Assembly: GCF_900103255.1 (NCBI RefSeq)
Contig: NZ_FMWS01000016.1
Coordinates: 1 to 64,000 of the forward strand
Direction: 5' to 3'
Source of the DNA: Gilliamella bombi
GTDB taxonomy: Bacteria > Pseudomonadota > Gammaproteobacteria > Enterobacterales > Orbaceae
Length of the DNA stretch: 64,000 nucleotides
Below the pieces are notes generated by a model. The model saw only the letters and a list, made by a program, of their open reading frames with translations. It searched no databases and was not told the DNA's origin. Shown one piece after another: positions 1-64,000 of the stretch; position 1 is the stretch's first letter; every line of letters starts with the position of its first letter. The position numbers and the translations under genes were made by a program.

Positions 1-92
1 GTTGTTTTTGGCTGAATTATTATAACTCACATCATGCCGTCTAAAAAATAATCACGAAAGATCAACACGCCCTAATATATAAAAATATTAAC

Positions 93-122
93 AAAAAAGC
101 AGGACTAATAGCCTGCTTTTTT
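93..122 (-). terminator. intrinsic terminator after gorA
   Basis: An 11-bp inverted repeat (AAAAAAGCAGG, 8-nt loop, CCTGCTTTTTT) lies about 20 bases beyond the gorA stop. Both outer arms end in A/T runs, so it could terminate transcription from either side, including a gene left of the window. Confidence 0.8.
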
Positions 123-142
123 ATTACTACTATCGGTCGTTT

Positions 143-1498
143 TTAACGCATGGTAACAAACTCTTCGGCAGCAGTTGGGTGAATAGCCACCGTATTATCA
201 AAGTCTTTTTTAGTTGCTCCCATTTTAAGCGCTACTGCAAAGCCTTGTAACATTTCGTCCATTCCGTAACCAATGCCATGAATACCAACAATTTTTTCAT
301 CTTTCCCCACGCATACTAATTTCATTCGACAAGGTTGTCGATGCTGTGTTACTGCGGTGTACATTGCTGTAAATGTTGATTTATACACTTTTACGTTTTC
401 TTCACCATACTGCTGTATTGCTTCTGGTTCAGTCAATCCTACTGTACCAATTGCAGGATGAGTAAATACGACGGTCGGAATATTACTGTAATCTAAATGT
501 TCATCAGGTTTATTGTTAAATAACCTTTCTGATAAGCGGCGCCCTGCGGCAACTGCAACAGGTGTTAGCGCTATAGCGCCTGTAATATCATCACCGACAG
601 AATAGATGCCTGGGACATTGGTGTTTTGGTATTTGTCGACGATAACAAAACCTTTATTATCAACCGCAATTCCTGCCGCCTGTAAATTCATGTCATTTGT
701 TGCTGGATCACGTCCAATCGCCCAAATTAAACAATCAACTGTGTAACTTTCGCCATTTTCGAGGTTTAATGTTAGTGAATTATCACTATTTTTAATTACC
801 GATTTTGGAACCGCAAAAGTATGTAATTGTTGTCCTTCAGTAGCAATAACTTCCATTAAGGTTTCAACAATAAGCGGATCAAAAGATCGTAGTGGTGTAG
901 CATTGCGAACAAATTGATGTGTTTGTGCGCCCAAAGCGTGTAATACGCTTGCTATTTCGCAAGCAATATAACCTGCGCCAACAACTGCCACACGTTTTGG
1001 CAAGGCTTTTAGAGCAAAAAAGCCATCTGAAGTAATGCCATTTTGCGCACCTGGAATATTGGGAATGCTTGGTTTTGCGCCAACAGCAATTAGAATATGA
1101 TCAGCACTATAGTGTTCGCCATTTACCTCAACGGTGTGAGAGTCAACAAATTTTGCATAGCCATGAATGACGTCAACTTTGTTATTAGTAAGTACCCGAT
1201 CATAAGACTGATGAATGCGATCAATATAAGCAGTTCGACTAGCAATTAATTTATCCCAATTGAATTGATTAATAGTGGTATCAAAACCGTAATCGGGACC
1301 ATAATGTTTTATAGCTTCTGCAATTTGAGCACCATACCACATTACTTTTTTGGGTACACAACCAACATTAACACAGGTTCCACCTAATAATTTGGCTTCA
1401 ATAATGGCACATTTCTTTCCATAGGACGCAGCTCGATTAATTGATGCTATCCCTCCACTACCACCACCAATGGCAATGTAATCATAATGTTTGGTCAT
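143..1498 (-). CDS. gorA: glutathione-disulfide reductase
   Basis: Class I flavoprotein disulfide reductase that uses NADPH to reduce oxidised glutathione in the cytoplasm. The 451 residues match the usual length. Visible motifs: FAD-binding GGGSGG at residues 11-16; the redox pair in CVNVGC (C42, C47); NADPH Rossmann motif GAGYIACE near residue 173, followed by two arginines (RNATPLRS) typical of NADPH rather than NADH use; C-terminal HPTAAEE carrying the catalytic His/Glu pair donated to the partner subunit. The ATG at 1498 has a good AAGGAT ribosome-binding site. It is transcribed alone, with terminators on both sides. Confidence 0.96.
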
Positions 1499-1681
1499 AA
1501 AATATCCTTAATACTCTTTTTCGTTATTTGCTTATTAGCTTTGCATAAAGATCACAATAAAAAAAGTATTAATTTTGAAATTTAACAATAGTTATTAACG
1601 ATTGATTAAAGTGTATTAATTTTTTTTACTGATTTTTATCTTAAACAAGAATTAACTAAGGTTATTAAGAGCTGAAAAGCC

Positions 1682-1711
1682 AATTGGCTACTTATTTCCA
1701 AGTAGCCAATT
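1682..1711 (-). terminator. intrinsic terminator after hldE
   Basis: A 12-bp perfect stem (AATTGGCTACTT / AAGTAGCCAATT) with a 6-nt loop lies 15 bases beyond the hldE stop. T-rich sequence follows on both strands, so it separates hldE from gorA. Confidence 0.75.
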
Positions 1712-1725
1712 TTATTTGTGATTAT

Positions 1726-3156
1726 TTAGCTTAGCGTTTTTTTTATTGCATTAATAATGTTGGTTGTTGAACATCCATCTTCAAAATTGAGCACTTTAAC
1801 AGTTCCACCAGCAGCAATAACTTCTTTACCGCCAGCGATATCTTCAGGTTTATAATCGCCACCTTTGACTAATACATCGGGTAAAATAGTGCCTATTAAT
1901 CGCTGTGGTGTTTCTTCCTCAAATGGCACGACCCAATCAACTGAATCAAGTGCACCTAATACAATCATTCGTTGCATAAGTGGGTTTATTGGTCTTGATT
2001 CACCTTTTAACTGCTTAACCGAGGCATCGCTGTTCACAGCAACTATTAGACGATCACCAAGTTTACGCGCATTAGCAAGGTAAGAAACATGTCCTGCGTG
2101 TAAAATATCAAAGCAACCATTGGTCATGACAATTTTTTCACCACGCATCCGTGCTTTTTGAACTTCTTCTTTAAGTTCTTCTTCTGTCATTACACCAAAT
2201 CCGTCATCGGCACGTGCTCGAATGGCATTACTTAACTCTACTTGTGATACTGTTGAAGTGCCAAGTTTACCAACAACAACACCCGCTGCCGCATTGGCTA
2301 AGAAACAGCTTTCCTCTAAAGATTGCCCTGCGGCTAAAGCTGCAGCTAATGTGGCAATTACGGTATCGCCAGCACCTGTGACATCAAATACTTCTTTAGC
2401 TTGAGTCGGTAGATGATAAGTTGGTTTATCTAATTGAAGCAATGTCATGCCTTTTTCGCTTCGTGTAACCAATAGCGCTTTTAGTTGGTACTGTTTAATC
2501 AGTTGGTGGCCTTTTTCTATGATTTCATCTTCACTTTGACAATGACCAACTACCGCCTCAAACTCTGACATATTAGGGGTTAAGATTGTTGCACCGCGAT
2601 AACGTTCAAAATCAGTCCCTTTAGGATCAACTAGAATTGGTACATTTGCTTGATTAGCAAGCTTAATTATTGCTTGAACTGCTGATAATGCTCCTTTAGC
2701 ATAGTCCGACAAAACCAATACTTTATGCGTCGCCAATGCTGTTTGAATACGCTCAAGAATAGGAGTTGCATCAATATTGCCAAATCCTTCTTCAAAATCA
2801 ATACGGATCAATTGTTGATTACGTGATAGGACTCGTAGTTTAGTTATGGTTGGGTGTGTTGAAACAGAGACAAAATCACATTGAACTTTGTGTTTACTTA
2901 GCTGTTCATCAAGAATTTTGGCTGGTTCATCAATACCTGTTAATCCGATTAGTCTCGCGTTACCACAAAGCGATGTAATATTCATAGCAACATTAGCCGC
3001 ACCACCTGGTCGCTCTTCTAAAGAGTCAATTTTAACTACAGGTACTGGCGCTTCGGGGGATATCCGATTAGTTCCTCCATACCAATAGCGATCTAACATA
3101 ATATCGCCTACAACTAATACATTGGCACAATTAAAATCAGGTAATGAGGTCTTCAT
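1726..3156 (-). CDS. hldE: bifunctional heptose 7-phosphate kinase / heptose 1-phosphate adenylyltransferase
   Basis: Makes ADP-heptose for the LPS inner core in the cytoplasm. At 476 residues it is the usual fused form. The N-terminal ribokinase-like domain (about 1-320) has the GGAANVA substrate motif and the DVTGAGDT anion-hole/catalytic Asp motif near residue 258. The C-terminal cytidylyltransferase-like domain (about 340-476) has [16 protein letters not shown] with the HxGH nucleotide-binding motif near residue 355. The next LPS-heptose gene, gmhA, is at 10.5 kb, so the pathway is complete up to ADP-heptose apart from GmhB and HldD. The start ATG follows tatC by 46 bases; cotranscription with the tat genes is possible. 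Confidence 0.96.
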
Positions 3157-3202
3157 TATGACTTGTTATCCTTAATTATTCAGTTAATTCATCTTTTATC
3201 TG

Positions 3203-3973
3203 TTAACTATCTTTATCAGATTCATAACTGTCGTTATCTTCTGTTTTGTCATTTTTTCGTGGTTGATAAAAACGGGCAAAAAAAGTGCCGATTTCAAACA
3301 GTAAACAGATAGGTACAGCTAGTAATATTTGTGAAAATACATCGGGAGGTGTAACAAACATTGCAACGGCAAACACTCCAACAATTATATAAGGGCGCTT
3401 TTTTCGTAGACTTTTAGGAGTAGTTATTCCTGTCCAACAAAGTAGTATAATGGCAACTGGCACTTCGAAAGCAAATCCAAAAACAATAAAGAGTGTCATT
3501 ACAAAATCAAGGTATTTTGTAATATCTGTATTGATAGCTACATCAATAGGTGCAGTGTGAATAAAAAAGTAAAATGCTAGTGGAAACACCACAAAGTAAG
3601 CAAATGCGATACCAAGATAAAAGAGAATTGTGCTTGATACAATTAACGGCATTACTAGACGTTTTTCATGTTGATATAGTGCTGGTGCGATAAATCCCCA
3701 AACTTGATACAGTATGTAAGGAATTGAGATAAATATTGCCACCACAGCAGTTAGCTTAATTGGAGTAAAAAATGGCGCTGCAATATCTGTTGCTATCATG
3801 CTACTACCTTGAGGTAATTGGCTGATAAGTGGATTTGCCACGATATGATAAATATCATTGGAAAAATAGAGTAAGCAAGCTAATACTAGCAAAATACAGA
3901 TAATAGAGCGTAGAAGCCGTGTTCTAAGTTCAACAAGATGTCCAATTAATGGTTGTGTAGCGTCGTCGGTCAT
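3203..3973 (-). CDS. tatC: Sec-independent (Tat) translocase subunit TatC
   Basis: Polytopic inner-membrane receptor of the twin-arginine translocase, which exports folded proteins. At 256 residues it matches the family. The N-terminus [12 protein letters not shown] is the TatC signature involved in signal-peptide recognition, and about six hydrophobic segments follow (near 20-40, 75-100, 115-140, 155-180, 195-210, 213-232). The C-terminal tail is charged and cytoplasmic. Its ATG overlaps the tatB stop by 4 bases, so it is translationally coupled. tatD, which follows in E. coli, is absent; hldE comes next. Confidence 0.97.
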
Positions 3974-4311
3974 GATTTATTTTTATCTGAGTGAGAGTGA
4001 GAATCGATCAGCGTTGCAGAGTCGATCTCGTTTTGTAATGATTCTGTTACGCGCTTTAAATCATCAATTGATTCTTGAATCTCTGGCGTAAGTGTTGTTA
4101 AACCACTTTGTTCAGCCTTTTTTAGACTGTCTTGTAACTCTTGCAGTTTAAGTTCTTTATTTAATTCTAACTGTACAGTAGCAGACATTCGGCGGAGTAC
4201 TTTTATCCATCCTGCAACTGTTTTTATGGCAATAGGTAACCTTTCTGGCCCTAAAACCACCAGACCAATAATTAATACCAATAGTAACTGACCAAAGCTG
4301 ATGTCGAACAC
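3970..4311 (-). CDS. tatB: Tat translocase subunit TatB
   Basis: Single-span inner-membrane protein that forms the TatBC signal-peptide receptor. It starts [26 protein letters not shown]: a short membrane segment, the FGP-like hinge (LGPERLP) and then an amphipathic helix with a long charged cytoplasmic tail. At 113 residues it is shorter than the 171 of E. coli; the missing part is the poorly conserved tail. It starts 3 bases after the tatA stop and overlaps tatC by 4 bases. Confidence 0.95.
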
Positions 4312-4314
4312 GGG

Positions 4315-4551
4315 TTACTCTTTTTTGCTATTGTTAGTATCTGTATTGTTAGTATCTGATGAGTCAATATTCTCGACTTTTTGTAAATTGTCTTGCTCTT
4401 TTTGGTCGTGGCCGTCATCATCATTCATCGCTTTTTTAAAGCCTTTAATTGATGCACCAAGATCGGAGCCTAATGTTCGTAATTTTTTTGTTCCAAATAA
4501 CAAAACAACAACAGCAACTAATATGAGGAGTTGAGGCAAGCTTGGCATCAT
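4315..4551 (-). CDS. tatA: Tat translocase pore subunit TatA
   Basis: Small membrane protein (78 residues) that oligomerises to let folded Tat substrates cross the inner membrane. One N-terminal membrane helix (about residues 4-20) is followed by the [24 protein letters not shown] amphipathic helix, in which the FGxxKLP-type hinge and FKKAM end are typical of TatA/E. The tail is acidic and rich in Asn/Asp. An AGATAATT-type weak ribosome-binding region precedes the ATG. First of the tatABC genes, about 80 bases after ubiB, as in E. coli. Confidence 0.95.
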
Positions 4552-4634
4552 GATAATTATCTCCAGTAAGGTTAATACCTAAATTATACACACAAACTAC
4601 AATTTTCCCAAATAACTAGTTTTGTGCTCAATTC

Positions 4635-6176
4635 TTAATGCACAATTAGTATAATAATACATAATGCACAAAATAGTGCAATCGCTGTATATAAATTTCG
4701 TTCACGCTTTTTACTACGCTGAAGTTCTTGATTGATTTGCTGTAATTGAACATTCATTTGTTTAGAAATTCGTTCATAATCATTTAATTTTTCTGGTAAC
4801 TGTGGCAACATGACCCGCCACTGAGGCAACGATTCCCAAGCTTGTTGTAGTATCTTTTTAGCACTATATTTATCTCGATACCACTTTTCTAAAAACGGCT
4901 TTGCTGTTTGCCACAAATCAAGTTCTGGATAAAGCTGACGACCAAGTCCTTCAATATAAAATAGCGTTTTTTCAAGTAAGGTTAGTTGGGGTTGGATATC
5001 CATATCAAATTGACGTGCAACTTGAAATAATTGCAGTAAAATCTGTGAAAATGAGATTTCAGAAAGTGGTTTTGAAAATGCGGGCTCACATACATTGCGC
5101 ATTGCCATTTCAAGTGCAATAACATCTGTTGTTGCTGGTACCCAGCCTGATGCAATATAGGTTTCGGCTATTTTTCGATAATCTCGATTGAAAAATGCTA
5201 AGAAATTTTCTGCAAGATAGCGTTGATCATCAGCACTTAATATACCAACAATCGCACAATCAATACCAATATAACGTGGATTTTGTGGTTCTGTAATATC
5301 AACAAAAATGTTGCCTGGATGCATGTCAGCATGAAAAAAGTTATCACGAAACACTTGGGTAAAAAAAGCTTGTACTCCTCGTTCTGCAAGTAATTTCATA
5401 TCAACATTATTTTGCTTTAACTGATCGATATCTGCAATGGGGATCCCTTTAATGCGCTCTTCAACCATCACATTTTTTCGACATAAATCTTGGTAAACAT
5501 AAGGGATATATAAAATGTCGCTATTGATAAAATTATCGCGTAATCTAGCCGTGTTGTAAGCTTCTTTTTGTAAATCTAACTCTTTTAATAGTGTCATTTC
5601 ATAATCATGCACTATTTCAACCGCTCGTAATTTTTCGCCTGATTCAATCCGCTTAGTTAATTGTTTAGCCATCCAATACATCAAACTAATATCGGCTTGG
5701 ATAACGTGTAAAATGTTAGGACGCAATACTTTGATAACTACTTCGGCTTGACTACGTTTTAATATCGCCTTATGAACTTGTGCTATTGATGCTGATGCTA
5801 TTGGTTTTTCGTCAAAATCTGCAAAATAATAATCAATTGGCTGCTCTAAAGCTGACTCAATTATTTGTTTGGCAATTTTACCGTCAATAGGGTTAACTTG
5901 GTCTTGTAATTTTGCCAAAGCATCGGCTATGTGTTTTGGTAAAATATCTCGTCGAGTTGAGATCATTTGTCCAATTTTCACCCAAACTGGACCTAGTTCT
6001 TGTAACGCTAGTTGTAAACGTTCACCGATTTCTTGATGTTTTGCTTTAGCTCTAACCCAAAACATACAAAATAATAAAGTACGCAACCATTTTGATGAAC
6101 GATGTTTTGGCAACAATTCATTTAATTGATAAGCTCGGAATACAGTTAATATTTTAAACAGTCTAAAAAATGTCAT
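4635..6176 (-). CDS. ubiB: ubiquinone biosynthesis accessory ATPase UbiB (ABC1/ADCK family)
   Basis: Atypical kinase-fold protein needed for coenzyme Q synthesis, probably an ATPase that supports the Ubi complex at the membrane. It has the family KxGQ signature (VKIGQMISTRRDILP near residue 70), an alanine/serine-rich nucleotide loop (ASASIAQVH), the VIKVLRP lysine strand, and HADMHPGNIFV with GIDCAIVG as catalytic-loop and metal motifs. The C-terminus ends in one hydrophobic helix (NLYTAIALFCALCIIILIV). It is 513 residues, against 546 in E. coli. It lies 14 bases after ubiE; the SCP2-domain gene ubiJ, normally between them, is missing. Confidence 0.95.
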   Translation of the reverse strand: MTFFRLFKILTVFRAYQLNELLPKHRSSKWLRTLLFCMFWVRAKAKHQEIGERLQLALQELGPVWVKIGQMISTRRDILPKHIADALAKLQDQVNPIDGKIAKQIIESALEQPIDYYFADFDEKPIASASIAQVHKAILKRSQAEVVIKVLRPNILHVIQADISLMYWMAKQLTKRIESGEKLRAVEIVHDYEMTLLKELDLQKEAYNTARLRDNFINSDILYIPYVYQDLCRKNVMVEERIKGIPIADIDQLKQNNVDMKLLAERGVQAFFTQVFRDNFFHADMHPGNIFVDITEPQNPRYIGIDCAIVGILSADDQRYLAENFLAFFNRDYRKIAETYIASGWVPATTDVIALEMAMRNVCEPAFSKPLSEISFSQILLQLFQVARQFDMDIQPQLTLLEKTLFYIEGLGRQLYPELDLWQTAKPFLEKWYRDKYSAKKILQQAWESLPQWRVMLPQLPEKLNDYERISKQMNVQLQQINQELQRSKKRERNLYTAIALFCALCIIILIVH

Positions 6177-6190
6177 TATTATTCATCGCA

Positions 6191-6967
6191 TCAAAATTTA
6201 AAGCCAGTATGTAACGCAACTATACCACCAGTCATATTGTGATATTTCACATCGACAAATCCTGCATCTTCCATCATTTTTTTCAATGTATTTTGATCAG
6301 GATGCATACGGATAGATTCAGCTAAATAACGGTAACTTTCAGAATCATTTGCCACTATTTTCCCCATCAATGGTAACATGGTAAATGAGTATAGATCATA
6401 CGCTTTATTCAGAATTTGATATTGCGGTTTAGAGAATTCAAGAATTAATAAACGCCCGCCAGGTTTTAATACTCGCCACATGGATCGTAATGCTTTTTCT
6501 TTGTCGGTGACATTACGTAATCCAAATGAAATAGTAATACAATCGAAATAGTTATCTGCAAAAGGTAATTCCTCGGCATTAGCTTGTACATATTCAATGT
6601 TTTTAAATAAGCCTTTGTCACGTAGCTTATCTCGTCCCACTTTTAACATCGATTCGTTAATATCAGCTAACACAACCAATCCATCATCACCAACAAGTTG
6701 CGAGAATTTTGCCGTTAAATCACCAGTACCTCCTGCCAAATCTAAAACTTTTTGACCTTTACGCACGCTACTATATTCAATGGTAATTTTTTTCCAAATA
6801 CGATGTATGCCAAATGACATTAGATCATTCATAACATCATATTTATCAGCAACAGAATGAAATACTTCAGCAACACGTTTTACTTTTTCTTGTTTGGGAA
6901 CTTGTTTGTAACCAAAATCAATTTTTTCTTGATTTGTATCGTCTTGTTTGTCAGAAGATTGAGACAT
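6191..6967 (-). CDS. ubiE: ubiquinone/menaquinone biosynthesis C-methyltransferase UbiE
   Basis: SAM-dependent C-methyltransferase acting on both demethylmenaquinol and the ubiquinone precursor. It is 258 residues. Seen: [22 protein letters not shown] near residue 36 (UbiE signature 1), the SAM-binding [11 protein letters not shown] (about 80-90), [10 protein letters not shown] and [17 protein letters not shown] (signature 2 region), and a C-terminal [11 protein letters not shown]. It heads the ubiE-ubiB-tatABC cluster. A short hydrophilic N-terminal extension precedes the conserved core. The ribosome-binding site is weak (GGTAAA). Confidence 0.96.
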
Positions 6968-7029
6968 AAAAATTTACCTATCACAAATATTTGACTTATT
7001 TTAACATAAGCCACAATAAATGTGATGAA

Positions 7030-7971
7030 CTAAATCAATAATGCTTCAACCTCTTTTGTGATTGTTTCAAAATGTTCCAGCCGTGAGGATTTTGGATTTA
7101 AATCTTTTTCGTGAATGACTAAATCAAAATGATAACTGTCTTTAAAAGCTTTTAAAATTTCATTATTTTTTTGAAATAATTGATTGTAGTACTGTGCTAA
7201 TGTTTCAAAATCAATTGAGGTAAAAACAACCTTATTGGCGCTTTCAACAGCTTTTGAAATCCGTTCTACATGTAACATCGCAATTTTCATAAAATCAGAT
7301 TCACTCAAATAGCGTTTGTTATGCTGAGTTAAGATTTCTCGCTCAATATAATTAATATAACCGTTAGGTACATATTGAGTATTATAAATATTAGCAAATT
7401 GAATAGGTAAATCACGAAATCTATTTTGACCAACAATAGCTACTTTTTTAACAAAAAAAGGTTTTGCTGCTTGTGCGATATAAGACCAGTTTTTATAAGG
7501 ATTTTCACGGATTTGGGTTGCGCTGATGCTTATAAAATCTCGATTGGCATCAACAATGATTACCGGACAGCCAAAATAGAGTTCATGATTTTTGACATCT
7601 TGCGGTTCACTAGTAAATACTACGTTAGGCTTAATTTTATGTTCGGAAAGAATTTGCTTAACGCGACAACTCCAATCTTGCCATCCATTGGGATAAAATT
7701 CAATACCAGCTTCATCAAGTACATGGATATGAATATTGTGGCGATCTTTAAACGTCTCTTTTAACCATGAAAAGCGGTCGCTAACTTGTGGTTGTTTGGG
7801 TAAGCGGCTTTTATCAAATAGCTGCTTATCACGTGATGCCTCACAGCCCAATATGATATGTAACACATCAACTTGGCTCATTGCTTTTTCAATCAAATAA
7901 ATATGACCACAATGTAAAGGATAAAACTTCCCAAAAATTAAACCAACTTTATGCTTTAAAGCCATAACCAT
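7030..7971 (-). CDS. nadR: NadR-type NMN adenylyltransferase with degenerate ribosylnicotinamide kinase domain
   Basis: NAD biosynthesis enzyme of the NadR family. The N-terminal nucleotidyltransferase domain looks intact: GKFYPLHCGH (GxFxPxHxGH) near residue 15 and ISATQIREN near residue 155. The E. coli-type helix-turn-helix is absent, so this form is not a repressor. The C-terminal half still aligns with the ribosylnicotinamide kinase (ANIYNTQ, HVERISKAVESANKVVF, YHFDLVI), but its P-loop, GESSGKS in E. coli, reads GQNRFRD here, and the Walker B FIDTDF reads FTSIDF. Kinase activity is therefore doubtful. Start choice is uncertain: ATG at 7971 or 7965, with an in-frame TTG at 7986; no clear ribosome-binding site decides. 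PncB at 17.2 kb supplies another NAD salvage route. Confidence 0.85.
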   Translation of the reverse strand: MVMALKHKVGLIFGKFYPLHCGHIYLIEKAMSQVDVLHIILGCEASRDKQLFDKSRLPKQPQVSDRFSWLKETFKDRHNIHIHVLDEAGIEFYPNGWQDWSCRVKQILSEHKIKPNVVFTSEPQDVKNHELYFGCPVIIVDANRDFISISATQIRENPYKNWSYIAQAAKPFFVKKVAIVGQNRFRDLPIQFANIYNTQYVPNGYINYIEREILTQHNKRYLSESDFMKIAMLHVERISKAVESANKVVFTSIDFETLAQYYNQLFQKNNEILKAFKDSYHFDLVIHEKDLNPKSSRLEHFETITKEVEALLI

Positions 7972-8115
7972 TACCAAAATACACAATAACTAATAACAAT
8001 TTACAGAAAAAAAAAGCAATTTCTAATCAAATCATGCTATTTGATATATTTTACCAATTAGTAAAATAACTTTTACCATACAAATAGTTGATAATAAAGA
8101 TAAAATAATACTTTA

Positions 8116-9171
8116 TTATTTTTGTAAATTAGATAATAAAATACCCGTTGCAACCGAAATATTTAACGCAGGCATGTTATCATTTCCCTTTAAATGGACA
8201 ACAACATTAGCACAATTAATAAGTTTTATATTAATTTGTTGAAATATAACTAACGCAACTTTTTTATCAAACTTGATTTTATGCAATTGAGTTGATGCAA
8301 TGGATTTTGCCTGACACGGTAATAACGCAACAACTTGGTAACCACGCTGTTTAAGCATATCAAGTGAAGCAACAAAATCATCACTTTTAATTGATTCAAC
8401 AGCCTCAATACCACCTTCTGCCACACGCATGGCAGCGCCACTATCGAGTAAATTTGTTTGACGTAATATAACGCCATTAACACCATAAAAAGCAGCACTA
8501 CGAATTAAGCCACCTAAATTATGGGGATTATGAACATCGTCAATAGCTAAAATACAATCATGATCTTTATTACTATTGTTTTCTAAATAATCCAATAAGG
8601 TAAGTGGAACACGTTTTTTTACAATTAGGCAGACACCGCCATGGTGCTGAGTTTGAGTTATTTTACTAATTTGCTCACTAGAGATAACATCATAACCTAA
8701 CCGTTGTTTGACTAACCAGTCTATTAGATCTTTAAACTGATAAGTCATCTCTTGGGTAATAAATAGTTTAACAATAGCTGTGCGTCGATGTTTGAAAACT
8801 GCTTTACAGCTATTTTCACTATAAACTAAAGTTTCTTCTTTACGTTGGCGATAGCCATCATAACCAAAGGTCGGTACTTGATCATTAGCACGAACCTTTT
8901 TTTGCCATGGTGAATCATTATCGATAGATGATTGAGATTGATTAAGTTCAACATTAAACCGCTTTTTTGCAAACTCAGATTTATCATTTCGAGGTTTGAA
9001 TGTTTCAATACGATCATGACGATCTCGTTTAGATTTCAACTGAAATGAATCATCTTTACGCTTCTCTTTCCATCGAGAGGGCTTTTCAATAGCCGAGCGA
9101 GAATGTTTTTTAGATTCACTATTTTTGGCGTAAAAAATAGATGGTTTATTTTTTTCGGTATTGTCGTTCAT
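8116..9171 (-). CDS. TrmH/SpoU-family RNA 2'-O-methyltransferase-like protein (YfiF-like)
   Basis: 351 residues. The first about 120 are low-complexity and strongly basic (many K, R, S), as in E. coli YfiF. A substrate-binding-like region follows (about 125-190), then the SPOUT domain (about 200-351). Motif 1 (DVHNPHNLGGLIRSAAFYGV) is well kept and motif 3 (ALNISVATGILL) is recognisable. Motif 2, usually GxExxGL and part of the SAM-binding knot, is replaced by FQQINIKL, so catalysis may be lost or changed. The likely substrate (rRNA or tRNA) is unknown. It follows nusB by 21 bases. Confidence 0.8.
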   Translation of the reverse strand: MNDNTEKNKPSIFYAKNSESKKHSRSAIEKPSRWKEKRKDDSFQLKSKRDRHDRIETFKPRNDKSEFAKKRFNVELNQSQSSIDNDSPWQKKVRANDQVPTFGYDGYRQRKEETLVYSENSCKAVFKHRRTAIVKLFITQEMTYQFKDLIDWLVKQRLGYDVISSEQISKITQTQHHGGVCLIVKKRVPLTLLDYLENNSNKDHDCILAIDDVHNPHNLGGLIRSAAFYGVNGVILRQTNLLDSGAAMRVAEGGIEAVESIKSDDFVASLDMLKQRGYQVVALLPCQAKSIASTQLHKIKFDKKVALVIFQQINIKLINCANVVVHLKGNDNMPALNISVATGILLSNLQK

Positions 9172-9192
9172 ATCAATCTCACAATTAATCGG

Positions 9193-9612
9193 TTATCGCG
9201 TACGGATGGTTGGGGCTATTTTATCTAATACGCCATTAACAAATTTATGGCTGTCAGCAGCACCGAAGGTTTTTGTTAAATCAATGGCTTCATTAATTAC
9301 CACTTTATAAGGTACATCTTGACGTTTCATTAATTCATATAGTGCGATTCTAAGTATCGCTAATTCAATTTGTCCTAATTCATCAACAGATCGTTCAGTG
9401 AGATAAGGCGTCATTTTATCATCTAATTCGGCAGTATTTTTTGCTACACCATTTAATAATTCACGAAAATACTTAGAATCGACGCCTTTCATATCTTGTT
9501 CTGCAATAAAACTTGTCTCAACATCAGCAAGATCGTTTCTGGAAACTTGCCAAGAGTAAATGGCTTGTACCGCACATTCTCTTGCTCGACGACGAGGATT
9601 AACTAATGCCAC
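9193..9612 (-). CDS. nusB: transcription antitermination factor NusB
   Basis: All-helical RNA-binding protein that, with NusE (S10), binds boxA RNA and supports rRNA operon antitermination. Its 139 residues match E. coli. Family features: an N-terminal arginine-rich [16 protein letters not shown] and C-terminal [29 protein letters not shown]. It lies 4 bases after ribH, the usual ribH-nusB pair. Confidence 0.96.
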
Positions 9613-9616
9613 AAAA

Positions 9617-10087
9617 TTACTCCTTAATTGCTTTAATAATATTTAGCATTTCCAGCGCAGTTAATGCAACTTCAGCCCCTTTATTGCCTGCCTTAGTGCC
9701 TGCACGTTCAATTGCTTGTTCTATACTTTCGGTGGTTAAAATACCAAACCCTACTGGAATAGTGTTATCTAAACTTGTACTTAATAATCCAGAGCTTGAT
9801 TCACCAGCAACAAAATCAAAATGCGCTGTACTACCACGAATTACGGTACCTAACGCCACAACAGCATCATATTTTTTTGACTGTGCGGCAACTTTAACAG
9901 CTAGAGGAATTTCATAAGCACCAGGAACCCAAATAACAGTGATATTTTTATCATCAACTTGTCCTATACGTGTCAATGCATCAATTGCACCATTTACTAG
10001 GCTATCATTAATAAAATGATTAAAACGCGCCACTACAATTGCAACTTTAGCTTTTGGTGCAGCAACTTTACCTTCAATCGTTTGCAT
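9617..10087 (-). CDS. ribH: 6,7-dimethyl-8-ribityllumazine synthase
   Basis: Penultimate step of riboflavin synthesis: condenses ribitylaminouracil with dihydroxybutanone phosphate. At 156 residues it is the icosahedral-type enzyme. Seen: ARFNHFIND (substrate loop, Phe stacking residue), WVPGAYEIP near residue 55, [14 protein letters not shown] near residue 80 with the catalytic His, and [11 protein letters not shown]. It heads the ribH-nusB operon. No FMN riboswitch-like structure was recognised upstream. Confidence 0.96.
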
Positions 10088-10487
10088 ATAAATTCCTTAT
10101 TAATTCTATTTTATGCCATTTCACTCTGTTTTGCGTGAAAATTACTAAATAAATTGTATCACGAATTAAAGACTTATCCTATCGGCAAATAGCGTTACGA
10201 CCAAGTTCTATCCAATATATTATTTAAAATAAATGCAAAGAATTTAACTATTTGCAAATGTATTATTTGTTAAATTTAAAATTAATTTAAATTTTGTCGT
10301 TATTTCAACCATCATTATTAGAAATAACCTTAATTTATTTCTATTTCAATGTTTATTTTTGCACTTAATGGCATAGTTCCTAAAATGTTCTTACCAAAAT
10401 AAGAAATTTTGTTTTTATTGCTTGCAAGCTATTTTGAACAAATTACAATAGTCTATAAATTTATTTATTATTGATGGAGAAATACCT
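10088..10487. other. 400-bp divergent intergenic region between ribH and gmhA
   Basis: AT-rich and non-coding, holding the promoters of two divergent operons. A plausible sigma-70 promoter for gmhA is TTGCAA (10422-10427), 16 bp, TACAAT (10444-10449). A GGAGA ribosome-binding site at 10476-10480 serves the GTG start. Nothing else structured was recognised. Confidence 0.5.
10422..10449 (+). promoter_or_regulatory. candidate sigma-70 promoter of gmhA-yafJ
   Basis: TTGCAA, 16-bp spacer, TACAAT: four of six and five of six matches to consensus, about 40 bases upstream of the gmhA start. In DNA this AT-rich such matches arise easily, so this is only a candidate. Confidence 0.35.
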
Positions 10488-11066
10488 GTGTATATTGACA
10501 ATATTCGTGATGAATTAAACCAAGCTATTAACGTATTAACTAATTTTGTTTCAGATGATAAAAATCTCCAACAAATCCAAAAAGCTGCTATTTTAATTGC
10601 TGATTCGTTTAAACATGGTGGTAAAGTTTTATCATGTGGTAATGGTGGCTCTCATTGTGATGCTATGCATTTTGCTGAAGAATTAACTGGTCGCTATCGT
10701 GATAATCGCCCTGCTTATCCTGCGATAGCCATATCAGATGTAAGCCACATTTCGTGTGTAGGTAATGATTTTGGATTTGATTCTATCTTTTCACGTTATG
10801 TTGAAGGTGTAGGTCAGAAAGGTGATGTACTTTTAGGTATCTCAACTTCAGGAAATTCAGCTAACGTGCTTAAGGCAATTGAAGCAGCAAAACAAAAAGG
10901 GATGAAAATTATTACGTTAACTGGTAAAGATGGTGGTAAGATGAATGGACTTGCCGATGTTGATATTCGTGTTCCACATTTTGGTTATGCCGATCGTGTG
11001 CAAGAAATCCATATCAAAGTTATTCATATTCTTATTCTGTTAATTGAAAAAGAGATGGCAAAATAA
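10488..11066 (+). CDS. gmhA: D-sedoheptulose 7-phosphate isomerase
   Basis: First step of ADP-heptose synthesis for LPS (sedoheptulose 7-phosphate to heptose 7-phosphate). Its 192 residues are very close to E. coli GmhA along the full length: SIS-domain motifs [34 protein letters not shown] and the C-terminal [20 protein letters not shown] with metal-ligand His. It starts with GTG, with GGAGA 7 bases upstream. yafJ begins 1 base after the stop, as in E. coli (lpcA-yafJ). Confidence 0.97.
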
Positions 11067-11067
11067 T

Positions 11068-11847
11068 ATGTGTGAATTATTGGGTATGAGTGCTAATGTG
11101 CCAACCGATATCTGCTTTAGTTTTACTAGTTTAATTAAACGAGGTGGGGACAAAGGTCCTCACAAAGATGGTTGGGGAATTACTTTCTACGAAGGAAAAG
11201 GTTGCCGAACATTTAAAGATCCTGAGCCTTGTAGCTATTCGCCTATTGCTAAAATGGTGAAAGAATATCCCATCAAATCTAAAGCTGTGATTGCTCATAT
11301 TCGACAAGCAAATCGAGGCGGTGTCGCACTAGAAAATACCCACCCATTCACCCGCGAACTCTGGAGTAAAAATTGGACTTTTGCCCACAATGGACAATTA
11401 ACCAATTACCAAAATTTAGATACAGGGCTTTTTCAACCTGTTGGAGAAACCGATAGCGAATACGCTTTTTGCTATTTAATTAATCAATTACAGCAAAAAT
11501 ATTCACAAAAACCTGTCGATGATCTTGAGCTATTTAATTTTATTAAGCAATGTGCCGATCGATTAAGCCAACTAGGCATATTCAATATGCTACTTTCTGA
11601 TGGGCAATATGTGTTTGCCTATTGTACAACGAATTTGCATTGGATAACCCGTAAAGCACCATTTGGCAAAGCAAAATTACTGGACGAAGATGTAGAAATT
11701 GATTTTCAAAAACATACAACACCCAATGATATTGTTACTATCATTTCAACCTTACCATTAACTTCAAATGAGATATGGCAAAAACTTAATACTGGCGAAG
11801 CGATTTTATTTAAAGATGGCGAAATTAGCCAATCTTCCGCATTTTAA
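11068..11847 (+). CDS. yafJ: class II glutamine amidotransferase YafJ
   Basis: Ntn-hydrolase glutaminase-domain protein with unknown acceptor. The start at 11068 gives MCELLGM, which places the catalytic Cys at position 2, as the family requires after removal of Met; the longer reading frame starting inside gmhA would bury it. Further motifs: RGGDKGPHKDGWGI, HIRQANRG, and the NTHPF / AHNGQL substrate region. It is 259 residues, against 255 in E. coli. Only 1 base separates it from gmhA, so it is coupled. Its physiological role is unproven even in E. coli. Confidence 0.92.
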   Translation: MCELLGMSANVPTDICFSFTSLIKRGGDKGPHKDGWGITFYEGKGCRTFKDPEPCSYSPIAKMVKEYPIKSKAVIAHIRQANRGGVALENTHPFTRELWSKNWTFAHNGQLTNYQNLDTGLFQPVGETDSEYAFCYLINQLQQKYSQKPVDDLELFNFIKQCADRLSQLGIFNMLLSDGQYVFAYCTTNLHWITRKAPFGKAKLLDEDVEIDFQKHTTPNDIVTIISTLPLTSNEIWQKLNTGEAILFKDGEISQSSAF

Positions 11848-11909
11848 TAGGGTGCTTGGTGACTCATTTTTAAATTGATAATGCAGATAACTTAAAGTTA
11901 TCCATAACA

Positions 11910-12145
11910 TTATAGGTTTTTAGCTAGAACAATCAGCAATACCATTGCCAATAACATACCAAAACCTTGTGAACAAATTGCCGAAATCCTAACGCAAAAC
12001 CAACAAAAAGTGCACTCCAACCAACTTGACTAACAAAGTGGGTTGAAACAAGCGGAAACACAACATAAAAACCCAAGACAATAAACAGATTATCAAGTAA
12101 AAGTATTTGCCGACCTGTTTTACGAATTTGAGATGGTATTGGCAT
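11910..12145 (-). pseudogene. mdtH: remnant of multidrug MFS transporter gene mdtH
   Basis: The first about 55 codons clearly match the MdtH N-terminus (LLLDNLFIVLGFYVVFPL, then VGWSALFVGFALGFRQF). The frame is then lost and stops after 70 codons. One base over, the reading continues as SQGFGMLLAMVLLIVLAKNL and stops at 11910, which looks like the hydrophobic end of an MFS protein. The intact gene would be about 400 codons, so most of it is deleted. It begins directly at the mgsA stop, so it was probably the second gene of that transcript. Confidence 0.75.
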
Positions 12146-12607
12146 TTATTTAACTCTTTGAGTTAAATAGTTTTGATAATCAGGAATTTCAATATCAACT
12201 TCTTGCGTAAAAATAGAGGACTGAATTAATGCATTGGCTGTGGCTTGATTAGTGGCAACTGGAATATTCCAAACAGTAGATAATCGTAACAACGCTTTCA
12301 CATCTGGATCATGAGGTACAGCATTAAGTGGATCCCAAAAAAAGATTAAGATATCAATTTTACCTTCTGCAATTAATGAACCTATCTGCTGATCTCCCCC
12401 CATCGGACCACTTAACATTGGCGTGATATTTAATCCTGTTTCTTGCTTTATTAATGTTCCAGTAGTGCCCGTGCCACATAAATTATGACGAGAAAGCTCT
12501 TCACGATTTTTTTTACACCAACTTAATAAAGAATCTTTCAGATGATCGTGAGCAACTAAAGCAATATTTTTTTTAGCTAGTAATTTACGTGTGGTATATA
12601 GCATCAT
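12146..12607 (-). CDS. mgsA: methylglyoxal synthase
   Basis: Converts dihydroxyacetone phosphate to methylglyoxal plus phosphate, a glycolytic bypass that relieves sugar-phosphate stress. At 153 residues it matches E. coli (152). Seen: ALVAHDHLK at the N-terminus, GTTGTLI, the catalytic-Asp motif [36 protein letters not shown] with the catalytic His, and PVATNQATA. Two Met codons begin the frame; the second corresponds to the E. coli start. Confidence 0.95.
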
Positions 12608-12695
12608 TGTATCCTAATTCATTATTATATTTTTTTAATTTTTAACAGAGTATTAATCAAAGCGCAAGGTTTATTTAATTGATAATAGATAATAA

Positions 12696-12717
12696 AAAAG
12701 GCACCGAAGTGCCTTTT
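12696..12717 (-). terminator. intrinsic terminator after the first porin gene
   Basis: A 9-bp stem (AAAAGGCAC / GTGCCTTTT) with a CGAA tetraloop lies 20 bases beyond the porin stop. On the minus strand the T run follows directly. Near-copy of the terminator at 14140-14163. Confidence 0.85.
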
Positions 12718-12736
12718 AAAATAAAGATACAATCAA

Positions 12737-13879
12737 TTAGAATTGGTAAATTAAACCAAGTGCTACTGTGTCTTTTGTTGTGCCCTTGATTTGTGATTTA
12801 GTAAATGAACCATCTTCATATAAAGCACGGCGTGCACCGATATCATCTTTATCTAACAAGTTAATTTTATAATCGATAATAGCTTGTAGGTTTTTGTTAA
12901 AGTCATAAGTTAAACCAACATCAACATATTTAGCTAAATCATTACCTTTAAGCCCTGCATCACTTGAATAACTAGATGCGTCTTTAACTTTATGTTGGAT
13001 ATAAGCAACAGATGGCGTTAAACGTCCTACTTCAAAGTCAATACCATATTGAGCAACTAATTCATAGCCTTTGGTTTTTAAATCATCAGCGCTACGAGTA
13101 GTTGAGGCATTATCCCAGCCATATTTTTGTTTACCTTGAATATATAACGCAGCTAAATAAAGGTTGTCGTTGTCATATTTAATACCAGCTGACCATGCTT
13201 TAGCATCTTTATGACCACCAGTTTGTGCATAACCAGCACCAACAGATAAACCAGTATCAAGCACATCCCAATCAACAACTGAACCCCATGCTTCAGCACT
13301 ATTGCGTTTATCATTAAGAGTATAATTACCGAAATGACGTGTTGAGCTGTTATCTCCGTTATCCGCATATTGAACGGCAAAACGTAAACCATTCACTAAG
13401 CCAAAGAAATCTGAATTACGGTAGGTTGCAACGGCTTTAGTACGAGCTGTTAATGCATAAAGATCATTATCAGAAGCATCACCACCAAATTCTGGTAAAA
13501 CGTCAGTGTAAGATGTTAATGTTTTTAATACACCATCATTGCGACCATAGTCGAATGAACCAAAATCACCAAAGTTTAAACCAGCAAATGCATAACGAGT
13601 TTCATTATCAGCATTTTTACCTGTTTTTGCTTCATATTCCCAACGACCATAGCCAGTTACGCTGTCGGTCACTTGTGTTTGACCTGACATACCTAAACGT
13701 GCAGTGGTCTTGTCACCTTCACCTGTTTGGTTATTGCGATCAGTAATATAGTTTAATGCGTAAACACGACCATAAAAGTCAACTTTATTACCGTCTTTAT
13801 TCCACACTTCAATAGAAGCGTTTGCTGTACCTGCAATTAAAAGTGCAGGAATAGCGATTGCTAATAGATTACGTTTCAT
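12737..13879 (-). CDS. OmpC/OmpF-type general porin, copy 1
   Basis: Outer-membrane trimeric porin for diffusion of small hydrophilic solutes. It has 380 residues with signal peptide MKRNLLAIAIPALLIAGTAN and cleavage after ANA, followed by the enterobacterial porin start SIEVWNKDGNKVDFYGRV. It carries GLNFGDFGSFDYGRNDGV (constriction loop L3 region) and alternating beta-strand patterns, and ends in the BAM signal LIYQF with terminal Phe. It is tandem with copy 2 (14180-15382), sharing the start of the mature protein and the L3 region but differing in surface loops. It has its own terminator and a GAGGGT ribosome-binding site. Confidence 0.93.
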   Translation of the reverse strand: MKRNLLAIAIPALLIAGTANASIEVWNKDGNKVDFYGRVYALNYITDRNNQTGEGDKTTARLGMSGQTQVTDSVTGYGRWEYEAKTGKNADNETRYAFAGLNFGDFGSFDYGRNDGVLKTLTSYTDVLPEFGGDASDNDLYALTARTKAVATYRNSDFFGLVNGLRFAVQYADNGDNSSTRHFGNYTLNDKRNSAEAWGSVVDWDVLDTGLSVGAGYAQTGGHKDAKAWSAGIKYDNDNLYLAALYIQGKQKYGWDNASTTRSADDLKTKGYELVAQYGIDFEVGRLTPSVAYIQHKVKDASSYSSDAGLKGNDLAKYVDVGLTYDFNKNLQAIIDYKINLLDKDDIGARRALYEDGSFTKSQIKGTTKDTVALGLIYQF

Positions 13880-13988
13880 TTTTTACCCTCAAAGGTATTT
13901 TATATTATTAAAGATGCAAATTGCTTTGCTCTGGTTTAACAAATAACTGCTAATAATCAGCAATTATATTATTACTGTGATAGCCATT

Positions 13989-14036
13989 TTGCCTAATAAA
14001 CATGGCTCTAATGCCACATTGCCTATTTAACAATGG
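13989..14036. repeat. pair of direct repeats upstream of porin copy 1
   Basis: TTGCCTAATAAACATGG (13989-14005) and TTGCCTATTTAACAATGG (14019-14036) start 30 bp apart, about three helical turns, and 110-160 bp upstream of the porin start. This arrangement fits a dimeric regulator site (OmpR-like control is known for such porins), but the OmpR consensus is not evident. The rest of the 13880-14139 gap shows nothing else. No matching pair was seen upstream of copy 2. Confidence 0.35.
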
Positions 14037-14139
14037 AATTTAGATTTATTCTGCGAATTTTCGAATATTTTAATACTTATTATAAATTTTTTTAGGCATA
14101 AAATGTTTTTTTAGGTGGGAATGAATTCAAAAGATGAAA

Positions 14140-14163
14140 AAAAAGGCACCTAAGTGCCTTTTT
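14140..14163 (-). terminator. intrinsic terminator after the second porin gene
   Basis: A 10-bp stem (AAAAAGGCAC / GTGCCTTTTT) with a CTAA loop lies 16 bases beyond the stop of porin copy 2. It is nearly identical to the terminator of copy 1, which supports duplication of the whole unit. Confidence 0.85.
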
Positions 14164-14179
14164 ATAAGATATTAAGCGA

Positions 14180-15382
14180 TTAGAATTGGTAAATTAAACC
14201 AACACCTAACACATCTTTAGTACCTGGTTTAGTATCGTGACCACGTGGATTTTCAGTATTTGAAGCTGCACCAAAATCTTTACGATCAAGAAGGTTGAAT
14301 TTATATTCAACAATCGTACTAAAGTTTTTGTTTAAATCGTAAGTTGCACCTACAGATACATACTTAGCTTCTGGTGAATTGAAACCTCTATACTTCCAAC
14401 GGTAACCATATTTTGAAAAATTATCATAATCAGAAGATTTAACTTTGTGTTGAACATAAGCTAGAGAAGGAGTTAAACGACCAACTTCAAGATCGATACC
14501 ATATTGAGCAACTAATTCAAATCCTCTGACTTTTAAATCTGTATCTCTTATATGATAAACGTAATCACCAATTAATCCATAAGTACCAACCGCATTCTTA
14601 TGTTTACTTTGGAAATAGTTAGCACCTAAATATAAATTATAGTTATCATATTTAAGACCAGTTGCCCAAGTACTTTGACGGCTATCACTTTTTGAAGTTT
14701 GAGCGTAACCTGCACCAGCTGTTAAACCAGTGTCAAAAATATTCCATTGAACATTTGCACCCCAAGCTTCTTTGGATTTATGGTTAATACGATCTTTAGT
14801 AGTACCTGATACAGGGTCTAACCATTTTTTATTCTCAATATCTTTAACTGCATCACCATTATCGGCATATTGTAATGCAAAGCTAATATCATCGGTTAAA
14901 CCGAAGAAGTTATTGTTACGGTAAGTTGCAACAGCTTTAGTACGTTCTGAAAGAACATGCCATTCATTGTTTGCTGCATCACCACCAAATTGTGGTAATA
15001 CGTCAGTATAAGCAGTAATTGCTTTTAACACACCGTCATTACGACCATAGTCGAATGAACCAGCATCACCAAAGTTTAAACCAGCGAATGCATAACGTAC
15101 TTCACTACTGCCGTCTTTACTTTTACCCGCTTTAGCTTCATATTCCCAACGACCATAACCAGTTACGCTATCAGTGATTTGAGTTTGGCCTGACATACCT
15201 AAACGAGCTGAAGTATCATCACCTTCGCCTTTTTGACCACGGTCAGTGATGTTGTTAGCTGCTTTTACTCGGCCGTAAAAGTCAACTTTATTACCATCTT
15301 TGTTCCAAACTTCGATAGATGCATTTGCACCAGCTGCGACTAAAAGCGCAGGGATAGCGATTGCTAATAGATTACGTTTCAT
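14180..15382 (-). CDS. OmpC/OmpF-type general porin, copy 2
   Basis: 400-residue outer-membrane porin paralogous to the neighbour at 12737. It has a nearly identical signal peptide (MKRNLLAIAIPALLVAAGAN, cleavage after ANA), the same mature start SIEVWNKDGNKVDFYGRV, the L3 region GLNFGDAGSFDYGRNDGV, and terminal LIYQF. It differs mainly in internal loops (for example around residues 180-210 and 270-330) and is 20 residues longer. The order porin-asnS-pncB-pepN matches ompF-asnS-pncB-pepN of E. coli, so this copy holds the ompF position. The 284-bp upstream gap is AT-rich without recognised structure. Confidence 0.93.
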   Translation of the reverse strand: MKRNLLAIAIPALLVAAGANASIEVWNKDGNKVDFYGRVKAANNITDRGQKGEGDDTSARLGMSGQTQITDSVTGYGRWEYEAKAGKSKDGSSEVRYAFAGLNFGDAGSFDYGRNDGVLKAITAYTDVLPQFGGDAANNEWHVLSERTKAVATYRNNNFFGLTDDISFALQYADNGDAVKDIENKKWLDPVSGTTKDRINHKSKEAWGANVQWNIFDTGLTAGAGYAQTSKSDSRQSTWATGLKYDNYNLYLGANYFQSKHKNAVGTYGLIGDYVYHIRDTDLKVRGFELVAQYGIDLEVGRLTPSLAYVQHKVKSSDYDNFSKYGYRWKYRGFNSPEAKYVSVGATYDLNKNFSTIVEYKFNLLDRKDFGAASNTENPRGHDTKPGTKDVLGVGLIYQF

Positions 15383-15666
15383 TTTTTACCCTCATGGTTA
15401 TTTTTTAAAAAGACACTTCCATAAGTTTAGTGTCAATTTTCGTACAATAATTATTCATCCAAAAAATAATATTTTTATCTATTATTTTTCTACTTTTTAC
15501 AGTAGTGTAAATTATGTATAAATTTTTTTTAAAATCAAGCGAACTTTTCATTAAATGTAGTATCTAAGTCTAAATTTAAGCCTGTTTGATTGTTTTTTAA
15601 ACTAAAACAGATTAATATCTACCTACTGTAACTCTCAATAAATTCTTGTTAGGGATTTTAATCAAC

Positions 15667-17070
15667 TTAAAAGTTTGCATTACGCGGCGTTCTTGGGAAT
15701 GGGATAACATCGCGCACATTTTGAACACCTGTTACATAAACAATTAAACGTTCAAAACCAAGACCAAAACCAGAATGCGGCACAGTACCATATCGACGTA
15801 AATCACGATACCACCAATAATCTTCTTTTTTAAGTCCCAATTCTTCCATGCGCTTATCCAACATATCTAAACGCTCCTCACGCTGAGATCCACCAATGAT
15901 TTCACCAATTCCTGGCGCTAAAACATCCATTGCTGCTACCGTTTTACCGTCATCATTCATACGCATATAAAATGCTTTAATATCTTTCGGATAGTTTTTT
16001 ACTACCACTGGTGCTTTAAAATGTTGTTCAGCTAAATAACGTTCATGTTCTGAAGCTAAATCAATTCCCCAGCTGACTGGGTTTTCAAATTTAGCATCAC
16101 AATTTTGTAATATAGTGATAGCATCAGTGTAATCCACTTGAGCAAAATCAGCATTAATAAAGTTTTCAAGACGATTGATTGCTTCTTTATCGACATGCTG
16201 AGCAAAAAATTGCATATCATCAGCACGTTTTTCTAGCACTTCTTTAAACACATATTTCAACATATCCTCAGCAAGCTTAGCGTTATCATCTAGATCAGCA
16301 AACGCTACTTCAGGCTCCATCATCCAAAACTCAGCTAAATGGCGAGTAGTATTTGAGTTCTCTGCTCTAAATGTTGGACCAAAAGTATAAACTTTAGAAA
16401 GTGCACAAGCATAAGTTTCAGCGTTTAATTGTCCAGAAACGGTTAAAAAAGATTCTTTACCAAAGAAATCTTTATCAAAATCAACTTTACCATTATCAGA
16501 TTTAGGCAGATTTAGCATATCAAGTGTTGAAACGCGGAACATTTCGCCCGCCCCTTCAGTATCTGATGCGGTAATAATAGGAGTTGATAGCCAATAAAAG
16601 CCACGATCATTAAAAAACTGATGAATTGCTTGCGCAAGCGTATGGCGTACACGCGTTATCGCACCAACAATATTGGTTCTTGCACGCAAGTGAGCCACTT
16701 CACGAAGATATTCAATTGAATGGCGCTTTGCTGCCATTGGGTAAGTTTCGGGATCGTCAACAAAGCCATACACTTCAACTTGCGTTGCTTGTAATTCATA
16801 TTTTTGACCTTGACCTGGTGACTCCACTACTTTACCAGTGACTTTAACGGAACAACCAGCTGTTAGACGCAAGATTTCCTGTTCATAATTAGGTAAATTA
16901 TTTTCAATAACAGCTTGAATAGGGTCAAAGCAGGAACCATCGTAAACAGCTAAAAATGAAATACCTGCTTTAGAATCACGGCGAGTTCTTACCCAGCCTT
17001 GAACTGAAATAGTGCTACCAACAGCAATTTTGCCTTGTAACACATCAACAATAGGTGCAACTGAAGTCAT
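15667..17070 (-). CDS. asnS: asparaginyl-tRNA synthetase
   Basis: Class IIb aminoacyl-tRNA synthetase charging tRNA-Asn. Its 467 residues match E. coli (466). The N-terminal OB-fold anticodon-binding domain (about 15-105) contains [17 protein letters not shown]. The catalytic domain has motif 2 ([25 protein letters not shown]) and motif 3 at the C-terminus ([15 protein letters not shown], ending [12 protein letters not shown], the asnS hallmark). It lies between the porin and pncB, as in E. coli. Confidence 0.97.
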
Positions 17071-17238
17071 TTAATTATCCATCTCTACATTAATTTGTTT
17101 AAGTAATATTTAAAGTAATACAGATATATTCTAAAGACTATCCCATAACGAAATGGAATTCTTGAATAACTTGTTTCTTATTACTAATTACTAATTTTTA
17201 GTTTCTAATATTAATAATAAGTTAAACATGAATTATTA

Positions 17239-18432
17239 TCATTGTTTAACACTAAAAGTTCGTTTTAATTCATCAATAAAATCTAAATCCTGAGATATCG
17301 TTTTACCTGGACTATCTGATAGTTTAGCCACAGATTGATTATTACATTCCGTTAATTTAAGCACAATGTTCAATGCTTTGGTATTGGCATCTTTAGATGG
17401 AATATCACAAGCTAAAAAACCACCGACGCCAAAAGATAATTTTACGCGATGATTAAAATGTTGATAGATTTTAATCGCCTTATCAAAATTTAAGCTATCA
17501 GAAAAAACCAAAAGTTTAGTTTGTGGATCTATGCCCAATTGCTGATAATGAGCAATTGCTTTTTCACCCCATTGAATTGAATCACCTGAATCATGACGAA
17601 GCCCTTGATAATGGGAAGCAAAATGCAAATCAAAATCACGTAAAAATGCATCCATTGTAATACAATCTGTTAATGCTATTCCTAAGTCATGAGGATATTC
17701 ATCTAACCAAACTTGAAGAGCATTTCTTTGGCAATCTTGAAGATTAGCACTTAAACGTTGATGAGCTTGAAACCACTCGTGTGCTTGGGTTCCAACAGGA
17801 GTAAGCCCTAAACGATAAGCCAGTAAATAATTGCTAGTACTATGAAAGTTATGAAAGTGTGTTTTCAAATAACTGACAACTGCCTCTTGCACCGCAAACG
17901 AATAACGCCTACGCGTACCAAAATCCATTAAATTAAAGCCCGACATATCCATATTAGCTGTTTTTTCATTAAACAACGCCAATTTATCTTTTAGCCGAGC
18001 TAGTGCCTCAGAAACTCCAATATTAGGTGAACGATCTTTATGAACAATTTCACTGATAACGGCAAGTAATGGCACTTCCCATAGAATAACATCTAGCCAT
18101 TTACCTTCAATTGTAATAGAAAGCACTCCATCTTCATTTTTTATAGTGAGCAAATCACTATTGAAACGCCATTTTTTAAGCCAATTTAAATAGTCAGATT
18201 TAAAAAAGGAAATATTTGATAAATAGTTAAATTCATCATCAGACAGCGCTAATGATTCCATTAATTTCACTTGATGTATTATTTCATCAACATATTGTCC
18301 CAATAAATCATCACTACGACAACGAAACTGCGCAACGACAGTTACCTCTGGGTAGTAATGAAATACAGCCTGCTGCATATGCAACTTATAAGCATCAGTA
18401 TCTAATATTGATGTAATTATTGCTGGTAACAT
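17239..18432 (-). CDS. pncB: nicotinate phosphoribosyltransferase
   Basis: Salvages nicotinic acid to nicotinate mononucleotide using PRPP and ATP, the Preiss-Handler entry to NAD. It has 397 residues. Seen: [18 protein letters not shown] near the N-terminus, FGTRRRYSF (substrate phosphate binding), [12 protein letters not shown] containing the family phosphohistidine, and GLRHDSGDS plus FSDSLN for PRPP binding. It is monocistronic and divergent from pepN across a 158-bp gap, as in E. coli. It is relevant because the neighbouring NadR homologue seems to lack ribosylnicotinamide kinase activity. Confidence 0.96.
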
Positions 18433-18590
18433 GTAAATTTAGTGCTATTGCTTTAAATAAAAATTTCAAAGATTATAGCAGAATAATAATGAAGATATAG
18501 ATTAATTATGTAATAAGATTGTTTTTAATCAGCTATAATATCAACCAATATAAAATATAAATTGATTTCAAACCAAAAGGTCATAACAAC

Positions 18591-21224
18591 ATGAATACAA
18601 AAACACCTGAATCGCTGCCTATTGCCAAAAATCGTCTTGATTATAAATCACCCGATTTTACCATTACCGACATTGATCTTGATTTTGATTTAGCTCCCGA
18701 AATAACAACCGTCACAGCTCGTAGCCATGTTGTTAAGAAAAATAATAAAGCGGACAATTTAATTTTAGATGGTGAAGATCTTAAATTGATTTCTGTTAAT
18801 ATTGACGAACAACCATGGCATGATTATCAGCTCACAAAAGCTGGTTTAATCATTCAGCGTGTTCCAGCAGAATTTACATTAACGATTGTTAACGAAATCA
18901 AACCAATTGACAATACAGCACTTGAAGGATTATATGTATCAGGCGAAGCGCTCTGTACTCAATGTGAAGCAGAAGGATTCCGCCATATTACCTATTATCT
19001 TGACAGACCTGACGTTCTTGCTCGCTTTTCAACACGTATTACCGCGAATAAACAACATTATCCTTATCTACTTTCGAACGGTAATCGCATAGCGCAAGGC
19101 GAGCTTGCAGATGGACGTCATTGGGTACAATGGCAAGATCCTTTTCCAAAACCGGCTTACTTATTTGCATTAGTTGCTGGTGATTTTGATATTTTAAAAG
19201 ATCAGTTTATCACGCAATCAAAGCGGAAAGTTGATTTAGAAATTTACGTTGATAAAGGTAATTTAGATCGTTCGCAGTGGGCTATGACAAGCTTAAAAAA
19301 TGCCATGCGTTGGGACGAAACACGCTTTGGGCTTGAATACGACTTAGATATCTTTATGATTGTAGCGGTTGATTTTTTCAATATGGGAGCAATGGAAAAC
19401 AAAGGATTAAATATCTTTAATTCAAAATATGTGCTTGCCAAACCACAAACAGCAACAGATGATGACTATTTAGGTATTGAAGGTGTAATTGGTCATGAAT
19501 ATTTTCACAACTGGACTGGTAATCGGGTAACCTGTCGCGACTGGTTCCAACTTAGTTTAAAAGAGGGATTAACTGTATTTCGAGATCAGGAATTTAGCGC
19601 TGATATGGGATCTCGTGCAGTAAAACGCATTGAGGATGTCAAACTTTTGCGCACCGTTCAATTTGCCGAAGATGCTAGCCCAATGTCTCACCCTATTCGG
19701 CCTGAACAAGTAATAGAAATGAATAACTTTTACACAGTCACCGTGTACGAAAAAGGCGCTGAAGTTATTCGAATGATGCATACTTTATTAGGAGAAGATA
19801 AATTCCAAGCAGGGATGAAACTTTATTTTAAACGCCATGATGGTAGTGCCGCAACTTGTGATGATTTTGTTGCAGCCATGCAAGATGCCTCAGGTATTGA
19901 TTTAACTCAATTTAAATTATGGTATAGCCAATCAGGAACACCTGAATTAACCGTTACCGATAATTATGACGAGAAAAATCAACAATATACTTTAACAGTA
20001 GAACAATATACGCCAGCTACTCAAGATCAAGCACAAAAACAGGCTTTGCATATCCCACTTGATATCGAGTTATATCAACATAATGGTGAAATAATTCCAC
20101 TGCAATACCAAGGCAAATCTGTTCACCATGTTTTAAATTTAACACAAAACAAACAACAATTTATCTTTGATAACGTAACTCAAAAACCGATTATTTCAGT
20201 ATTACGTGATTTTTCAGCACCTGTTAAGTTAACTTATGATTATCAAGATAATGATCTTATTTTCTTAATGCAACACGCTACTAACGCATTTAGCCGTTAC
20301 GATGCAGCTCAAATGTTATTAGCAAAATATGTTCGCTTGAATGTAAAAAATTATCAAGAAAATCAAAATTTAATGTTGCCTGATTCAGTATTAGATGCAT
20401 TTAGAGCCGTATTGTTATCAGAAAAAACTGACCCTTTCCTTATTGCACAAATCTTAACCTTGCCATCTGAAAACGAGTTGGCGAATTTATTTACTGTGGT
20501 TGATCCAATCGCAATTCATCAAGTGCGTCTATTTTTGTTAACGCATTTTGCAAACGAACTTTATGATGAATTATTAGCCATTTATCACCACAATAAAACA
20601 TCACAATATCAAATTAAACATAATGACATTGCTAAGCGGTCACTTAAAAACTGTTGTTTAACTTTATTAGCTCATGCCGATGATAATTCGCACGCCAATA
20701 CATTGGTTAACCAACAATATTATCAAGCAAATAATATGACTGATTGTTTAGCCGCCTTGAGTGTTGCTGTAAAAGCTGAACTTGATTGTCGAACTGAGTT
20801 ATTGGCTAACTTTGATGACAAATGGCATCAAGATGGACTTGTTATGGACAAATGGTTAGCACTAAACGCAACAAGCCCAGAAAAGAATGTTCTTGCTACC
20901 GTGAAAAAATTATTAACTCACCGCTCATTTACACTCAGTAACCCAAATCGGATTCGTGCATTAATTGGAGCATTTGTAAATAATAACCCTGTGGCATTTC
21001 ACGCTGAAGATGGCAGTGGTTATCAATTTTTAGTTGAAATTCTCACTGAGTTAAACCAAAAAAATCCGCAAGTTGCAGCAAGGCTTATCGATCCTCTAAT
21101 TCGATTAAAACGTTATGACAAAAAGCGTCAAAAGCAGATGCAAAAAGCACTTGAGGCATTGCTAAAAATTGAAAATTTATCTAAAGATTTATTTGAGAAA
21201 ATTAACAAGGCACTAGAAGCCTAA
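18591..21224 (+). CDS. pepN: aminopeptidase N (M1 family)
   Basis: Zinc aminopeptidase of broad specificity in the cytoplasm. At 877 residues it is close to E. coli PepN (870). The exopeptidase motif GAMEN is at residues 266-270. The zinc site HEYFH is at about 302-306 with the third ligand Glu in LKEGLTVFRDQEF near residue 325. The four-domain M1 layout is full length, with the helical C-terminal domain covering about 550-877. It starts MNTKTPESLPIAKNRLDYKSPDF, close to other PepN proteins. It is followed by a hairpin at 21231. Confidence 0.97.
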   Translation: MNTKTPESLPIAKNRLDYKSPDFTITDIDLDFDLAPEITTVTARSHVVKKNNKADNLILDGEDLKLISVNIDEQPWHDYQLTKAGLIIQRVPAEFTLTIVNEIKPIDNTALEGLYVSGEALCTQCEAEGFRHITYYLDRPDVLARFSTRITANKQHYPYLLSNGNRIAQGELADGRHWVQWQDPFPKPAYLFALVAGDFDILKDQFITQSKRKVDLEIYVDKGNLDRSQWAMTSLKNAMRWDETRFGLEYDLDIFMIVAVDFFNMGAMENKGLNIFNSKYVLAKPQTATDDDYLGIEGVIGHEYFHNWTGNRVTCRDWFQLSLKEGLTVFRDQEFSADMGSRAVKRIEDVKLLRTVQFAEDASPMSHPIRPEQVIEMNNFYTVTVYEKGAEVIRMMHTLLGEDKFQAGMKLYFKRHDGSAATCDDFVAAMQDASGIDLTQFKLWYSQSGTPELTVTDNYDEKNQQYTLTVEQYTPATQDQAQKQALHIPLDIELYQHNGEIIPLQYQGKSVHHVLNLTQNKQQFIFDNVTQKPIISVLRDFSAPVKLTYDYQDNDLIFLMQHATNAFSRYDAAQMLLAKYVRLNVKNYQENQNLMLPDSVLDAFRAVLLSEKTDPFLIAQILTLPSENELANLFTVVDPIAIHQVRLFLLTHFANELYDELLAIYHHNKTSQYQIKHNDIAKRSLKNCCLTLLAHADDNSHANTLVNQQYYQANNMTDCLAALSVAVKAELDCRTELLANFDDKWHQDGLVMDKWLALNATSPEKNVLATVKKLLTHRSFTLSNPNRIRALIGAFVNNNPVAFHAEDGSGYQFLVEILTELNQKNPQVAARLIDPLIRLKRYDKKRQKQMQKALEALLKIENLSKDLFEKINKALEA

Positions 21225-21230
21225 GTAGGA

Positions 21231-21265
21231 AATAGCATTCTGCAATATCGTTGTAGGATGCTATT
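21231..21265 (+). terminator. probable hairpin terminator after pepN
   Basis: A 14-bp imperfect stem (AATAGCATTCTGCA pairing with TGTAGGATGCTATT, including G-U pairs) lies 6 bases beyond the pepN stop. The following tract is A/T rich but not a clean T run, so efficiency is uncertain. Confidence 0.5.
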
Positions 21266-21290
21266 AATAAATTTAAAATTGAAGTTGAAA

Positions 21291-21331
21291 TTTTATACTA
21301 AAACGTAGAGTTTCCTGAAACTTTTTTACAA
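21291..21331 (+). repeat. 41-bp dispersed repeat, copy A
   Basis: TTTTATACTAAAAC at the left end and CCTGAAACTTTTTTACAA at the right end. It matches copy B (28025-28065) at 35 of 41 positions and copy C (63786-63826, opposite strand) at 36 of 41. It lies between pepN and the rhodanese gene, ending 22 bases before the latter's start. Family and function not recognised. Confidence 0.75.
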
Positions 21332-21353
21332 GCACTTTAATAAGTTTTAAATA

Positions 21354-21683
21354 ATGACAATAAAAGAAATCACTCCCACAGAACTTGCACAAAAATTAAA
21401 TCAGCAAGATAATCTATTTCTACTCGATGTACGAGAACCCAATGAAATAGCCATTTGCAGTATTGGCAACGCAACTCATATTCCAATGAATATGATCCCT
21501 TTATATCTAGATAAAATCCCAGATGAAATCGATATTGTTATTTATTGTCATCACGGCAGACGTAGCCTAACTGTTGCTCATTATTTAGCAGAAAACGGAT
21601 TTGATCCTAACTTTCTCTATAATCTTACAGGAGGGATTGATGCTTGGGCGCTAACAATTGATAAACAGATGGCACGATACTAA
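21354..21683 (+). CDS. rhodanese-like sulfurtransferase domain protein
   Basis: 109 residues forming a single rhodanese domain, probably a cytoplasmic thiosulfate or persulfide sulfurtransferase. It has the N-terminal LLDVREPNE motif and the active-site loop CHHGRRS near residue 65, with the catalytic Cys present, then LTGGIDAW near the C-terminus. The CHHGxRS loop differs from GlpE (CYHGNSS), so I do not call it glpE. It is monocistronic with a clear terminator. No strong ribosome-binding site precedes the ATG. Confidence 0.85.
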   Translation: MTIKEITPTELAQKLNQQDNLFLLDVREPNEIAICSIGNATHIPMNMIPLYLDKIPDEIDIVIYCHHGRRSLTVAHYLAENGFDPNFLYNLTGGIDAWALTIDKQMARY

Positions 21684-21708
21684 AATGCCCGTTATCAAAC
21701 GGGCTTTT
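21684..21708. terminator. bidirectional terminator between rhodanese gene and metQ
   Basis: A 7-bp GC-rich stem (GCCCGTT / AACGGGC) with an ATCA loop is flanked by AAAAT and TTTTCT, beginning at the rhodanese stop and ending 24 bases before the metQ stop. It serves both convergent genes. Confidence 0.85.
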
Positions 21709-21732
21709 CTTCATTACTTTACCTTGCTATGC

Positions 21733-22581
21733 TTATTCTTGAGGCATCACCCAATAACCATTTTGGTTATGCGTTTTCATATAATCTTTAAATTGTTGAG
21801 ATTGATAAATACGCTTCACATCTTGAGCCCATCGACTATTTTCGTTTCCTTCATTCACTACAACCATAATTTCCAAATCAGGAATGATGGTTTCAGAAAG
21901 TAATGCTTTGTTCGAGTCAATATTAGCAGAATAAACAATGCTACCTGGAATTACCGCAAAATCTAATTCATTAAGCACTCTAGGAATATTGGCCGAATCC
22001 ATTTCAATAATTTCAATACCTGCAATATTTTGAGCAATATCATTTTTACTAACAATAATAGGATTTGTATTATTTTTTAATTTTATCCAACCAGCTTTTT
22101 CTAGTAGATTATATGAACGAGCTGCATTAGAAGCATCTTGTGGAATAGCAACTTTTGCTCCTGAAAAAACTTGCGTTAATGAGGTGAACTTATTTGAAAA
22201 TATTGCCGCAGGTACCGATGGTACATGCACAACCGATTTTAAATTTGCTTTACGCTGGGCATTAAACACATTCATATAAGCTGTGTGCTGTGCAACGGTT
22301 AAATCAATACTACCTTCACTTAAAGCTACATCTGATTCAAGTAAATGCGGAAAATTCACTAATTTAACCTTATAACCCTCTGATTCAAGTATGGGTTTAA
22401 CAGCATCATTAAAAAGATCATTATATGGACCTGGTGATACGCCCATGCTAATTTCTTTTTTTGTCTGATTATCGACTGGTTTAGACGAATTATCACAACC
22501 AATAGTCAAAAACACTGAACTAGCAACTAAAACGACTGATATGTATTTAAATATTTTTTGTTTGATAAACGCATTTTTCAT
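21733..22581 (-). CDS. metQ: D/L-methionine ABC transporter substrate-binding lipoprotein
   Basis: NlpA/MetQ family periplasmic methionine-binding protein of 282 residues. The signal peptide ends in a lipobox (LTIGC, lipidated Cys near residue 29), followed by KKEISMGVSPGPYNDLF at the start of the mature fold and VALSEGSIDLTVAQHTAYMN in the ligand cleft. Unlike the metNIQ operon of enterics, it is transcribed divergently from metNI across a 269-bp gap. A convincing MetJ box was not found in that gap. Confidence 0.9.
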   Translation of the reverse strand: MKNAFIKQKIFKYISVVLVASSVFLTIGCDNSSKPVDNQTKKEISMGVSPGPYNDLFNDAVKPILESEGYKVKLVNFPHLLESDVALSEGSIDLTVAQHTAYMNVFNAQRKANLKSVVHVPSVPAAIFSNKFTSLTQVFSGAKVAIPQDASNAARSYNLLEKAGWIKLKNNTNPIIVSKNDIAQNIAGIEIIEMDSANIPRVLNELDFAVIPGSIVYSANIDSNKALLSETIIPDLEIMVVVNEGNENSRWAQDVKRIYQSQQFKDYMKTHNQNGYWVMPQE

Positions 22582-22850
22582 TTCAGCTATCCTCTATAAG
22601 CTATAAGCATTAAATACACTCTAACACAGAAAAAAGCATTCATTTATTCCAAGTAATTCTATCTTATAACTATATGGAATAAGATATAAAAAACGATTAT
22701 TAGAGCAACAATTTAACCTGTGATACCGTTAGATATATCAATTATTGTCAATCGTTGAATATGCCATATAAACACCTGCAATAAATGATTCAGCCAAATT
22801 GCCTAAGCAAGCACTTATTCAACTAGAACAAAATAAATAGGTGATGAACA

Positions 22851-23909
22851 ATGATTAAATTTGAACATGTCTCAAAACAATATGAAAGAAATGGCGTCAC
22901 AACACAAGCTTTAAACGATATTAATTTAACCATCAGTAAAGGTGATATTTACGGCATTATTGGTTACAGCGGCGCAGGTAAAAGTACCTTAGTGCGCTTA
23001 ATTAACTTTCTTGAAAAACCAACACAAGGCAATGTCATTATTCAAAATAAACTATTAAATCAATTATCTAGTAATGAATTACGTCAAACCCGTCAAAAAA
23101 TTGGTATGATTTTTCAGCATTTTAATTTGCTTGAATCAAAAACCGTATTTGAAAATATTGCTATTCCTTTAATTTTAATCAAAAAAGATAAACATTCGAT
23201 TAAACAAAAAGTCTATGAACTTTTGGAATTTGTTGGATTAAGTGATAAAGCTAACAGCTATCCCAAAGAGCTTTCTGGTGGGCAAAAACAGCGCATTGGT
23301 ATCGCCCGAGCATTAGCCAACGGTCCTGATATTTTACTATGTGATGAAGCAACTTCAGCACTTGATCCACAAACCACTCAAGCTATTTTAGATTTAATCA
23401 AAAAAATCAATGAAGAATATAAAATAACAGTCGTGTTAATCACTCACGAAATGCATGTAATTGAACAAATTTGCCATAAAGTTGCAGTAATGGAAAAAGG
23501 CAAGATTATAGAACAAGGTAACGTACTTGACGTATTTGGACAACCAAAACACCAAACTACTCAAAATTTTGTTAGCTCAGTGATCAACGATCAAATTCCA
23601 AATGGTGTTGTGGAAAATTTGTTAGAAATAGAAGGTAAAAAAGACAATATTAAATTATTTAAGCTCGAATTCTTAGGACGATCTGCGTCAGAACCCGTGA
23701 TAAATTCACTTATACTGCAACAAAAAGTTATCGTCAATATTTTGTTTGCCCATATGTCAGAAATCGAAAAAACGGTTTTAGGTAGTATGTTTGTTCAACT
23801 AAAAGGTAACGATAGTAATATCAAAGAATCAGTACATTACTTACGTGAGCGCGGTGTGCAAGTCACTGAAATTAAACATTGGGAGATGAGTAAAAATGGA
23901 AATATTTAA
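22851..23909 (+). CDS. metN: methionine ABC transporter ATP-binding protein
   Basis: 352-residue ATPase of the MetNIQ importer. Walker A GYSGAGKST near residue 39, signature LSGGQKQRIGIARALA near residue 142, Walker B ILLCDEATSALDP near residue 163, H-loop THEMH. After residue about 265 comes the C-terminal NIL domain, which in E. coli MetN binds methionine and trans-inhibits transport. It overlaps metI by 14 bases. A GGTGATGA ribosome-binding region precedes the ATG. Confidence 0.95.
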   Translation: MIKFEHVSKQYERNGVTTQALNDINLTISKGDIYGIIGYSGAGKSTLVRLINFLEKPTQGNVIIQNKLLNQLSSNELRQTRQKIGMIFQHFNLLESKTVFENIAIPLILIKKDKHSIKQKVYELLEFVGLSDKANSYPKELSGGQKQRIGIARALANGPDILLCDEATSALDPQTTQAILDLIKKINEEYKITVVLITHEMHVIEQICHKVAVMEKGKIIEQGNVLDVFGQPKHQTTQNFVSSVINDQIPNGVVENLLEIEGKKDNIKLFKLEFLGRSASEPVINSLILQQKVIVNILFAHMSEIEKTVLGSMFVQLKGNDSNIKESVHYLRERGVQVTEIKHWEMSKNGNI

Positions 23910-24594
23910 TACTATAATTGACTATTTGGCCTCTTGCTTTGCAACATCAGTAACCACTGAACAATTTGTTCAAGCATCCTATGACACCCTAATTATGGTA
24001 GTTTTCTCCTTAATTTTAGGTTCATTAATCGGAATTCCACTTGGTATTTGCTTAGTTACAACAAGACCTTATGGACTATTAGAAAATCGTCGAGTGTTTC
24101 GTATTATCAACCCGATTATTAATATAGTTCGCTCATTGCCTTTTATTATTTTATTAGTTGCTATCCAACCTTTAACAAAGGTCATTGTAAATAGCTCTAT
24201 TGGCACTATAGCAGCGATTGTTCCGTTAACATTTTATGTTGCTCCTTACATTGCTAGGTTAGTTGAAAATTCATTACTTGACGTGAATAGTGGTATTATT
24301 GAAGCGGCTCAATCAATGGGAGCGACGCCAATACAAATTATTTGGTATTTTATGTTACCAGAGGCATTTAGCTCTTTAATTTTAACGCTTACAACTGCTA
24401 CTATAGGTTTAATTGGTGCTACAGCGATGGCTGGTGCTATTGGCGCTGGCGGTATTGGTGATTTAGCTGTGTCATACGGTTATCAACGTTTTGATAATAC
24501 TGTTACTTATATCTGCGTGGTGATATTAGTTATCGCTATACAATTTATTCAAAGCACTGGTAATTATTTAGCTCGTAAAGCACGGCATGAATAA
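23896..24594 (+). CDS. metI: methionine ABC transporter permease
   Basis: 232-residue inner-membrane permease with about five hydrophobic segments. It has the EAA coupling loop (IIEAAQSMGATPIQIIWYFMLPEA) that docks on MetN, and ends GYQRFDNTVTYICVVILVIAIQFIQSTGNYLARKA. Its start overlaps the end of metN by 14 bases, with a GGGAG ribosome-binding site inside metN. The operon ends at the G-rich hairpin at 24632. Confidence 0.95.
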   Translation: MEIFNTIIDYLASCFATSVTTEQFVQASYDTLIMVVFSLILGSLIGIPLGICLVTTRPYGLLENRRVFRIINPIINIVRSLPFIILLVAIQPLTKVIVNSSIGTIAAIVPLTFYVAPYIARLVENSLLDVNSGIIEAAQSMGATPIQIIWYFMLPEAFSSLILTLTTATIGLIGATAMAGAIGAGGIGDLAVSYGYQRFDNTVTYICVVILVIAIQFIQSTGNYLARKARHE

Positions 24595-24631
24595 AACACA
24601 TAATCACTTTTAGTTATGCATGATCAGTAAA

Positions 24632-24670
24632 AAATGGGGGGGAGCTAAAATATGACTTTCCCCATTTATT
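24632..24670 (+). terminator. probable terminator after metI
   Basis: An 8-bp stem (AAATGGGG / CCCCATTT) containing a run of seven G and a loop of about 20 bases is followed by ATTATT. It lies 37 bases beyond metI. The large loop lowers confidence. Confidence 0.5.
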
Positions 24671-24882
24671 ATTTAGAAAAATAGCCTTAATTATCTTTTA
24701 TCTCTCTAATAAGATATTTTACGTAAAACCTCTGTTTGCCTATAAAAATCAGCCATCGAGTATAAAAACTATTTATTGAGCAGTTATACACAAATAGGCA
24801 AAACGTTTAATTGATTTCTTTATTTACAAATATCAAGTAAAATAAGCAAAATTTTACCATTCTAGAAATCTAGGAAATCAAT

Positions 24883-25698
24883 GTGACAAACGCATTACAA
24901 CAAAATTTGGTTGAAATTCACGATATGTCTTTTTATCGTGGAACAAGGCCTATTTATAAAAATATGAGTTTGAATGTCCCTAAAGGAAAAGTGACAGCAA
25001 TCATGGGACCTTCAGGAATTGGTAAAACCACACTACTAAGGCTCATTGGTGGTCAATTAAAACCGCAGTCAGGAAAAATTTTATTCGATGGAGAAGACAT
25101 TCCAAGCATGTCTCGCTCCCGACTTTATGAAGTACGCAAACGTATTAGCATGTTATTCCAATCGGGGGCTTTATTTACCGATCTAACTGTGTTTGATAAT
25201 GTTGCTTACCCACTACGTGAGCACTTCAAATTACCTGAACCTATATTGCATAATTTAGTCTTAATGAAATTACAAGCTGTTGGTTTACGTGGTGCAGCTC
25301 AAATGATGCCATCGGAACTATCTGGTGGTATGGCAAGGCGAGCAGCATTAGCTAGAGCCATTGCGCTTGATCCCGATTTAATTATGTTTGATGAACCTTT
25401 TGCTGGGCAAGATCCTATATCTATGGGTGTTATTGTTAAACTGATATCTGAAATAAACCAATCATTAGGATTAACCTGTATCGTTGTTAGCCATGACGTG
25501 ACCGAAGTGCTTAGTATTGCAGATTATGCTTATATTGTAGCCGAACAACATATTATTGCAGGTGGTACATCACAGCAATTACGTGATAATGATGATTTAC
25601 GAGTAAAACAATTCCTTGACGGGTTGGCTGATGGTCCAGTACCTTTTCATTATCCTGCTGAAGATTACAAATTAGACCTAAGCAGAGGTAAAAAATAA
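24883..25698 (+). CDS. mlaF: phospholipid ABC transporter ATP-binding protein MlaF
   Basis: ATPase of the MlaFEDB complex that moves phospholipids between inner and outer membrane to maintain lipid asymmetry. It has 271 residues: Walker [10 protein letters not shown] near residue 44, signature [16 protein letters not shown], Walker [14 protein letters not shown] and the H-loop VSHDV. It uses a GTG start with AGGA about 8 bases upstream; an ATG at 24881 is out of frame and stops at once. It heads the operon mlaFEDCB. Confidence 0.96.
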
Positions 25699-26477
25699 TG
25701 TTAAATATACTGGCAAAATTAGGACAATGGTTTATTGATGTCATTGCAATGATTGGTCGTTCTGGTGTGATGCTCTTTAGGGCATTAATCGGTAAGCCAC
25801 AATTTAATAAACAATTCCCATTACTCATTAAGCAATTTTATTTTGTTGGAGTACAATCACTCACTATTATTATTGTTTCTGGTCTTTTTATTGGCATGGT
25901 TTTGGCCTTGCAAGGTTATTTTATTCTGACCACTTTTGGTGCTGAAGCCAGCCTTGGAATGATGGTAGCCCTTGCCCTACTTCGTGAGTTAGGTCCTGTT
26001 GTTGCTGGTTTGCTGTTTGCAGGTCGTGCTGGCTCTGCATTAACGGCTGAAATCGGCTTAATGAAAGCAACTGAGCAGCTATCAAGTATGGAAATGATGG
26101 CAATTGATCCATTACGACGTATTATTGCACCTCGTTTTTGGGCTGGTTTTTTCAGTATGCCATTTTTAACTGCAATTTTTGTTACCGTTGGTATTTTAGG
26201 TGGTGTTATTGTAGGTGTTGATTGGAAAGGTATTGATGCAGGCTTTTTTTGGTCATCTATTCAAAGTAATGTTGATTGGTGGCATGATCTAGGTAACTGT
26301 TTTGTAAAAAGCTTTGCATTTGCCATTGCCAGCACTTGGATTGCACTTTTCAATGGTTATGATTGTGTACCAACATCAGAAGGAATTAGTCGAGCAACAA
26401 CAAGCACTGTTGTTTATTCATCATTAGTAATTTTGGGGTTAGATTTTATTTTAACCGCATTAATGTTTAGTCATTGA
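25698..26477 (+). CDS. mlaE: phospholipid ABC transporter permease MlaE
   Basis: 259-residue membrane permease of the Mla complex. It has an interfacial N-terminal helix and about five hydrophobic segments. Typical MlaE stretches: [51 protein letters not shown] (coupling helix to MlaF) and [10 protein letters not shown]-like ([13 protein letters not shown]). The start overlaps the last base of mlaF. Confidence 0.96.
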
Positions 26478-26488
26478 GGTCATTAAAC

Positions 26489-27076
26489 ATGAGTCGTAAA
26501 GTTGAAATCACTGTAGGATTATTTATGGTACTGGTCATTTGCTCGGTACTTTTTTTATGTTTCCGTGTAACGGATCCAACATCATTTGCTAGTCATAATT
26601 CATATCGAGTTTATGCTGTATTTGATAATATTGGCGGATTAAAAGCACGCTCTCCAATCAAAATCGGTGGCGTTGTGATTGGTCGAGTCAGTAATATAAC
26701 ACTAAAATCATCAGATCTTGATGTATATAAACCCTATGTAACAATAGATATTGATGCACAATACAATCAAATTCCAGTTTCAAGTTCGCTTTCAATTAAA
26801 ACATCAGGTTTATTAGGTGAACAATTTATTGATATTAACTTTGGACTTGATAAAAGTACCGAATTAGAACTTGATTCATTGGATAGCGAAGGCACAAGCA
26901 ACAATTTGCCAACAAATAATCATGAACCAGCTTATTTTCATGATGGTTTTGTAATATACAACACTAAACCAGCAATGGTTATTGAAGACTTAATTGGTCA
27001 ATTCCTTTATAGTACTGGAGGTTCGACCGATGATAAAGATAAGAAACAAGATACACAAGATATAAATGAAAATTAA
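26489..27076 (+). CDS. mlaD: MCE-domain phospholipid-binding protein MlaD
   Basis: Inner-membrane anchored periplasmic protein forming the hexameric lipid ring over MlaE. One N-terminal membrane helix (about 7-27), then the MCE domain with VYAVFDNIGGLKARSPIKIGGVVIGRV and SSLSIKTSGLLGEQFIDINFG. It ends with a polar tail. I chose the ATG at 26489 (MSRKVEITVG), with GAGG 9 bases upstream, over a TTG 15 bases earlier; this matches MlaD N-termini and gives 195 residues. It has a loop of about 20 extra residues rich in Asn/Ser/Glu near 138-155 compared with E. coli. Confidence 0.95.
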   Translation: MSRKVEITVGLFMVLVICSVLFLCFRVTDPTSFASHNSYRVYAVFDNIGGLKARSPIKIGGVVIGRVSNITLKSSDLDVYKPYVTIDIDAQYNQIPVSSSLSIKTSGLLGEQFIDINFGLDKSTELELDSLDSEGTSNNLPTNNHEPAYFHDGFVIYNTKPAMVIEDLIGQFLYSTGGSTDDKDKKQDTQDINEN

Positions 27077-27090
27077 GGAGTTTTGTTACT

Positions 27091-27735
27091 ATGTTAACCA
27101 AATTTAAACACACTATTTTTTTTGCATTAGCTTTAATATTTAGTGCTAATGCGTTTGCTGAAAATGATCCTTATAAAGAGATGGAAATGGCTGCTAATAA
27201 GATTTTTAGCACCATGAATGCACAATCTGCGACATTAAAATCAAATCCTAACAAACTAAAAGAGATCGTAAGAACAGATTTATTACCTTATGTACAAGTA
27301 AAGTATGCTGGCGCATTAATTTTAGGTAATTATTATAAAAGTGCTACAGATGCGCAACGTAAAGCCTATTTCGCTGCTTTTGAAAACTATTTGGTACAAA
27401 CTTTTGCTCAAGCATTATCTATGTATAATGGCCAAACTTATCAGGTTGAATCGCCAAAAGATTTAACAGGTAAAACGCTTATCTCTATTCGTGTTTTATT
27501 AAACCAACCTAATAAAAACCAACAACCATTGCGAATTGATTTCCAATGGCGTAAAAACTCTGTCACTGGCGAATGGAAAGCTTATGATTTAGTTGCAGAA
27601 GGCGTCAGCATGATCACCACCAAGCAAAATGAGTGGTCAACAATTTTACGCCAAGATGGTATTGACGCATTAACTAAACAATTAACTGATCTTTCAAATC
27701 GCAATATTGACCCAAACGCTAAACCAAAAGGCTAG
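27091..27735 (+). CDS. mlaC: periplasmic phospholipid-shuttle protein MlaC
   Basis: Soluble periplasmic lipid carrier between MlaA-porin at the outer membrane and MlaFEDB. It has 214 residues with signal peptide FALALIFSANAFA (cleavage near residue 23). The mature fold has LPYVQVKYAGALILGNYYKSAT, QRKAYFAAFENYLVQTFAQAL and VDFQWRKN-like FQWRKNSVTGEWKAYDLVAEGVSMITTKQNEW. An AAGGAG ribosome-binding site precedes the ATG. mlaA itself is not in the window. Confidence 0.95.
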   Translation: MLTKFKHTIFFALALIFSANAFAENDPYKEMEMAANKIFSTMNAQSATLKSNPNKLKEIVRTDLLPYVQVKYAGALILGNYYKSATDAQRKAYFAAFENYLVQTFAQALSMYNGQTYQVESPKDLTGKTLISIRVLLNQPNKNQQPLRIDFQWRKNSVTGEWKAYDLVAEGVSMITTKQNEWSTILRQDGIDALTKQLTDLSNRNIDPNAKPKG

Positions 27736-27740
27736 CCATA

Positions 27741-28013
27741 ATGTCGCGAATAAAAACAGAAAAACAACAAGAAATATTATCTTTACAGGGTGAACTTGAT
27801 GTTCACTCTTTAAACGATTTGTGGTCAACACAAAATACTATTTTAAATGGTGTAAAATGCATTGATGTTGCGCAACTTACTCGGGTTGATTCTTCAGGGC
27901 TCGCAACTTTAATTTATTTTTGCAATAAATATCATGTAAAGCTCAAAGGTATTAATCCTCAGCTACAAACATTAATTACATTGTATGATCTACAACCTGT
28001 AATTAATATTTAA
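27741..28013 (+). CDS. mlaB: STAS-domain protein MlaB
   Basis: 90-residue cytoplasmic STAS-domain subunit that binds MlaF and regulates the transporter. The conserved STAS loop is VDSSGLATLIYF near residue 50, with the usual Ser in place. Sequence conservation is otherwise low, as is usual for MlaB; position directly after mlaC (5-base gap) fixes the identity. Last gene of the mla run before a 92-bp gap that contains dispersed repeat copy B. Confidence 0.9.
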   Translation: MSRIKTEKQQEILSLQGELDVHSLNDLWSTQNTILNGVKCIDVAQLTRVDSSGLATLIYFCNKYHVKLKGINPQLQTLITLYDLQPVINI

Positions 28014-28024
28014 AAAATGTTAAG

Positions 28025-28065
28025 TTTTATACTGAAACACATAGTTACCTGAAACTTTTTAACAA
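28025..28065 (+). repeat. 41-bp dispersed repeat, copy B
   Basis: Same orientation and ends as copy A (TTTTATACT at left, CCTGAAACTTTTTAACAA at right); 35 of 41 positions match A. It lies between mlaB and ibaG, ending 40 bases before ibaG. On the opposite strand it holds two GTTTCAG words 17 bp apart. Confidence 0.75.
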
Positions 28066-28105
28066 AAAATTCCCCCATAATTTACATTAATGATGAGTAT
28101 GAATA

Positions 28106-28363
28106 ATGGATAAACAAGAAATTATAAACAAATTAAAAAATTCGCTTGAACTTGATGATGTACATGTCCTAACCGATGATGGAAGCCATTTCCAAGTTAT
28201 TGCTGTAGGAGAATTATTTGCCGATTTAAATCGAGTGAAAAAACAACAAGCAATCTATGCTCCTTTGGCTGAATTTATTAATGATAACCGTATTCATGCG
28301 CTTTCTATAAAGACTTATACCCCCACTGAATGGCAACGTGAACGCAAACTTATGGGATTATAA
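28106..28363 (+). CDS. ibaG: BolA-family protein IbaG
   Basis: 85-residue BolA-fold protein expected to act with monothiol glutaredoxin in iron-sulfur handling. Family features: [34 protein letters not shown], in which the His near residue 28 and the helix-turn-helix-like segment are typical, and [14 protein letters not shown] at the C-terminus. In E. coli it is followed by murA; here prlC follows instead. Confidence 0.92.
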
Positions 28364-28459
28364 CCATTTCTTAGCATGATAATCCCTTGAATTAATTGTT
28401 TTCGCCACCATATTATGTTGTATCAATAGACAACACCATTTGTATAAAGGTATCGCTAC

Positions 28460-30487
28460 ATGACTAATCCATTATTAACAGATGCACCATTACCCCTTTT
28501 TTCACAAATTAAACCCGAACATGTTTTGCCTGCTATACAAGAAACTTTAAAAAACTGCAGAAATACCATTGAAGCAGTATTAAAGCAAAATAGCCAATAT
28601 ACTTGGGATAACTTAATTCAACCAATTGATGAAGCAGACGAAAAATTTGGACGAGCTTGGTCTCCAGTTAGTCATCTTAACTCAGTTAAAAATAGCCCTG
28701 AATTACGTGAAGCTTATGAAGCTTGTCTGCCATTACTATCTGAGTACAGCACATGGGTTGGGCAACATAAACCTTTATATCAAGCTTATAAGCAACTCAA
28801 AGAAAGCGAACAATATGCTACTTTAACCAAAGCACAGAAAAAAGTGGTTGATAATGCACTACGTGATTTTGAATTATCTGGAATTGGCTTACCCGATGAC
28901 AAACAGAAACGTTACGGTGAAATTGTTGCAAAATTATCAGAATTATCCTCAAAATATAGTAACAATGTGCTCGATGCCACCATGGGATGGTCAAAATTAA
29001 TTACCGATATCAAAGAACTATCTGGCATGCCTGAAAGTGCGCTTTCTGCCGCAAAAGAACAGGCTAAATTAAAAGATAAAGAGGGTTGGTTACTAACCTT
29101 AGATATACCAAGTTATCTTCCCGTCATGACCTACTGTGATAATCGTGATTTACGATTTGAACTTTACCAAGCCTATAATACTCGTGCGTCAGATCAAGGA
29201 CCAAACGCAGGTAAGTGGGATAACACTGAAATTATCAAACAAATCTTAACGCTTCGTAATGAGCTTGCACTATTACTAGGCTTCGATAATTATGCTAATA
29301 AATCATTAGCAACAAAAATGGCAAGCTCAACCGCTCAAGTCATTGAGTTTTTGAACAATTTAGCAACTAAAGCTAAACCTCAAGGTGAAAAAGAGTTAGC
29401 AGATCTTAAACGTTATGCTTATGAGTTTTTTGGCGCAAGTGACATCAAACCATGGGATATAGCTTATTATAGTGAAAAGCAAAAACAGCATTTGTACGCT
29501 ATCAACGATGAAGAATTGCGTCCTTATTTCCCTCAACAACGAGTTATTAATGGTTTATTTGAAGTAGTGCATCGCATTTTTGGTATTACAGCCAAAGAGC
29601 GACAAGGCGTTGAAGTTTGGGATCCTGAAGTTAAATTTTATGATCTCTTTGCCGCAAATGGTGAGTTAAAAGGTAGTTTCTATCTTGATTTATATGCACG
29701 TGAACATAAGCGTGGCGGTGCTTGGATGGATGATTGTATTGGTCGTATGCGTTTTGCTGATGGTCATGTACAAAAACCCGTTGCCTATTTAACTTGTAAC
29801 TTCAATCGCCCTGTTGGTGATAAACCAGCACTATTTACACACGACGAAGTCACAACCCTTTTCCATGAATTTGGTCATGGTTTACACCACATGTTAACCG
29901 AAATTGATACTTCATCAGTTTCTGGTATTAATGGGGTGCCATGGGATGCTGTTGAATTACCAAGTCAATTTTTAGAAAACTGGTGCTGGCAGCCTGAAGC
30001 GCTTGCATTCATATCTGGGCATTATCAAACTGGTGAACCGCTACCAACTGATATGTTAGAAAAGATGCTAGATGCTAAAAACTATCAAGCAGCACTATTT
30101 ATTTTACGCCAATTGGAATTTGGTCTTTTTGACTTTAAATTACATACACAAAAAGATCCTGATATTTTAAATACATTGGCTGAAATAAGAAAGCAAGTTG
30201 CCGTTGTTCCTACCGTTGAATGGGGAAGATTTCCACACGCATTTAGCCATATCTTTGCTGGTGGTTATGCTGCAGGTTATTATAGCTATTTATGGGCAGA
30301 AGTATTATCTGCTGATGCATTTTCACGTTTTGAAGAAGAAGGTATTTTCAACGCTAAAACAGGCAATGCATTTCTTGATAATATCTTGTCACAGGGTGGT
30401 AGCGATGAGCCTATGACATTATTTAAAAACTTCCGAGGCCGTGAACCTCAACTTGAAGCATTACTTCGTCATTATGGTATCCACTAA
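28460..30487 (+). CDS. prlC: oligopeptidase A (M3 family)
   Basis: Cytoplasmic zinc metallopeptidase that degrades oligopeptides, including cleaved signal peptides. It has 675 residues, close to E. coli OpdA (680). The M3 zinc motif [10 protein letters not shown] is at about residues 469-478, with the downstream third ligand near 497 ([11 protein letters not shown]). The [24 protein letters not shown] segment is characteristic. It overlaps rsmJ by 14 bases, the same prlC-rsmJ pair as in E. coli. Confidence 0.97.
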
Positions 30488-31202
30488 TTCTAACTTTGCT
30501 CAGCTAAAATTATTAGCTGAGCAGTGGTTATCCACACATGCTGATCTTCCATTTACTCTTGTTACCCAAAACAATCAACTTGAGTTACAAAAAACTGACG
30601 AACCAAAACTAGGGGCAATATGCGTAAACTTTGTTTCTGGAACAATGGCTCATCGTCGCCAATTTGGTGGTGGACGTGGCGAAGCGATTGCAAAAGCAGT
30701 TGGAATAAAAGGTAAGTATTTACCCACTATTGTTGATGCAACAGCAGGACTTGGCCGAGATGCCTTTGTACTTGCCTCACTTGGGTGTTATGTAACAATG
30801 TTTGAAAGACACCCAGTGGTTGCGGCGTTATTAGCCGATGGCTTACAACGCGGTTATCAAGACCCTAAAATTGGTGACTGGCTACAACAACGCTTACAAT
30901 TGAACTATAGTTCAAGCCAAATAGGCTTAAATTCACAACTTGAAAAGCCAGATGTAGTTTACCTTGACCCAATGTTTCCGCATCGTCAAAAAAGTGCGCT
31001 TGTCAAAAAAGAGATGCGCATTTTTCAACTATTAGTTGGTAGTGACAACGATGCTGACAGCTTATTAGAACCCGCAAGGCAACTTGCCAAAAAACGTGTA
31101 GTTGTAAAAAGGCCCGATTATGCACCGTTTTTAGCCAATCAAAAACCGACGGCCGAAATTAAAACTAAAAATCACCGTTTTGACATTTACACGCCTCTTT
31201 AA
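30474..31202 (+). CDS. rsmJ: 16S rRNA (guanine1516-N2)-methyltransferase
   Basis: SAM-dependent methyltransferase for m2G1516 in 16S rRNA. Strong full-length match to Rsm[40 protein letters not shown] (SAM loop), [20 protein letters not shown] (catalytic DPMFP motif) and [15 protein letters not shown]. The ATG at 30474 gives 242 residues and overlaps the end of prlC, implying translational coupling; a TTG further upstream would add only residues encoded by prlC. Confidence 0.95.
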
Positions 31203-31227
31203 TTCATAAGGATAAATGATTTTGATT

Positions 31228-31917
31228 ATGCGATTAGACAAATTTCTTGCTCATCATTTAGGCATAAGTAGAACAATTGTTAACAAAGAACTCAAAGCTA
31301 AAAAAGTCACCGTCGATGGTGAAATTATAAAATCAGGTGCTTACCAGTTATTACCCGAGCAAGTGGTTGAGTATGATGGTTATGAAATCATACCCGTAAC
31401 CAATAATCGTTACTTTATGCTTAATAAACCTCAAGGTTATGTCTGTTCGACTGATGATCCTGACCACCCTACTATACTTTATTTTATTGATGAACCAATG
31501 CCTGAAAAATTGCATGCAGCAGGTAGACTTGATCTTGATACTACAGGACTTGTTCTACTTACTGATGATGGTAAGTGGTCACACCGTATTACATCACCCA
31601 AACATCATTGCGAAAAAGTCTATGCCGTCACGGTTGAACAGCCATTATGTATTGAACTGATTGATATATTTAAAAATGGTATCCAATTAAAAAATGAGAA
31701 ATCACTTACCAAACCAGCGAAATTAAATATTATTGATGACTTTCACGCTGAATTAACTATTAGTGAAGGACGATATCATCAAGTTAAACGCATGTTTGCA
31801 GCAGTCAATAACCATGTTGTTGAATTGCATCGCAAACAAATAGGTAAGGTAATTCTTGATATACCTGAAGGTGAATATCGACCACTTACACAAGATGAAA
31901 TCGACTCGTTTAATTGA
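31228..31917 (+). CDS. rsuA: 16S rRNA pseudouridine(516) synthase
   Basis: Makes pseudouridine 516 in 16S rRNA. An N-terminal S4 domain ([22 protein letters not shown]) is followed by the RsuA catalytic domain with [17 protein letters not shown] (catalytic Asp near residue 100) and [18 protein letters not shown]. The family aligns from the ATG at 31228; another ATG at 31216 sits only 3 bases behind AAGGAT, so the true start is not settled. rsuA-bcr is the E. coli order. Confidence 0.95.
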
Positions 31918-32010
31918 CATATATAATTTACATTAATCTTAATAGCAACTTTCCATTTAGATAAATGAATATTTTTAGGTGCATTTTAAAAAATTTGAAG
32001 GAAGTATGAC

Positions 32011-33252
32011 GTGCCAACTCAAGATTGTTTAAGTGATATTAAAATTTCCAAACAAGCGCTTATTTTTATCCTTGGATTACTTTCTATGTTGATGCCTTTA
32101 TCCATAGATATGTATTTACCTAGTATGCCAACGATTGCACGCGACTTTAATGTAACCGATGGCACGGTACAGCTAACAATTAGTTGCTATTTATTAGGAT
32201 TTTCTGTTGGACAACTTTTATTTGGACCACTCACAGATAGTTATGGGCGTCGTAATGTTCTCATTTTGGGTCTAATTATTTTTATAGTTGCGGCGTTAAG
32301 CTGTGGTATTGCCAACAATATTAATCAATTAATTACAGCTCGCTTTTTCCATGGCATTGCGGCAGCGGCTACAGCAATAGTCATTAATGCGTTAATGAAA
32401 GATATTTATCGTGATCGTGACGAATTTTCTAAAATGATGTCATTTGTCATGCTGATATCCAATGTAGCACCATTACTCGCACCAATTATTGGTGGATTTA
32501 TTTTATACTGGTTTAATTGGCAAGCCAATTTCTACACTATCAGCCTAATTGCTTTGACTTGCTTTGGTCTAGTGATCGCATTTATTCCTGAAACACTTAC
32601 AAAAACAAAATGCGATAAATTCAGTTTAATTCGTATTTTAAGTAATTTTATTACACTGTTCAGGCATCGCCAAGTATTAACTTATATGATGTTAGGTGCA
32701 TTTTCTGGAGCTGGATTATTTTCATTTTTAAGCTTAGGACCTTTTGTATATATGAATCTACACGGTGTTGCATCAACTAATTTTGGCTACTACTTTGCAT
32801 TCAATATAATAGTTATGGTGTTTATGAATACATTAAATAGCCGTTTTGTTAAACATGTTGGCTCGATTAAAATGATGCAGTTCGGTCTTTTGGTCCAATT
32901 TGTTATGGCAATAGGCCTTACCATCGTAACATTATTTAATCTCGGATTTGCCTATCTTGTTATTTGCATTGCAGGATATATTGGTTGTATGTCAACCATT
33001 GGTGGAAATAGTATGGCAATCGTTTTAGACTTTTATCCCTATATTGCAGGTACAGCCTCATCTCTTGCCGGTACAATTCGTTTTGCAATCGCTGGAGCAA
33101 TAGGCATACTATTATCATTATTGGTATCAACTCCAACAGCACAATCCATAACGGTCAATAATACAACAGAGTGGCTAATGGTTGGCTCTATGGTGTTATG
33201 TAATTTTATTTCTGTGAGCTTATTTTTGAGTGTCAAAAATAATAAAAGGTAA
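32011..33252 (+). CDS. bcr: Bcr/CflA-family MFS drug exporter
   Basis: 413-residue, 12-TM major facilitator proton antiporter. The family start SIDMYLPSMPTIARDF in TM1 and the loop motif GPLTDSYGRRNVL (MFS motif A, residues about 75-88) are clear; PLLAPIIGGFIL in TM5 is the antiporter motif C. In E. coli Bcr gives resistance to bicyclomycin and exports cysteine or dipeptides; the substrate here is unknown. GTG start with AAGGAAG upstream. yrdA follows 5 bases later. Confidence 0.9.
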   Translation: MPTQDCLSDIKISKQALIFILGLLSMLMPLSIDMYLPSMPTIARDFNVTDGTVQLTISCYLLGFSVGQLLFGPLTDSYGRRNVLILGLIIFIVAALSCGIANNINQLITARFFHGIAAAATAIVINALMKDIYRDRDEFSKMMSFVMLISNVAPLLAPIIGGFILYWFNWQANFYTISLIALTCFGLVIAFIPETLTKTKCDKFSLIRILSNFITLFRHRQVLTYMMLGAFSGAGLFSFLSLGPFVYMNLHGVASTNFGYYFAFNIIVMVFMNTLNSRFVKHVGSIKMMQFGLLVQFVMAIGLTIVTLFNLGFAYLVICIAGYIGCMSTIGGNSMAIVLDFYPYIAGTASSLAGTIRFAIAGAIGILLSLLVSTPTAQSITVNNTTEWLMVGSMVLCNFISVSLFLSVKNNKR

Positions 33253-33257
33253 TAATT

Positions 33258-33778
33258 ATGATCTATCAACTAGGTTATTTACATCCACAAATTCATCAAA
33301 ATTGTTTTATCGCAAAATCTGCTGATATCATTGGTGATGTCGTTTTACAAGAGGGTGTTTCTATTTGGTTCAACGCTGTTTTACGCGGTGATATTGCTCC
33401 CATACATATTGGTAAAAATAGCAATGTGCAAGATAACACTACCATCCATATTGAAACAGATATCCCTTGCATTATTGGCGAGAATGTCACTATTGGGCAT
33501 AATGTTATCCTACATAGTTGCACCATTGAAGATAATGTATTAATTGGTATGGGTAGTATATATTAAACAATGCCAAAATTGCAAAAAATTGCCTTGTTGG
33601 CGCCAACTCGTTAGTAACACATACCATACCTCATGAAGAAGGTTGTTTAATTATGGGATCACCCGCAAAAATTATCCGCAAATTAACTAAAGCTGAAATT
33701 ACAGCAAATATCACTAATGCACAACGATATGTACAAAATGGTATAAGATTTAAAACTAGCCTACTTCCTGTTGCATAA
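33258..33778 (+). pseudogene. yrdA: gamma-carbonic anhydrase-like protein YrdA, frameshifted
   Basis: The left-handed beta-helix (hexapeptide repeat) protein is intact to residue 102: ADIIGDVVLQEGVSIWFNAVLRGDIAPIHIGKNSNVQD and TIGHNVILHSCTI carry the zinc His. The frame then stops inside a TATATAT tract (33557-33563). Removing one TA restores ILNNAKIAKNCLVGANSLV, then IPHEEGCLIMGSPAKIIRKL and a normal end at 33778. The whole C-terminal half survives without other damage, so the break is recent, a reversible slippage or a base-calling error. Confidence 0.85.
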
Positions 33779-33883
33779 TAACCCAACAATAAATTGCGTT
33801 TTAAACAGTATTGGCTCTGTGAGCAAGCACAATTTATGATAAAATGCCAGCTATTTTAATAGCAATAGTTTTTAGGTACTTGT

Positions 33884-36800
33884 TTGAAAAAGCCCAAAAT
33901 TACAAAAAAACAGATCATCACTCAATTGATTCTACTAACAATAATAGGTTTATCTGTTTGTTTATTTCTATCGCAGTTCAGTTACGATCCATCCGATCCA
34001 GGTTGGTCTCGTACAGCTTGGCACTATCCTATTAGTAATTTTGGTGGTTATGTTGGTGCATACATCTGTGACGTTCTGTTTCAATTTTTAGGCTTTATTG
34101 CTTATAGCCTACCTTTTATCGCTATTTTTATTTGTTTACAGTCAATCGTTTATTTTTATAAACATGCTAATGATCCTATAAACTACTTTAGTCTTTCATT
34201 TCGGATTATTGGTGTGTTAGCATTTATATTTAGTGCTACAGGATTTTTTACTTTAAATATTGCTGATTCTGAACAATTTGAAGCAGGCGGTTATTTAGGT
34301 GCGATAGTCATCGAAAGCCTTTTACCAATTATAGATAGCATTACTTTATCCTTAATTCTTCTTGGAACTTGCTTGGCCTGTGTCACATTATTAACTGGAT
34401 TATCATGGTTAAATCTAATTGAGAAATTAGGTGCTTTTGTCATGATTTTACTACTACCGATCAGATGGTTAATTAAGCCTCGCACAGCCAATAAACTTAA
34501 ACAACCAGATCCACAAAATGAAAAATCAATAGCGCAGACTGGTGAGGAAATAAAAGAGCCTCAATTTACAATACCTTTTGATACAAAACTAGATAAAAAA
34601 TCAGATGATGATATCAATATCATTCCAACATCAAATGCTATCTCTAGTGCTGAAACAATTCAAAATCAGACTGCAAATACCATCATATCGGCTGACGATA
34701 AAACAATCTCAATAAAAACAACCGATGAATTAATCAATTCATCCCACAAAGATACTCAAGTACCGCAGTCAACAACAGTGCCCCTAACAAGTGATAATCC
34801 ACCAAATAAAGAGCTCGATCCTAACGAGATTTTATCTCGCCTTGAATCAATTATTCAAAACATGAATGGAAACAAAGCTACTCCAGAGCAAGAGCAAACC
34901 TTGTCTTCATCAATAGAACAAATAAAACAGGTAATACAAACACAAAAATCAGAAGAAAAACTACCATTTGATGAATCAGAAAAATACACAATTTCAGATG
35001 CACCAAGTAAACCACTGTTTACATCAGTACACAACGAACCCAAAATTAATTTTACTAATGAACAAACACCGTTTGAATCATCCATCAACCTTTCAGCTAT
35101 AGAAACAACTGAAACCAAACAACCATTTATTCAAGAACCACAGGTTATTACAAGTACAAAAGACACTGCATCTATAGAAGATATAGAAAACATAACAGAT
35201 ACAGAGACTGAAACTGAAACTGAAACTGAAACTGAAATAAAAGAAGTGAAAGCAGACGTAGAGCAACTAGAATATGTTGACACTGAAGCTCTAAAAAAAG
35301 CAAATCCAATTATTGACGATATCTATCCTGAAGAAGATCGTGTTGAAGATATTCAACATAATCATTTCAATGAAAATGACGAAGATAGCTTAATTCATCC
35401 GTTATTAAGACGTAATGATAAACCGTTACCTAAACCGACTACGCCACTACCGTCACTGAACTTATTAACTGCGCCACCAACAGCTCGAATCGAAGTCGAT
35501 CATGGTGCCTTAAACGCAATGTCGGAACTGATTGAAAAAAGTTTATCGGATTATCGAGTGAAGGCAAAAGTGGTTGATTATTTACCGGGACCGGTGATTA
35601 CTCGATTTGAAATTGAACTTGCACCAGGTATCAAAGCGGCACGAATTTCAACGCTAGATCGTGACTTAGCACGATCATTATCAATGCCATCGGTTCGTGT
35701 AGTTGAAGTTATTCCGGGAAAACCTTATGTAGGTATTGAATTGCCCAATAAAAATCGTCAAACAGTCTATTTTAGAGAAGTCTTAGACAGCCCTCAATTT
35801 AAAGATGCTCAATCGCCGTTAACTGTCGTATTAGGGAAAGATATCGCTGGGCAATCAGTGGTTGCTGATCTTGCTAAAATGCCTCATTTACTTGTTGCTG
35901 GTACTACTGGCTCGGGTAAATCAGTTGGTGTTAATGCGATGATTTTAAGCATTTTATATAAATCGCAACCTGAAGATGTCAGGTTTATTATGATTGACCC
36001 CAAAATGCTAGAGTTATCTATTTATGAAGGAATACCACATTTATTAACACAAGTGGTTACTGATATGAAAGATGCCGCTAATGCATTAAATTGGTGTGTT
36101 AACGAAATGGAACGACGCTATCGTCTAATGTCAGCATTAGGTGTGCGTAATATTGCTGGTTATAACGAAAAAATAAAACTAGCAGAACAAATGGGCAGAC
36201 CAATTCCCGATCCACTTTGGAAACCAACTGATAGTATGGATCTTAATATGCCAACACTCGAAAAATTACCCTATATTGTGGTCATGGTCGATGAATTTGC
36301 TGATTTGATTATGGCTGTCGGTAAAAAAGTCGAAGAACTAATTGCTCGGCTTGCTCAAAAAGCGCGAGCAGCAGGTATTCATCTAGTTTTAGCCACACAA
36401 CGTCCATCGGTGGATGTCATTACGGGCTTAATCAAAGCGAATATACCAACTCGTATCGCTTTTACAGTATCAAGCAAAATTGATTCTCGCACTATTTTAG
36501 ATCAAATGGGAGCAGAATCATTACTTGGTATGGGAGATATGCTTTATTTAGCCCCTAATAGCTCCATTCCAATTCGTGTTCACGGTGCATTTGTGCGTGA
36601 TGAAGAAGTGCACGCCGTTGTGCAAGATTGGAAAGCACGTGGCACACCAAAATACGTTGAAAATGTCACAGTTGCAACCGATGATAGCGAAAATGGCAAT
36701 TCCAACTCGTCAGATGAAGAATTCGATCCATTATTTGACCAAGTTGTTGCTTTTGTCATAGAAACACGAAGGGCTTCTATCTCTAGCGTACAACGAAAAT

Positions 36801-36925
36801 TTAGAATTGGCTACAACCGAGCAGCCCGAATTGTCGAACAAATGGAAGTAGAAGGCATTATTAGCGCCCCAAGCCATAATGGAAATCGGGAAGTACTAGC
36901 TGTATCAACACATAACGATTATTAG
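33884..36925 (+). CDS. ftsK: DNA translocase FtsK
   Basis: Septum-located motor that pumps DNA during division and activates XerCD recombination. About four N-terminal membrane segments (20-190) are followed by a polar linker (about 200-540) with a TETETETE repeat, then the RecA-like motor with Walker [17 protein letters not shown] near residue 680 and Walker [11 protein letters not shown] near residue 802. The C-terminal gamma winged helix ([27 protein letters not shown]) reads KOPS. It has 1013 residues, against 1329 in E. coli; the linker accounts for the difference. The start is TTG (33884), with AGGT upstream. Confidence 0.96.
35204..35233 (+). repeat. hexanucleotide tandem repeat in ftsK linker
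   Basis: Five in-frame copies of GAAACT (the first is GAGACT) encode Glu-Thr repeats in the disordered FtsK linker. Unit length 6 keeps the frame, so copy-number change alters only linker length. Confidence 0.85.
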
Positions 36926-36934
36926 TTTTATCAC

Positions 36935-36968
36935 ACACCAATCCATTTAAAAGAGTGGCTTGGTGTTT
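36935..36968 (+). terminator. probable terminator after ftsK
   Basis: An 11-bp stem with one mismatch (ACACCAATCCA against TGGCTTGGTGT) and a 10-nt loop lies 10 bases beyond the ftsK stop and is followed by TT. The T run is short. Confidence 0.5.
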
Positions 36969-37024
36969 ACATCATAGCATCATGCAAATTAATTAAATCG
37001 AATCCCTATAGGTAACCAATAGTA

Positions 37025-37918
37025 ATGAGTGATTATTCTCAGCAAGTAGCATTATTAGAATTACAACTCAATAATGACCCTAACCGATGTTTACCAGCGC
37101 AATTAGCAACTAAAGCATTAATCAAAGAAATTTGCTTATCACCAAAACCCGGATTAGTTGATATGAATAATAGTGGTGCACATCGTGATATGGATTTCCA
37201 GACCTTTATTCAAAGTATTAGTGCTATTTGTGTCTGGTTTGAACGTTTCTACCAATATGGTAAAATATCAGCTTTGCATAAAAATCAACTTTTTTTAGCT
37301 GGCATTAGACCAATTGGTATTAATTGCGAACAAGCGATGTTTAAAGCCACCAATCAAGTTAATACTCATAAAGGCGGGATATTTGCCTTTGGTTTGCTGC
37401 TCGGCGCTATTGGCAAGTTAGAGCAATTAAACTTACCAATCAATATACAAAGCATTTGTAACGAAGTTTCATCCATTTGCCAAGGCATTGTTCAAAGCGA
37501 GCTAAAACAAAATAATCTAACAAATTCTGTTGGTGAAAAGCTATTTAAACTCCATAACCTTACAGGAGCAAGAGGAGAAGCAGAATCAGGTTATGCAACA
37601 GTTAGAAATATCTCTCTGCCTATCTTTCAACAAATGCAAAAGAACGGCTATGATGAAGAAACTTGCTTATTACAAGCGATGTTACATTTACTTGCTTTTA
37701 ATCAAGACACTAATGTAGTTTCACGAGGTGGACTTGATGGTTTGACCTTTGTCCAAGAACAAGCAAAAAAACTCATCAAACAAGGTGGCGTAATCAATCC
37801 CAAAGTACGAGAAAATTTATATCATCTTGATAGTGAATTAATAAAACGTAATTTAAGCCCTGGCGGATCAGCGGATTTAATTGCGATTACTTGGTTTTTG
37901 TCTCAATATAATGGATAA
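37025..37918 (+). CDS. citG: triphosphoribosyl-dephospho-CoA synthase
   Basis: Makes the prosthetic-group precursor 2'-(5''-triphosphoribosyl)-3'-dephospho-CoA of citrate lyase from ATP and dephospho-CoA. 297 residues with family motifs LSPKPGLVDMNNSGAHRDMD, TNQVNTHKGGIFAFGLLLGA, TGARGEAESGY, NVVSRGG and SPGGSADLIA. CitX at 51.8 kb then transfers the group to CitD. It is detached from the cit island by about 6-8 kb, has its own terminator and probably its own promoter in the 99-bp gap after ftsK. Confidence 0.93.
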   Translation: MSDYSQQVALLELQLNNDPNRCLPAQLATKALIKEICLSPKPGLVDMNNSGAHRDMDFQTFIQSISAICVWFERFYQYGKISALHKNQLFLAGIRPIGINCEQAMFKATNQVNTHKGGIFAFGLLLGAIGKLEQLNLPINIQSICNEVSSICQGIVQSELKQNNLTNSVGEKLFKLHNLTGARGEAESGYATVRNISLPIFQQMQKNGYDEETCLLQAMLHLLAFNQDTNVVSRGGLDGLTFVQEQAKKLIKQGGVINPKVRENLYHLDSELIKRNLSPGGSADLIAITWFLSQYNG

Positions 37919-38003
37919 AACAAGACAATAAAAAGATAAGATTTATTGATATAAAAAGTAATTAAAAATAACAGAATTTAATATTTAACACTATTCTCCA
38001 ATT

Positions 38004-38036
38004 AATTTTGGGGCTTTAATATCGGCCCCAATTAAT
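38004..38036. terminator. convergent terminator between citG and the HD-Pnk gene
   Basis: TTGGGGC / GCCCCAA with a 10-nt loop and A/T-rich flanks (AATT to the left, TTAAT to the right) lies between two convergent genes; the HD-Pnk stop is 22 bases to the right. Confidence 0.7.
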
Positions 38037-38057
38037 ATAACCAAAGATGAGTAATAA

Positions 38058-39200
38058 TTATTGATTAATAAAATAACTCACCTTATGTGCTTCAGTCGGT
38101 AATGGAACTTCCCATTTATTTAATAACCGCTGAATTGCTTTATTTGGCAACGTAGTATCTCGTGCTGAATTACGGCGATACAACTCTTTTTCTGGTTGTT
38201 CAAGATAGACAATTTCCACATTCGCATGATAAGCATAAAGCAAATCGAGTGCTTTTTGACGCATTTCTTGCGATAAGTGGGTCGCATTCCAAATAAAAGG
38301 TTGTTTTGTTCTTAACCACTGTTTAACCTTTGCTAACACAAACTGAATAACCACCCCTTCGTTTTCACCGTGCTTTAGTTTTAGCTCAGATCTAGCATCA
38401 TCATAAGAAGCAACATCCCATGTTGGATAATGTTTACTCACCCAACTATTTTTACCCGATGCAGGTAAACCAGCTAGCATAATCACCTTAGATCCTACTT
38501 GGGGATATAATGCATAATCGGGTAATACATTACTACCTCGAAAATATTCGATACGAGTATAATCATCAACAAATTGGCGAGGTTGATATAAACACCCTTC
38601 TTCAAGTGCCAATTGCCTAAAGAGTTCAACTTCATCAAGCGCTCGGCGTTTATCAGCACAAATACGACCTTCCATATCTGCTTTAGCTTGCAAACACAAC
38701 ATCCAAATAGGCAATTGCCACGATAAGCGGTGAATTAAATATTCGGGTGATTTATTTCTTACGCCATCACTTAAAGCAAAAAAAGGCACTTGATGTACAC
38801 TAATAATTCGGCAGATTTGTTCCCGCAAATCAAATGGCACCCCCATTCGCCATAATAATATACGACTACGGATCTCGCCTTTTTTGGAATGCCTTGGTTG
38901 TGTAATTTTACCTGTCAACTCATCTATGACGGTGGTTTCTGGCTTAGCGATATCATGTAATAAAGCAGTCATAAATAATACAAACTGCTCATCTTCTGTT
39001 GCGTTGGTAAACTCTTCTTGCGTTAATAATGCACGCACAACCATTTGCGTATGAACCCAAACGTTCCCCTCTCCATGATGCGAGGGATCTTGTGGCGTTA
39101 TTATCAAACTATTCAATTCAGGAATACAGGTTAACCATGGGCTAAAATCATCTGTTGCCAACGTACTTGCTATTTGTTGTTTTAGTACTTGGTAATTCAT
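38058..39200 (-). CDS. HD-Pnk-type RNA/DNA end-healing enzyme (HD phosphoesterase plus polynucleotide kinase)
   Basis: 380 residues, two domains. The N-terminal HD phosphohydrolase domain (about 35-190) has H50, the HD pair H82-D83 (LLHDIAKPET), H104 and SVHQVPF. The C-terminal P-loop kinase (about 235-375) has GLPASGKNSW near residues 242-251, the acceptor-site pattern SYDDARSEL, WNATHLSQEMR and an Arg-rich lid (YRRNSARDT). The same order is known in Runella slithyformis HD-Pnk, where HD removes 2',3'-cyclic or 3' phosphate and Pnk phosphorylates 5'-OH ends. Walker A ends GKN rather than GKS/T. It overlaps the RNA ligase gene by 4 bases (ATGA). Function here is inference from domain order and partner. 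Confidence 0.82.
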   Translation of the reverse strand: MNYQVLKQQIASTLATDDFSPWLTCIPELNSLIITPQDPSHHGEGNVWVHTQMVVRALLTQEEFTNATEDEQFVLFMTALLHDIAKPETTVIDELTGKITQPRHSKKGEIRSRILLWRMGVPFDLREQICRIISVHQVPFFALSDGVRNKSPEYLIHRLSWQLPIWMLCLQAKADMEGRICADKRRALDEVELFRQLALEEGCLYQPRQFVDDYTRIEYFRGSNVLPDYALYPQVGSKVIMLAGLPASGKNSWVSKHYPTWDVASYDDARSELKLKHGENEGVVIQFVLAKVKQWLRTKQPFIWNATHLSQEMRQKALDLLYAYHANVEIVYLEQPEKELYRRNSARDTTLPNKAIQRLLNKWEVPLPTEAHKVSYFINQ

Positions 39201-40060
39201 AATTTACCCCCGTTTAGGCATCCATTATTCCAATTCACTGTTAATTGAGGTGTATATAACTCAACACCTTGAGCCAATTGGTTTGGAATAAAAGGCTGTT
39301 CACTATGATGTTGCCCTGCATCTAAAATCGCCTGAACAAAATCCTGCCTAACCCATTTTAATCGATCAATGGTTTGTTCTTCCGATTCGATTTTAAGATA
39401 TAACCCTTCCATCAAGTCAGAGTTATCGCATTGTTGCCAAGCTTTGCTTAAGTCAAGCTTTTCACGCATCACGATTTGTTCAAAGCAAGTACGCCAATTA
39501 GCGGTTTTAGCCAAAGATGGTTTGACTAACGCCAATAAATCGCTCAATTTAGAAGGTGCAATCCCTGCAAATAACACAGGTACCGATAAAACAGGACCAT
39601 CAGCTAATAATTGATGTCGCTTTAGGGTAGATAAAAAACAGTTTTGTTGTCTATCCCAAATATCAAACTCACAAAAATAGTGCGGTAAAGCATCATAAAA
39701 AATAGCATGTTTTTTGTGTAACCATTCACCATAAAGGATATAGCGATCTTCTAAACGCTCAAGTAACCAATATTCATGCACGCAAGCCCAGTGCTTTAAA
39801 AGGTTAAATTGGCGTTCTCGTGAACCACCTATTAAGTAATGTCCTCGAGATTGAAGCAACAGCTCACCACTAGCTGAAAAACTAATAGCACAGTTTGCTC
39901 CATCAAGTTTTTCTTCAATAACGATATATTGACCAGCTAATTGCTTATAAGGACGTTGTCCATGTTCACTATCACCAAACTGTAAGCGTGAGCTTTCTAG
40001 GTGCGGTGTTCGTGGATATTTAATTAATTCTAAATTTTGAATATAAGATTCCATTGTCAT
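39197..40060 (-). CDS. ATP-dependent RNA ligase family protein
   Basis: Covalent nucleotidyltransferase of the T4 Rnl2-like RNA ligase family. With the start at 40060 it has 287 residues. Motif I is EEKLDGAN with nucleophile K51; motif III region LYGEWLHKKHAIFYDAL and CEFDIWDR; motif IV EGLYLKIE; motif V LKWVRQDF. The start at 40060 has GGAGA 8 bases upstream; the longer reading frame adds 12 residues without a ribosome-binding site. Coupled to the HD-Pnk gene downstream, it would seal the ends that HD-Pnk heals (5'-phosphate, 3'-OH). No CRISPR, toxin or rtcB gene is adjacent. Confidence 0.82.
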   Translation of the reverse strand: MTMESYIQNLELIKYPRTPHLESSRLQFGDSEHGQRPYKQLAGQYIVIEEKLDGANCAISFSASGELLLQSRGHYLIGGSRERQFNLLKHWACVHEYWLLERLEDRYILYGEWLHKKHAIFYDALPHYFCEFDIWDRQQNCFLSTLKRHQLLADGPVLSVPVLFAGIAPSKLSDLLALVKPSLAKTANWRTCFEQIVMREKLDLSKAWQQCDNSDLMEGLYLKIESEEQTIDRLKWVRQDFVQAILDAGQHHSEQPFIPNQLAQGVELYTPQLTVNWNNGCLNGGKL

Positions 40061-40862
40061 AATGTTTTCTCCAAAAAAATAAGGGAAAACCGACAAGGCA
40101 AAAATCTATAGATTGAATTGCAACGAAAGGGCTTAGATAATACTAAGCAAAAGACAATATGATAGAAGATACCAAGTCGGCATTAAGATAAAGTGTTAAC
40201 TACAGGCATTTTGCCACCTCGCTATAACAAAAAATTCAGGTTAAAAAAACGGCGCTATTATCAACAGTTGCTCATGCTTTGTCAAGTTTAATTATAATAA
40301 ATAATCATTTATGGAAATAACTAATTATAAATTATTTGTTTTTGCAAAAAATACAAATAAAATCAACACTCTAACTGACTATTTTTGCTACAACCCTTTA
40401 TCAGCTCTGGGCTTATTCTAATGCTAGATTAATGACTATATTAACCTTTAAGTGTTGTGAAAAATCGGAATGTTTTTCTATAAAACAGTTTAGATATTCA
40501 ATTGATTTTATTAAATTTTTATTGGTTATTTTTTAATAGAATTAAATAATTATAGTCCGTTTTTGGGGATTTTGTATTTAAGTAAAGTCTATGTGGATGA
40601 GGTTAAGTTTCGGACGTTTTAACTTTTGGGAAAATAAATAACGCTAGAGTCAACATCCGAAACATTACATTTAAAACTTACCCTTTTAATGCCAACCATG
40701 CCTATGCGTAGTCGGTCGGGAGCATTTTTTGACTTTCAGTCATTAATGCAGTCATACCTGCTCAGCGTCCAACTGAGCGAGGGCTGGGTTCTTTGTTAGA
40801 TTACCTCTATTTGTACCAGAATCGCCCCTTCGCCCTAAGGATTAAGGACTAAACGCTAAAAA
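40061..40862. other. about 800-bp non-coding region upstream of the RNA repair cassette
   Basis: It holds the promoter of the ligase/HD-Pnk pair and the end of the adhesin transcript. Seen: a perfect 12-bp palindrome AATCTATAGATT at 40103-40114, 43 bases before the ligase start; a segment at 40501-40520 matching 42796-42815 at 19 of 20 bases; and a hairpin GCTCAG / CTGAGC near 40760-40780. The part at 40680-40860 is visibly more GC-rich than its surroundings, but no coding remnant was recognised. Confidence 0.5.
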
Positions 40863-42404
40863 CTAAGGTGTGGTGCAAACAGCATAATAGCCGAAGGTGG
40901 CACCCATGTTATTGCTATTGATATAGCCTGTGTCGGAGTAGACATAAAACTGACTGTTAGATATGGCATCACTCATCCAGTAACCATAGTGGGAGTGGGT
41001 GCTGTAGGCGAAGTCCGCATCAGCATAATGAGACATGTAGCCCCACTCCGTGAAAAATCCAGCTCCAATTCGACGCTGGTAACCATTCCAAACTGAAGAA
41101 GGCGTGGCGCCAGAAATAGGAACACTAGCTGTTCTGACTGCATTGGTTAAATCTCTTACCTGCGAAAGACGATACCCCAAACGACTACACCATGTTGTTT
41201 GAACAGGAACTGTATCGTATTTACTTCCTCGGTTAACAAACCACTGCTTTAACTTAAATCCATACCTTACCACTACATTATTACTACGATCCTTTCCCAC
41301 TAACTCAAAGGTTTTTGGTAACCTTGGCTTAGCTATTCGATTAGGATTAGGGTTGTTCCATTGATTTCTTGCCTCTGGACCTGTTAGCCTAACACGAGCT
41401 ACGGCTTTTCCCTTATCCCAATTAGGAATCCACCTATCATTAGGTACAACATTTGCCACTGTTGCAGTAATTCCCTCATGCGTGACAGGTGCCCATGTCA
41501 ATTCATTTATATCTACTCCACTTATGAGTAAATCAAAATATAAATTATGCGCACCTGTAGTTGGGAAATTTAAATCGTAAGATGATGAACTTGTAGATTG
41601 AGTTAGAAAACCCTTAGTAGTACTCCATATGCTAGATGGGCCAGCAAATTTAGGATTGTCGTTAGAATCGATACCAGTCGTACCACCATATAGCAAATTC
41701 GGCCTGACCGAACAAATAACTGGTTGTGGCGGCGGAGTGATATAATACACCGCAGTACCTTCACTGAAAGTACTACTTTTGGGCACGCCATACTGCGTTG
41801 CTAAACTACCTCCCGTACTACTTAATGTTATCTTATAAGGTGCCTTACAAATATCTAATGCATCACGACGACTAACGGTATTACCATTTTTATCCGTAAA
41901 TGATACCGATATATTCCCCATTGCCGTTACCTGATTATCACCATCATCATCGCCCCATTTACCCTGTGTCACCAAATCATTTAAGCTCACTGAATCAGCT
42001 GGCTGGACTATCATATCGATATTAGCCAAAGTATCCCCTATATTAGGTAACTCGATTGGCACTGTCGATGATGGAGGATTATTTTGCGGTGTGAATGTTC
42101 GTCCATTTGATAATTTAATAGTTAATAAGTCATCTGTTTTAGTCACTTTAGTAACACCGCCATCAAAAGTTAAATAAGGCGCAGTACCATGAATGCGCTC
42201 AGAAGTCGTGGCCGATAATGCCTGCGATTCAAAAGAGTATGGCAATAACAACAATAGCGCTAATACCAATGGAACTTTTGAAAATAATTTTATGGATAAT
42301 TTCGAAGATATAAATGAGTTTCGTGCAAAAACTCGTCGAATAGGGTTATTTGATAAATTTAAGACGTAGGTTAGCCAGTGCTTGTGCCTTGTGCCTTGTG
42401 CCAA
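40863..42404 (-). CDS. secreted adhesin-like protein, phase-variable 5' end (currently out of frame from ATG)
   Basis: A long frame of 513 codons. After a basic N-terminal stretch comes a signal sequence (VPLVLALLLLLPYSFESQALS, about 44-64). The mature part is Ser/Thr/Asn rich with four Cys. The last about 120 residues (WCSRLGYRLSQVRDLTNAV, GAGFFTEWGYMSHY, YWMSD, ending YYAVCTTP) resemble the C-terminal lectin-like domains of intimin/invasin-type adhesins; no beta-barrel anchor is present. The frame opens only at TTG 42404 without a ribosome-binding site. A good site (GAGGAA, 42423-42428) and ATG (42418) lie upstream in another frame and stop after 15 codons. One more GGCACAA unit would join them. 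Identity as an adhesin is inference. Confidence 0.7.
   Translation of the reverse strand: MAQGTRHKHWLTYVLNLSNNPIRRVFARNSFISSKLSIKLFSKVPLVLALLLLLPYSFESQALSATTSERIHGTAPYLTFDGGVTKVTKTDDLLTIKLSNGRTFTPQNNPPSSTVPIELPNIGDTLANIDMIVQPADSVSLNDLVTQGKWGDDDGDNQVTAMGNISVSFTDKNGNTVSRRDALDICKAPYKITLSSTGGSLATQYGVPKSSTFSEGTAVYYITPPPQPVICSVRPNLLYGGTTGIDSNDNPKFAGPSSIWSTTKGFLTQSTSSSSYDLNFPTTGAHNLYFDLLISGVDINELTWAPVTHEGITATVANVVPNDRWIPNWDKGKAVARVRLTGPEARNQWNNPNPNRIAKPRLPKTFELVGKDRSNNVVVRYGFKLKQWFVNRGSKYDTVPVQTTWCSRLGYRLSQVRDLTNAVRTASVPISGATPSSVWNGYQRRIGAGFFTEWGYMSHYADADFAYSTHSHYGYWMSDAISNSQFYVYSDTGYINSNNMGATFGYYAVCTTP
42382..42402 (-). repeat. three 7-bp tandem repeats (GGCACAA) at the adhesin start
   Basis: TTGTGCC three times on the plus strand, that is GGCACAA on the coding strand, located between the ATG (42418) and the body of the gene. 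A unit of 7 is not a multiple of 3, so each gain or loss shifts the frame. Four copies (or one) put the ATG in frame with the 513-codon frame; three do not. Confidence 0.9.
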
Positions 42405-42428
42405 AAATGATACTGCATTACGTTCCTC

Positions 42429-43093
42429 GTGTCAAGTAATATTTTGTTTTATTTGGATTTTTTATAATTATTCGCTTATTTTCCTATAGCAATAAGAGTA
42501 TAGCCGTTTAAAAAATAGTTGGCTAGTTTTTTGGCGGACTTTTTTGTAAAGAAATGTAAAGATGAAAACGATTCGGTTTTATAGATAGGTTAATTTTATA
42601 ATTAAAATAGGGTGTTATGTTTCCGTCATTTTGAGATTTGGTGAAATTATTAATATCTACACCTACATTCCAGCTCACCCTATTTAGTGGAATAACCTCG
42701 CTTAGCTATTGGCACATTTAAACCCCATGGTAAAGCGAGTATATTAATCTTGTGGTATTGTTAGATTTTTTGCTCTAAAAACCTTCAGGTAGAGTATTGA
42801 TTTTATTGAATTTTTTTATTTCGTTTTTTTTAATTAAATCAGACAGTTATAGAGGACAGTGGTATTGTTTGAAGTAGTGGTTTTAAATATTTTTCCCTTT
42901 TGGGGAAATGAGTAGTATCGGTGGTAACATCCGATCCAAACATCCTTGTTTGGCGTACTACCTTACTCAGTTGCTGCGTATTCTAACGCCAAAATAAGGT
43001 AGATATAGGTATTTGGTTGTTATAGAAGCTGTTTTTTCCTTTATTACTAGTACCAATAACTGAAAAAAACTCAAATAGGTATGTTTTCAAAGC
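42429..43093. other. non-coding region upstream of the adhesin with structured elements
   Basis: AT-rich with no credible coding region in six frames. Contains the 42796-42815 segment shared with 40501-40520, the hairpin CCAAACA / TGTTTGG (42936-42953), and two interleaved 8-bp complementary pairs at 42949-43002. It would be read on the minus strand as the 3' region of the response-regulator transcript or the leader of the adhesin transcript. Confidence 0.5.
42936..43002 (-). other. interleaved-stem (pseudoknot-like) sequence element
   Basis: TTTGGCGT (42949-42956) pairs with ACGCCAAA (42986-42993), and CTACCTTA (42958-42965) pairs with TAAGGTAG (42995-43002). The order is a-b-a'-b', the topology of an H-type pseudoknot, with 1-nt gaps. 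The first arm also overlaps a competing 7-bp hairpin (CCAAACA / TGTTTGG, 42936-42953). Whether it is transcribed is unknown. Confidence 0.45.
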
Positions 43094-43124
43094 TAGTATT
43101 TTATCTGAAACAGATAAAATACTA
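43094..43124 (-). terminator. hairpin at the end of the citrate response-regulator gene
   Basis: A perfect 14-bp stem (TAGTATTTTATCTG / CAGATAAAATACTA) with a 3-nt loop includes the stop codon of the response regulator. It is AT-rich and lacks a proper T run on the minus strand, so it may stabilise the 3' end rather than terminate. Confidence 0.5.
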
Positions 43125-43823
43125 TTTCCCTAAACGTTTATATAGCCTTTCTGGTCGTCCAATTTTTCCATGATTAAGTTCGACTGTTAATAATTTGATT
43201 TGTACACAATATTCTAAATATCGCCTAGCGGTCGTTTTGCTAATATTGGCTTTTTCGACTATTTCGTCAACAGTGAGTGCTTTATCGGTTTGCATAAATA
43301 AGTCTTTGACTTTTTGTAGTGTGATTTCTTCAATCCCTTTGGAGTGGCGGTTCATATCAACAAAATCTTTAGTTTGCAAATTGAAAAGTTCGTCTATTTT
43401 TCGTTGATTGACATGTTTTTGTAGGCTTTGTCGGTATAAAAATAGTTCAAAACGCTCAAGCGAGTGTTTTAGCCTTTGGTAAGATACGGGCTTTATTAAG
43501 TAGTCAAAAGCGCCATAACGAATCGCTTTACTACAAGTATCCATATCACTTGCGGCTGTAATAAAAATAACATAGCAATCTAGATGATTATTTATGATGT
43601 ATTCAAATAATTCTATTCCTTTGCCGTCAGGTAAATAATTATCGAGTAATATTAAGGTCGGTTTTAGTTTTTCTACCATTATTTTAGCTTCTTCTAGTGT
43701 TGAAGCTATTCCAATTACTTTAACCTTTGTATCTTTTTGAATAAACTCTGCATTTAGTTCTGCTAAAATTGGCTCATCTTCAACAATAAGCACTTTGATA
43801 TTATCTTCTTGAAATTGATTCAT
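43122..43823 (-). CDS. citB: CitB/DpiA-family response regulator of citrate fermentation
   Basis: 233 residues. The N-terminal receiver domain has the acidic pair ED at 15-16, phosphoacceptor D61 (LILLDNYLPDG), the Thr in FITAASD and Lys in YLIKPVSY. The C-terminal winged helix (about 165-230: VDEIVEKANISKTTARRYLEYC) is typical of the CitB/DcuR family. It is 15 bases downstream of its sensor kinase and divergent from citS, as in Klebsiella citAB/citS. Expected to activate the citS and FAH-citCDEFX promoters when citrate is present. Confidence 0.9.
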   Translation of the reverse strand: MNQFQEDNIKVLIVEDEPILAELNAEFIQKDTKVKVIGIASTLEEAKIMVEKLKPTLILLDNYLPDGKGIELFEYIINNHLDCYVIFITAASDMDTCSKAIRYGAFDYLIKPVSYQRLKHSLERFELFLYRQSLQKHVNQRKIDELFNLQTKDFVDMNRHSKGIEEITLQKVKDLFMQTDKALTVDEIVEKANISKTTARRYLEYCVQIKLLTVELNHGKIGRPERLYKRLGK

Positions 43824-43838
43824 ATAATTGCCTTTTTA

Positions 43839-45428
43839 TTATTTAGGTATAAATACAGAAAAAATTGTTCCATAAGGGGTATTATCTTCAAATGTAATAT
43901 AACCATTGGCCTTTTTTATATAGGTCGAAACAAGGTGTAAACCAATACCGTGTTCTTTACCTTCTTGCGATGTGACGCCAGGTTCGAAAATTGAATCGCG
44001 AATATTTTCATCAATGCCACAGCCTTGATCAGTTACCTCTAATACAACTTCATTTGTTGCGTCGCTTAGATAGAGATAAATGGTTTTATCACCACGATCA
44101 TTTTTTAAGCTAGCATTAAAAGCATTATCAAGCAAATTTCCTAAAATTGACATAAATTCTATTTCGGTGATAAGTGAAGGTAATGCATTTAATTGGCATG
44201 CTGGATCAAATACTAGATTTAAGCCAATTTCGTGTGCTTTTGAATATTTGCCAATTAATAAACCACATATAGCCGGCACATTAAAATGTTTGGTAATAAA
44301 GTCTAAATTACTTTGGTTATCGGCAGAATGCAATGCAATAAATGATTGCGCTTCATCATACCGTTTCATATATATTAAACCTGATAGCGTTGCTAACCAG
44401 TTAAGATGTTCATGCCTTAATGCGCGTAAATTATCGACATATTGTGTTACTTGCGTTAATTGCATACTTAATACATTAATATCATCAAAATTACGAAAAG
44501 TAATTACCCAGCCTTGAATTTTATCATCAATAACCACTCGAACTCGGCTGGCAATAACAATCATGTTATTGAAATAGCATATATGATCGTGTATGTCTTC
44601 AGTTTGATTTTCTTTTTTGTAGATAAAGTCACTTGAGGTGATAAATTCGCTTAAATCATGTTTATGTAACTCGTCATCATTTATCTTAATATCTAACATT
44701 GTGCGAGCAGATTGATTAATATTGATAATTTTATAATTAAGATCAATGGCGATAACACCTTCAAAAATCGATTCCATGATCGACTTTTGGCTTTTTACCA
44801 GTAGTGCGATTACTTTAGGCTCTAAATTGAACATCTGTTTTTTAATTGCTTTTGAAAAACAATATGAAAAGATAAATAATGCTAAGAATAACAAAGAACA
44901 AAAAATGATAAACGGTATAAACTGTTTTATATGCAATGCATAAATACCATCAATCATATAACCGACCGAGACTATACCAATAATCTTACCGTTTTCAATA
45001 ATTGGAGCTTTCCCCCTTAATGCTAAACCAAGAGAACCCTCACTAATAGTGATGCTACTATTACCGTTAAGAACCTCTTGATTATCCCCTCCTACCATGG
45101 GGGAATCTAAGGGGCTATTAGCTGTATGAAATAAACGGTTAGCATTAGCATCGCCAATAACAATATAGCTTGCATCACTTTGTTTAAATATATCTGTGAT
45201 TAAATTTGCTATTTTATTTGTATCTTTGTCTTTGACATATTCAATTAAACTTGGTAAAACAGATAACTCTTTTGCTTGAATTTGCGCTTTTTCGCCCAAA
45301 CTTCGATACAAATTTATTTCAGTTGTGTTCCAAATATAGCTTTGTAATAGCACAAGAACAATCAACGAAAAAAACAAAAGCGATAAAAAAAGTTTTGTGG
45401 TAAACGATAAGTGGATTTTCCTTCGCAT
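43839..45428 (-). CDS. citA: CitA/DpiB-family citrate sensor histidine kinase
   Basis: 529-residue membrane sensor. TM1 (about 12-30), periplasmic PAS-like citrate-binding domain (about 40-165, with SLGLALRGKAPI and GIVSVGYMIDGI), TM2 (about 170-190), cytoplasmic PAS (about 205-320, SIMESIFEGVIAID), then a DHp helix LRALRHEHLNWLATLSGLIYM with the phosphoacceptor His, and the HATPase domain with N-box LGNLLDNAFNASL, G1 EVTDQGCGID and G2 GKEHGIGLHLV. Partner of the response regulator directly downstream. It is divergent from citS across 184 bp. Confidence 0.92.
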   Translation of the reverse strand: MRRKIHLSFTTKLFLSLLFFSLIVLVLLQSYIWNTTEINLYRSLGEKAQIQAKELSVLPSLIEYVKDKDTNKIANLITDIFKQSDASYIVIGDANANRLFHTANSPLDSPMVGGDNQEVLNGNSSITISEGSLGLALRGKAPIIENGKIIGIVSVGYMIDGIYALHIKQFIPFIIFCSLLFLALFIFSYCFSKAIKKQMFNLEPKVIALLVKSQKSIMESIFEGVIAIDLNYKIININQSARTMLDIKINDDELHKHDLSEFITSSDFIYKKENQTEDIHDHICYFNNMIVIASRVRVVIDDKIQGWVITFRNFDDINVLSMQLTQVTQYVDNLRALRHEHLNWLATLSGLIYMKRYDEAQSFIALHSADNQSNLDFITKHFNVPAICGLLIGKYSKAHEIGLNLVFDPACQLNALPSLITEIEFMSILGNLLDNAFNASLKNDRGDKTIYLYLSDATNEVVLEVTDQGCGIDENIRDSIFEPGVTSQEGKEHGIGLHLVSTYIKKANGYITFEDNTPYGTIFSVFIPK

Positions 45429-45520
45429 TTTTGTATTTTCTTTTCAAATTAAGTCCAAATAAGTGTATCACAGCATAAAAAAACATATATCCTTTAAAAC
45501 CATAAAAACCACAGTTAATT

Positions 45521-45536
45521 TATGATTTATATCACA
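45521..45536. promoter_or_regulatory. candidate CRP-cAMP site in the citA-citS divergent promoter
   Basis: TATGA-TTTATA-TCACA has one mismatch to the TGTGA-N6-TCACA consensus, 77 bases upstream of citS. Catabolite control by CRP is known for the Klebsiella cit genes. A second TCACA half site lies near 45467. An activation role is inference. Confidence 0.5.
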
Positions 45537-45612
45537 AAAATTTCATTAATTTTTTGTAAATATACCCGCCAATAATTTCGAATAAATCAACTTATTTTGG
45601 AGAAAAAAATTA

Positions 45613-47028
45613 ATGGTGAATTTTAACTCATCTGAGAAAAACATTAATGAAAAAGAATCAACAGGTAAGACTGCTACAGAAAATCTAACAGGTTGGCCAT
45701 ATAATTGGTGGCGACTAATGGATAATTATAAAATTGGTGTAATCCCACTTCCATTATTTATTATCGCTGGTATTCTTATTTGTGTAGAAGTGTTAGTAAC
45801 AGGTAAATTACCTAGCGAAATAGTTGTAATGGTGGTAACGTGTGGCTTCTTTGGCTTTTTATGTGGCGAAATTGGTAAACGCTTACCGATTGTTGGAAAA
45901 ATGGGTGCTGCCGCAATTTGTGCAACCTTTATTCCTTCTGCATTAGTTTATTATGGTATTCTTCCTAAACCAATCGTTGTTGCAACAGAAAAATTCTATG
46001 AAGATACACATATTCTTTATTTATATATCTGTTGTATCATCGTGGGTAGTATTATGAATATGGATAAGAAAACACTTATCCAAGGGTTCTTAAAGATTTT
46101 TATTCCAATGCTATGTGGCGAAATTGTTGGGATGTTAGTTGGTATAAGTGTAGGTTATTTACTTGGCCTTAATGTAGCTCATACATTCTTCTTTTTAGTA
46201 TTACCAATTATGGCTGGTGGTGTTGGTGAAGGTGCTATTCCACTATCAATAGGTTACGGTGATCTACTGGGTATTAAAGATGGTTTAAGCCGCGTGTTAC
46301 CTATTGTTATGTTAGGGGGATTAACAGGTATTATTTGTGGTGGTATCCTTAACCGTATTGGTAAAGCTTATCCACACTTAACAGGTAATGGTAAATTATT
46401 CCCAGAAAGTGATAACACCAATACCTCTGATAAAAAAATGCTTAAATCTGAAATAGTTATTGATGTAACAACTTTTGCCTCAGGTGTACTTTTAGCCACA
46501 CTACTGTATATGATTGGAATGCTTGTCAAAGCGGTAACAGGTATTCCTGCACCTGTAGGAATGTTGTTTGCAGCTGTTTTGGTAAAACTAATATCGGGTG
46601 TATCACCAAAAGTATTGAGTGGTTCACAAGTGGTTTATAAATTTTTCCAAACATCTGTTACTTATCCAATTTTATTTGCGGTAGGAGTGGCTGTCACTGA
46701 ATGGAAAGACATTATTGCAGCTTTCACACTAACAAATTTAACGGTTATTATTTGTACAGTTGTTAGCCTAGTTACAACTGGTTTCTTTGTTTCGAAGAAA
46801 TTAGGCATGTATCCGATCGATGCAGCTGTTATTTCTTGTTGCCAAAGTGGGCAAGGAGGAACAGGCGATGTAGCTATTTTGACAGCAGCAGAACGTATGG
46901 AATTAATGCCATTTGCACAAATTGCTACCCGCATCGGAGGTGCAATTAATGTGTCTTTATCGTTACTAATACTTGCCCATGTTTTATTAAAATATAACTT
47001 AGTTAGTATAGCCGATTTAATAAATTAA
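45613..47028 (+). CDS. citS: 2-hydroxycarboxylate transporter family citrate:sodium symporter
   Basis: 471-residue inner-membrane symporter of the 2HCT family. An N-terminal hydrophilic segment of about 35 residues precedes 10-11 hydrophobic segments. The two re-entrant-loop signatures are visible: GGVGEGAIPLSIGYGDLLG (about 200-218) and CQSGQGGTGDVAILTAAERMELMPFAQIATRIGGA (about 413-447), the latter with the Arg that binds substrate carboxylate in CitS. Citrate is the likely substrate given the cit context; malate or other 2-hydroxycarboxylates are possible. GGAG lies about 10 bases before the start. A strong terminator follows. Confidence 0.92.
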   Translation: MVNFNSSEKNINEKESTGKTATENLTGWPYNWWRLMDNYKIGVIPLPLFIIAGILICVEVLVTGKLPSEIVVMVVTCGFFGFLCGEIGKRLPIVGKMGAAAICATFIPSALVYYGILPKPIVVATEKFYEDTHILYLYICCIIVGSIMNMDKKTLIQGFLKIFIPMLCGEIVGMLVGISVGYLLGLNVAHTFFFLVLPIMAGGVGEGAIPLSIGYGDLLGIKDGLSRVLPIVMLGGLTGIICGGILNRIGKAYPHLTGNGKLFPESDNTNTSDKKMLKSEIVIDVTTFASGVLLATLLYMIGMLVKAVTGIPAPVGMLFAAVLVKLISGVSPKVLSGSQVVYKFFQTSVTYPILFAVGVAVTEWKDIIAAFTLTNLTVIICTVVSLVTTGFFVSKKLGMYPIDAAVISCCQSGQGGTGDVAILTAAERMELMPFAQIATRIGGAINVSLSLLILAHVLLKYNLVSIADLIN

Positions 47029-47041
47029 GTTTAATCACTAA

Positions 47042-47071
47042 AAAACAACCTTAGTTTATACTAAGGTTGTT
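47042..47071 (+). terminator. intrinsic terminator after citS
   Basis: A perfect 13-bp stem (AAACAACCTTAGT / ACTAAGGTTGTTT) with a TTAT loop is followed by ATTTTAT. It separates citS from the FAH-citCDEFX operon, so the operon needs its own promoter or read-through. Confidence 0.85.
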
Positions 47072-47115
47072 TATTTTATAGTTACAATTAACAAAATAGC
47101 TTTTAAGGAGTTTTC

Positions 47116-47955
47116 ATGAAGCTTGTCAGTTATCTTGTCTCTGGTAGAGCAAGTTTTGGTCTTCTTACTCACAACGGTATTGTTGATTTAAAGCAAAAAT
47201 TAGGTGATAAATATGCCGATTTAAAATCACTACTTGCCGATAAAGAAGGACTATCTATTGCCAAAACCTACCTTAATGCCCCAAGTGACATTGATGAACA
47301 AGACATTACTTATTTACCCGTTATTCCAAATCCAAATAAAATCTTGTGTGTTGGTATGAACTATGCCGAAAAACGAGCAGAATTTAATGAAACCAGTTCA
47401 GCACCAACGCTTTTTGTTCGTTTCCCTGATTCTCAAACAGGTCATAAAACCAACATTATTAAACCAGCTATTACTAATGAGTTGGATTATGAAGGAGAAT
47501 TAGCTATTATTATAGGTAAAGCTGGTTTTCGCATTAAGCAAGAAGATGCGTTATCATATGTAGCTGGCTATAGCTGTTATATGGATGGTTCTATTCGCGA
47601 CTGGCAATATACTTGGTTTACCGCAGGTAAAAACTGGCCTAGCACTGGTGCTTTCGGTCCATGTATTACAACAAGCGATGAAATTCCTGATCCAAAAGTA
47701 TTATCTTTAACTACTTATTTAAATGGCGAGCAAATGCAACATGATTCAGTTAAAAATCTTGTGCATACTGTGCCTGAATTAATTTCTTATATTAGTACTT
47801 TTACACGTTTATCTCCAGGTGATGTTATTCTTACTGGATCACCAGGTGGAGTTGGTAAAAAACGTAATCCTCCAGTATTTATGAAAGATGGCGATACAAT
47901 TGAAGTCGAAATTACAGGAATTGGTCGACTAACTAATTATGTAGTAGCTGAATAG
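47116..47955 (+). CDS. fumarylacetoacetate hydrolase (FAH) family protein, candidate oxaloacetate decarboxylase
   Basis: 279 residues. The FAH fold begins near residue 75 (KILCVGMNYAEKRAEF). The metal site is LDYEGELAIIIG (ExE) and the downstream Asp in CYMDGSIRDWQ; the C-terminal LTGSPGGVG loop is conserved. Family members act on acylpyruvates and related oxo-acids, and some (human FAHD1, Corynebacterium Cg1458) decarboxylate oxaloacetate. It is first gene of the citC-D-E-F-X operon, 10 bases before citC, and no oadGAB is nearby, so conversion of the citrate lyase product oxaloacetate to pyruvate is a reasonable inference. An AAGGAG site precedes the ATG. Confidence 0.85.
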   Translation: MKLVSYLVSGRASFGLLTHNGIVDLKQKLGDKYADLKSLLADKEGLSIAKTYLNAPSDIDEQDITYLPVIPNPNKILCVGMNYAEKRAEFNETSSAPTLFVRFPDSQTGHKTNIIKPAITNELDYEGELAIIIGKAGFRIKQEDALSYVAGYSCYMDGSIRDWQYTWFTAGKNWPSTGAFGPCITTSDEIPDPKVLSLTTYLNGEQMQHDSVKNLVHTVPELISYISTFTRLSPGDVILTGSPGGVGKKRNPPVFMKDGDTIEVEITGIGRLTNYVVAE

Positions 47956-47965
47956 AGGTAAATTT

Positions 47966-49000
47966 ATGTACGATTTAGTTGATTATGCCGTTGTTGATAT
48001 TTCTAAAGCAGAACAAGATTATAAAGAAGTTAAACAGTTGCTATCTCGCTCTGATCTTGATCTGGATTCACAAGTTACTGTTTTTATGGTAGCTAAAATC
48101 AATGAACAAATTATTGCTTGTGCAGGTATTGATCGCAATATTATTAAATGTGTTGCTATTGATCCTAATTATCGTGGCAATCAACTAAATCTAACCTTGA
48201 TGGATCATGCAATAAAATATGCCAATGAAAACGGCTATTTTCATCTTTTTCTATATACAAAACCCGAAAATATAGATTTTTTTAAGGGATGTGGGTTTTA
48301 TCCTATTGTTGAAATAACAGATCTTGTTGTCCTAATGGAAAACAATCCAGTTGGAATAAGGCAATATTGTAAACAACTAAGCACGCAACAAAAAGAAGGG
48401 AGCAAAATTGGTAGCATTGTTATGAATGCTAATCCTTTCACTAAAGGCCATCAATATCTTATTCAATATGCTGCAAGTCAATGTGATTGGTTGCATGTTT
48501 TTGTTGTCAATGAAAATGCATCGCTATTTTCATTTGATACACGTTTGAAGTTAGTTAAAGATGGTACTAAACAGATAAAGAATGTGACGGTACATGCAAG
48601 TTCTCCTTATATTATTTCAAGAGCAACATTTCCAACTTATTTTCTAAAAGATAAGACAAAAATCGATCAGGCCTATATGGGTATCGATCTGCTTATATTC
48701 CGAAATTATATTGCTCCAGCGCTTAATATTAACTATCGATTTGTTGGAACTGAACCCTATGACGAAGTAACGAAGGCTTATAATGAAGCGATGTCTTATT
48801 GGCTTGAAGATAAAGCAGTTAGTAATCACTCCGCAATTACCTTTGTTGAAGTTCAACGAATAACCGAAGGTGATACTATTGTATCAGCTTCATTAGTAAG
48901 AAAATTATTGGCATCAGGGCAATATGAAGAGGTAAAAAAACTAGTTCCATCTACTACATGGGATTACCTTTCAGCTAATTTGGATAAATTTAAAATTTAA
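47966..49000 (+). CDS. citC: [citrate (pro-3S)-lyase] ligase
   Basis: Acetylates the thiol of the citrate lyase prosthetic group using ATP and acetate, activating the enzyme. It has 344 residues: an N-terminal GNAT-like domain (about 1-120, CVAIDPNYRGNQLNLTLMDHA) and a C-terminal nucleotidyltransferase domain with VMNANPFTKGHQYLIQYAA near residue 150 (TKGH replaces HxGH, usual in CitC) and SASLVRKLLASGQYEEV near the end. It sits between the FAH gene and citD. Confidence 0.95.
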   Translation: MYDLVDYAVVDISKAEQDYKEVKQLLSRSDLDLDSQVTVFMVAKINEQIIACAGIDRNIIKCVAIDPNYRGNQLNLTLMDHAIKYANENGYFHLFLYTKPENIDFFKGCGFYPIVEITDLVVLMENNPVGIRQYCKQLSTQQKEGSKIGSIVMNANPFTKGHQYLIQYAASQCDWLHVFVVNENASLFSFDTRLKLVKDGTKQIKNVTVHASSPYIISRATFPTYFLKDKTKIDQAYMGIDLLIFRNYIAPALNINYRFVGTEPYDEVTKAYNEAMSYWLEDKAVSNHSAITFVEVQRITEGDTIVSASLVRKLLASGQYEEVKKLVPSTTWDYLSANLDKFKI

Positions 49001-49021
49001 TACGTTTTAAAAGGTAAAAAA

Positions 49022-49312
49022 ATGAAAATACAAAAAGAAGCCATGGCGGGGACTCTTGAATCTAGCGATTTGTTAGTCAAAGTCATGCCAAACACGGGAA
49101 TTGAAATTGTTATTAATAGTGATGTTAATAAACAATTTGGCGATCAAATCCGTGCGGTTGTTAATCAAACTTTAAATGAGCTTAATGTAACCGACGGTTT
49201 AATCATTATTGATGATAAAGGTGCACTTGATTGCGCTATTAAAGCTAGAGTTCAATGTGCAGTTTTACGTGGCGCAGAAGAAGAAAACTTAGATTGGAGT
49301 AAATTACTATGA
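49022..49312 (+). CDS. citD: citrate lyase acyl carrier protein (gamma subunit)
   Basis: 96-residue carrier that holds the triphosphoribosyl-dephospho-CoA-derived group. The attachment Ser is S14 in [15 protein letters not shown], the same position as in Klebsiella CitD. The rest ([20 protein letters not shown]) is typical. It overlaps citE by 4 bases, so the two subunits are translationally coupled. Confidence 0.96.
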
Positions 49313-50196
49313 AAAAATTACGTCGAAGTATGCTATTTCTTCCAGGTGCAAACGCCGCTATGTTATCAACTTCGTTTGTTTATAAGCCTGATTCAATCAT
49401 GTTCGATCTTGAAGATGCCGTTTCAATTAAGGAAAAAGATTCAGCACGTTTATTAGTTGCACAAACTTTACTTCTTCCTGTTTATAAAGAGCACGGGATT
49501 GAAACAGTAGTACGAATCAACGCACTTGATACTCCATTTGGTTTAAAAGACCTTGAAGCAGTTGTACGAGCGGGTGTTGATGTAGTACGTTTACCTATGA
49601 CTAACTGTGCTGAAGATATTCATGAGTTAGAAGCCCATGTTGAAAGAATCGAAAAAGAGTGTGGGCGTGAAGTTGGTAGCACTAAATTAATGGCTGCAAT
49701 CGAATCTGCTCAAGGTGTTGTTAATGCCGTTTCTATCGCTAAATCTTCTCCACGTTTAATCGGTATTGCGCTAGCTGCATTTGACTATCTTGTTGATATG
49801 CAAACTGAACGTGGCGATGGTACAGAATTATTCTATGCTCGCTGTGCAGTATTGCATGCAGCACGTGTGGCTAAAATTGATGCTTTTGACGTTGTTTACT
49901 CTAATGTTAATGATGATGAAGGTTTCTTGAAAGAAGTCAGCTTAATCAAAAAATTAGGTTACAACGGTAAATCGCTCATTAATCCTAGACAAATTGACCT
50001 GCTCCACAATGCTTATGCTCCAACAGCAGCTGAAGTTGAACATGCTCAAAAAGTAGTTGAAGCAGCAGAAGAAGGAGAAAGAAAAGGCCTTGGCGTTATT
50101 TCTCTAAATGGCAAAATGATTGATGCACCGATTATTGCTCGAGCTAGAAAAGTTATCGAGTTGGCTAAGTATTCTGGTGTACGTAAAGAAATTTGA
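49309..50196 (+). CDS. citE: citrate lyase beta subunit (citryl-ACP lyase)
   Basis: Cleaves citryl-ACP to acetyl-ACP and oxaloacetate. It has 295 residues of the HpcH/HpaI TIM-barrel type. Seen: [30 protein letters not shown] (metal and substrate region), [27 protein letters not shown] with the metal-binding Glu, and [18 protein letters not shown]. The C-terminus [13 protein letters not shown] is standard. Confidence 0.96.
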
Positions 50197-50208
50197 TAGG
50201 ATTGAAAA

Positions 50209-51738
50209 ATGACTACTTCTATAAACAAAAAAATTGATGATTTGCTTAAACAGCACCCTGATCTCAAGAATATTAAGCCTTTTGTTGATGCTAACGCAAC
50301 AACTCCATATTTAAAAGATGAGTCTAAATACACGCGTAAATTGTGTGATTCTATTGAGCAAGCAATTAAAAAATGTGAATTGCGTGATGGTATGACTATC
50401 TCTTTTCACCATGCATTTCGTGAAGGCGATAAGGTTATCAACAAAGTTGTTGAGACTATCAGTAATTTAGGCATTAAAAATTTGACGCTAGCTTCAAGTT
50501 CCTTATTAAGCTGTAACTCAGCGTTAATTCCTCATATCGAATCTGGTGTAATTACTAAAATTTATACCTCTGGTTTACGTGGTAAATTAGCCGATGCGAT
50601 TTCTCACGGTTTAATGGATAACCCAGTCCATATCCATTCTCATGGTGGACGTGTAAAACTGATCCAAAGTGGTGAAATTAACATTGATATCGCATTTTTA
50701 GCTGTATCAACCGCTGATGAACAAGGTAACGCTAATGGTGTATCTGGAAAATCACAATGTGGTGCTCTAGGTTATGCTATGGTTGATGCGCAATTTGCGA
50801 AGAAAGTTGTACTATTAACTGAGGATATTGTTGGATATCCTAACCATCCAGCAAGTATTCGCCAAGATCAAGTTGATTATATTGTTAAAGTTGATGAAGT
50901 GGGTGACCCAACTAAAATTAGTGTGGGCGCAGCGCGTATCACTAGTAATCCACGCGAACTGATGATCGCTCGTTATGCAGCTGATGTTATTGAACACTCT
51001 GGTTATTTTAAAGATGGTTTTTCAATCCAAACTGGTTCTGGTGCATCGTCAACTGCAGCAACTCGTTTCCTTGAAAATCGCATGCGTGCGAAAAATATCA
51101 CTGCATCATTTGCTTTAGGTGGTATTACAGCAAGTATTGTTGATCTTCACGAAAAAGGATTAGTTAAACGTTTATTAGATACTCAAAGTTTTGACGGCAC
51201 TGCGGGGCAATCTTTAGGTAAAAATAAAGATCATATCGAAGTTTCAACTAATGTTTATGCAAATCCTGCCTCAAAAGGTGCAAGTGTTGATGAGCTTGAT
51301 ATTGTTATTTTAAGTGCGTTAGAAATCGACCTTGATTACAATGTTAATGTATTAACTGGTTCTGACGGTGTAATGCGCGGTGCTTCTGGTGGTCACTGTG
51401 ATACAGCTGCTGGTGCAAACTTAACAATTGTTGTTGCGCCACTCATTCGTAGCCGTATTCCAACAGTAATTAAAAAGGTAACAACATTAGTTACTCCTGG
51501 TGAGAGCGTTGATGTGCTAGTCACTGACCATGGTATTGCTGTTAACCCTAATCGTCCAGAAATTGCTGAACGTTTAAAAGCAGCTAACTTACCAATTATG
51601 AGCATTGAAGAGCTTTATCAACGTGCTGTGTCTTTAACTGGTGAACCAAAACCAATCGAATTTAATGATAAAATCGTTGGTATCGTACATTTCCGTGATG
51701 GCTCTGTTATTGATGTCGTACGCCAAGTTAAAGATTAA
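50209..51738 (+). CDS. citF: citrate lyase alpha subunit (citrate-ACP transferase)
   Basis: Transfers citrate onto the carrier in exchange for acetate. It has 509 residues, the usual CitF length. Seen: DGMTISFHHAFREGDKVIN, SHGGRVKLIQSGE, FLAVSTADEQGNANGVSGKSQCGALGYA, GGITASIVDLHEKGLV, SGGHCDTAAGANLTIVVAPLIR and VLVTDHGIAVNP, all CitF/CoA-transferase-like family stretches. It lies 12 bases after citE and is followed by a terminator-like hairpin before citX. Confidence 0.96.
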   Translation: MTTSINKKIDDLLKQHPDLKNIKPFVDANATTPYLKDESKYTRKLCDSIEQAIKKCELRDGMTISFHHAFREGDKVINKVVETISNLGIKNLTLASSSLLSCNSALIPHIESGVITKIYTSGLRGKLADAISHGLMDNPVHIHSHGGRVKLIQSGEINIDIAFLAVSTADEQGNANGVSGKSQCGALGYAMVDAQFAKKVVLLTEDIVGYPNHPASIRQDQVDYIVKVDEVGDPTKISVGAARITSNPRELMIARYAADVIEHSGYFKDGFSIQTGSGASSTAATRFLENRMRAKNITASFALGGITASIVDLHEKGLVKRLLDTQSFDGTAGQSLGKNKDHIEVSTNVYANPASKGASVDELDIVILSALEIDLDYNVNVLTGSDGVMRGASGGHCDTAAGANLTIVVAPLIRSRIPTVIKKVTTLVTPGESVDVLVTDHGIAVNPNRPEIAERLKAANLPIMSIEELYQRAVSLTGEPKPIEFNDKIVGIVHFRDGSVIDVVRQVKD

Positions 51739-51758
51739 TTTTAATCTTTATTAATATA

Positions 51759-51800
51759 GTAATAGCCTGACATGTAAAAGTGTCATGCTATTACTTTTCT
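51759..51800 (+). terminator. attenuator-like hairpin between citF and citX
   Basis: A 14-bp stem with one mismatch (GTAATAGCCTGACA against TGTCATGCTATTAC), an 8-nt loop and a TTTTCT tail lies 20 bases after citF and just before citX. It would reduce transcription of citX relative to the structural subunits. Confidence 0.7.
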
Positions 51801-51805
51801 ATTTG

Positions 51806-52366
51806 ATGAAAAAAATGCAAATTAAATTTGATGATGGCACTCCTATTACCCTTGAGCAAATGCTACTAGCCAAGGAAAAGCGAGTTGAAAACCAAAAGCA
51901 TGCAATGACATGCTATAAATATCCAATCATATCATTAAGCATAGTTATTCCTGGTCCTATAAAAAACAGTAGCGGAGCCCGTTATCTTTTTGACGAAGCA
52001 ATTAAAGCTTTACATCTCTGTTTTTTACAAAACGATATAACAATAATCAATGAAGATCATTTCCATTACATTACTGGTTCAGAAGCAATCATAGCAATTA
52101 AATGTTCAGCTAAAACCCTTAAAAAATATTGTATTGAAGTTGAAAATAATCATCCCTTAGGGCGTTTGTGGGATATTGATGTTATTGACATTGTTACACA
52201 AAATAGCCTGTCACGTTCTCAATTCGAAAATCAACCAAGACAATGTTTGGTCTGCAATGAAGAGGCAAAAATTTGTGGTAGAGCTAAACGGCATTCAATT
52301 GATGAAATTTTTACCGCGATAAAAAAGAAAATAGAAAATTTCAGAAAGAATAAAACATCACTTTAA
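51806..52366 (+). CDS. citX: apo-citrate lyase phosphoribosyl-dephospho-CoA transferase
   Basis: Transfers the CitG product onto apo-CitD. Family motifs: SLSIVIPGPIKNSSGARYLFDEA, HPLGRLWDIDVID, and RQCLVCNEEAKICGRAKRHS near the C-terminus. The reading frame opens at 51785, but that ATG lies inside the right arm of the terminator hairpin, so I chose the ATG at 51806 (186 residues); 51815 is also possible. No clear ribosome-binding site is present, suggesting low expression, which suits a modifying enzyme. Confidence 0.92.
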   Translation: MKKMQIKFDDGTPITLEQMLLAKEKRVENQKHAMTCYKYPIISLSIVIPGPIKNSSGARYLFDEAIKALHLCFLQNDITIINEDHFHYITGSEAIIAIKCSAKTLKKYCIEVENNHPLGRLWDIDVIDIVTQNSLSRSQFENQPRQCLVCNEEAKICGRAKRHSIDEIFTAIKKKIENFRKNKTSL

Positions 52367-52382
52367 TAAAAGTGCAAATAAT

Positions 52383-52428
52383 AGGTTGATGAAATAACAT
52401 TACAGCATTATATCATCAAGCCTTTTTA
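52383..52428. terminator. convergent terminator between citX and metB
   Basis: AGGTTGATGA pairs with TCATCAAGCCT (one bulge) around a 20-nt loop, followed by TTTTTAAT on the plus strand. It ends 15 bases before the metB stop. Confidence 0.6.
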
Positions 52429-52442
52429 ATCTAAAAATTCAA

Positions 52443-53609
52443 TTAGATTGTTTCAAGTGCCTGCTGTAAATCAGCTAGTAAATCAGTAATATCTTCTAAA
52501 CCAACTGAAATACGTAATAGCTGATCTGAAATACCCGCTGTTTTTCGTGCTTCTGCACTAATACCTGAATGTGTCATTGTTGCTGGGTGGCAGACAAGAC
52601 TCTCAACGCCACCAAGTGATTGAGCTAATGTAATAATTTTAAGCGCTTTTAAAAACTTAGGCATTACATCGGCATTTCCAACCAGTTCAAAACTTAGTAA
52701 CGAGCCAAACCCTTTTTGTTGTTCTTTAGCAATATTATGCCCAAGATTAGATGGTAAAGAGGGATGAAATACTTTTGCTATTTTTGGGTGATTAACAAGA
52801 AACTCAACAACTTTTTGGGCATTTTCTTGTTGCAAATTAACACGTGCAGCAAGAGTTCGTAACCCACGCAATAAAAGATAACTATCAAATGATGAAGTAA
52901 GCGTACCAATATTGTTGGCCCACCATAAAACATCTGTAGCAAGCTGTTGGTCTTTGAAGACTAAAATTCCCGCTAATAAATCCGAATGCCCATTTAAAAA
53001 TTTGGTACAAGAATGGCTGACTATATCAGCACCAAGCTCCAACGGTTTTTGTAAAATTGGCGTCATAAATGTATTATCGACTAAAACCAAAGCTCCAACA
53101 TCATGTGCTTGTTGGGCTATTTTCTTGATATCAACAACACGAAGTAATGGGTTACTTGGTGTTTCAATCAATACTAATTTAGGATGTAAATTAAGTGCTT
53201 CTTGTAAAGCTATTGCATCGGACTGATCAACAAATTTCACTTTAAAATAACCTTTTTGGCTTAGACTATTAAAAAGTCGATAGCTGCCGCCATAACAATC
53301 ATGAGGAGCAACAACTAAGTCATTTGGCGCTAATAAAGCAACACTGATAAGATGAATTGCTGACATGCCACAGTTTGTTAAAATAGCATCTGCACCACCT
53401 TCTAATTTCGCAACGGTTTCTTCCACTAATCTCCGACTAGGATTAGCTTTTCGTGCATAATCAAACTTTCTTGGTTTTGCAAATTCTTCATAACGATAAC
53501 AAGTAGATGGTGTAATAACAGGTACAACACTACCATATTGCTCATCAGTATTAATCCCACCACGAACAGCTATTGTTCCTTGGCTTAAATTGTTGGTTTG
53601 ACTAACCAT
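52443..53609 (-). CDS. metB: cystathionine gamma-synthase
   Basis: PLP enzyme of methionine synthesis joining an O-acylhomoserine to cysteine. It has 388 residues. Cofactor Lys in SHSCTKFLNGHSDLLAG near residue 195; other stretches: FDYARKANPSRRLVEE, LTNCGMSAIHLISVALL, PHDCYGGSYRLF, SPSNPLLRVVDI-like TPSNPLLRVVDIKKI and LGGVESLVCHPATMTHSGI. The close resemblance to E. coli MetB and the divergent metJ with a MetJ operator support synthase rather than gamma-lyase. Confidence 0.93.
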   Translation of the reverse strand: MVSQTNNLSQGTIAVRGGINTDEQYGSVVPVITPSTCYRYEEFAKPRKFDYARKANPSRRLVEETVAKLEGGADAILTNCGMSAIHLISVALLAPNDLVVAPHDCYGGSYRLFNSLSQKGYFKVKFVDQSDAIALQEALNLHPKLVLIETPSNPLLRVVDIKKIAQQAHDVGALVLVDNTFMTPILQKPLELGADIVSHSCTKFLNGHSDLLAGILVFKDQQLATDVLWWANNIGTLTSSFDSYLLLRGLRTLAARVNLQQENAQKVVEFLVNHPKIAKVFHPSLPSNLGHNIAKEQQKGFGSLLSFELVGNADVMPKFLKALKIITLAQSLGGVESLVCHPATMTHSGISAEARKTAGISDQLLRISVGLEDITDLLADLQQALETI

Positions 53610-53679
53610 AATAATATTCCTCTAAATAATACTTTACTTACTTCAACAACAGATTGTATAAGAATAACACATTCAATAA

Positions 53680-53711
53680 GGACGTCAACATGTCTAGACG
53701 TCTAACTATCT
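53680..53711. promoter_or_regulatory. MetJ operator: four tandem 8-bp met boxes
   Basis: Consecutive octamers GGACGTCA, ACATGTCT, AGACGTCT and AACTATCT match the AGACGTCT consensus at 6, 6, 8 and 4 positions. They lie between divergent metB and metJ, 71 bases from the metB start and 76 from metJ, so SAM-bound MetJ would repress both. Confidence 0.9.
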
Positions 53712-53786
53712 TGGTGTGTAGATTGCAGAAAAATAAAAAAAACGTTAGAATTGCCCACATTATTTGTGATGTAATTTGGTGACAAG

Positions 53787-54098
53787 ATGATGGAATGGAA
53801 TGGCGAATATATAAGCCCTTATGCTGAACATGGTAAAAAAAGCGAACAAGTAAAAAAAATTACAGTATCAATTCCGTTGAAAGTTTTAAAAATATTGACT
53901 GATGAACGCACTCGCCGACAAGTCAATAATTTACGTCATGCAACAAATAGTGAATTATTGTGTGAAGCCTTTCTTCATGCTTATACCGGTCAACCTTTAC
54001 CTTGTGACGATGATTTACAAAAAGATCGTGAAGACGGTATTCCTAAGCAAGCTAAAAAGATGATGCAAGATTTAGGTATTAATCCCGATTTTGATTGA
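53787..54098 (+). CDS. metJ: methionine repressor MetJ
   Basis: Ribbon-helix-helix repressor that uses SAM as corepressor. Its 103 residues are almost identical to E. coli MetJ for the first about 75 ([57 protein letters not shown]). The beta-ribbon KKITVSI contacts the met box. The C-terminal about 25 residues are diverged. It is autoregulated through the operator at 53680. Confidence 0.97.
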
Positions 54099-54128
54099 TT
54101 ATTAACTAAAAAACTAATTTTGAAAAAC

Positions 54129-54150
54129 AAAAGGCGCTTATGCGCCTTTT
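54129..54150. terminator. convergent terminator between metJ and rpmE
   Basis: AAAAGGCGC / GCGCCTTTT with a TTAT loop, 9-bp stem, serving metJ on the plus strand and rpmE (ends 54189) on the minus strand. Confidence 0.85.
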
Positions 54151-54188
54151 CTATTATTATTAATTTTGGGACATGGTTTTCCGAAAAA

Positions 54189-54404
54189 TTATTTTTTACC
54201 GCCAACCATAGCAAAACGTTGTTTGAACTTATCTACACGTCCACCAGTTGCAACATCACGTTGTTTACCTGTATAGAATGGGTGACATTCACCACATACG
54301 TCAAGATGAATATCATGACCAACAGTAGAATGAGTTTTAATAACGTTACCACAAGAACAAGTTGCTGTAATTGCAGTATATTCTGGATGAATACCTTCTT
54401 TCAT
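54189..54404 (-). CDS. rpmE: 50S ribosomal protein L31 (zinc-binding type)
   Basis: 71 residues. C16, C18, C37 and C40 (CSCGN and [10 protein letters not shown]) make the zinc-ribbon, so this is the C+ form that can release zinc; a zinc-free paralogue (ykgM type) is not in the window. Start [10 protein letters not shown] matches E. coli MKKDIHPKYE. An AGAGGTTT ribosome-binding site lies upstream. Confidence 0.97.
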
Positions 54405-54545
54405 AATAAACCTCTAAAGTTTTTCGTATCGCTATATAAATGGCCATAAAAGCAAAATCTATACACCATACGAGTGTTAAAAAAACATGATAAGACAGCA
54501 GATTATACGGCCAATAGTCGAGTTAATCAAGAAATAAAAGAACAA

Positions 54546-55598
54546 TTAAACAGGTAATTGACCTATTGTTAATTGCAGTTCAATCTTTTCCCCATTTCGC
54601 TGAACTATAATGGGGACAATTGTACCAGGTTTCAACTCAGCTATTTGATCCATTGTTTCAACAATTGATTTAACAGGTTTATTATCTACCATAATCAGAA
54701 TATCATTAGCTTGTATTCCCGCTTGTAATGAAGGACCTTCCGCTCTGGTGACTAAAATACCTAACACCACTGGCATATCACTTGGATTTTGAGTTGGTGC
54801 AAATTCTAATCCATCAATTCCTATATATCCTCTAATAACTTTTCCATCGCGAATTAATTTATTCATGATTTTAACTGCTAATGCAGTTGGGATAGCAAAT
54901 CCGATTCCTTCAGGAATGTCATTTCCTAGATTTTTTGCAAAGGTAAGAGTATTAATTCCCATTAATTCACCTTTGCTATTTACTAGCGCTCCGCCTGAAT
55001 TGCCATGATTTATTGGTGCATCAGTTTGAATAAAATTTTGCCTTCTGTATGGGCTCAATCCATCACGACCTGTAGCACTGATAATACCTTGTGTAATAGT
55101 TTGCCCTATATTGTAAGGGTTCCCTATGGCTAATACGACATCACCAATTTTAGGTTCGCGTTGAGGATTTATCAATATAGTGGGGATATTTGAAGCCTCT
55201 ATTTTTAATACCGCTAGATCAACAAGTTTATCTGAGCCTACAGATAAAGCTTCAAATATTCGTCCATCTTGCAATGCGACGATAATTTGTTCTGCATCTT
55301 CAACTACATGATAATTAGTAACAATATACCCATTCCCATTCATAATTACTCCAGAACCGAGCGGAGTTATTGGACTATCTTGTGATTCCTGAGAAAAAGA
55401 ATTAATTGAGCGGCTATAAATATTAACTACTGCAGGGGCTGCTGTTTTAACAGCACTAGAAAAACTTAATGGATCATCATGAAAAATTGAAGTTGGAAAA
55501 TTTGATTGGTTTCCTTTTTGTAAAGAAGGAAAAATAATCAATAACACAATAGCTAAAACCGTTCCAATTAATATTGGCCATAGAATTTTTTTGAGCAT
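54546..55598 (-). CDS. degS: site-1 protease DegS of the sigma-E pathway
   Basis: Inner-membrane anchored periplasmic serine protease that senses misfolded porins and cleaves RseA. It has 350 residues: one N-terminal membrane helix (about 5-25), trypsin-like domain with catalytic His (VTNYHVVEDA), Asp (LVDLAVLKIE) and Ser (HGNSGGALVN), and a single C-terminal PDZ domain (about 255-345). It follows degQ by 112 bases with a hairpin between, so it may have its own promoter. Confidence 0.94.
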   Translation of the reverse strand: MLKKILWPILIGTVLAIVLLIIFPSLQKGNQSNFPTSIFHDDPLSFSSAVKTAAPAVVNIYSRSINSFSQESQDSPITPLGSGVIMNGNGYIVTNYHVVEDAEQIIVALQDGRIFEALSVGSDKLVDLAVLKIEASNIPTILINPQREPKIGDVVLAIGNPYNIGQTITQGIISATGRDGLSPYRRQNFIQTDAPINHGNSGGALVNSKGELMGINTLTFAKNLGNDIPEGIGFAIPTALAVKIMNKLIRDGKVIRGYIGIDGLEFAPTQNPSDMPVVLGILVTRAEGPSLQAGIQANDILIMVDNKPVKSIVETMDQIAELKPGTIVPIIVQRNGEKIELQLTIGQLPV

Positions 55599-55670
55599 TA
55601 GTTTCAGAATTGTAATGGGAAGAATAATGAAGATTTTAACACATCTATATAAAGGTTAAAATTAAAGTTT

Positions 55671-55694
55671 TCGTCGATGCTAAAGCATCGACGA
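55671..55694 (-). terminator. hairpin between degQ and degS
   Basis: A perfect 10-bp stem (TCGTCGATGC / GCATCGACGA) with a TAAA loop lies 16 bases beyond the degQ stop. The minus-strand tail is A/T mixed (AAAACTTTAATTTT), so termination may be partial. Confidence 0.55.
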
Positions 55695-55710
55695 TATAAA
55701 AAATGACTAA

Positions 55711-57084
55711 TTATCGTAAAATTAAATATAAACGACTATCGCCACGAATTATATTTAATGCAATTACTGATGGGTGACTATCAATAATTTTTCTAAGATC
55801 TGCAATATTAGTTACTCGTTCTTTATTAACTCCAGTAATAAGATCTCCCTCTTGCAAACTGAGTCGAGACGCAGGCGAATTTTTAGCAATACTTTCTATT
55901 AAAACACCTTTTTGGCCTTTAATTTCACCATTGCTAAGCGTTGCACCATCAAGAGCAGAATGTAGCGATTTCGCATCCGTTGTTGTCTCGTCGCTATTTT
56001 TTAGTTTTACATCGACAGATATTGTTTTGCCATCTCGAATTAAACCTAGCTTAACGGTTCGCCCTGCTCCAGTTGTCGCAATTTTTGCACGTAGTTCAGC
56101 AAAACTATCAACTGGTTTACCATCCATCGAGACAATAATATCGCCAGATTTAATTCCTGCTGCTTGTGCGGCTGAATTCTCAATAACTTCACTAACAAAG
56201 GCTCCTTTTTGAACATCAACATCAAACGCTTTTGCTATATCCGATGTCAATTCATTACCTTTGATACCAAGCACGCCACGTTTTACTTCACCAAATTCTA
56301 TAAGCTGAGAAGTTAAACTTTTTACCATATTACTAGGAATTGCAAATCCTATCCCTACATTACCACCACTTGGAGCAATAATTGCGGTATTTATACCAAC
56401 AAGCTCACCATTTAAATTCACAAGAGCCCCACCAGAGTTACCTTGGTTAATTGAAGCATCTGTTTGAATGAAGTTTTCAAAACCATTCATATTAAGTCCA
56501 CTACGAGCTAAAGCTGAAATAATCCCTGAAGTAACAGTTTGACCAATGCCAAATGGATTACCAATAGCAACAGCATAATCACCAACACGTAAATTATCAG
56601 AATCTGCTAATTTAATAGCTGTTAATTTTTTGGCATCATCGATTTTAAGTAATGCTATATCACTTTGTGGATCCTTACCGATTAGTTTTGCTTTAAATTC
56701 ATGCCCATCGTTTAGAGCAACCGTAATTTTATCAGCACCATCAATAACATGATTATTCGTAACAACATAGCCTTTTTCTGCATCAATAATCACACCAGAA
56801 CCTAAACCTGTAAACGCCCTTGATTGGCTATCTGGATAACCAAAAAAACGTCTAAATTCTTCTGGCATATTATTTTGCATTTGAGCTGTTCCTTCAACTT
56901 TAATACTAACAACTGATGGTAATACAGTTTCAAGCATAGGCGCCAAACTTGGCAGTTGCGTATTATTATCGGTTGAGGCAGGAGGAAAAGCTGCATAAGT
57001 ATTCGGAAGTACAGATAAACTTATTCCTAAACTTAAAGCTAAAATACTTAATAATTTTTTTTGTTGTTTTAATGAATTAATCAT
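55711..57084 (-). CDS. degQ: periplasmic serine endoprotease DegQ/DegP family
   Basis: Soluble periplasmic HtrA protease. It has 457 residues with a signal peptide ending TYAA (cleavage near residue 32). Catalytic triad: His in VTNNHVIDGA, Asp in QSDIALLKID, Ser in NQGNSGGALVN (about residue 212). Two PDZ domains follow (about 260-350 and 370-455). Length, lack of the long DegP-type LA loop and the zapG-degQ-degS order point to DegQ rather than DegP. Confidence 0.92.
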   Translation of the reverse strand: MINSLKQQKKLLSILALSLGISLSVLPNTYAAFPPASTDNNTQLPSLAPMLETVLPSVVSIKVEGTAQMQNNMPEEFRRFFGYPDSQSRAFTGLGSGVIIDAEKGYVVTNNHVIDGADKITVALNDGHEFKAKLIGKDPQSDIALLKIDDAKKLTAIKLADSDNLRVGDYAVAIGNPFGIGQTVTSGIISALARSGLNMNGFENFIQTDASINQGNSGGALVNLNGELVGINTAIIAPSGGNVGIGFAIPSNMVKSLTSQLIEFGEVKRGVLGIKGNELTSDIAKAFDVDVQKGAFVSEVIENSAAQAAGIKSGDIIVSMDGKPVDSFAELRAKIATTGAGRTVKLGLIRDGKTISVDVKLKNSDETTTDAKSLHSALDGATLSNGEIKGQKGVLIESIAKNSPASRLSLQEGDLITGVNKERVTNIADLRKIIDSHPSVIALNIIRGDSRLYLILR

Positions 57085-57163
57085 CTCAGAACTCTCGCTT
57101 TTACAAAAATTTACACTCTATAAAATTGCTTGAATATTAAGTAACGGAGAATAAAATCATTGG

Positions 57164-57568
57164 TTAAGATTTATTTTCATCCGTTTTAAATAAACCTGAA
57201 GAATCATCAGAATAATCTCTAGGCTGCTTATCAAGCGTAATTTCTTTTGTTTCGTTAGAATCTGTATTTGAATCAAAATCTAAAGATTGAATATTACCAC
57301 TATCCATAAATTGACTGGAGTTTTCAGCCATATGTTGATAAAGGCGACGAAAATCTTTAGCCATATTATCCAATATTTCTGCGCTATGTGAAAAATGTTT
57401 AGCAATCATTTGTTTTTGGGCTATTAATTCATCTTTTGTTTGATCTAACTCTTGTTTAACTTTGGCATATTTACGTGCCTTAGGACTAATAACACTAATA
57501 AAAATGAAACAAATAATAAAACCAATCACAAATCCAATTATAAGATAAGTAAGCATACCTTTATCCAT
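57164..57568 (-). CDS. zapG: Z-ring associated protein ZapG (YhcB, DUF1043)
   Basis: 134-residue inner-membrane protein with one N-terminal membrane helix (about 5-28, IGFVIGFIICFIFISVI) followed by a coiled coil (about 35-85, KQELDQTKDELIAQKQMIAKHFSHSAEILDNMAKDFRRLYQHMA) that is the DUF1043 core, and an acidic disordered tail. In E. coli it links division and envelope growth. It lies next to degQ as in E. coli. Confidence 0.92.
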   Translation of the reverse strand: MDKGMLTYLIIGFVIGFIICFIFISVISPKARKYAKVKQELDQTKDELIAQKQMIAKHFSHSAEILDNMAKDFRRLYQHMAENSSQFMDSGNIQSLDFDSNTDSNETKEITLDKQPRDYSDDSSGLFKTDENKS

Positions 57569-57630
57569 TATTCACTCCTTATATCTTTAAGATATATAAT
57601 TTTATAAAATTGAAGACTAATTATCAGCGC

Positions 57631-58092
57631 TTATTTTGCATGGTTAGCAAGTTTTATCAATTGTTTTTTTAACTTGCCTGGTGCATTTTCTGCTAATGCA
57701 GATAGAAACATTGCGCTTTTTTGTGTCATCACACTTGAAGCTAAAGATGACTTATCACTTTGATAATTGCTCTGTGACCACCTCACTGAAATATCTGGAT
57801 TAATCTGATATTGAATAGAAGATAAGGATGGTAAAATAATTTTTCGTATTTCAGAAATTAAATTGCTTTGTTCATATTTCAATCTAGTTAACCAACAAGC
57901 TGAGCTAACCTCTAAAATCAACACACCTTGGCGATAGTTAGCAACTCGACATTGTTGATTTAATGGTGAAGGCAATAAATCATAAACAACTTTAGCTAAA
58001 GAGCATAATGCATTAGTTCTATCTTGAATCTTAGACAGAGAAGAGGCTTGTGTCAAAATTGACGTCAACATTTGTGGTTCGTTATAACGCAT
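57631..58092 (-). CDS. DUF721 (DciA-like) protein
   Basis: 153 residues from the ATG at 58092, which has AAAAGG about 8 bases upstream; an earlier ATG at 58134 adds a hydrophobic stretch without a ribosome-binding site. The N-terminal half (ALCSLAKVVYDLLPSPLNQQCRVANYRQGVLILEVSSACWLTRLKYEQ) is the KH-like DUF721 core. Family members include DciA, the ancestral replicative helicase operator; the role here is not established. Usual neighbours (secA, lpxC) are absent. Confidence 0.75.
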   Translation of the reverse strand: MRYNEPQMLTSILTQASSLSKIQDRTNALCSLAKVVYDLLPSPLNQQCRVANYRQGVLILEVSSACWLTRLKYEQSNLISEIRKIILPSLSSIQYQINPDISVRWSQSNYQSDKSSLASSVMTQKSAMFLSALAENAPGKLKKQLIKLANHAK

Positions 58093-58266
58093 AATTATGC
58101 CTTTTATTAAAAAATAGTAATAACTAAAATGCAAAAATATTTTCCACCAATGTTTAAGTAATTTATCTTATTTGAATGAAAAAGTCCCTTAAAAAAAGAA
58201 TATTTTCACTTAATTAACACTTTATAAAAAGTTCACAAATAACTCAAAATTAGAAGAACAAAATAA

Positions 58267-58306
58267 AAAACTGGCAAATACTATTAATATAATATCTGCC
58301 AGTTTT
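58267..58306. terminator. terminator-like hairpin upstream of the DUF721 gene
   Basis: AAAACTGGCA / TGCCAGTTTT, extended by three more pairs beyond one mismatch, with a 12-nt loop. T or A runs flank both sides. It sits about 175 bases upstream of the DUF721 start and may end the vanished gene represented by the remnant at 58333. Confidence 0.6.
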
Positions 58307-58332
58307 ATAAAAATAAAAGCTAATTATAAAGG

Positions 58333-58482
58333 TTAGCTTTGATTATTCCACTTATTTTCTCTAATAAAAGTCCATAAAAAAATAGCACAAATAGCATGGC
58401 CTAGCCTTAATCCAATAGTATCAATAAAAAGATTATAATTGGTTGACCAATTGTATAAGTCAACTGGAAGGCACTTACTACC
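58333..58482 (-). pseudogene. possible C-terminal remnant of a membrane protein gene
   Basis: A 49-codon open stretch without a start codon. It encodes a protein-like sequence with a hydrophobic segment (TIGLRLGHAICAIFLWTFIR) and a polar tail ending NNQS and a stop, with the hairpin at 58267-58306 just downstream. No family was recognised. The rest of the 550-bp gap (58093-58684) is AT-rich without other content. Confidence 0.3.
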
Positions 58483-58684
58483 TCAATTCAGTTAATATTA
58501 GAAAAATATTTAAAATAATTGTTTTATATCTTAGTAAACACTTTATCGTAATACAGAAAATGCTATTAATGTGTAATAATTTTGACATTACATTCTTCTA
58601 AGCGCTATATTGAATGTGATCTTTTCTACATCTATATCGTTAAGCAGTTTTTTTAAAGCAGTTTAAATTTAAAGGAGATGTAAT

Positions 58685-59116
58685 ATGAACATTTTAAATA
58701 ACATTTTTTCCAAAGTATTTCCAAGTGCTCAAGCAAAAGTAGATAATGCAGTTGATACTGTGAAGGATAAAGTTGAAAATATCACTGCATCTGTTAAAAA
58801 TACAGTATCGAGTGGCTCAGAGAAAGTCCAAGATAAAGTAGAGAAAAGCGCATCCGCAACTAATGTTGATGTTTCCTCTATTCTTGAGAATTTAGCTAAA
58901 AAGCACCCTGAAACGCTTAATTGGAAAACATCTATCGTTGATCTATTGAAATTATTAGGTATAGATAGCAGTTTAGATGCACGGAAAAATTTAGCGAAAG
59001 AACTGAATTATCCAGGCAATACTGATGATACCGCAGCAATGAATACATGGTTAATTAAAGAAGTAATGAAAAAAATTGCTGAAAAAGGTGGTAATGTAAC
59101 CCATCTTTTTTCTTAA
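58685..59116 (+). CDS. DUF3597 family protein
   Basis: 143 residues. The first about 60 form a charged amphipathic stretch (VDNAVDTVKDKVENITASVKNTV) with repeated V-K/D heptad-like spacing. The C-terminal about 75 (ILENLAKKHPETLNWKTSIVDLLKLLGIDSSLDARKNLAKELNYPGNTDDTAAMNTWLIKEVM) is the DUF3597 helical domain. No signal peptide, so probably cytoplasmic. Function unknown. A strong AAGGAGATGTAAT ribosome-binding site suggests high expression; it is monocistronic with a clear terminator. Confidence 0.85.
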   Translation: MNILNNIFSKVFPSAQAKVDNAVDTVKDKVENITASVKNTVSSGSEKVQDKVEKSASATNVDVSSILENLAKKHPETLNWKTSIVDLLKLLGIDSSLDARKNLAKELNYPGNTDDTAAMNTWLIKEVMKKIAEKGGNVTHLFS

Positions 59117-59136
59117 AAGAGTATATTAAGACAATT

Positions 59137-59164
59137 AAATCCACCTAATATTTTAGGTGGATTT
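59137..59164 (+). terminator. intrinsic terminator after the DUF3597 gene
   Basis: A perfect 12-bp stem (AAATCCACCTAA / TTAGGTGGATTT) with a TATT loop and a run of T after it. Confidence 0.9.
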
Positions 59165-59222
59165 TTTTTATTAAAGTGGATATTTATTGATTTTTACGTT
59201 ATTGAAACATTCAACAATTTAA

Positions 59223-59807
59223 CTAAGCTTTAAAAGCATGTAACTTGTTCATTGCAACGTCTATTCCATCAGACAATAAGATATCTGTACAACGCAAAGA
59301 TTCGTCAATAGCTTTATCAATTAATTCCTGTTCAGGTTTAGATGGCTTATTTAAAACATAACCAACAACTTTATTTTTATCGCCAGGATGTCCAATACCA
59401 ATTCTTAACCGATAAAAATTTAAATTATTTCCCAATTTACTAGCAATATCTTTTAGTCCATTATGCCCACCATGACTACCACCAAACTTAAGTTTAGCTA
59501 TTCCGGGATTTAAGTCGAGTTCATCATGTGCAACTAAGATCTCTTCTGGCTTTATTTGGTAAAATGTCACCATAGCTTGAACAGCTTTACCACTTAAATT
59601 CATGAAAGTAGTTGGAACTAATAAACGTACATCATGACCTGAAATGTTGATTCGTGATGTGTAACCAAAAAATTTTTGTTCATTTTTTAATGATTGATTA
59701 TAACGTTCAGCCAATTGCTCAACAAACCACGCACCTGCATTGTGCCTTGTTGCTGCATATTCATTTCCGGGATTGGCGAGTCCTACAATCAGTTTTATCG
59801 TTGTCAT
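59223..59807 (-). CDS. pth: peptidyl-tRNA hydrolase
   Basis: Cytoplasmic esterase recycling peptidyl-tRNA. It has 194 residues, the E. coli length. Catalytic residues seen: N12 (GLANPGNEY), H22 ([10 protein letters not shown]) and the Asp in [11 protein letters not shown] near residue 95; [13 protein letters not shown] and [10 protein letters not shown] are also typical. It lies downstream of prs with a terminator between them. Confidence 0.96.
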
Positions 59808-59841
59808 AATATTTTTATTGTCACTAGATTTTATCGATAAA

Positions 59842-59863
59842 AATGCCCCAAAAAAGGGGCATT
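59842..59863 (-). terminator. intrinsic terminator after prs
   Basis: AATGCCCC / GGGGCATT, 8-bp GC-rich stem with an AAAAAA loop, followed on the minus strand by TTTT. Confidence 0.88.
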
Positions 59864-59882
59864 ATACCAATGATAAAATAGG

Positions 59883-60830
59883 TTATTGATGGAACATTGC
59901 TGAAATTGATTCTTCGTTACTAATTCGACGAATTGCTTCAGCAAGCATACCTGATAATGTTAATTGGCGAACATTTTTCAATGCTTTTACTTCAGCCGTT
60001 AATGGAATTGTGTCACAAACAACAATTTCATCAATGGCACAGTTTTTAATATTACTTACTGCTTTACCTGAAAATATCGGGTGGGTAGCATAAGCAAATA
60101 CTCTTTTGGCACCTCGAGCTTTTAAAGCATCAGCTGCTTTACAAAGTGTTCCAGCAGTATCAATCATATCATCAACTAAGATACAATCTCTATCAGCAAC
60201 ATCGCCAATAATATTCATCACTTCTGCTTCATTGGCACGTTGACGACGTTTATCAATAATTGCCATATCAGTATCATTAAGTAGTTTAGCTATCGCACGA
60301 GCACGCACCACTCCGCCAATATCAGGGGAAACAACAATTGGGCGATCAAACTCACGTTGTAGCATATCTTCTAAAATAACAGGGCTACCAAATACATTAT
60401 CAACCGGCACATCAAAGAAACCTTGAATTTGTTCGGCATGAAGATCAACGGTTAAAACCCTATCGACACCAACAGTTGATAGAAAATCAGCAACAACTTT
60501 AGCAGTAATAGGGACACGAGCCGAACGAACTCGACGATCTTGCCTTGCATAACCAAAATAAGGAATAACAGCAGTAATACGACCAGCAGATGCTCGGCGC
60601 ATTGCATCGATCATAACTAATAATTCCATTAAATTGTCATTGGTAGGGGCACAAGTTGATTGAATAATAAAAACATCTTCACCACGGACATTTTCATTGA
60701 TTTGGACATTAACTTCACCATCACTAAAACGGCTTACCACAATGTCACCAAGAGAAGTATAAAGACGATTAGCTATACGTTTTGCTAGTTCTGGTGTGGC
60801 ATTACCAGCAAAAAGCTTCATATCAGGCAC
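59883..60830 (-). CDS. prs: ribose-phosphate pyrophosphokinase
   Basis: Makes PRPP from ribose 5-phosphate and ATP for nucleotides, NAD, His and Trp. It has 315 residues, highly conserved: [40 protein letters not shown] (ATP loop), [35 protein letters not shown] and the PRPP loop [14 protein letters not shown]. The start is GTG, the same GTGCCTGATATG beginning as E. coli prs, with AGGA upstream. Confidence 0.97.
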
Positions 60831-61086
60831 GAGAAATCCTCAAGCATGTATTCATGATTACTTTATTCGTAATCGGTTAAACTGGGGCTATAATTATATA
60901 ATCATTTATTGATTATGCTCAACTACAATATAAAAATATATTGAAAATATTTGATATATTTTTATAAATCATTAAATAAAACAATTTGGCCATAAGATGC
61001 TTTTGCTGTGAACTCAAAATCGAGTAAACTAACTAACAAACCATTCTTTGGCTTTAATAAATTCCACAACAAAAGTAGATAACGTG

Positions 61087-61788
61087 ATGAACGAACAATT
61101 AAACTCAGATAACGAAAATATCAAATCTAAAAGAACCATTCGTAGTTTTGTTTTGCGGCAAGGTCGTTTAACAAAAGGCCAAGAACAGGCATTAATAAGT
61201 TTATGGCCGGTATTTGGTATTGAATATGATGTAAATTCACCAATGGTTTTTGACTCTAACAAACAGGCTATTCTTGAAATTGGATTTGGTATGGGTGCTT
61301 CGTTAATTGAAATGGCTAAAAATGCACCTGATAAGAATTTTTTAGGAATCGAAGTTCACAAACCCGGTGTTGGTGCTTGTTTGATGGCAATTGAAGAAAA
61401 TCAATTATCAAACTTAAAAGTGATGTGTCACGATGCTGTTGAAGTATTAGAAAATATGATCCCTAATCATACATTAGACAAAGTACAAATTTTTTTCCCT
61501 GATCCTTGGCATAAAGCAAGACATAACAAGCGCCGCATTATTCAACCCCAATTTGTACAGTTAATTCGACAAAAATTAAAATTAGGTGGAATTTTGCACC
61601 TAGCTACCGATTGGCAACATTATGCAGAACATATGTTAGAGGTTTTAACCCAAGCTGAAGGTTTTGAAAATTTATCACCAAGCGGTGACTATATTCCGAG
61701 ACCTGATGATAGACCAATTACTAAATTTGAAAAACGAGGTCAAAATTTAGGCCATGGCGTTTGGGATCTTCAATTTGTAAACAAATAA
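61087..61788 (+). CDS. trmB: tRNA (guanine(46)-N7)-methyltransferase
   Basis: SAM-dependent enzyme making m7G46 in tRNA variable loops. Full-length Trm[25 protein letters not shown] loop [45 protein letters not shown] and [10 protein letters not shown] use the ATG at 61087 (233 residues); a TTG 39 bases upstream gives a longer frame without family support. The ribosome-binding site is weak. Plus-strand run with nfsA and the phosphatase gene. Confidence 0.94.
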
Positions 61789-61806
61789 TTATGCTAAGGA
61801 GCCACT

Positions 61807-62532
61807 ATGCAAAATCAAACCATCGATCTACTTTGTCGACACCGCTCTATTCGTGCTTATAAAACAACTAGTTTAACTCAAGAACAAATAGCGTCTATAG
61901 TTCGATCAGCACAGTCGGCTTCTAGTTCTAACTTTATTCAATGTTCGACAATTATTCGTATTACAGATCCTCAAAAACGCGAAAAACTAGCTCATTATGC
62001 TGGTGATCAAAAATATGTTAACCAAGCTCCTGAATTTTGGGTATTTTGCGCCGATTTTAATCGTCATTTTCAAATTGATCCAACACTCAATCTTGGCAAA
62101 GCAGAGCAGTTATTATTGGGCTGTGTTGATACAGCAATTATGGCTCAAAATGCAGTAATAGCGGCTGAATCCTTAGGACTTGGTGCTGTGTATATTGGTG
62201 GACTGCGAAATGATCTTGATAAAGTAACCCAATTACTTAAGTTACCAAAATATGTTCTTCCTCTTTTTGGGCTTTGCCTTGGTTACCCCGATCATAATCC
62301 AGAAATAAAACCAAGGTTACCTAAAGAGCTTCTCTTTTTTGAAAACCAATATCAACCACTTGATCATGCAACTTTAGCAAAATATGATACCCAAATAGGT
62401 GATTACTATCAAAACCGTAGTACTAATCAAAAAACCGGTGGTTGGAGTGATAAAATTGCAAATACAATAAATAATGAACAACGTGATTTTATTTTAGATT
62501 ATTTACATAAACAAGGATGGATCACAAAATGA
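61807..62532 (+). CDS. nfsA: oxygen-insensitive NADPH nitroreductase
   Basis: FMN-dependent flavoprotein reducing nitro compounds and quinones with NADPH. 241 residues against 240 in E. coli, with high similarity throughout: LLCRHRSIRAYKT, SSNFIQCSTIIRI, PEFWVFCADFNRH, ESLGLGAVYIGGLRNDL, LPLFGLCLGYPD and the C-terminal RDFILDYLHKQGW. An AAGGAG site lies before the ATG. Its TGA overlaps the ATG of the next gene. Confidence 0.95.
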   Translation: MQNQTIDLLCRHRSIRAYKTTSLTQEQIASIVRSAQSASSSNFIQCSTIIRITDPQKREKLAHYAGDQKYVNQAPEFWVFCADFNRHFQIDPTLNLGKAEQLLLGCVDTAIMAQNAVIAAESLGLGAVYIGGLRNDLDKVTQLLKLPKYVLPLFGLCLGYPDHNPEIKPRLPKELLFFENQYQPLDHATLAKYDTQIGDYYQNRSTNQKTGGWSDKIANTINNEQRDFILDYLHKQGWITK

Positions 62533-63692
62533 AAAATAACCATTACCAATTAGATAAAGTCGTTATACTTAGCCGTCATGGTATTCGTACGCCATTGCAA
62601 AATACTTTACAGTTTTTAGAAAAAGTTACTCCCTTTAAATGGCCTAAATGGGATCATCCATATGGTTATTTGACCACTCGTGGTGGAATATTAGAAGTTT
62701 ATTTTGGCCGCTATTTATCGACTTGGCTTGAAAAACACAATATAAAATTATCAAAACATAATACTGAATTATTCGTGTATTCTAATAGTCTGCAAAGAAC
62801 TGTCGCGACCGCTCAATTTATGACAGCTGGTGCCTTTGCTGGGTATGATATTCCTATTCATCATAAATATGCCATTGAAAAAATGGATCCGATTTTCGAT
62901 CCTAGCTTGCAAGACGATTCAACTGAGTTTAAAAATGCGGTATTGCGTGATATTGAAGAAGCTGACAAAGCAGCCAATATTTTTAAAAGCCTAGCACCAG
63001 CTTATGAAATCCTTTCCGATATTTTGGATTATAAGCATTCAAAATTATATGCTGAATATAAATGCGATTTAGCCGATATTCCATCCGAACTTTATTTTAA
63101 AAAACATGAAGAACCAGCACTCCTTGGACCACTTGCGATAGGTATTTCAGCCGTTGATGCATTCTTATTGCAATACTATTCAGCCTTTCCAAAAGAACAA
63201 ATTGCATGGGGTAGACTGACTAGCCAAGAGCAGTGGCAACAAATTAGCGCAATTCGTAATCAATATATAAATTTAGTTTGCCATTCTAAGACACTTGCCA
63301 AACATTCAGCGGCACTTATTATCAACATGATAAACGATCTTATGCTACAAGATAGTAAAGTCAATTTACTTGTTGGACACGATAGTACCATCGCTTCATT
63401 ACTGGGTGCATTAGACTTTAAAGACTACCAACTACCAAATCAATTTGAAATAACCCCAATTGGTGGAAAAGTAGCTTTACAGCGTTTTCGTCACCTATCT
63501 ACAGGCGAATACTTTTTTAAAGCCGAATATATTTATCAAAGTTTTGAACAACTCCATAACGGGCTAGCACTTGATGACAATAATTTACCACAACATTATC
63601 AACTTCATTTGGAAAATGCTTCTGTTAATAATGATGGTTATTATTATTGGTCAGATTTTGAGGAACGAATAAAATCAATTAAAACTAGGTAA
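62529..63692 (+). CDS. histidine-type acid phosphatase family protein (Agp/AppA-like), no signal peptide
   Basis: Histidine acid phosphatase fold. The catalytic motif LSRHGIRTP holds the nucleophile His near residue 17, and VGHDSTIASLLGAL near residue 290 holds the proton-donor HD pair. With the ATG at 62529 (AAGGAT 10 bases upstream, overlapping the nfsA stop as ATGA) it has 387 residues and no signal peptide: the active-site strand begins about 10 residues in. Only two Cys occur, while periplasmic Agp and AppA rely on several disulfides. It is therefore probably cytoplasmic. Substrate unknown (sugar phosphate, phytate-like and nucleotide are all possible). Confidence 0.82.
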   Translation: MKNNHYQLDKVVILSRHGIRTPLQNTLQFLEKVTPFKWPKWDHPYGYLTTRGGILEVYFGRYLSTWLEKHNIKLSKHNTELFVYSNSLQRTVATAQFMTAGAFAGYDIPIHHKYAIEKMDPIFDPSLQDDSTEFKNAVLRDIEEADKAANIFKSLAPAYEILSDILDYKHSKLYAEYKCDLADIPSELYFKKHEEPALLGPLAIGISAVDAFLLQYYSAFPKEQIAWGRLTSQEQWQQISAIRNQYINLVCHSKTLAKHSAALIINMINDLMLQDSKVNLLVGHDSTIASLLGALDFKDYQLPNQFEITPIGGKVALQRFRHLSTGEYFFKAEYIYQSFEQLHNGLALDDNNLPQHYQLHLENASVNNDGYYYWSDFEERIKSIKTR

Positions 63693-64000
63693 TTAACCAT
63701 TAGGTTATCTAATTTTTCCTATCTAACTGGGATTAAACAAGTTAATAATAAAAAGTTAAGCTAATTCTAATTAATAAAAAATTCCTTGTCAAAAAGTTTC
63801 AGGTAAATATACGTTTTAGTATAAATGTCAATTGTTTAGCTTACTTAAATCATAGTCAATTACAATAGACCAAATAGAGTGTAGATAGATAAGATGTAAT
63901 CGTTTTCAATAATTAATTGCATTTTATTTGTTTTATTTTATTTTTATTCCAATTAATTATTTTAAACCTCCTATCTAGTAGATTACCGATCTTTAATTTG
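63693..64000. other. 308-bp non-coding end of window
   Basis: AT-rich, no credible reading frame. Contains dispersed repeat copy C at 63786-63826 on the minus strand. No clear terminator for the phosphatase gene was found. Confidence 0.6.
63786..63826 (-). repeat. 41-bp dispersed repeat, copy C
   Basis: Read on the minus strand it matches copy A at 36 and copy B at 35 of 41 positions, with the conserved CCTGAAACTTTTT core and ACAA end. It lies downstream of the phosphatase gene, so unlike A and B it does not precede a gene inside this window. Confidence 0.75.

Follow-up and report, generated by a model that had tools for sequence, protein, structure and literature searches.

The FAH-family gene that heads the citrate lyase genes of Gilliamella bombi probably encodes a soluble oxaloacetate decarboxylase. 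Judging from gene context and active-site residues, we give this reading a probability of roughly two in three. The window, i.e., the whole stretch of DNA analysed, comprises 64,000 nucleotides (assembly GCF_900103255.1, contig NZ_FMWS01000016.1, positions 1-64,000, forward strand). The following features were located around the gene:

43122..43823, - strand: divergent gene of a CitB/DpiA-like response regulator (210 bits, below the DpiA model cut-off of 264)
43839..45428, - strand: divergent gene of a CitA/DpiB-like sensor kinase (488 bits, below the DpiB model cut-off of 656)
45613..47028, + strand: 2-hydroxycarboxylate transporter (2HCT) family gene (TIGR00783, 408 bits, below the cut-off of 549)
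47043..47072, + strand: terminator- or attenuator-like hairpin of 13 pairs with a T-rich tail, between the transporter and FAH genes (hairpin scan)
47116..47955, + strand: FAH-family gene, 279 aa, 'MKR' clade (our label, after M81, K86 and R87), candidate soluble metal-dependent oxaloacetate decarboxylase
47353..47382, + strand: altered lid motif of the FAH protein, residues 80-89, GMNYAEKRAE (G80, M81, K86, R87 and E89 invariant in 81/81)
47966..49000, + strand: citC, citrate lyase ligase (TIGR00124, 397 bits, cut-off 262)
49022..49312, + strand: citD, citrate lyase acyl carrier protein (above the NCBIfam cut-off)
49309..50196, + strand: citE, citrate lyase beta subunit (above the NCBIfam cut-off)
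50209..51738, + strand: citF, citrate lyase alpha subunit (TIGR01584, 769 bits)
51785..52366, + strand: citX, citrate lyase holo-ACP synthase (above the NCBIfam cut-off)

The initial annotation had described an FAH-family gene with preserved metal ligands, located 10 bases before citC and leading a citCDEFX operon. This description is borne out. The reading frame is intact from its ATG start, the spacing to the citC start at 47966 is 10 bases, and citCDEFX follow directly, all five above their NCBIfam cut-offs. The metal ligands E126, E128 and D157 are invariant in 81/81 sequences, a set consisting of the window protein and 80 relatives.

The 279-aa protein matches PF01557 (FAA_hydrolase) over the complete profile (1-214 of 214, 206 bits, E 5.9e-61, cut-off 23.9) and is the sole match to this model in the 2.6 Mb assembly, whose estimated completeness is 100%. 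None of the NCBIfam models reaches its own cut-off with this protein. Among the best 80 of 207 relatives, the closest named ones belong to Gilliamella, with 97% identity. AlphaFold predicts the FAH fold (pLDDT 78, pTM 0.80), and Foldseek hits of the model include YisK, FAHD1 (6fog) and Cg1458 (4dbh/4dbf) with probability 1.00. The lid is badly modelled, with pLDDT below 50 at residues 84-86 and 163-171; the model was therefore used at fold level only, and the placement of K86 was not drawn from it.

The hairpin upstream of the FAH gene deserves attention because it recurs in related loci and not because of its count in the scan, which gave 4 such sites in the region against 3.8 in shuffled sequence, i.e., no excess. 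Inspection by eye shows a comparable hairpin, altered on both arms, in the corresponding position of loci L002-L022 (Gilliamella and Frischella). It is likely a terminator or attenuator, and given its position between transporter and FAH gene and its recurrence, the FAH gene is probably the first gene of an enzyme operon. A promoter scan returned 22 sites versus 29.1 in shuffles, fewer than by chance, and was left unused. The upstream carrier was also considered as CitS and rejected: it scores 210 bits with the CitS model, far under 600, and its identity to the 2HCT protein encoded in L098, a cluster of the oad type, is only 31%.

The association with citC extends well beyond the window. We fetched the best 80 of the 207 relatives, so that distant contexts are under-sampled, and found citC adjoining the FAH gene in 71 of the 80; the nine loci without citC include one (L058) whose contig ends about 200 bases past the FAH gene. 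In 70 of the 71, citF is also part of the locus, while in the remaining one (L030) the contig ends. The citC-linked relatives come from Orbaceae, Enterobacteriaceae, Yersiniaceae, Pectobacteriaceae, Erwiniaceae, betaproteobacteria and Telmatospirillum. The FAH-citC link is old and specific, and it spans alpha-, beta- and gammaproteobacteria. A 2HCT gene is present in 60 of the 71 citC-linked loci. Another nine combine an MFS carrier with a gene of the 4-oxalomesaconate-tautomerase family, and eight of these nine include an AcnB-like gene as well. Of the last two, one is truncated on the upstream side and the other has a carrier resembling AEC (103 bits, under the cut-off). FAH and cit genes stay together while the carrier and other neighbours change.

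Some of these loci show arrangements of their own. In L025 (6480-18369), the neighbours of FAH-citCDEFXG are genes for an MFS carrier, an AcnB-like aconitase, a protein of the 4-oxalomesaconate-tautomerase/PrpF family and, by eye, a LysR-like protein. Clusters of this type also occur in L026, L027, L029, L031, L033, L038 and L043, and partly in L030; the arrangement appears to lead trans-aconitate, or a related tricarboxylate, to citrate lyase. Near FAH-cit clusters, we also observed a protein of approximately 190 aa with a PGxxDSxxxHWQ-like motif (L025 15137-15712, L028 17742-18338, L085 5101-5679), which has no NCBIfam match at E 1e-8. A remnant cluster in L085 (6810-9596) retains transporter, FAH gene and a 161-aa citC fragment beside citAB; this stretch lacks citDEF, and the same genome has two other citF clusters.

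The initial annotation had asked whether FAH-citC genomes always lack oadGAB. We surveyed 394 genomes of the order and found citF matches in 72, which exceeded the cut-off of the model in 66; the six genomes with sub-cut-off matches only were left out, and weak second matches in the kept genomes were ignored. Linkage to citF was called within 6 kb for FAH and within 15 kb for OadB, and the count took in FAH matches of at least 45% identity, among them one His-type protein (G360, 49%), which is unlinked to citF. The 66 genomes contain 72 citF clusters, namely 44 linked to FAH, 4 linked to OadB, none linked to both and 24 linked to neither, so that a linked decarboxylase is not always needed. 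The 44 FAH-linked clusters represent 7 genera and 3 families; 34 of them come from the window's own family, so the 44 are not independent. A tblastn search with one canonical OadB query found none in the flanks of the 80 FAH loci. As a genome-wide rule, the exclusion is not absolute. An OadB-type gene occurs in 3/39 FAH-linked genomes versus 12/27 other citF genomes, and in 5 of the 37 genomes reached via FAH loci or the window (36 genomes of fetched loci plus the own genome), though not within the FAH flanks examined. G222 is a genome with both, one FAH-linked and one OadB-linked cluster. In G381, an OadB-like gene (29% identity to the L098 OadB) is found on a different contig from citF. FAH and OadB exclude each other at cluster level; the exclusion is imperfect at genome level.

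For the genome of the window itself, the absence of an oad gene, first noted from the sequence of the window, extends to the whole assembly, which has no match to PF03977 (OadB) or PF02436 (PYC_OADA). The same applies to a citM-type malic enzyme, as PF00390 has no match either. Both sequence checks suggested by the initial annotation, this one and the linkage survey, speak for its reading. At E 0.001, the models of OadB, the pyruvate carboxylase/OadA domain, MDH, malic enzyme and PEPCK all remained without match, while in 14 control genomes they matched in 2, 7, 13, 13 and 5 cases, respectively. The aspartase model gave at best 59.7 bits (463 aa, cut-off 681), and our guess is that this match is an argininosuccinate lyase. 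PEP mutase stayed below its cut-off as well (21.8 versus 31.5 bits). Nothing exceeds the SdhA/FrdA cut-off (TIGR01812). The only match, at 179.5 bits, was rejected as a succinate dehydrogenase; by eye, it is an old-yellow-enzyme-like and fumarate-reductase-like fusion beside an ApbE-like gene (L097 880-4664), likely a soluble NADH:fumarate reductase.

MDH was found in 0/32 citF genomes of the window's family versus 34/34 other citF genomes. The names Orbaceae and Gilliamella for surveyed genomes follow from their kinship with the window and with named relatives. SdhA/FrdA, malic enzyme and PEPCK were searched in 28 of the 66 citF genomes, and aspartase in 16. Among 13 genomes of the family, none has SdhA/FrdA over cut-off, 10 have a malic-enzyme homologue, which the own genome is without, and one has PEPCK; the exclusion of exits is therefore strictest for the own genome. 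Four types of dedicated oxaloacetate decarboxylase are described (PMC8100219); our searches cover three, and the fourth is the type that the FAH gene resembles. A study of 95 Gilliamella genomes reports citrate lyase in every one of them, links it to acetate recycling, and lists none with the genes for a reverse-TCA path leading from oxaloacetate to fumarate; neither decarboxylase nor FAH is mentioned in that paper (PMC11325843). Since none of the exits searched gave a match over cut-off, no other catabolic exit for citrate-derived oxaloacetate was found among these enzymes in the own genome.

These results also bear on the main rival, the view that the protein is an oxaloacetate enol-keto tautomerase similar to OAT1. 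Such an enzyme would not decarboxylate oxaloacetate but hold it in the keto form for the enzymes downstream, whether it comes from citrate lyase or, as enol-oxaloacetate, from tartrate dehydratase. OAT1, YcgM and the FAHD tautomerases belong to the same superfamily and have the same metal site as the window protein. In one series of assays on ten FAHD enzymes, taken from cow, human, Arabidopsis, yeast, E. coli, B. subtilis and M. maripaludis, every one is reported as a strong tautomerase and a very weak decarboxylase, the tautomerase activity being on average about 2x10^4 times the decarboxylase activity, which amounts to 0.011 U/mg for the YcgM type (PMC10825186). The conservation of the metal ligands and of R161, Q164 and K172 is in line with a tautomerase. 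To our knowledge, none of the assayed enzymes comes from a cit cluster. Tartrate dehydration should yield the enol form first, which fits the relatives linked to ttdAB, whereas citrate cleavage should yield keto-oxaloacetate directly. Moreover, the enzymes that would benefit, MDH and a standard succinate dehydrogenase, whose protection is the proposed role of OAT1, were found neither in the own genome nor, over cut-off, in the family genomes searched, and a tautomerase is less likely here because this known purpose is missing. A pure tautomerase would serve no enzyme found in the own genome and would leave oxaloacetate without a catabolic exit there. FAH-linked enterics also have YcgM-type FAHs, approximately 34% identical to the query, and the YcgM-type protein that we compared has the lid His where the MKR clade has Lys. 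A review from another group holds that decarboxylation by FAHD1 is no minor side activity (PMC12176266). We consider a pure tautomerase unlikely.

The catalytic residues of FAHD1 (PMC7056447) were mapped onto the window protein via a YcgM-type comparator and a printed FAHD1 alignment. The correspondences are G24-G80, R25-M81, H30-K86, E33-E89, K47-R102, E71-E126, E73-E128, D102-D157, Q109-Q164 and K123-K172, and all ten positions are invariant in 81/81. The His-Glu dyad of the FAH lid (H30/E33 in FAHD1) is thus replaced by K86/E89 throughout the set. His occupies the lid position in nine comparators and in the protein of L086 (49% identical). M81 and K86, with K or R in position 87, recur in another four relatives (52-62% identical) that lie outside complete cit clusters. 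The comparators, too, lack R25, and Gln and Lys occur in 8 of the 9 and are therefore non-specific; this leaves the exchange of His for Lys as the telling change. A tree splits MKR-type and His-type rows with a support of 96/95; the program warns of long branches, 34 loci were omitted for thinning, and the tree was used for this split only.

The dyad is described as activating water for hydrolysis and possibly aiding protonation in the decarboxylase path, and Gln and Lys as having roles in decarboxylation; mutation of the Gln in Cg1458 is cited as costing 98% of the decarboxylase activity (all PMC8398924). With Lys in place of the lid His in 81/81, the clade is not a typical FAH hydrolase. This counts against a hydrolase or isomerase of another acylpyruvate, placed in the operon for a side substrate, since the water-activating His is missing; furthermore, the cluster contains no gene known to make such a substrate. 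Hydrolases and an HpcE-type decarboxylase/isomerase are among the best PDB sequence and fold neighbours, and some clade members lie beside a DapA-superfamily gene, both of which fit such an enzyme. On balance, we regard it as very improbable.

A further explanation starts from the biosynthetic needs of a bacterium without MDH. Citrate lyase would then be anaplerotic and supply oxaloacetate for aspartate-family amino acids, and the FAH protein would tune the pool as a tautomerase or an overflow decarboxylase. The own genome indeed has no MDH match. An oxaloacetate-via-aspartate path is reported for all 95 Gilliamella genomes of the study mentioned above (PMC11325843). An overflow role was also suggested for the soluble OAD of C. 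glutamicum, deletion of whose gene is described as having no apparent effect (PMC8100219). Against anaplerosis, a decarboxylase as the first gene of the operon would oppose it, the FAH-cit unit also occurs in enterics with MDH, and the clade is found beside tartrate dehydratase too. This explanation appears improbable to us.

Tartrate dehydratase makes oxaloacetate, and genes of the MKR type stand next to L(+)-tartrate dehydratase genes in three betaproteobacterial loci and in one genome of the window's genus (G408). In G408, both dehydratase subunits exceed the NCBIfam cut-offs and MDH has no match; they share 59-69% identity with their counterparts in Pseudogulbenkiania and in the two Vogesella loci. 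Locus L084 (4763-8584), from a genome of the window's genus, has a second FAH gene of the MKR type together with ttdAB and an MFS carrier. Two more contexts were observed. LeuCD-like dehydratase genes directly precede an MKR-type FAH gene in L077 (6859-9849), where a tartrate-dehydrogenase-family gene is nearby, and in L081 (6800-9882); the pair is perhaps another hydroxy-acid dehydratase making oxaloacetate. A DapA-superfamily gene, an MFS carrier and an MKR-type FAH gene occur together in four loci (L083 7988-11262, L053, L067 and L070).

The biotin-dependent, sodium-pumping OadGAB of Klebsiella and Salmonella shares both niches, citrate lyase and tartrate dehydratase, and catalyses the step proposed here for the FAH protein. 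In Klebsiella MGH 78578, oadGAB is located in the citrate cluster and near ttdAB, with a third copy near gal genes (PMC2735749). Unlike the FAH protein, OadGAB is a membrane complex; it has no match in the own genome and never lies beside an MKR-type FAH gene in the clusters examined. CitM of Lactococcus and Enterococcus would be alike under the decarboxylase reading in being soluble, metal-dependent, free of a sodium pump and placed after citrate lyase (PMC8100219), but is of the malic-enzyme type and belongs to an unrelated protein family, whose domain has no match in the own genome. Cg1458/Odx of C. glutamicum and FAHD1 (EC 4.1.1.112) have superfamily and fold in common with the window protein, and FAHD1 also the metal ligands, Gln and Lys. 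In structural alignments, the window protein is 27-34% identical to Cg1458; for FAHD1 the value is about 31%, and the window protein differs from FAHD1 by K86 for H30, M81 for R25 and R102 for K47.

In favour of the decarboxylase are thus the operon position, the citC linkage, the exclusion of OadB at cluster level, the retention of FAH when the carrier changes, the niches shared with Klebsiella oadGAB (PMC2735749), the results on alternative exits in the own genome, the missing MDH of the citF genomes in the window's family, the gene content reported for the 95 Gilliamella genomes (PMC11325843), and the invariance of the Gln needed by Cg1458 and of the Lys (Q164 and K172 in 81/81). Speaking against it are the weak decarboxylase activity of the ten assayed FAHD enzymes (PMC10825186), the MDH of the FAH-linked enterics, the malic-enzyme homologues in 10 of the 13 family genomes, the 24 citF clusters linked to neither gene, and the lid change, which could mean a different reaction. 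If the decarboxylase reading is correct, citrate would be taken in by the 2HCT transporter and cleaved by citrate lyase to acetate and oxaloacetate. The FAH enzyme would bind oxaloacetate by its alpha-keto acid on the metal held by E126, E128 and D157, with Q164 and R161 holding the substrate while CO2 is released. The metal-bound pyruvate enolate may then be protonated by K172, or by K86 at the place of the FAHD1 lid His, and pyruvate would give rise to lactate, formate and acetate. As such a pathway involves neither biotin nor a sodium pump, its energy gain would have to come from ATP made downstream, from the use of a proton in decarboxylation or from the transporter. Energy gain of this kind is known from the CitM/CitP system of lactic acid bacteria.

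In gnotobiotic bees with Gilliamella, citrate was reported to decrease while pyruvate, lactate and acetate increased, and malate and fumarate were also somewhat lower (PMC11343714). These changes agree with the pathway without proving it, because sugars yield the same products. Against the pathway, citrate utilisation was scored negative for five new Orbaceae strains and Orbus hercynius, though citrate lyase is encoded, and positive for Zophobihabitans; the authors state that the citrate genes are present and their activity was unseen by that method (PMC11434166).

From a broader point of view, the MKR-type proteins may form a separate FAH subfamily, marked by the M81/K86/R87 lid, which serves as a dedicated high-flux oxaloacetate decarboxylase. 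In proteobacteria that ferment citrate or tartrate, this exchangeable soluble module would stand in for OadGAB and CitM. The change from His to Lys would have turned a tautomerase or hydrolase scaffold into a true decarboxylase, and the module would enable bee-gut bacteria without MDH to obtain pyruvate from host citrate by fermentation. We see the chances of this wider proposal as evenly balanced. In a full-text literature search with most subscription journals outside its scope, no paper joined citrate lyase with the fumarylacetoacetate hydrolase family or 7-dioate isomerase, and none joined tartrate dehydratase with fumarylacetoacetate hydrolase. The papers naming citrate lyase, fumarylacetoacetate hydrolase and oxaloacetate decarboxylase together concern, judging by title and abstract, mitochondrial or cancer metabolism.

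If true, a small metal-dependent soluble enzyme replaces a well-known sodium-pumping enzyme in a bee-gut bacterium. This would provide a physiological setting for the FAH-type oxaloacetate decarboxylases, whose main activity, tautomerase or decarboxylase, is disputed, and the His-to-Lys change in the lid represents a natural experiment on this matter. It would also offer a route by which Gilliamella may convert citrate in the bee gut to pyruvate, lactate and acetate, available to its partner Snodgrassella.
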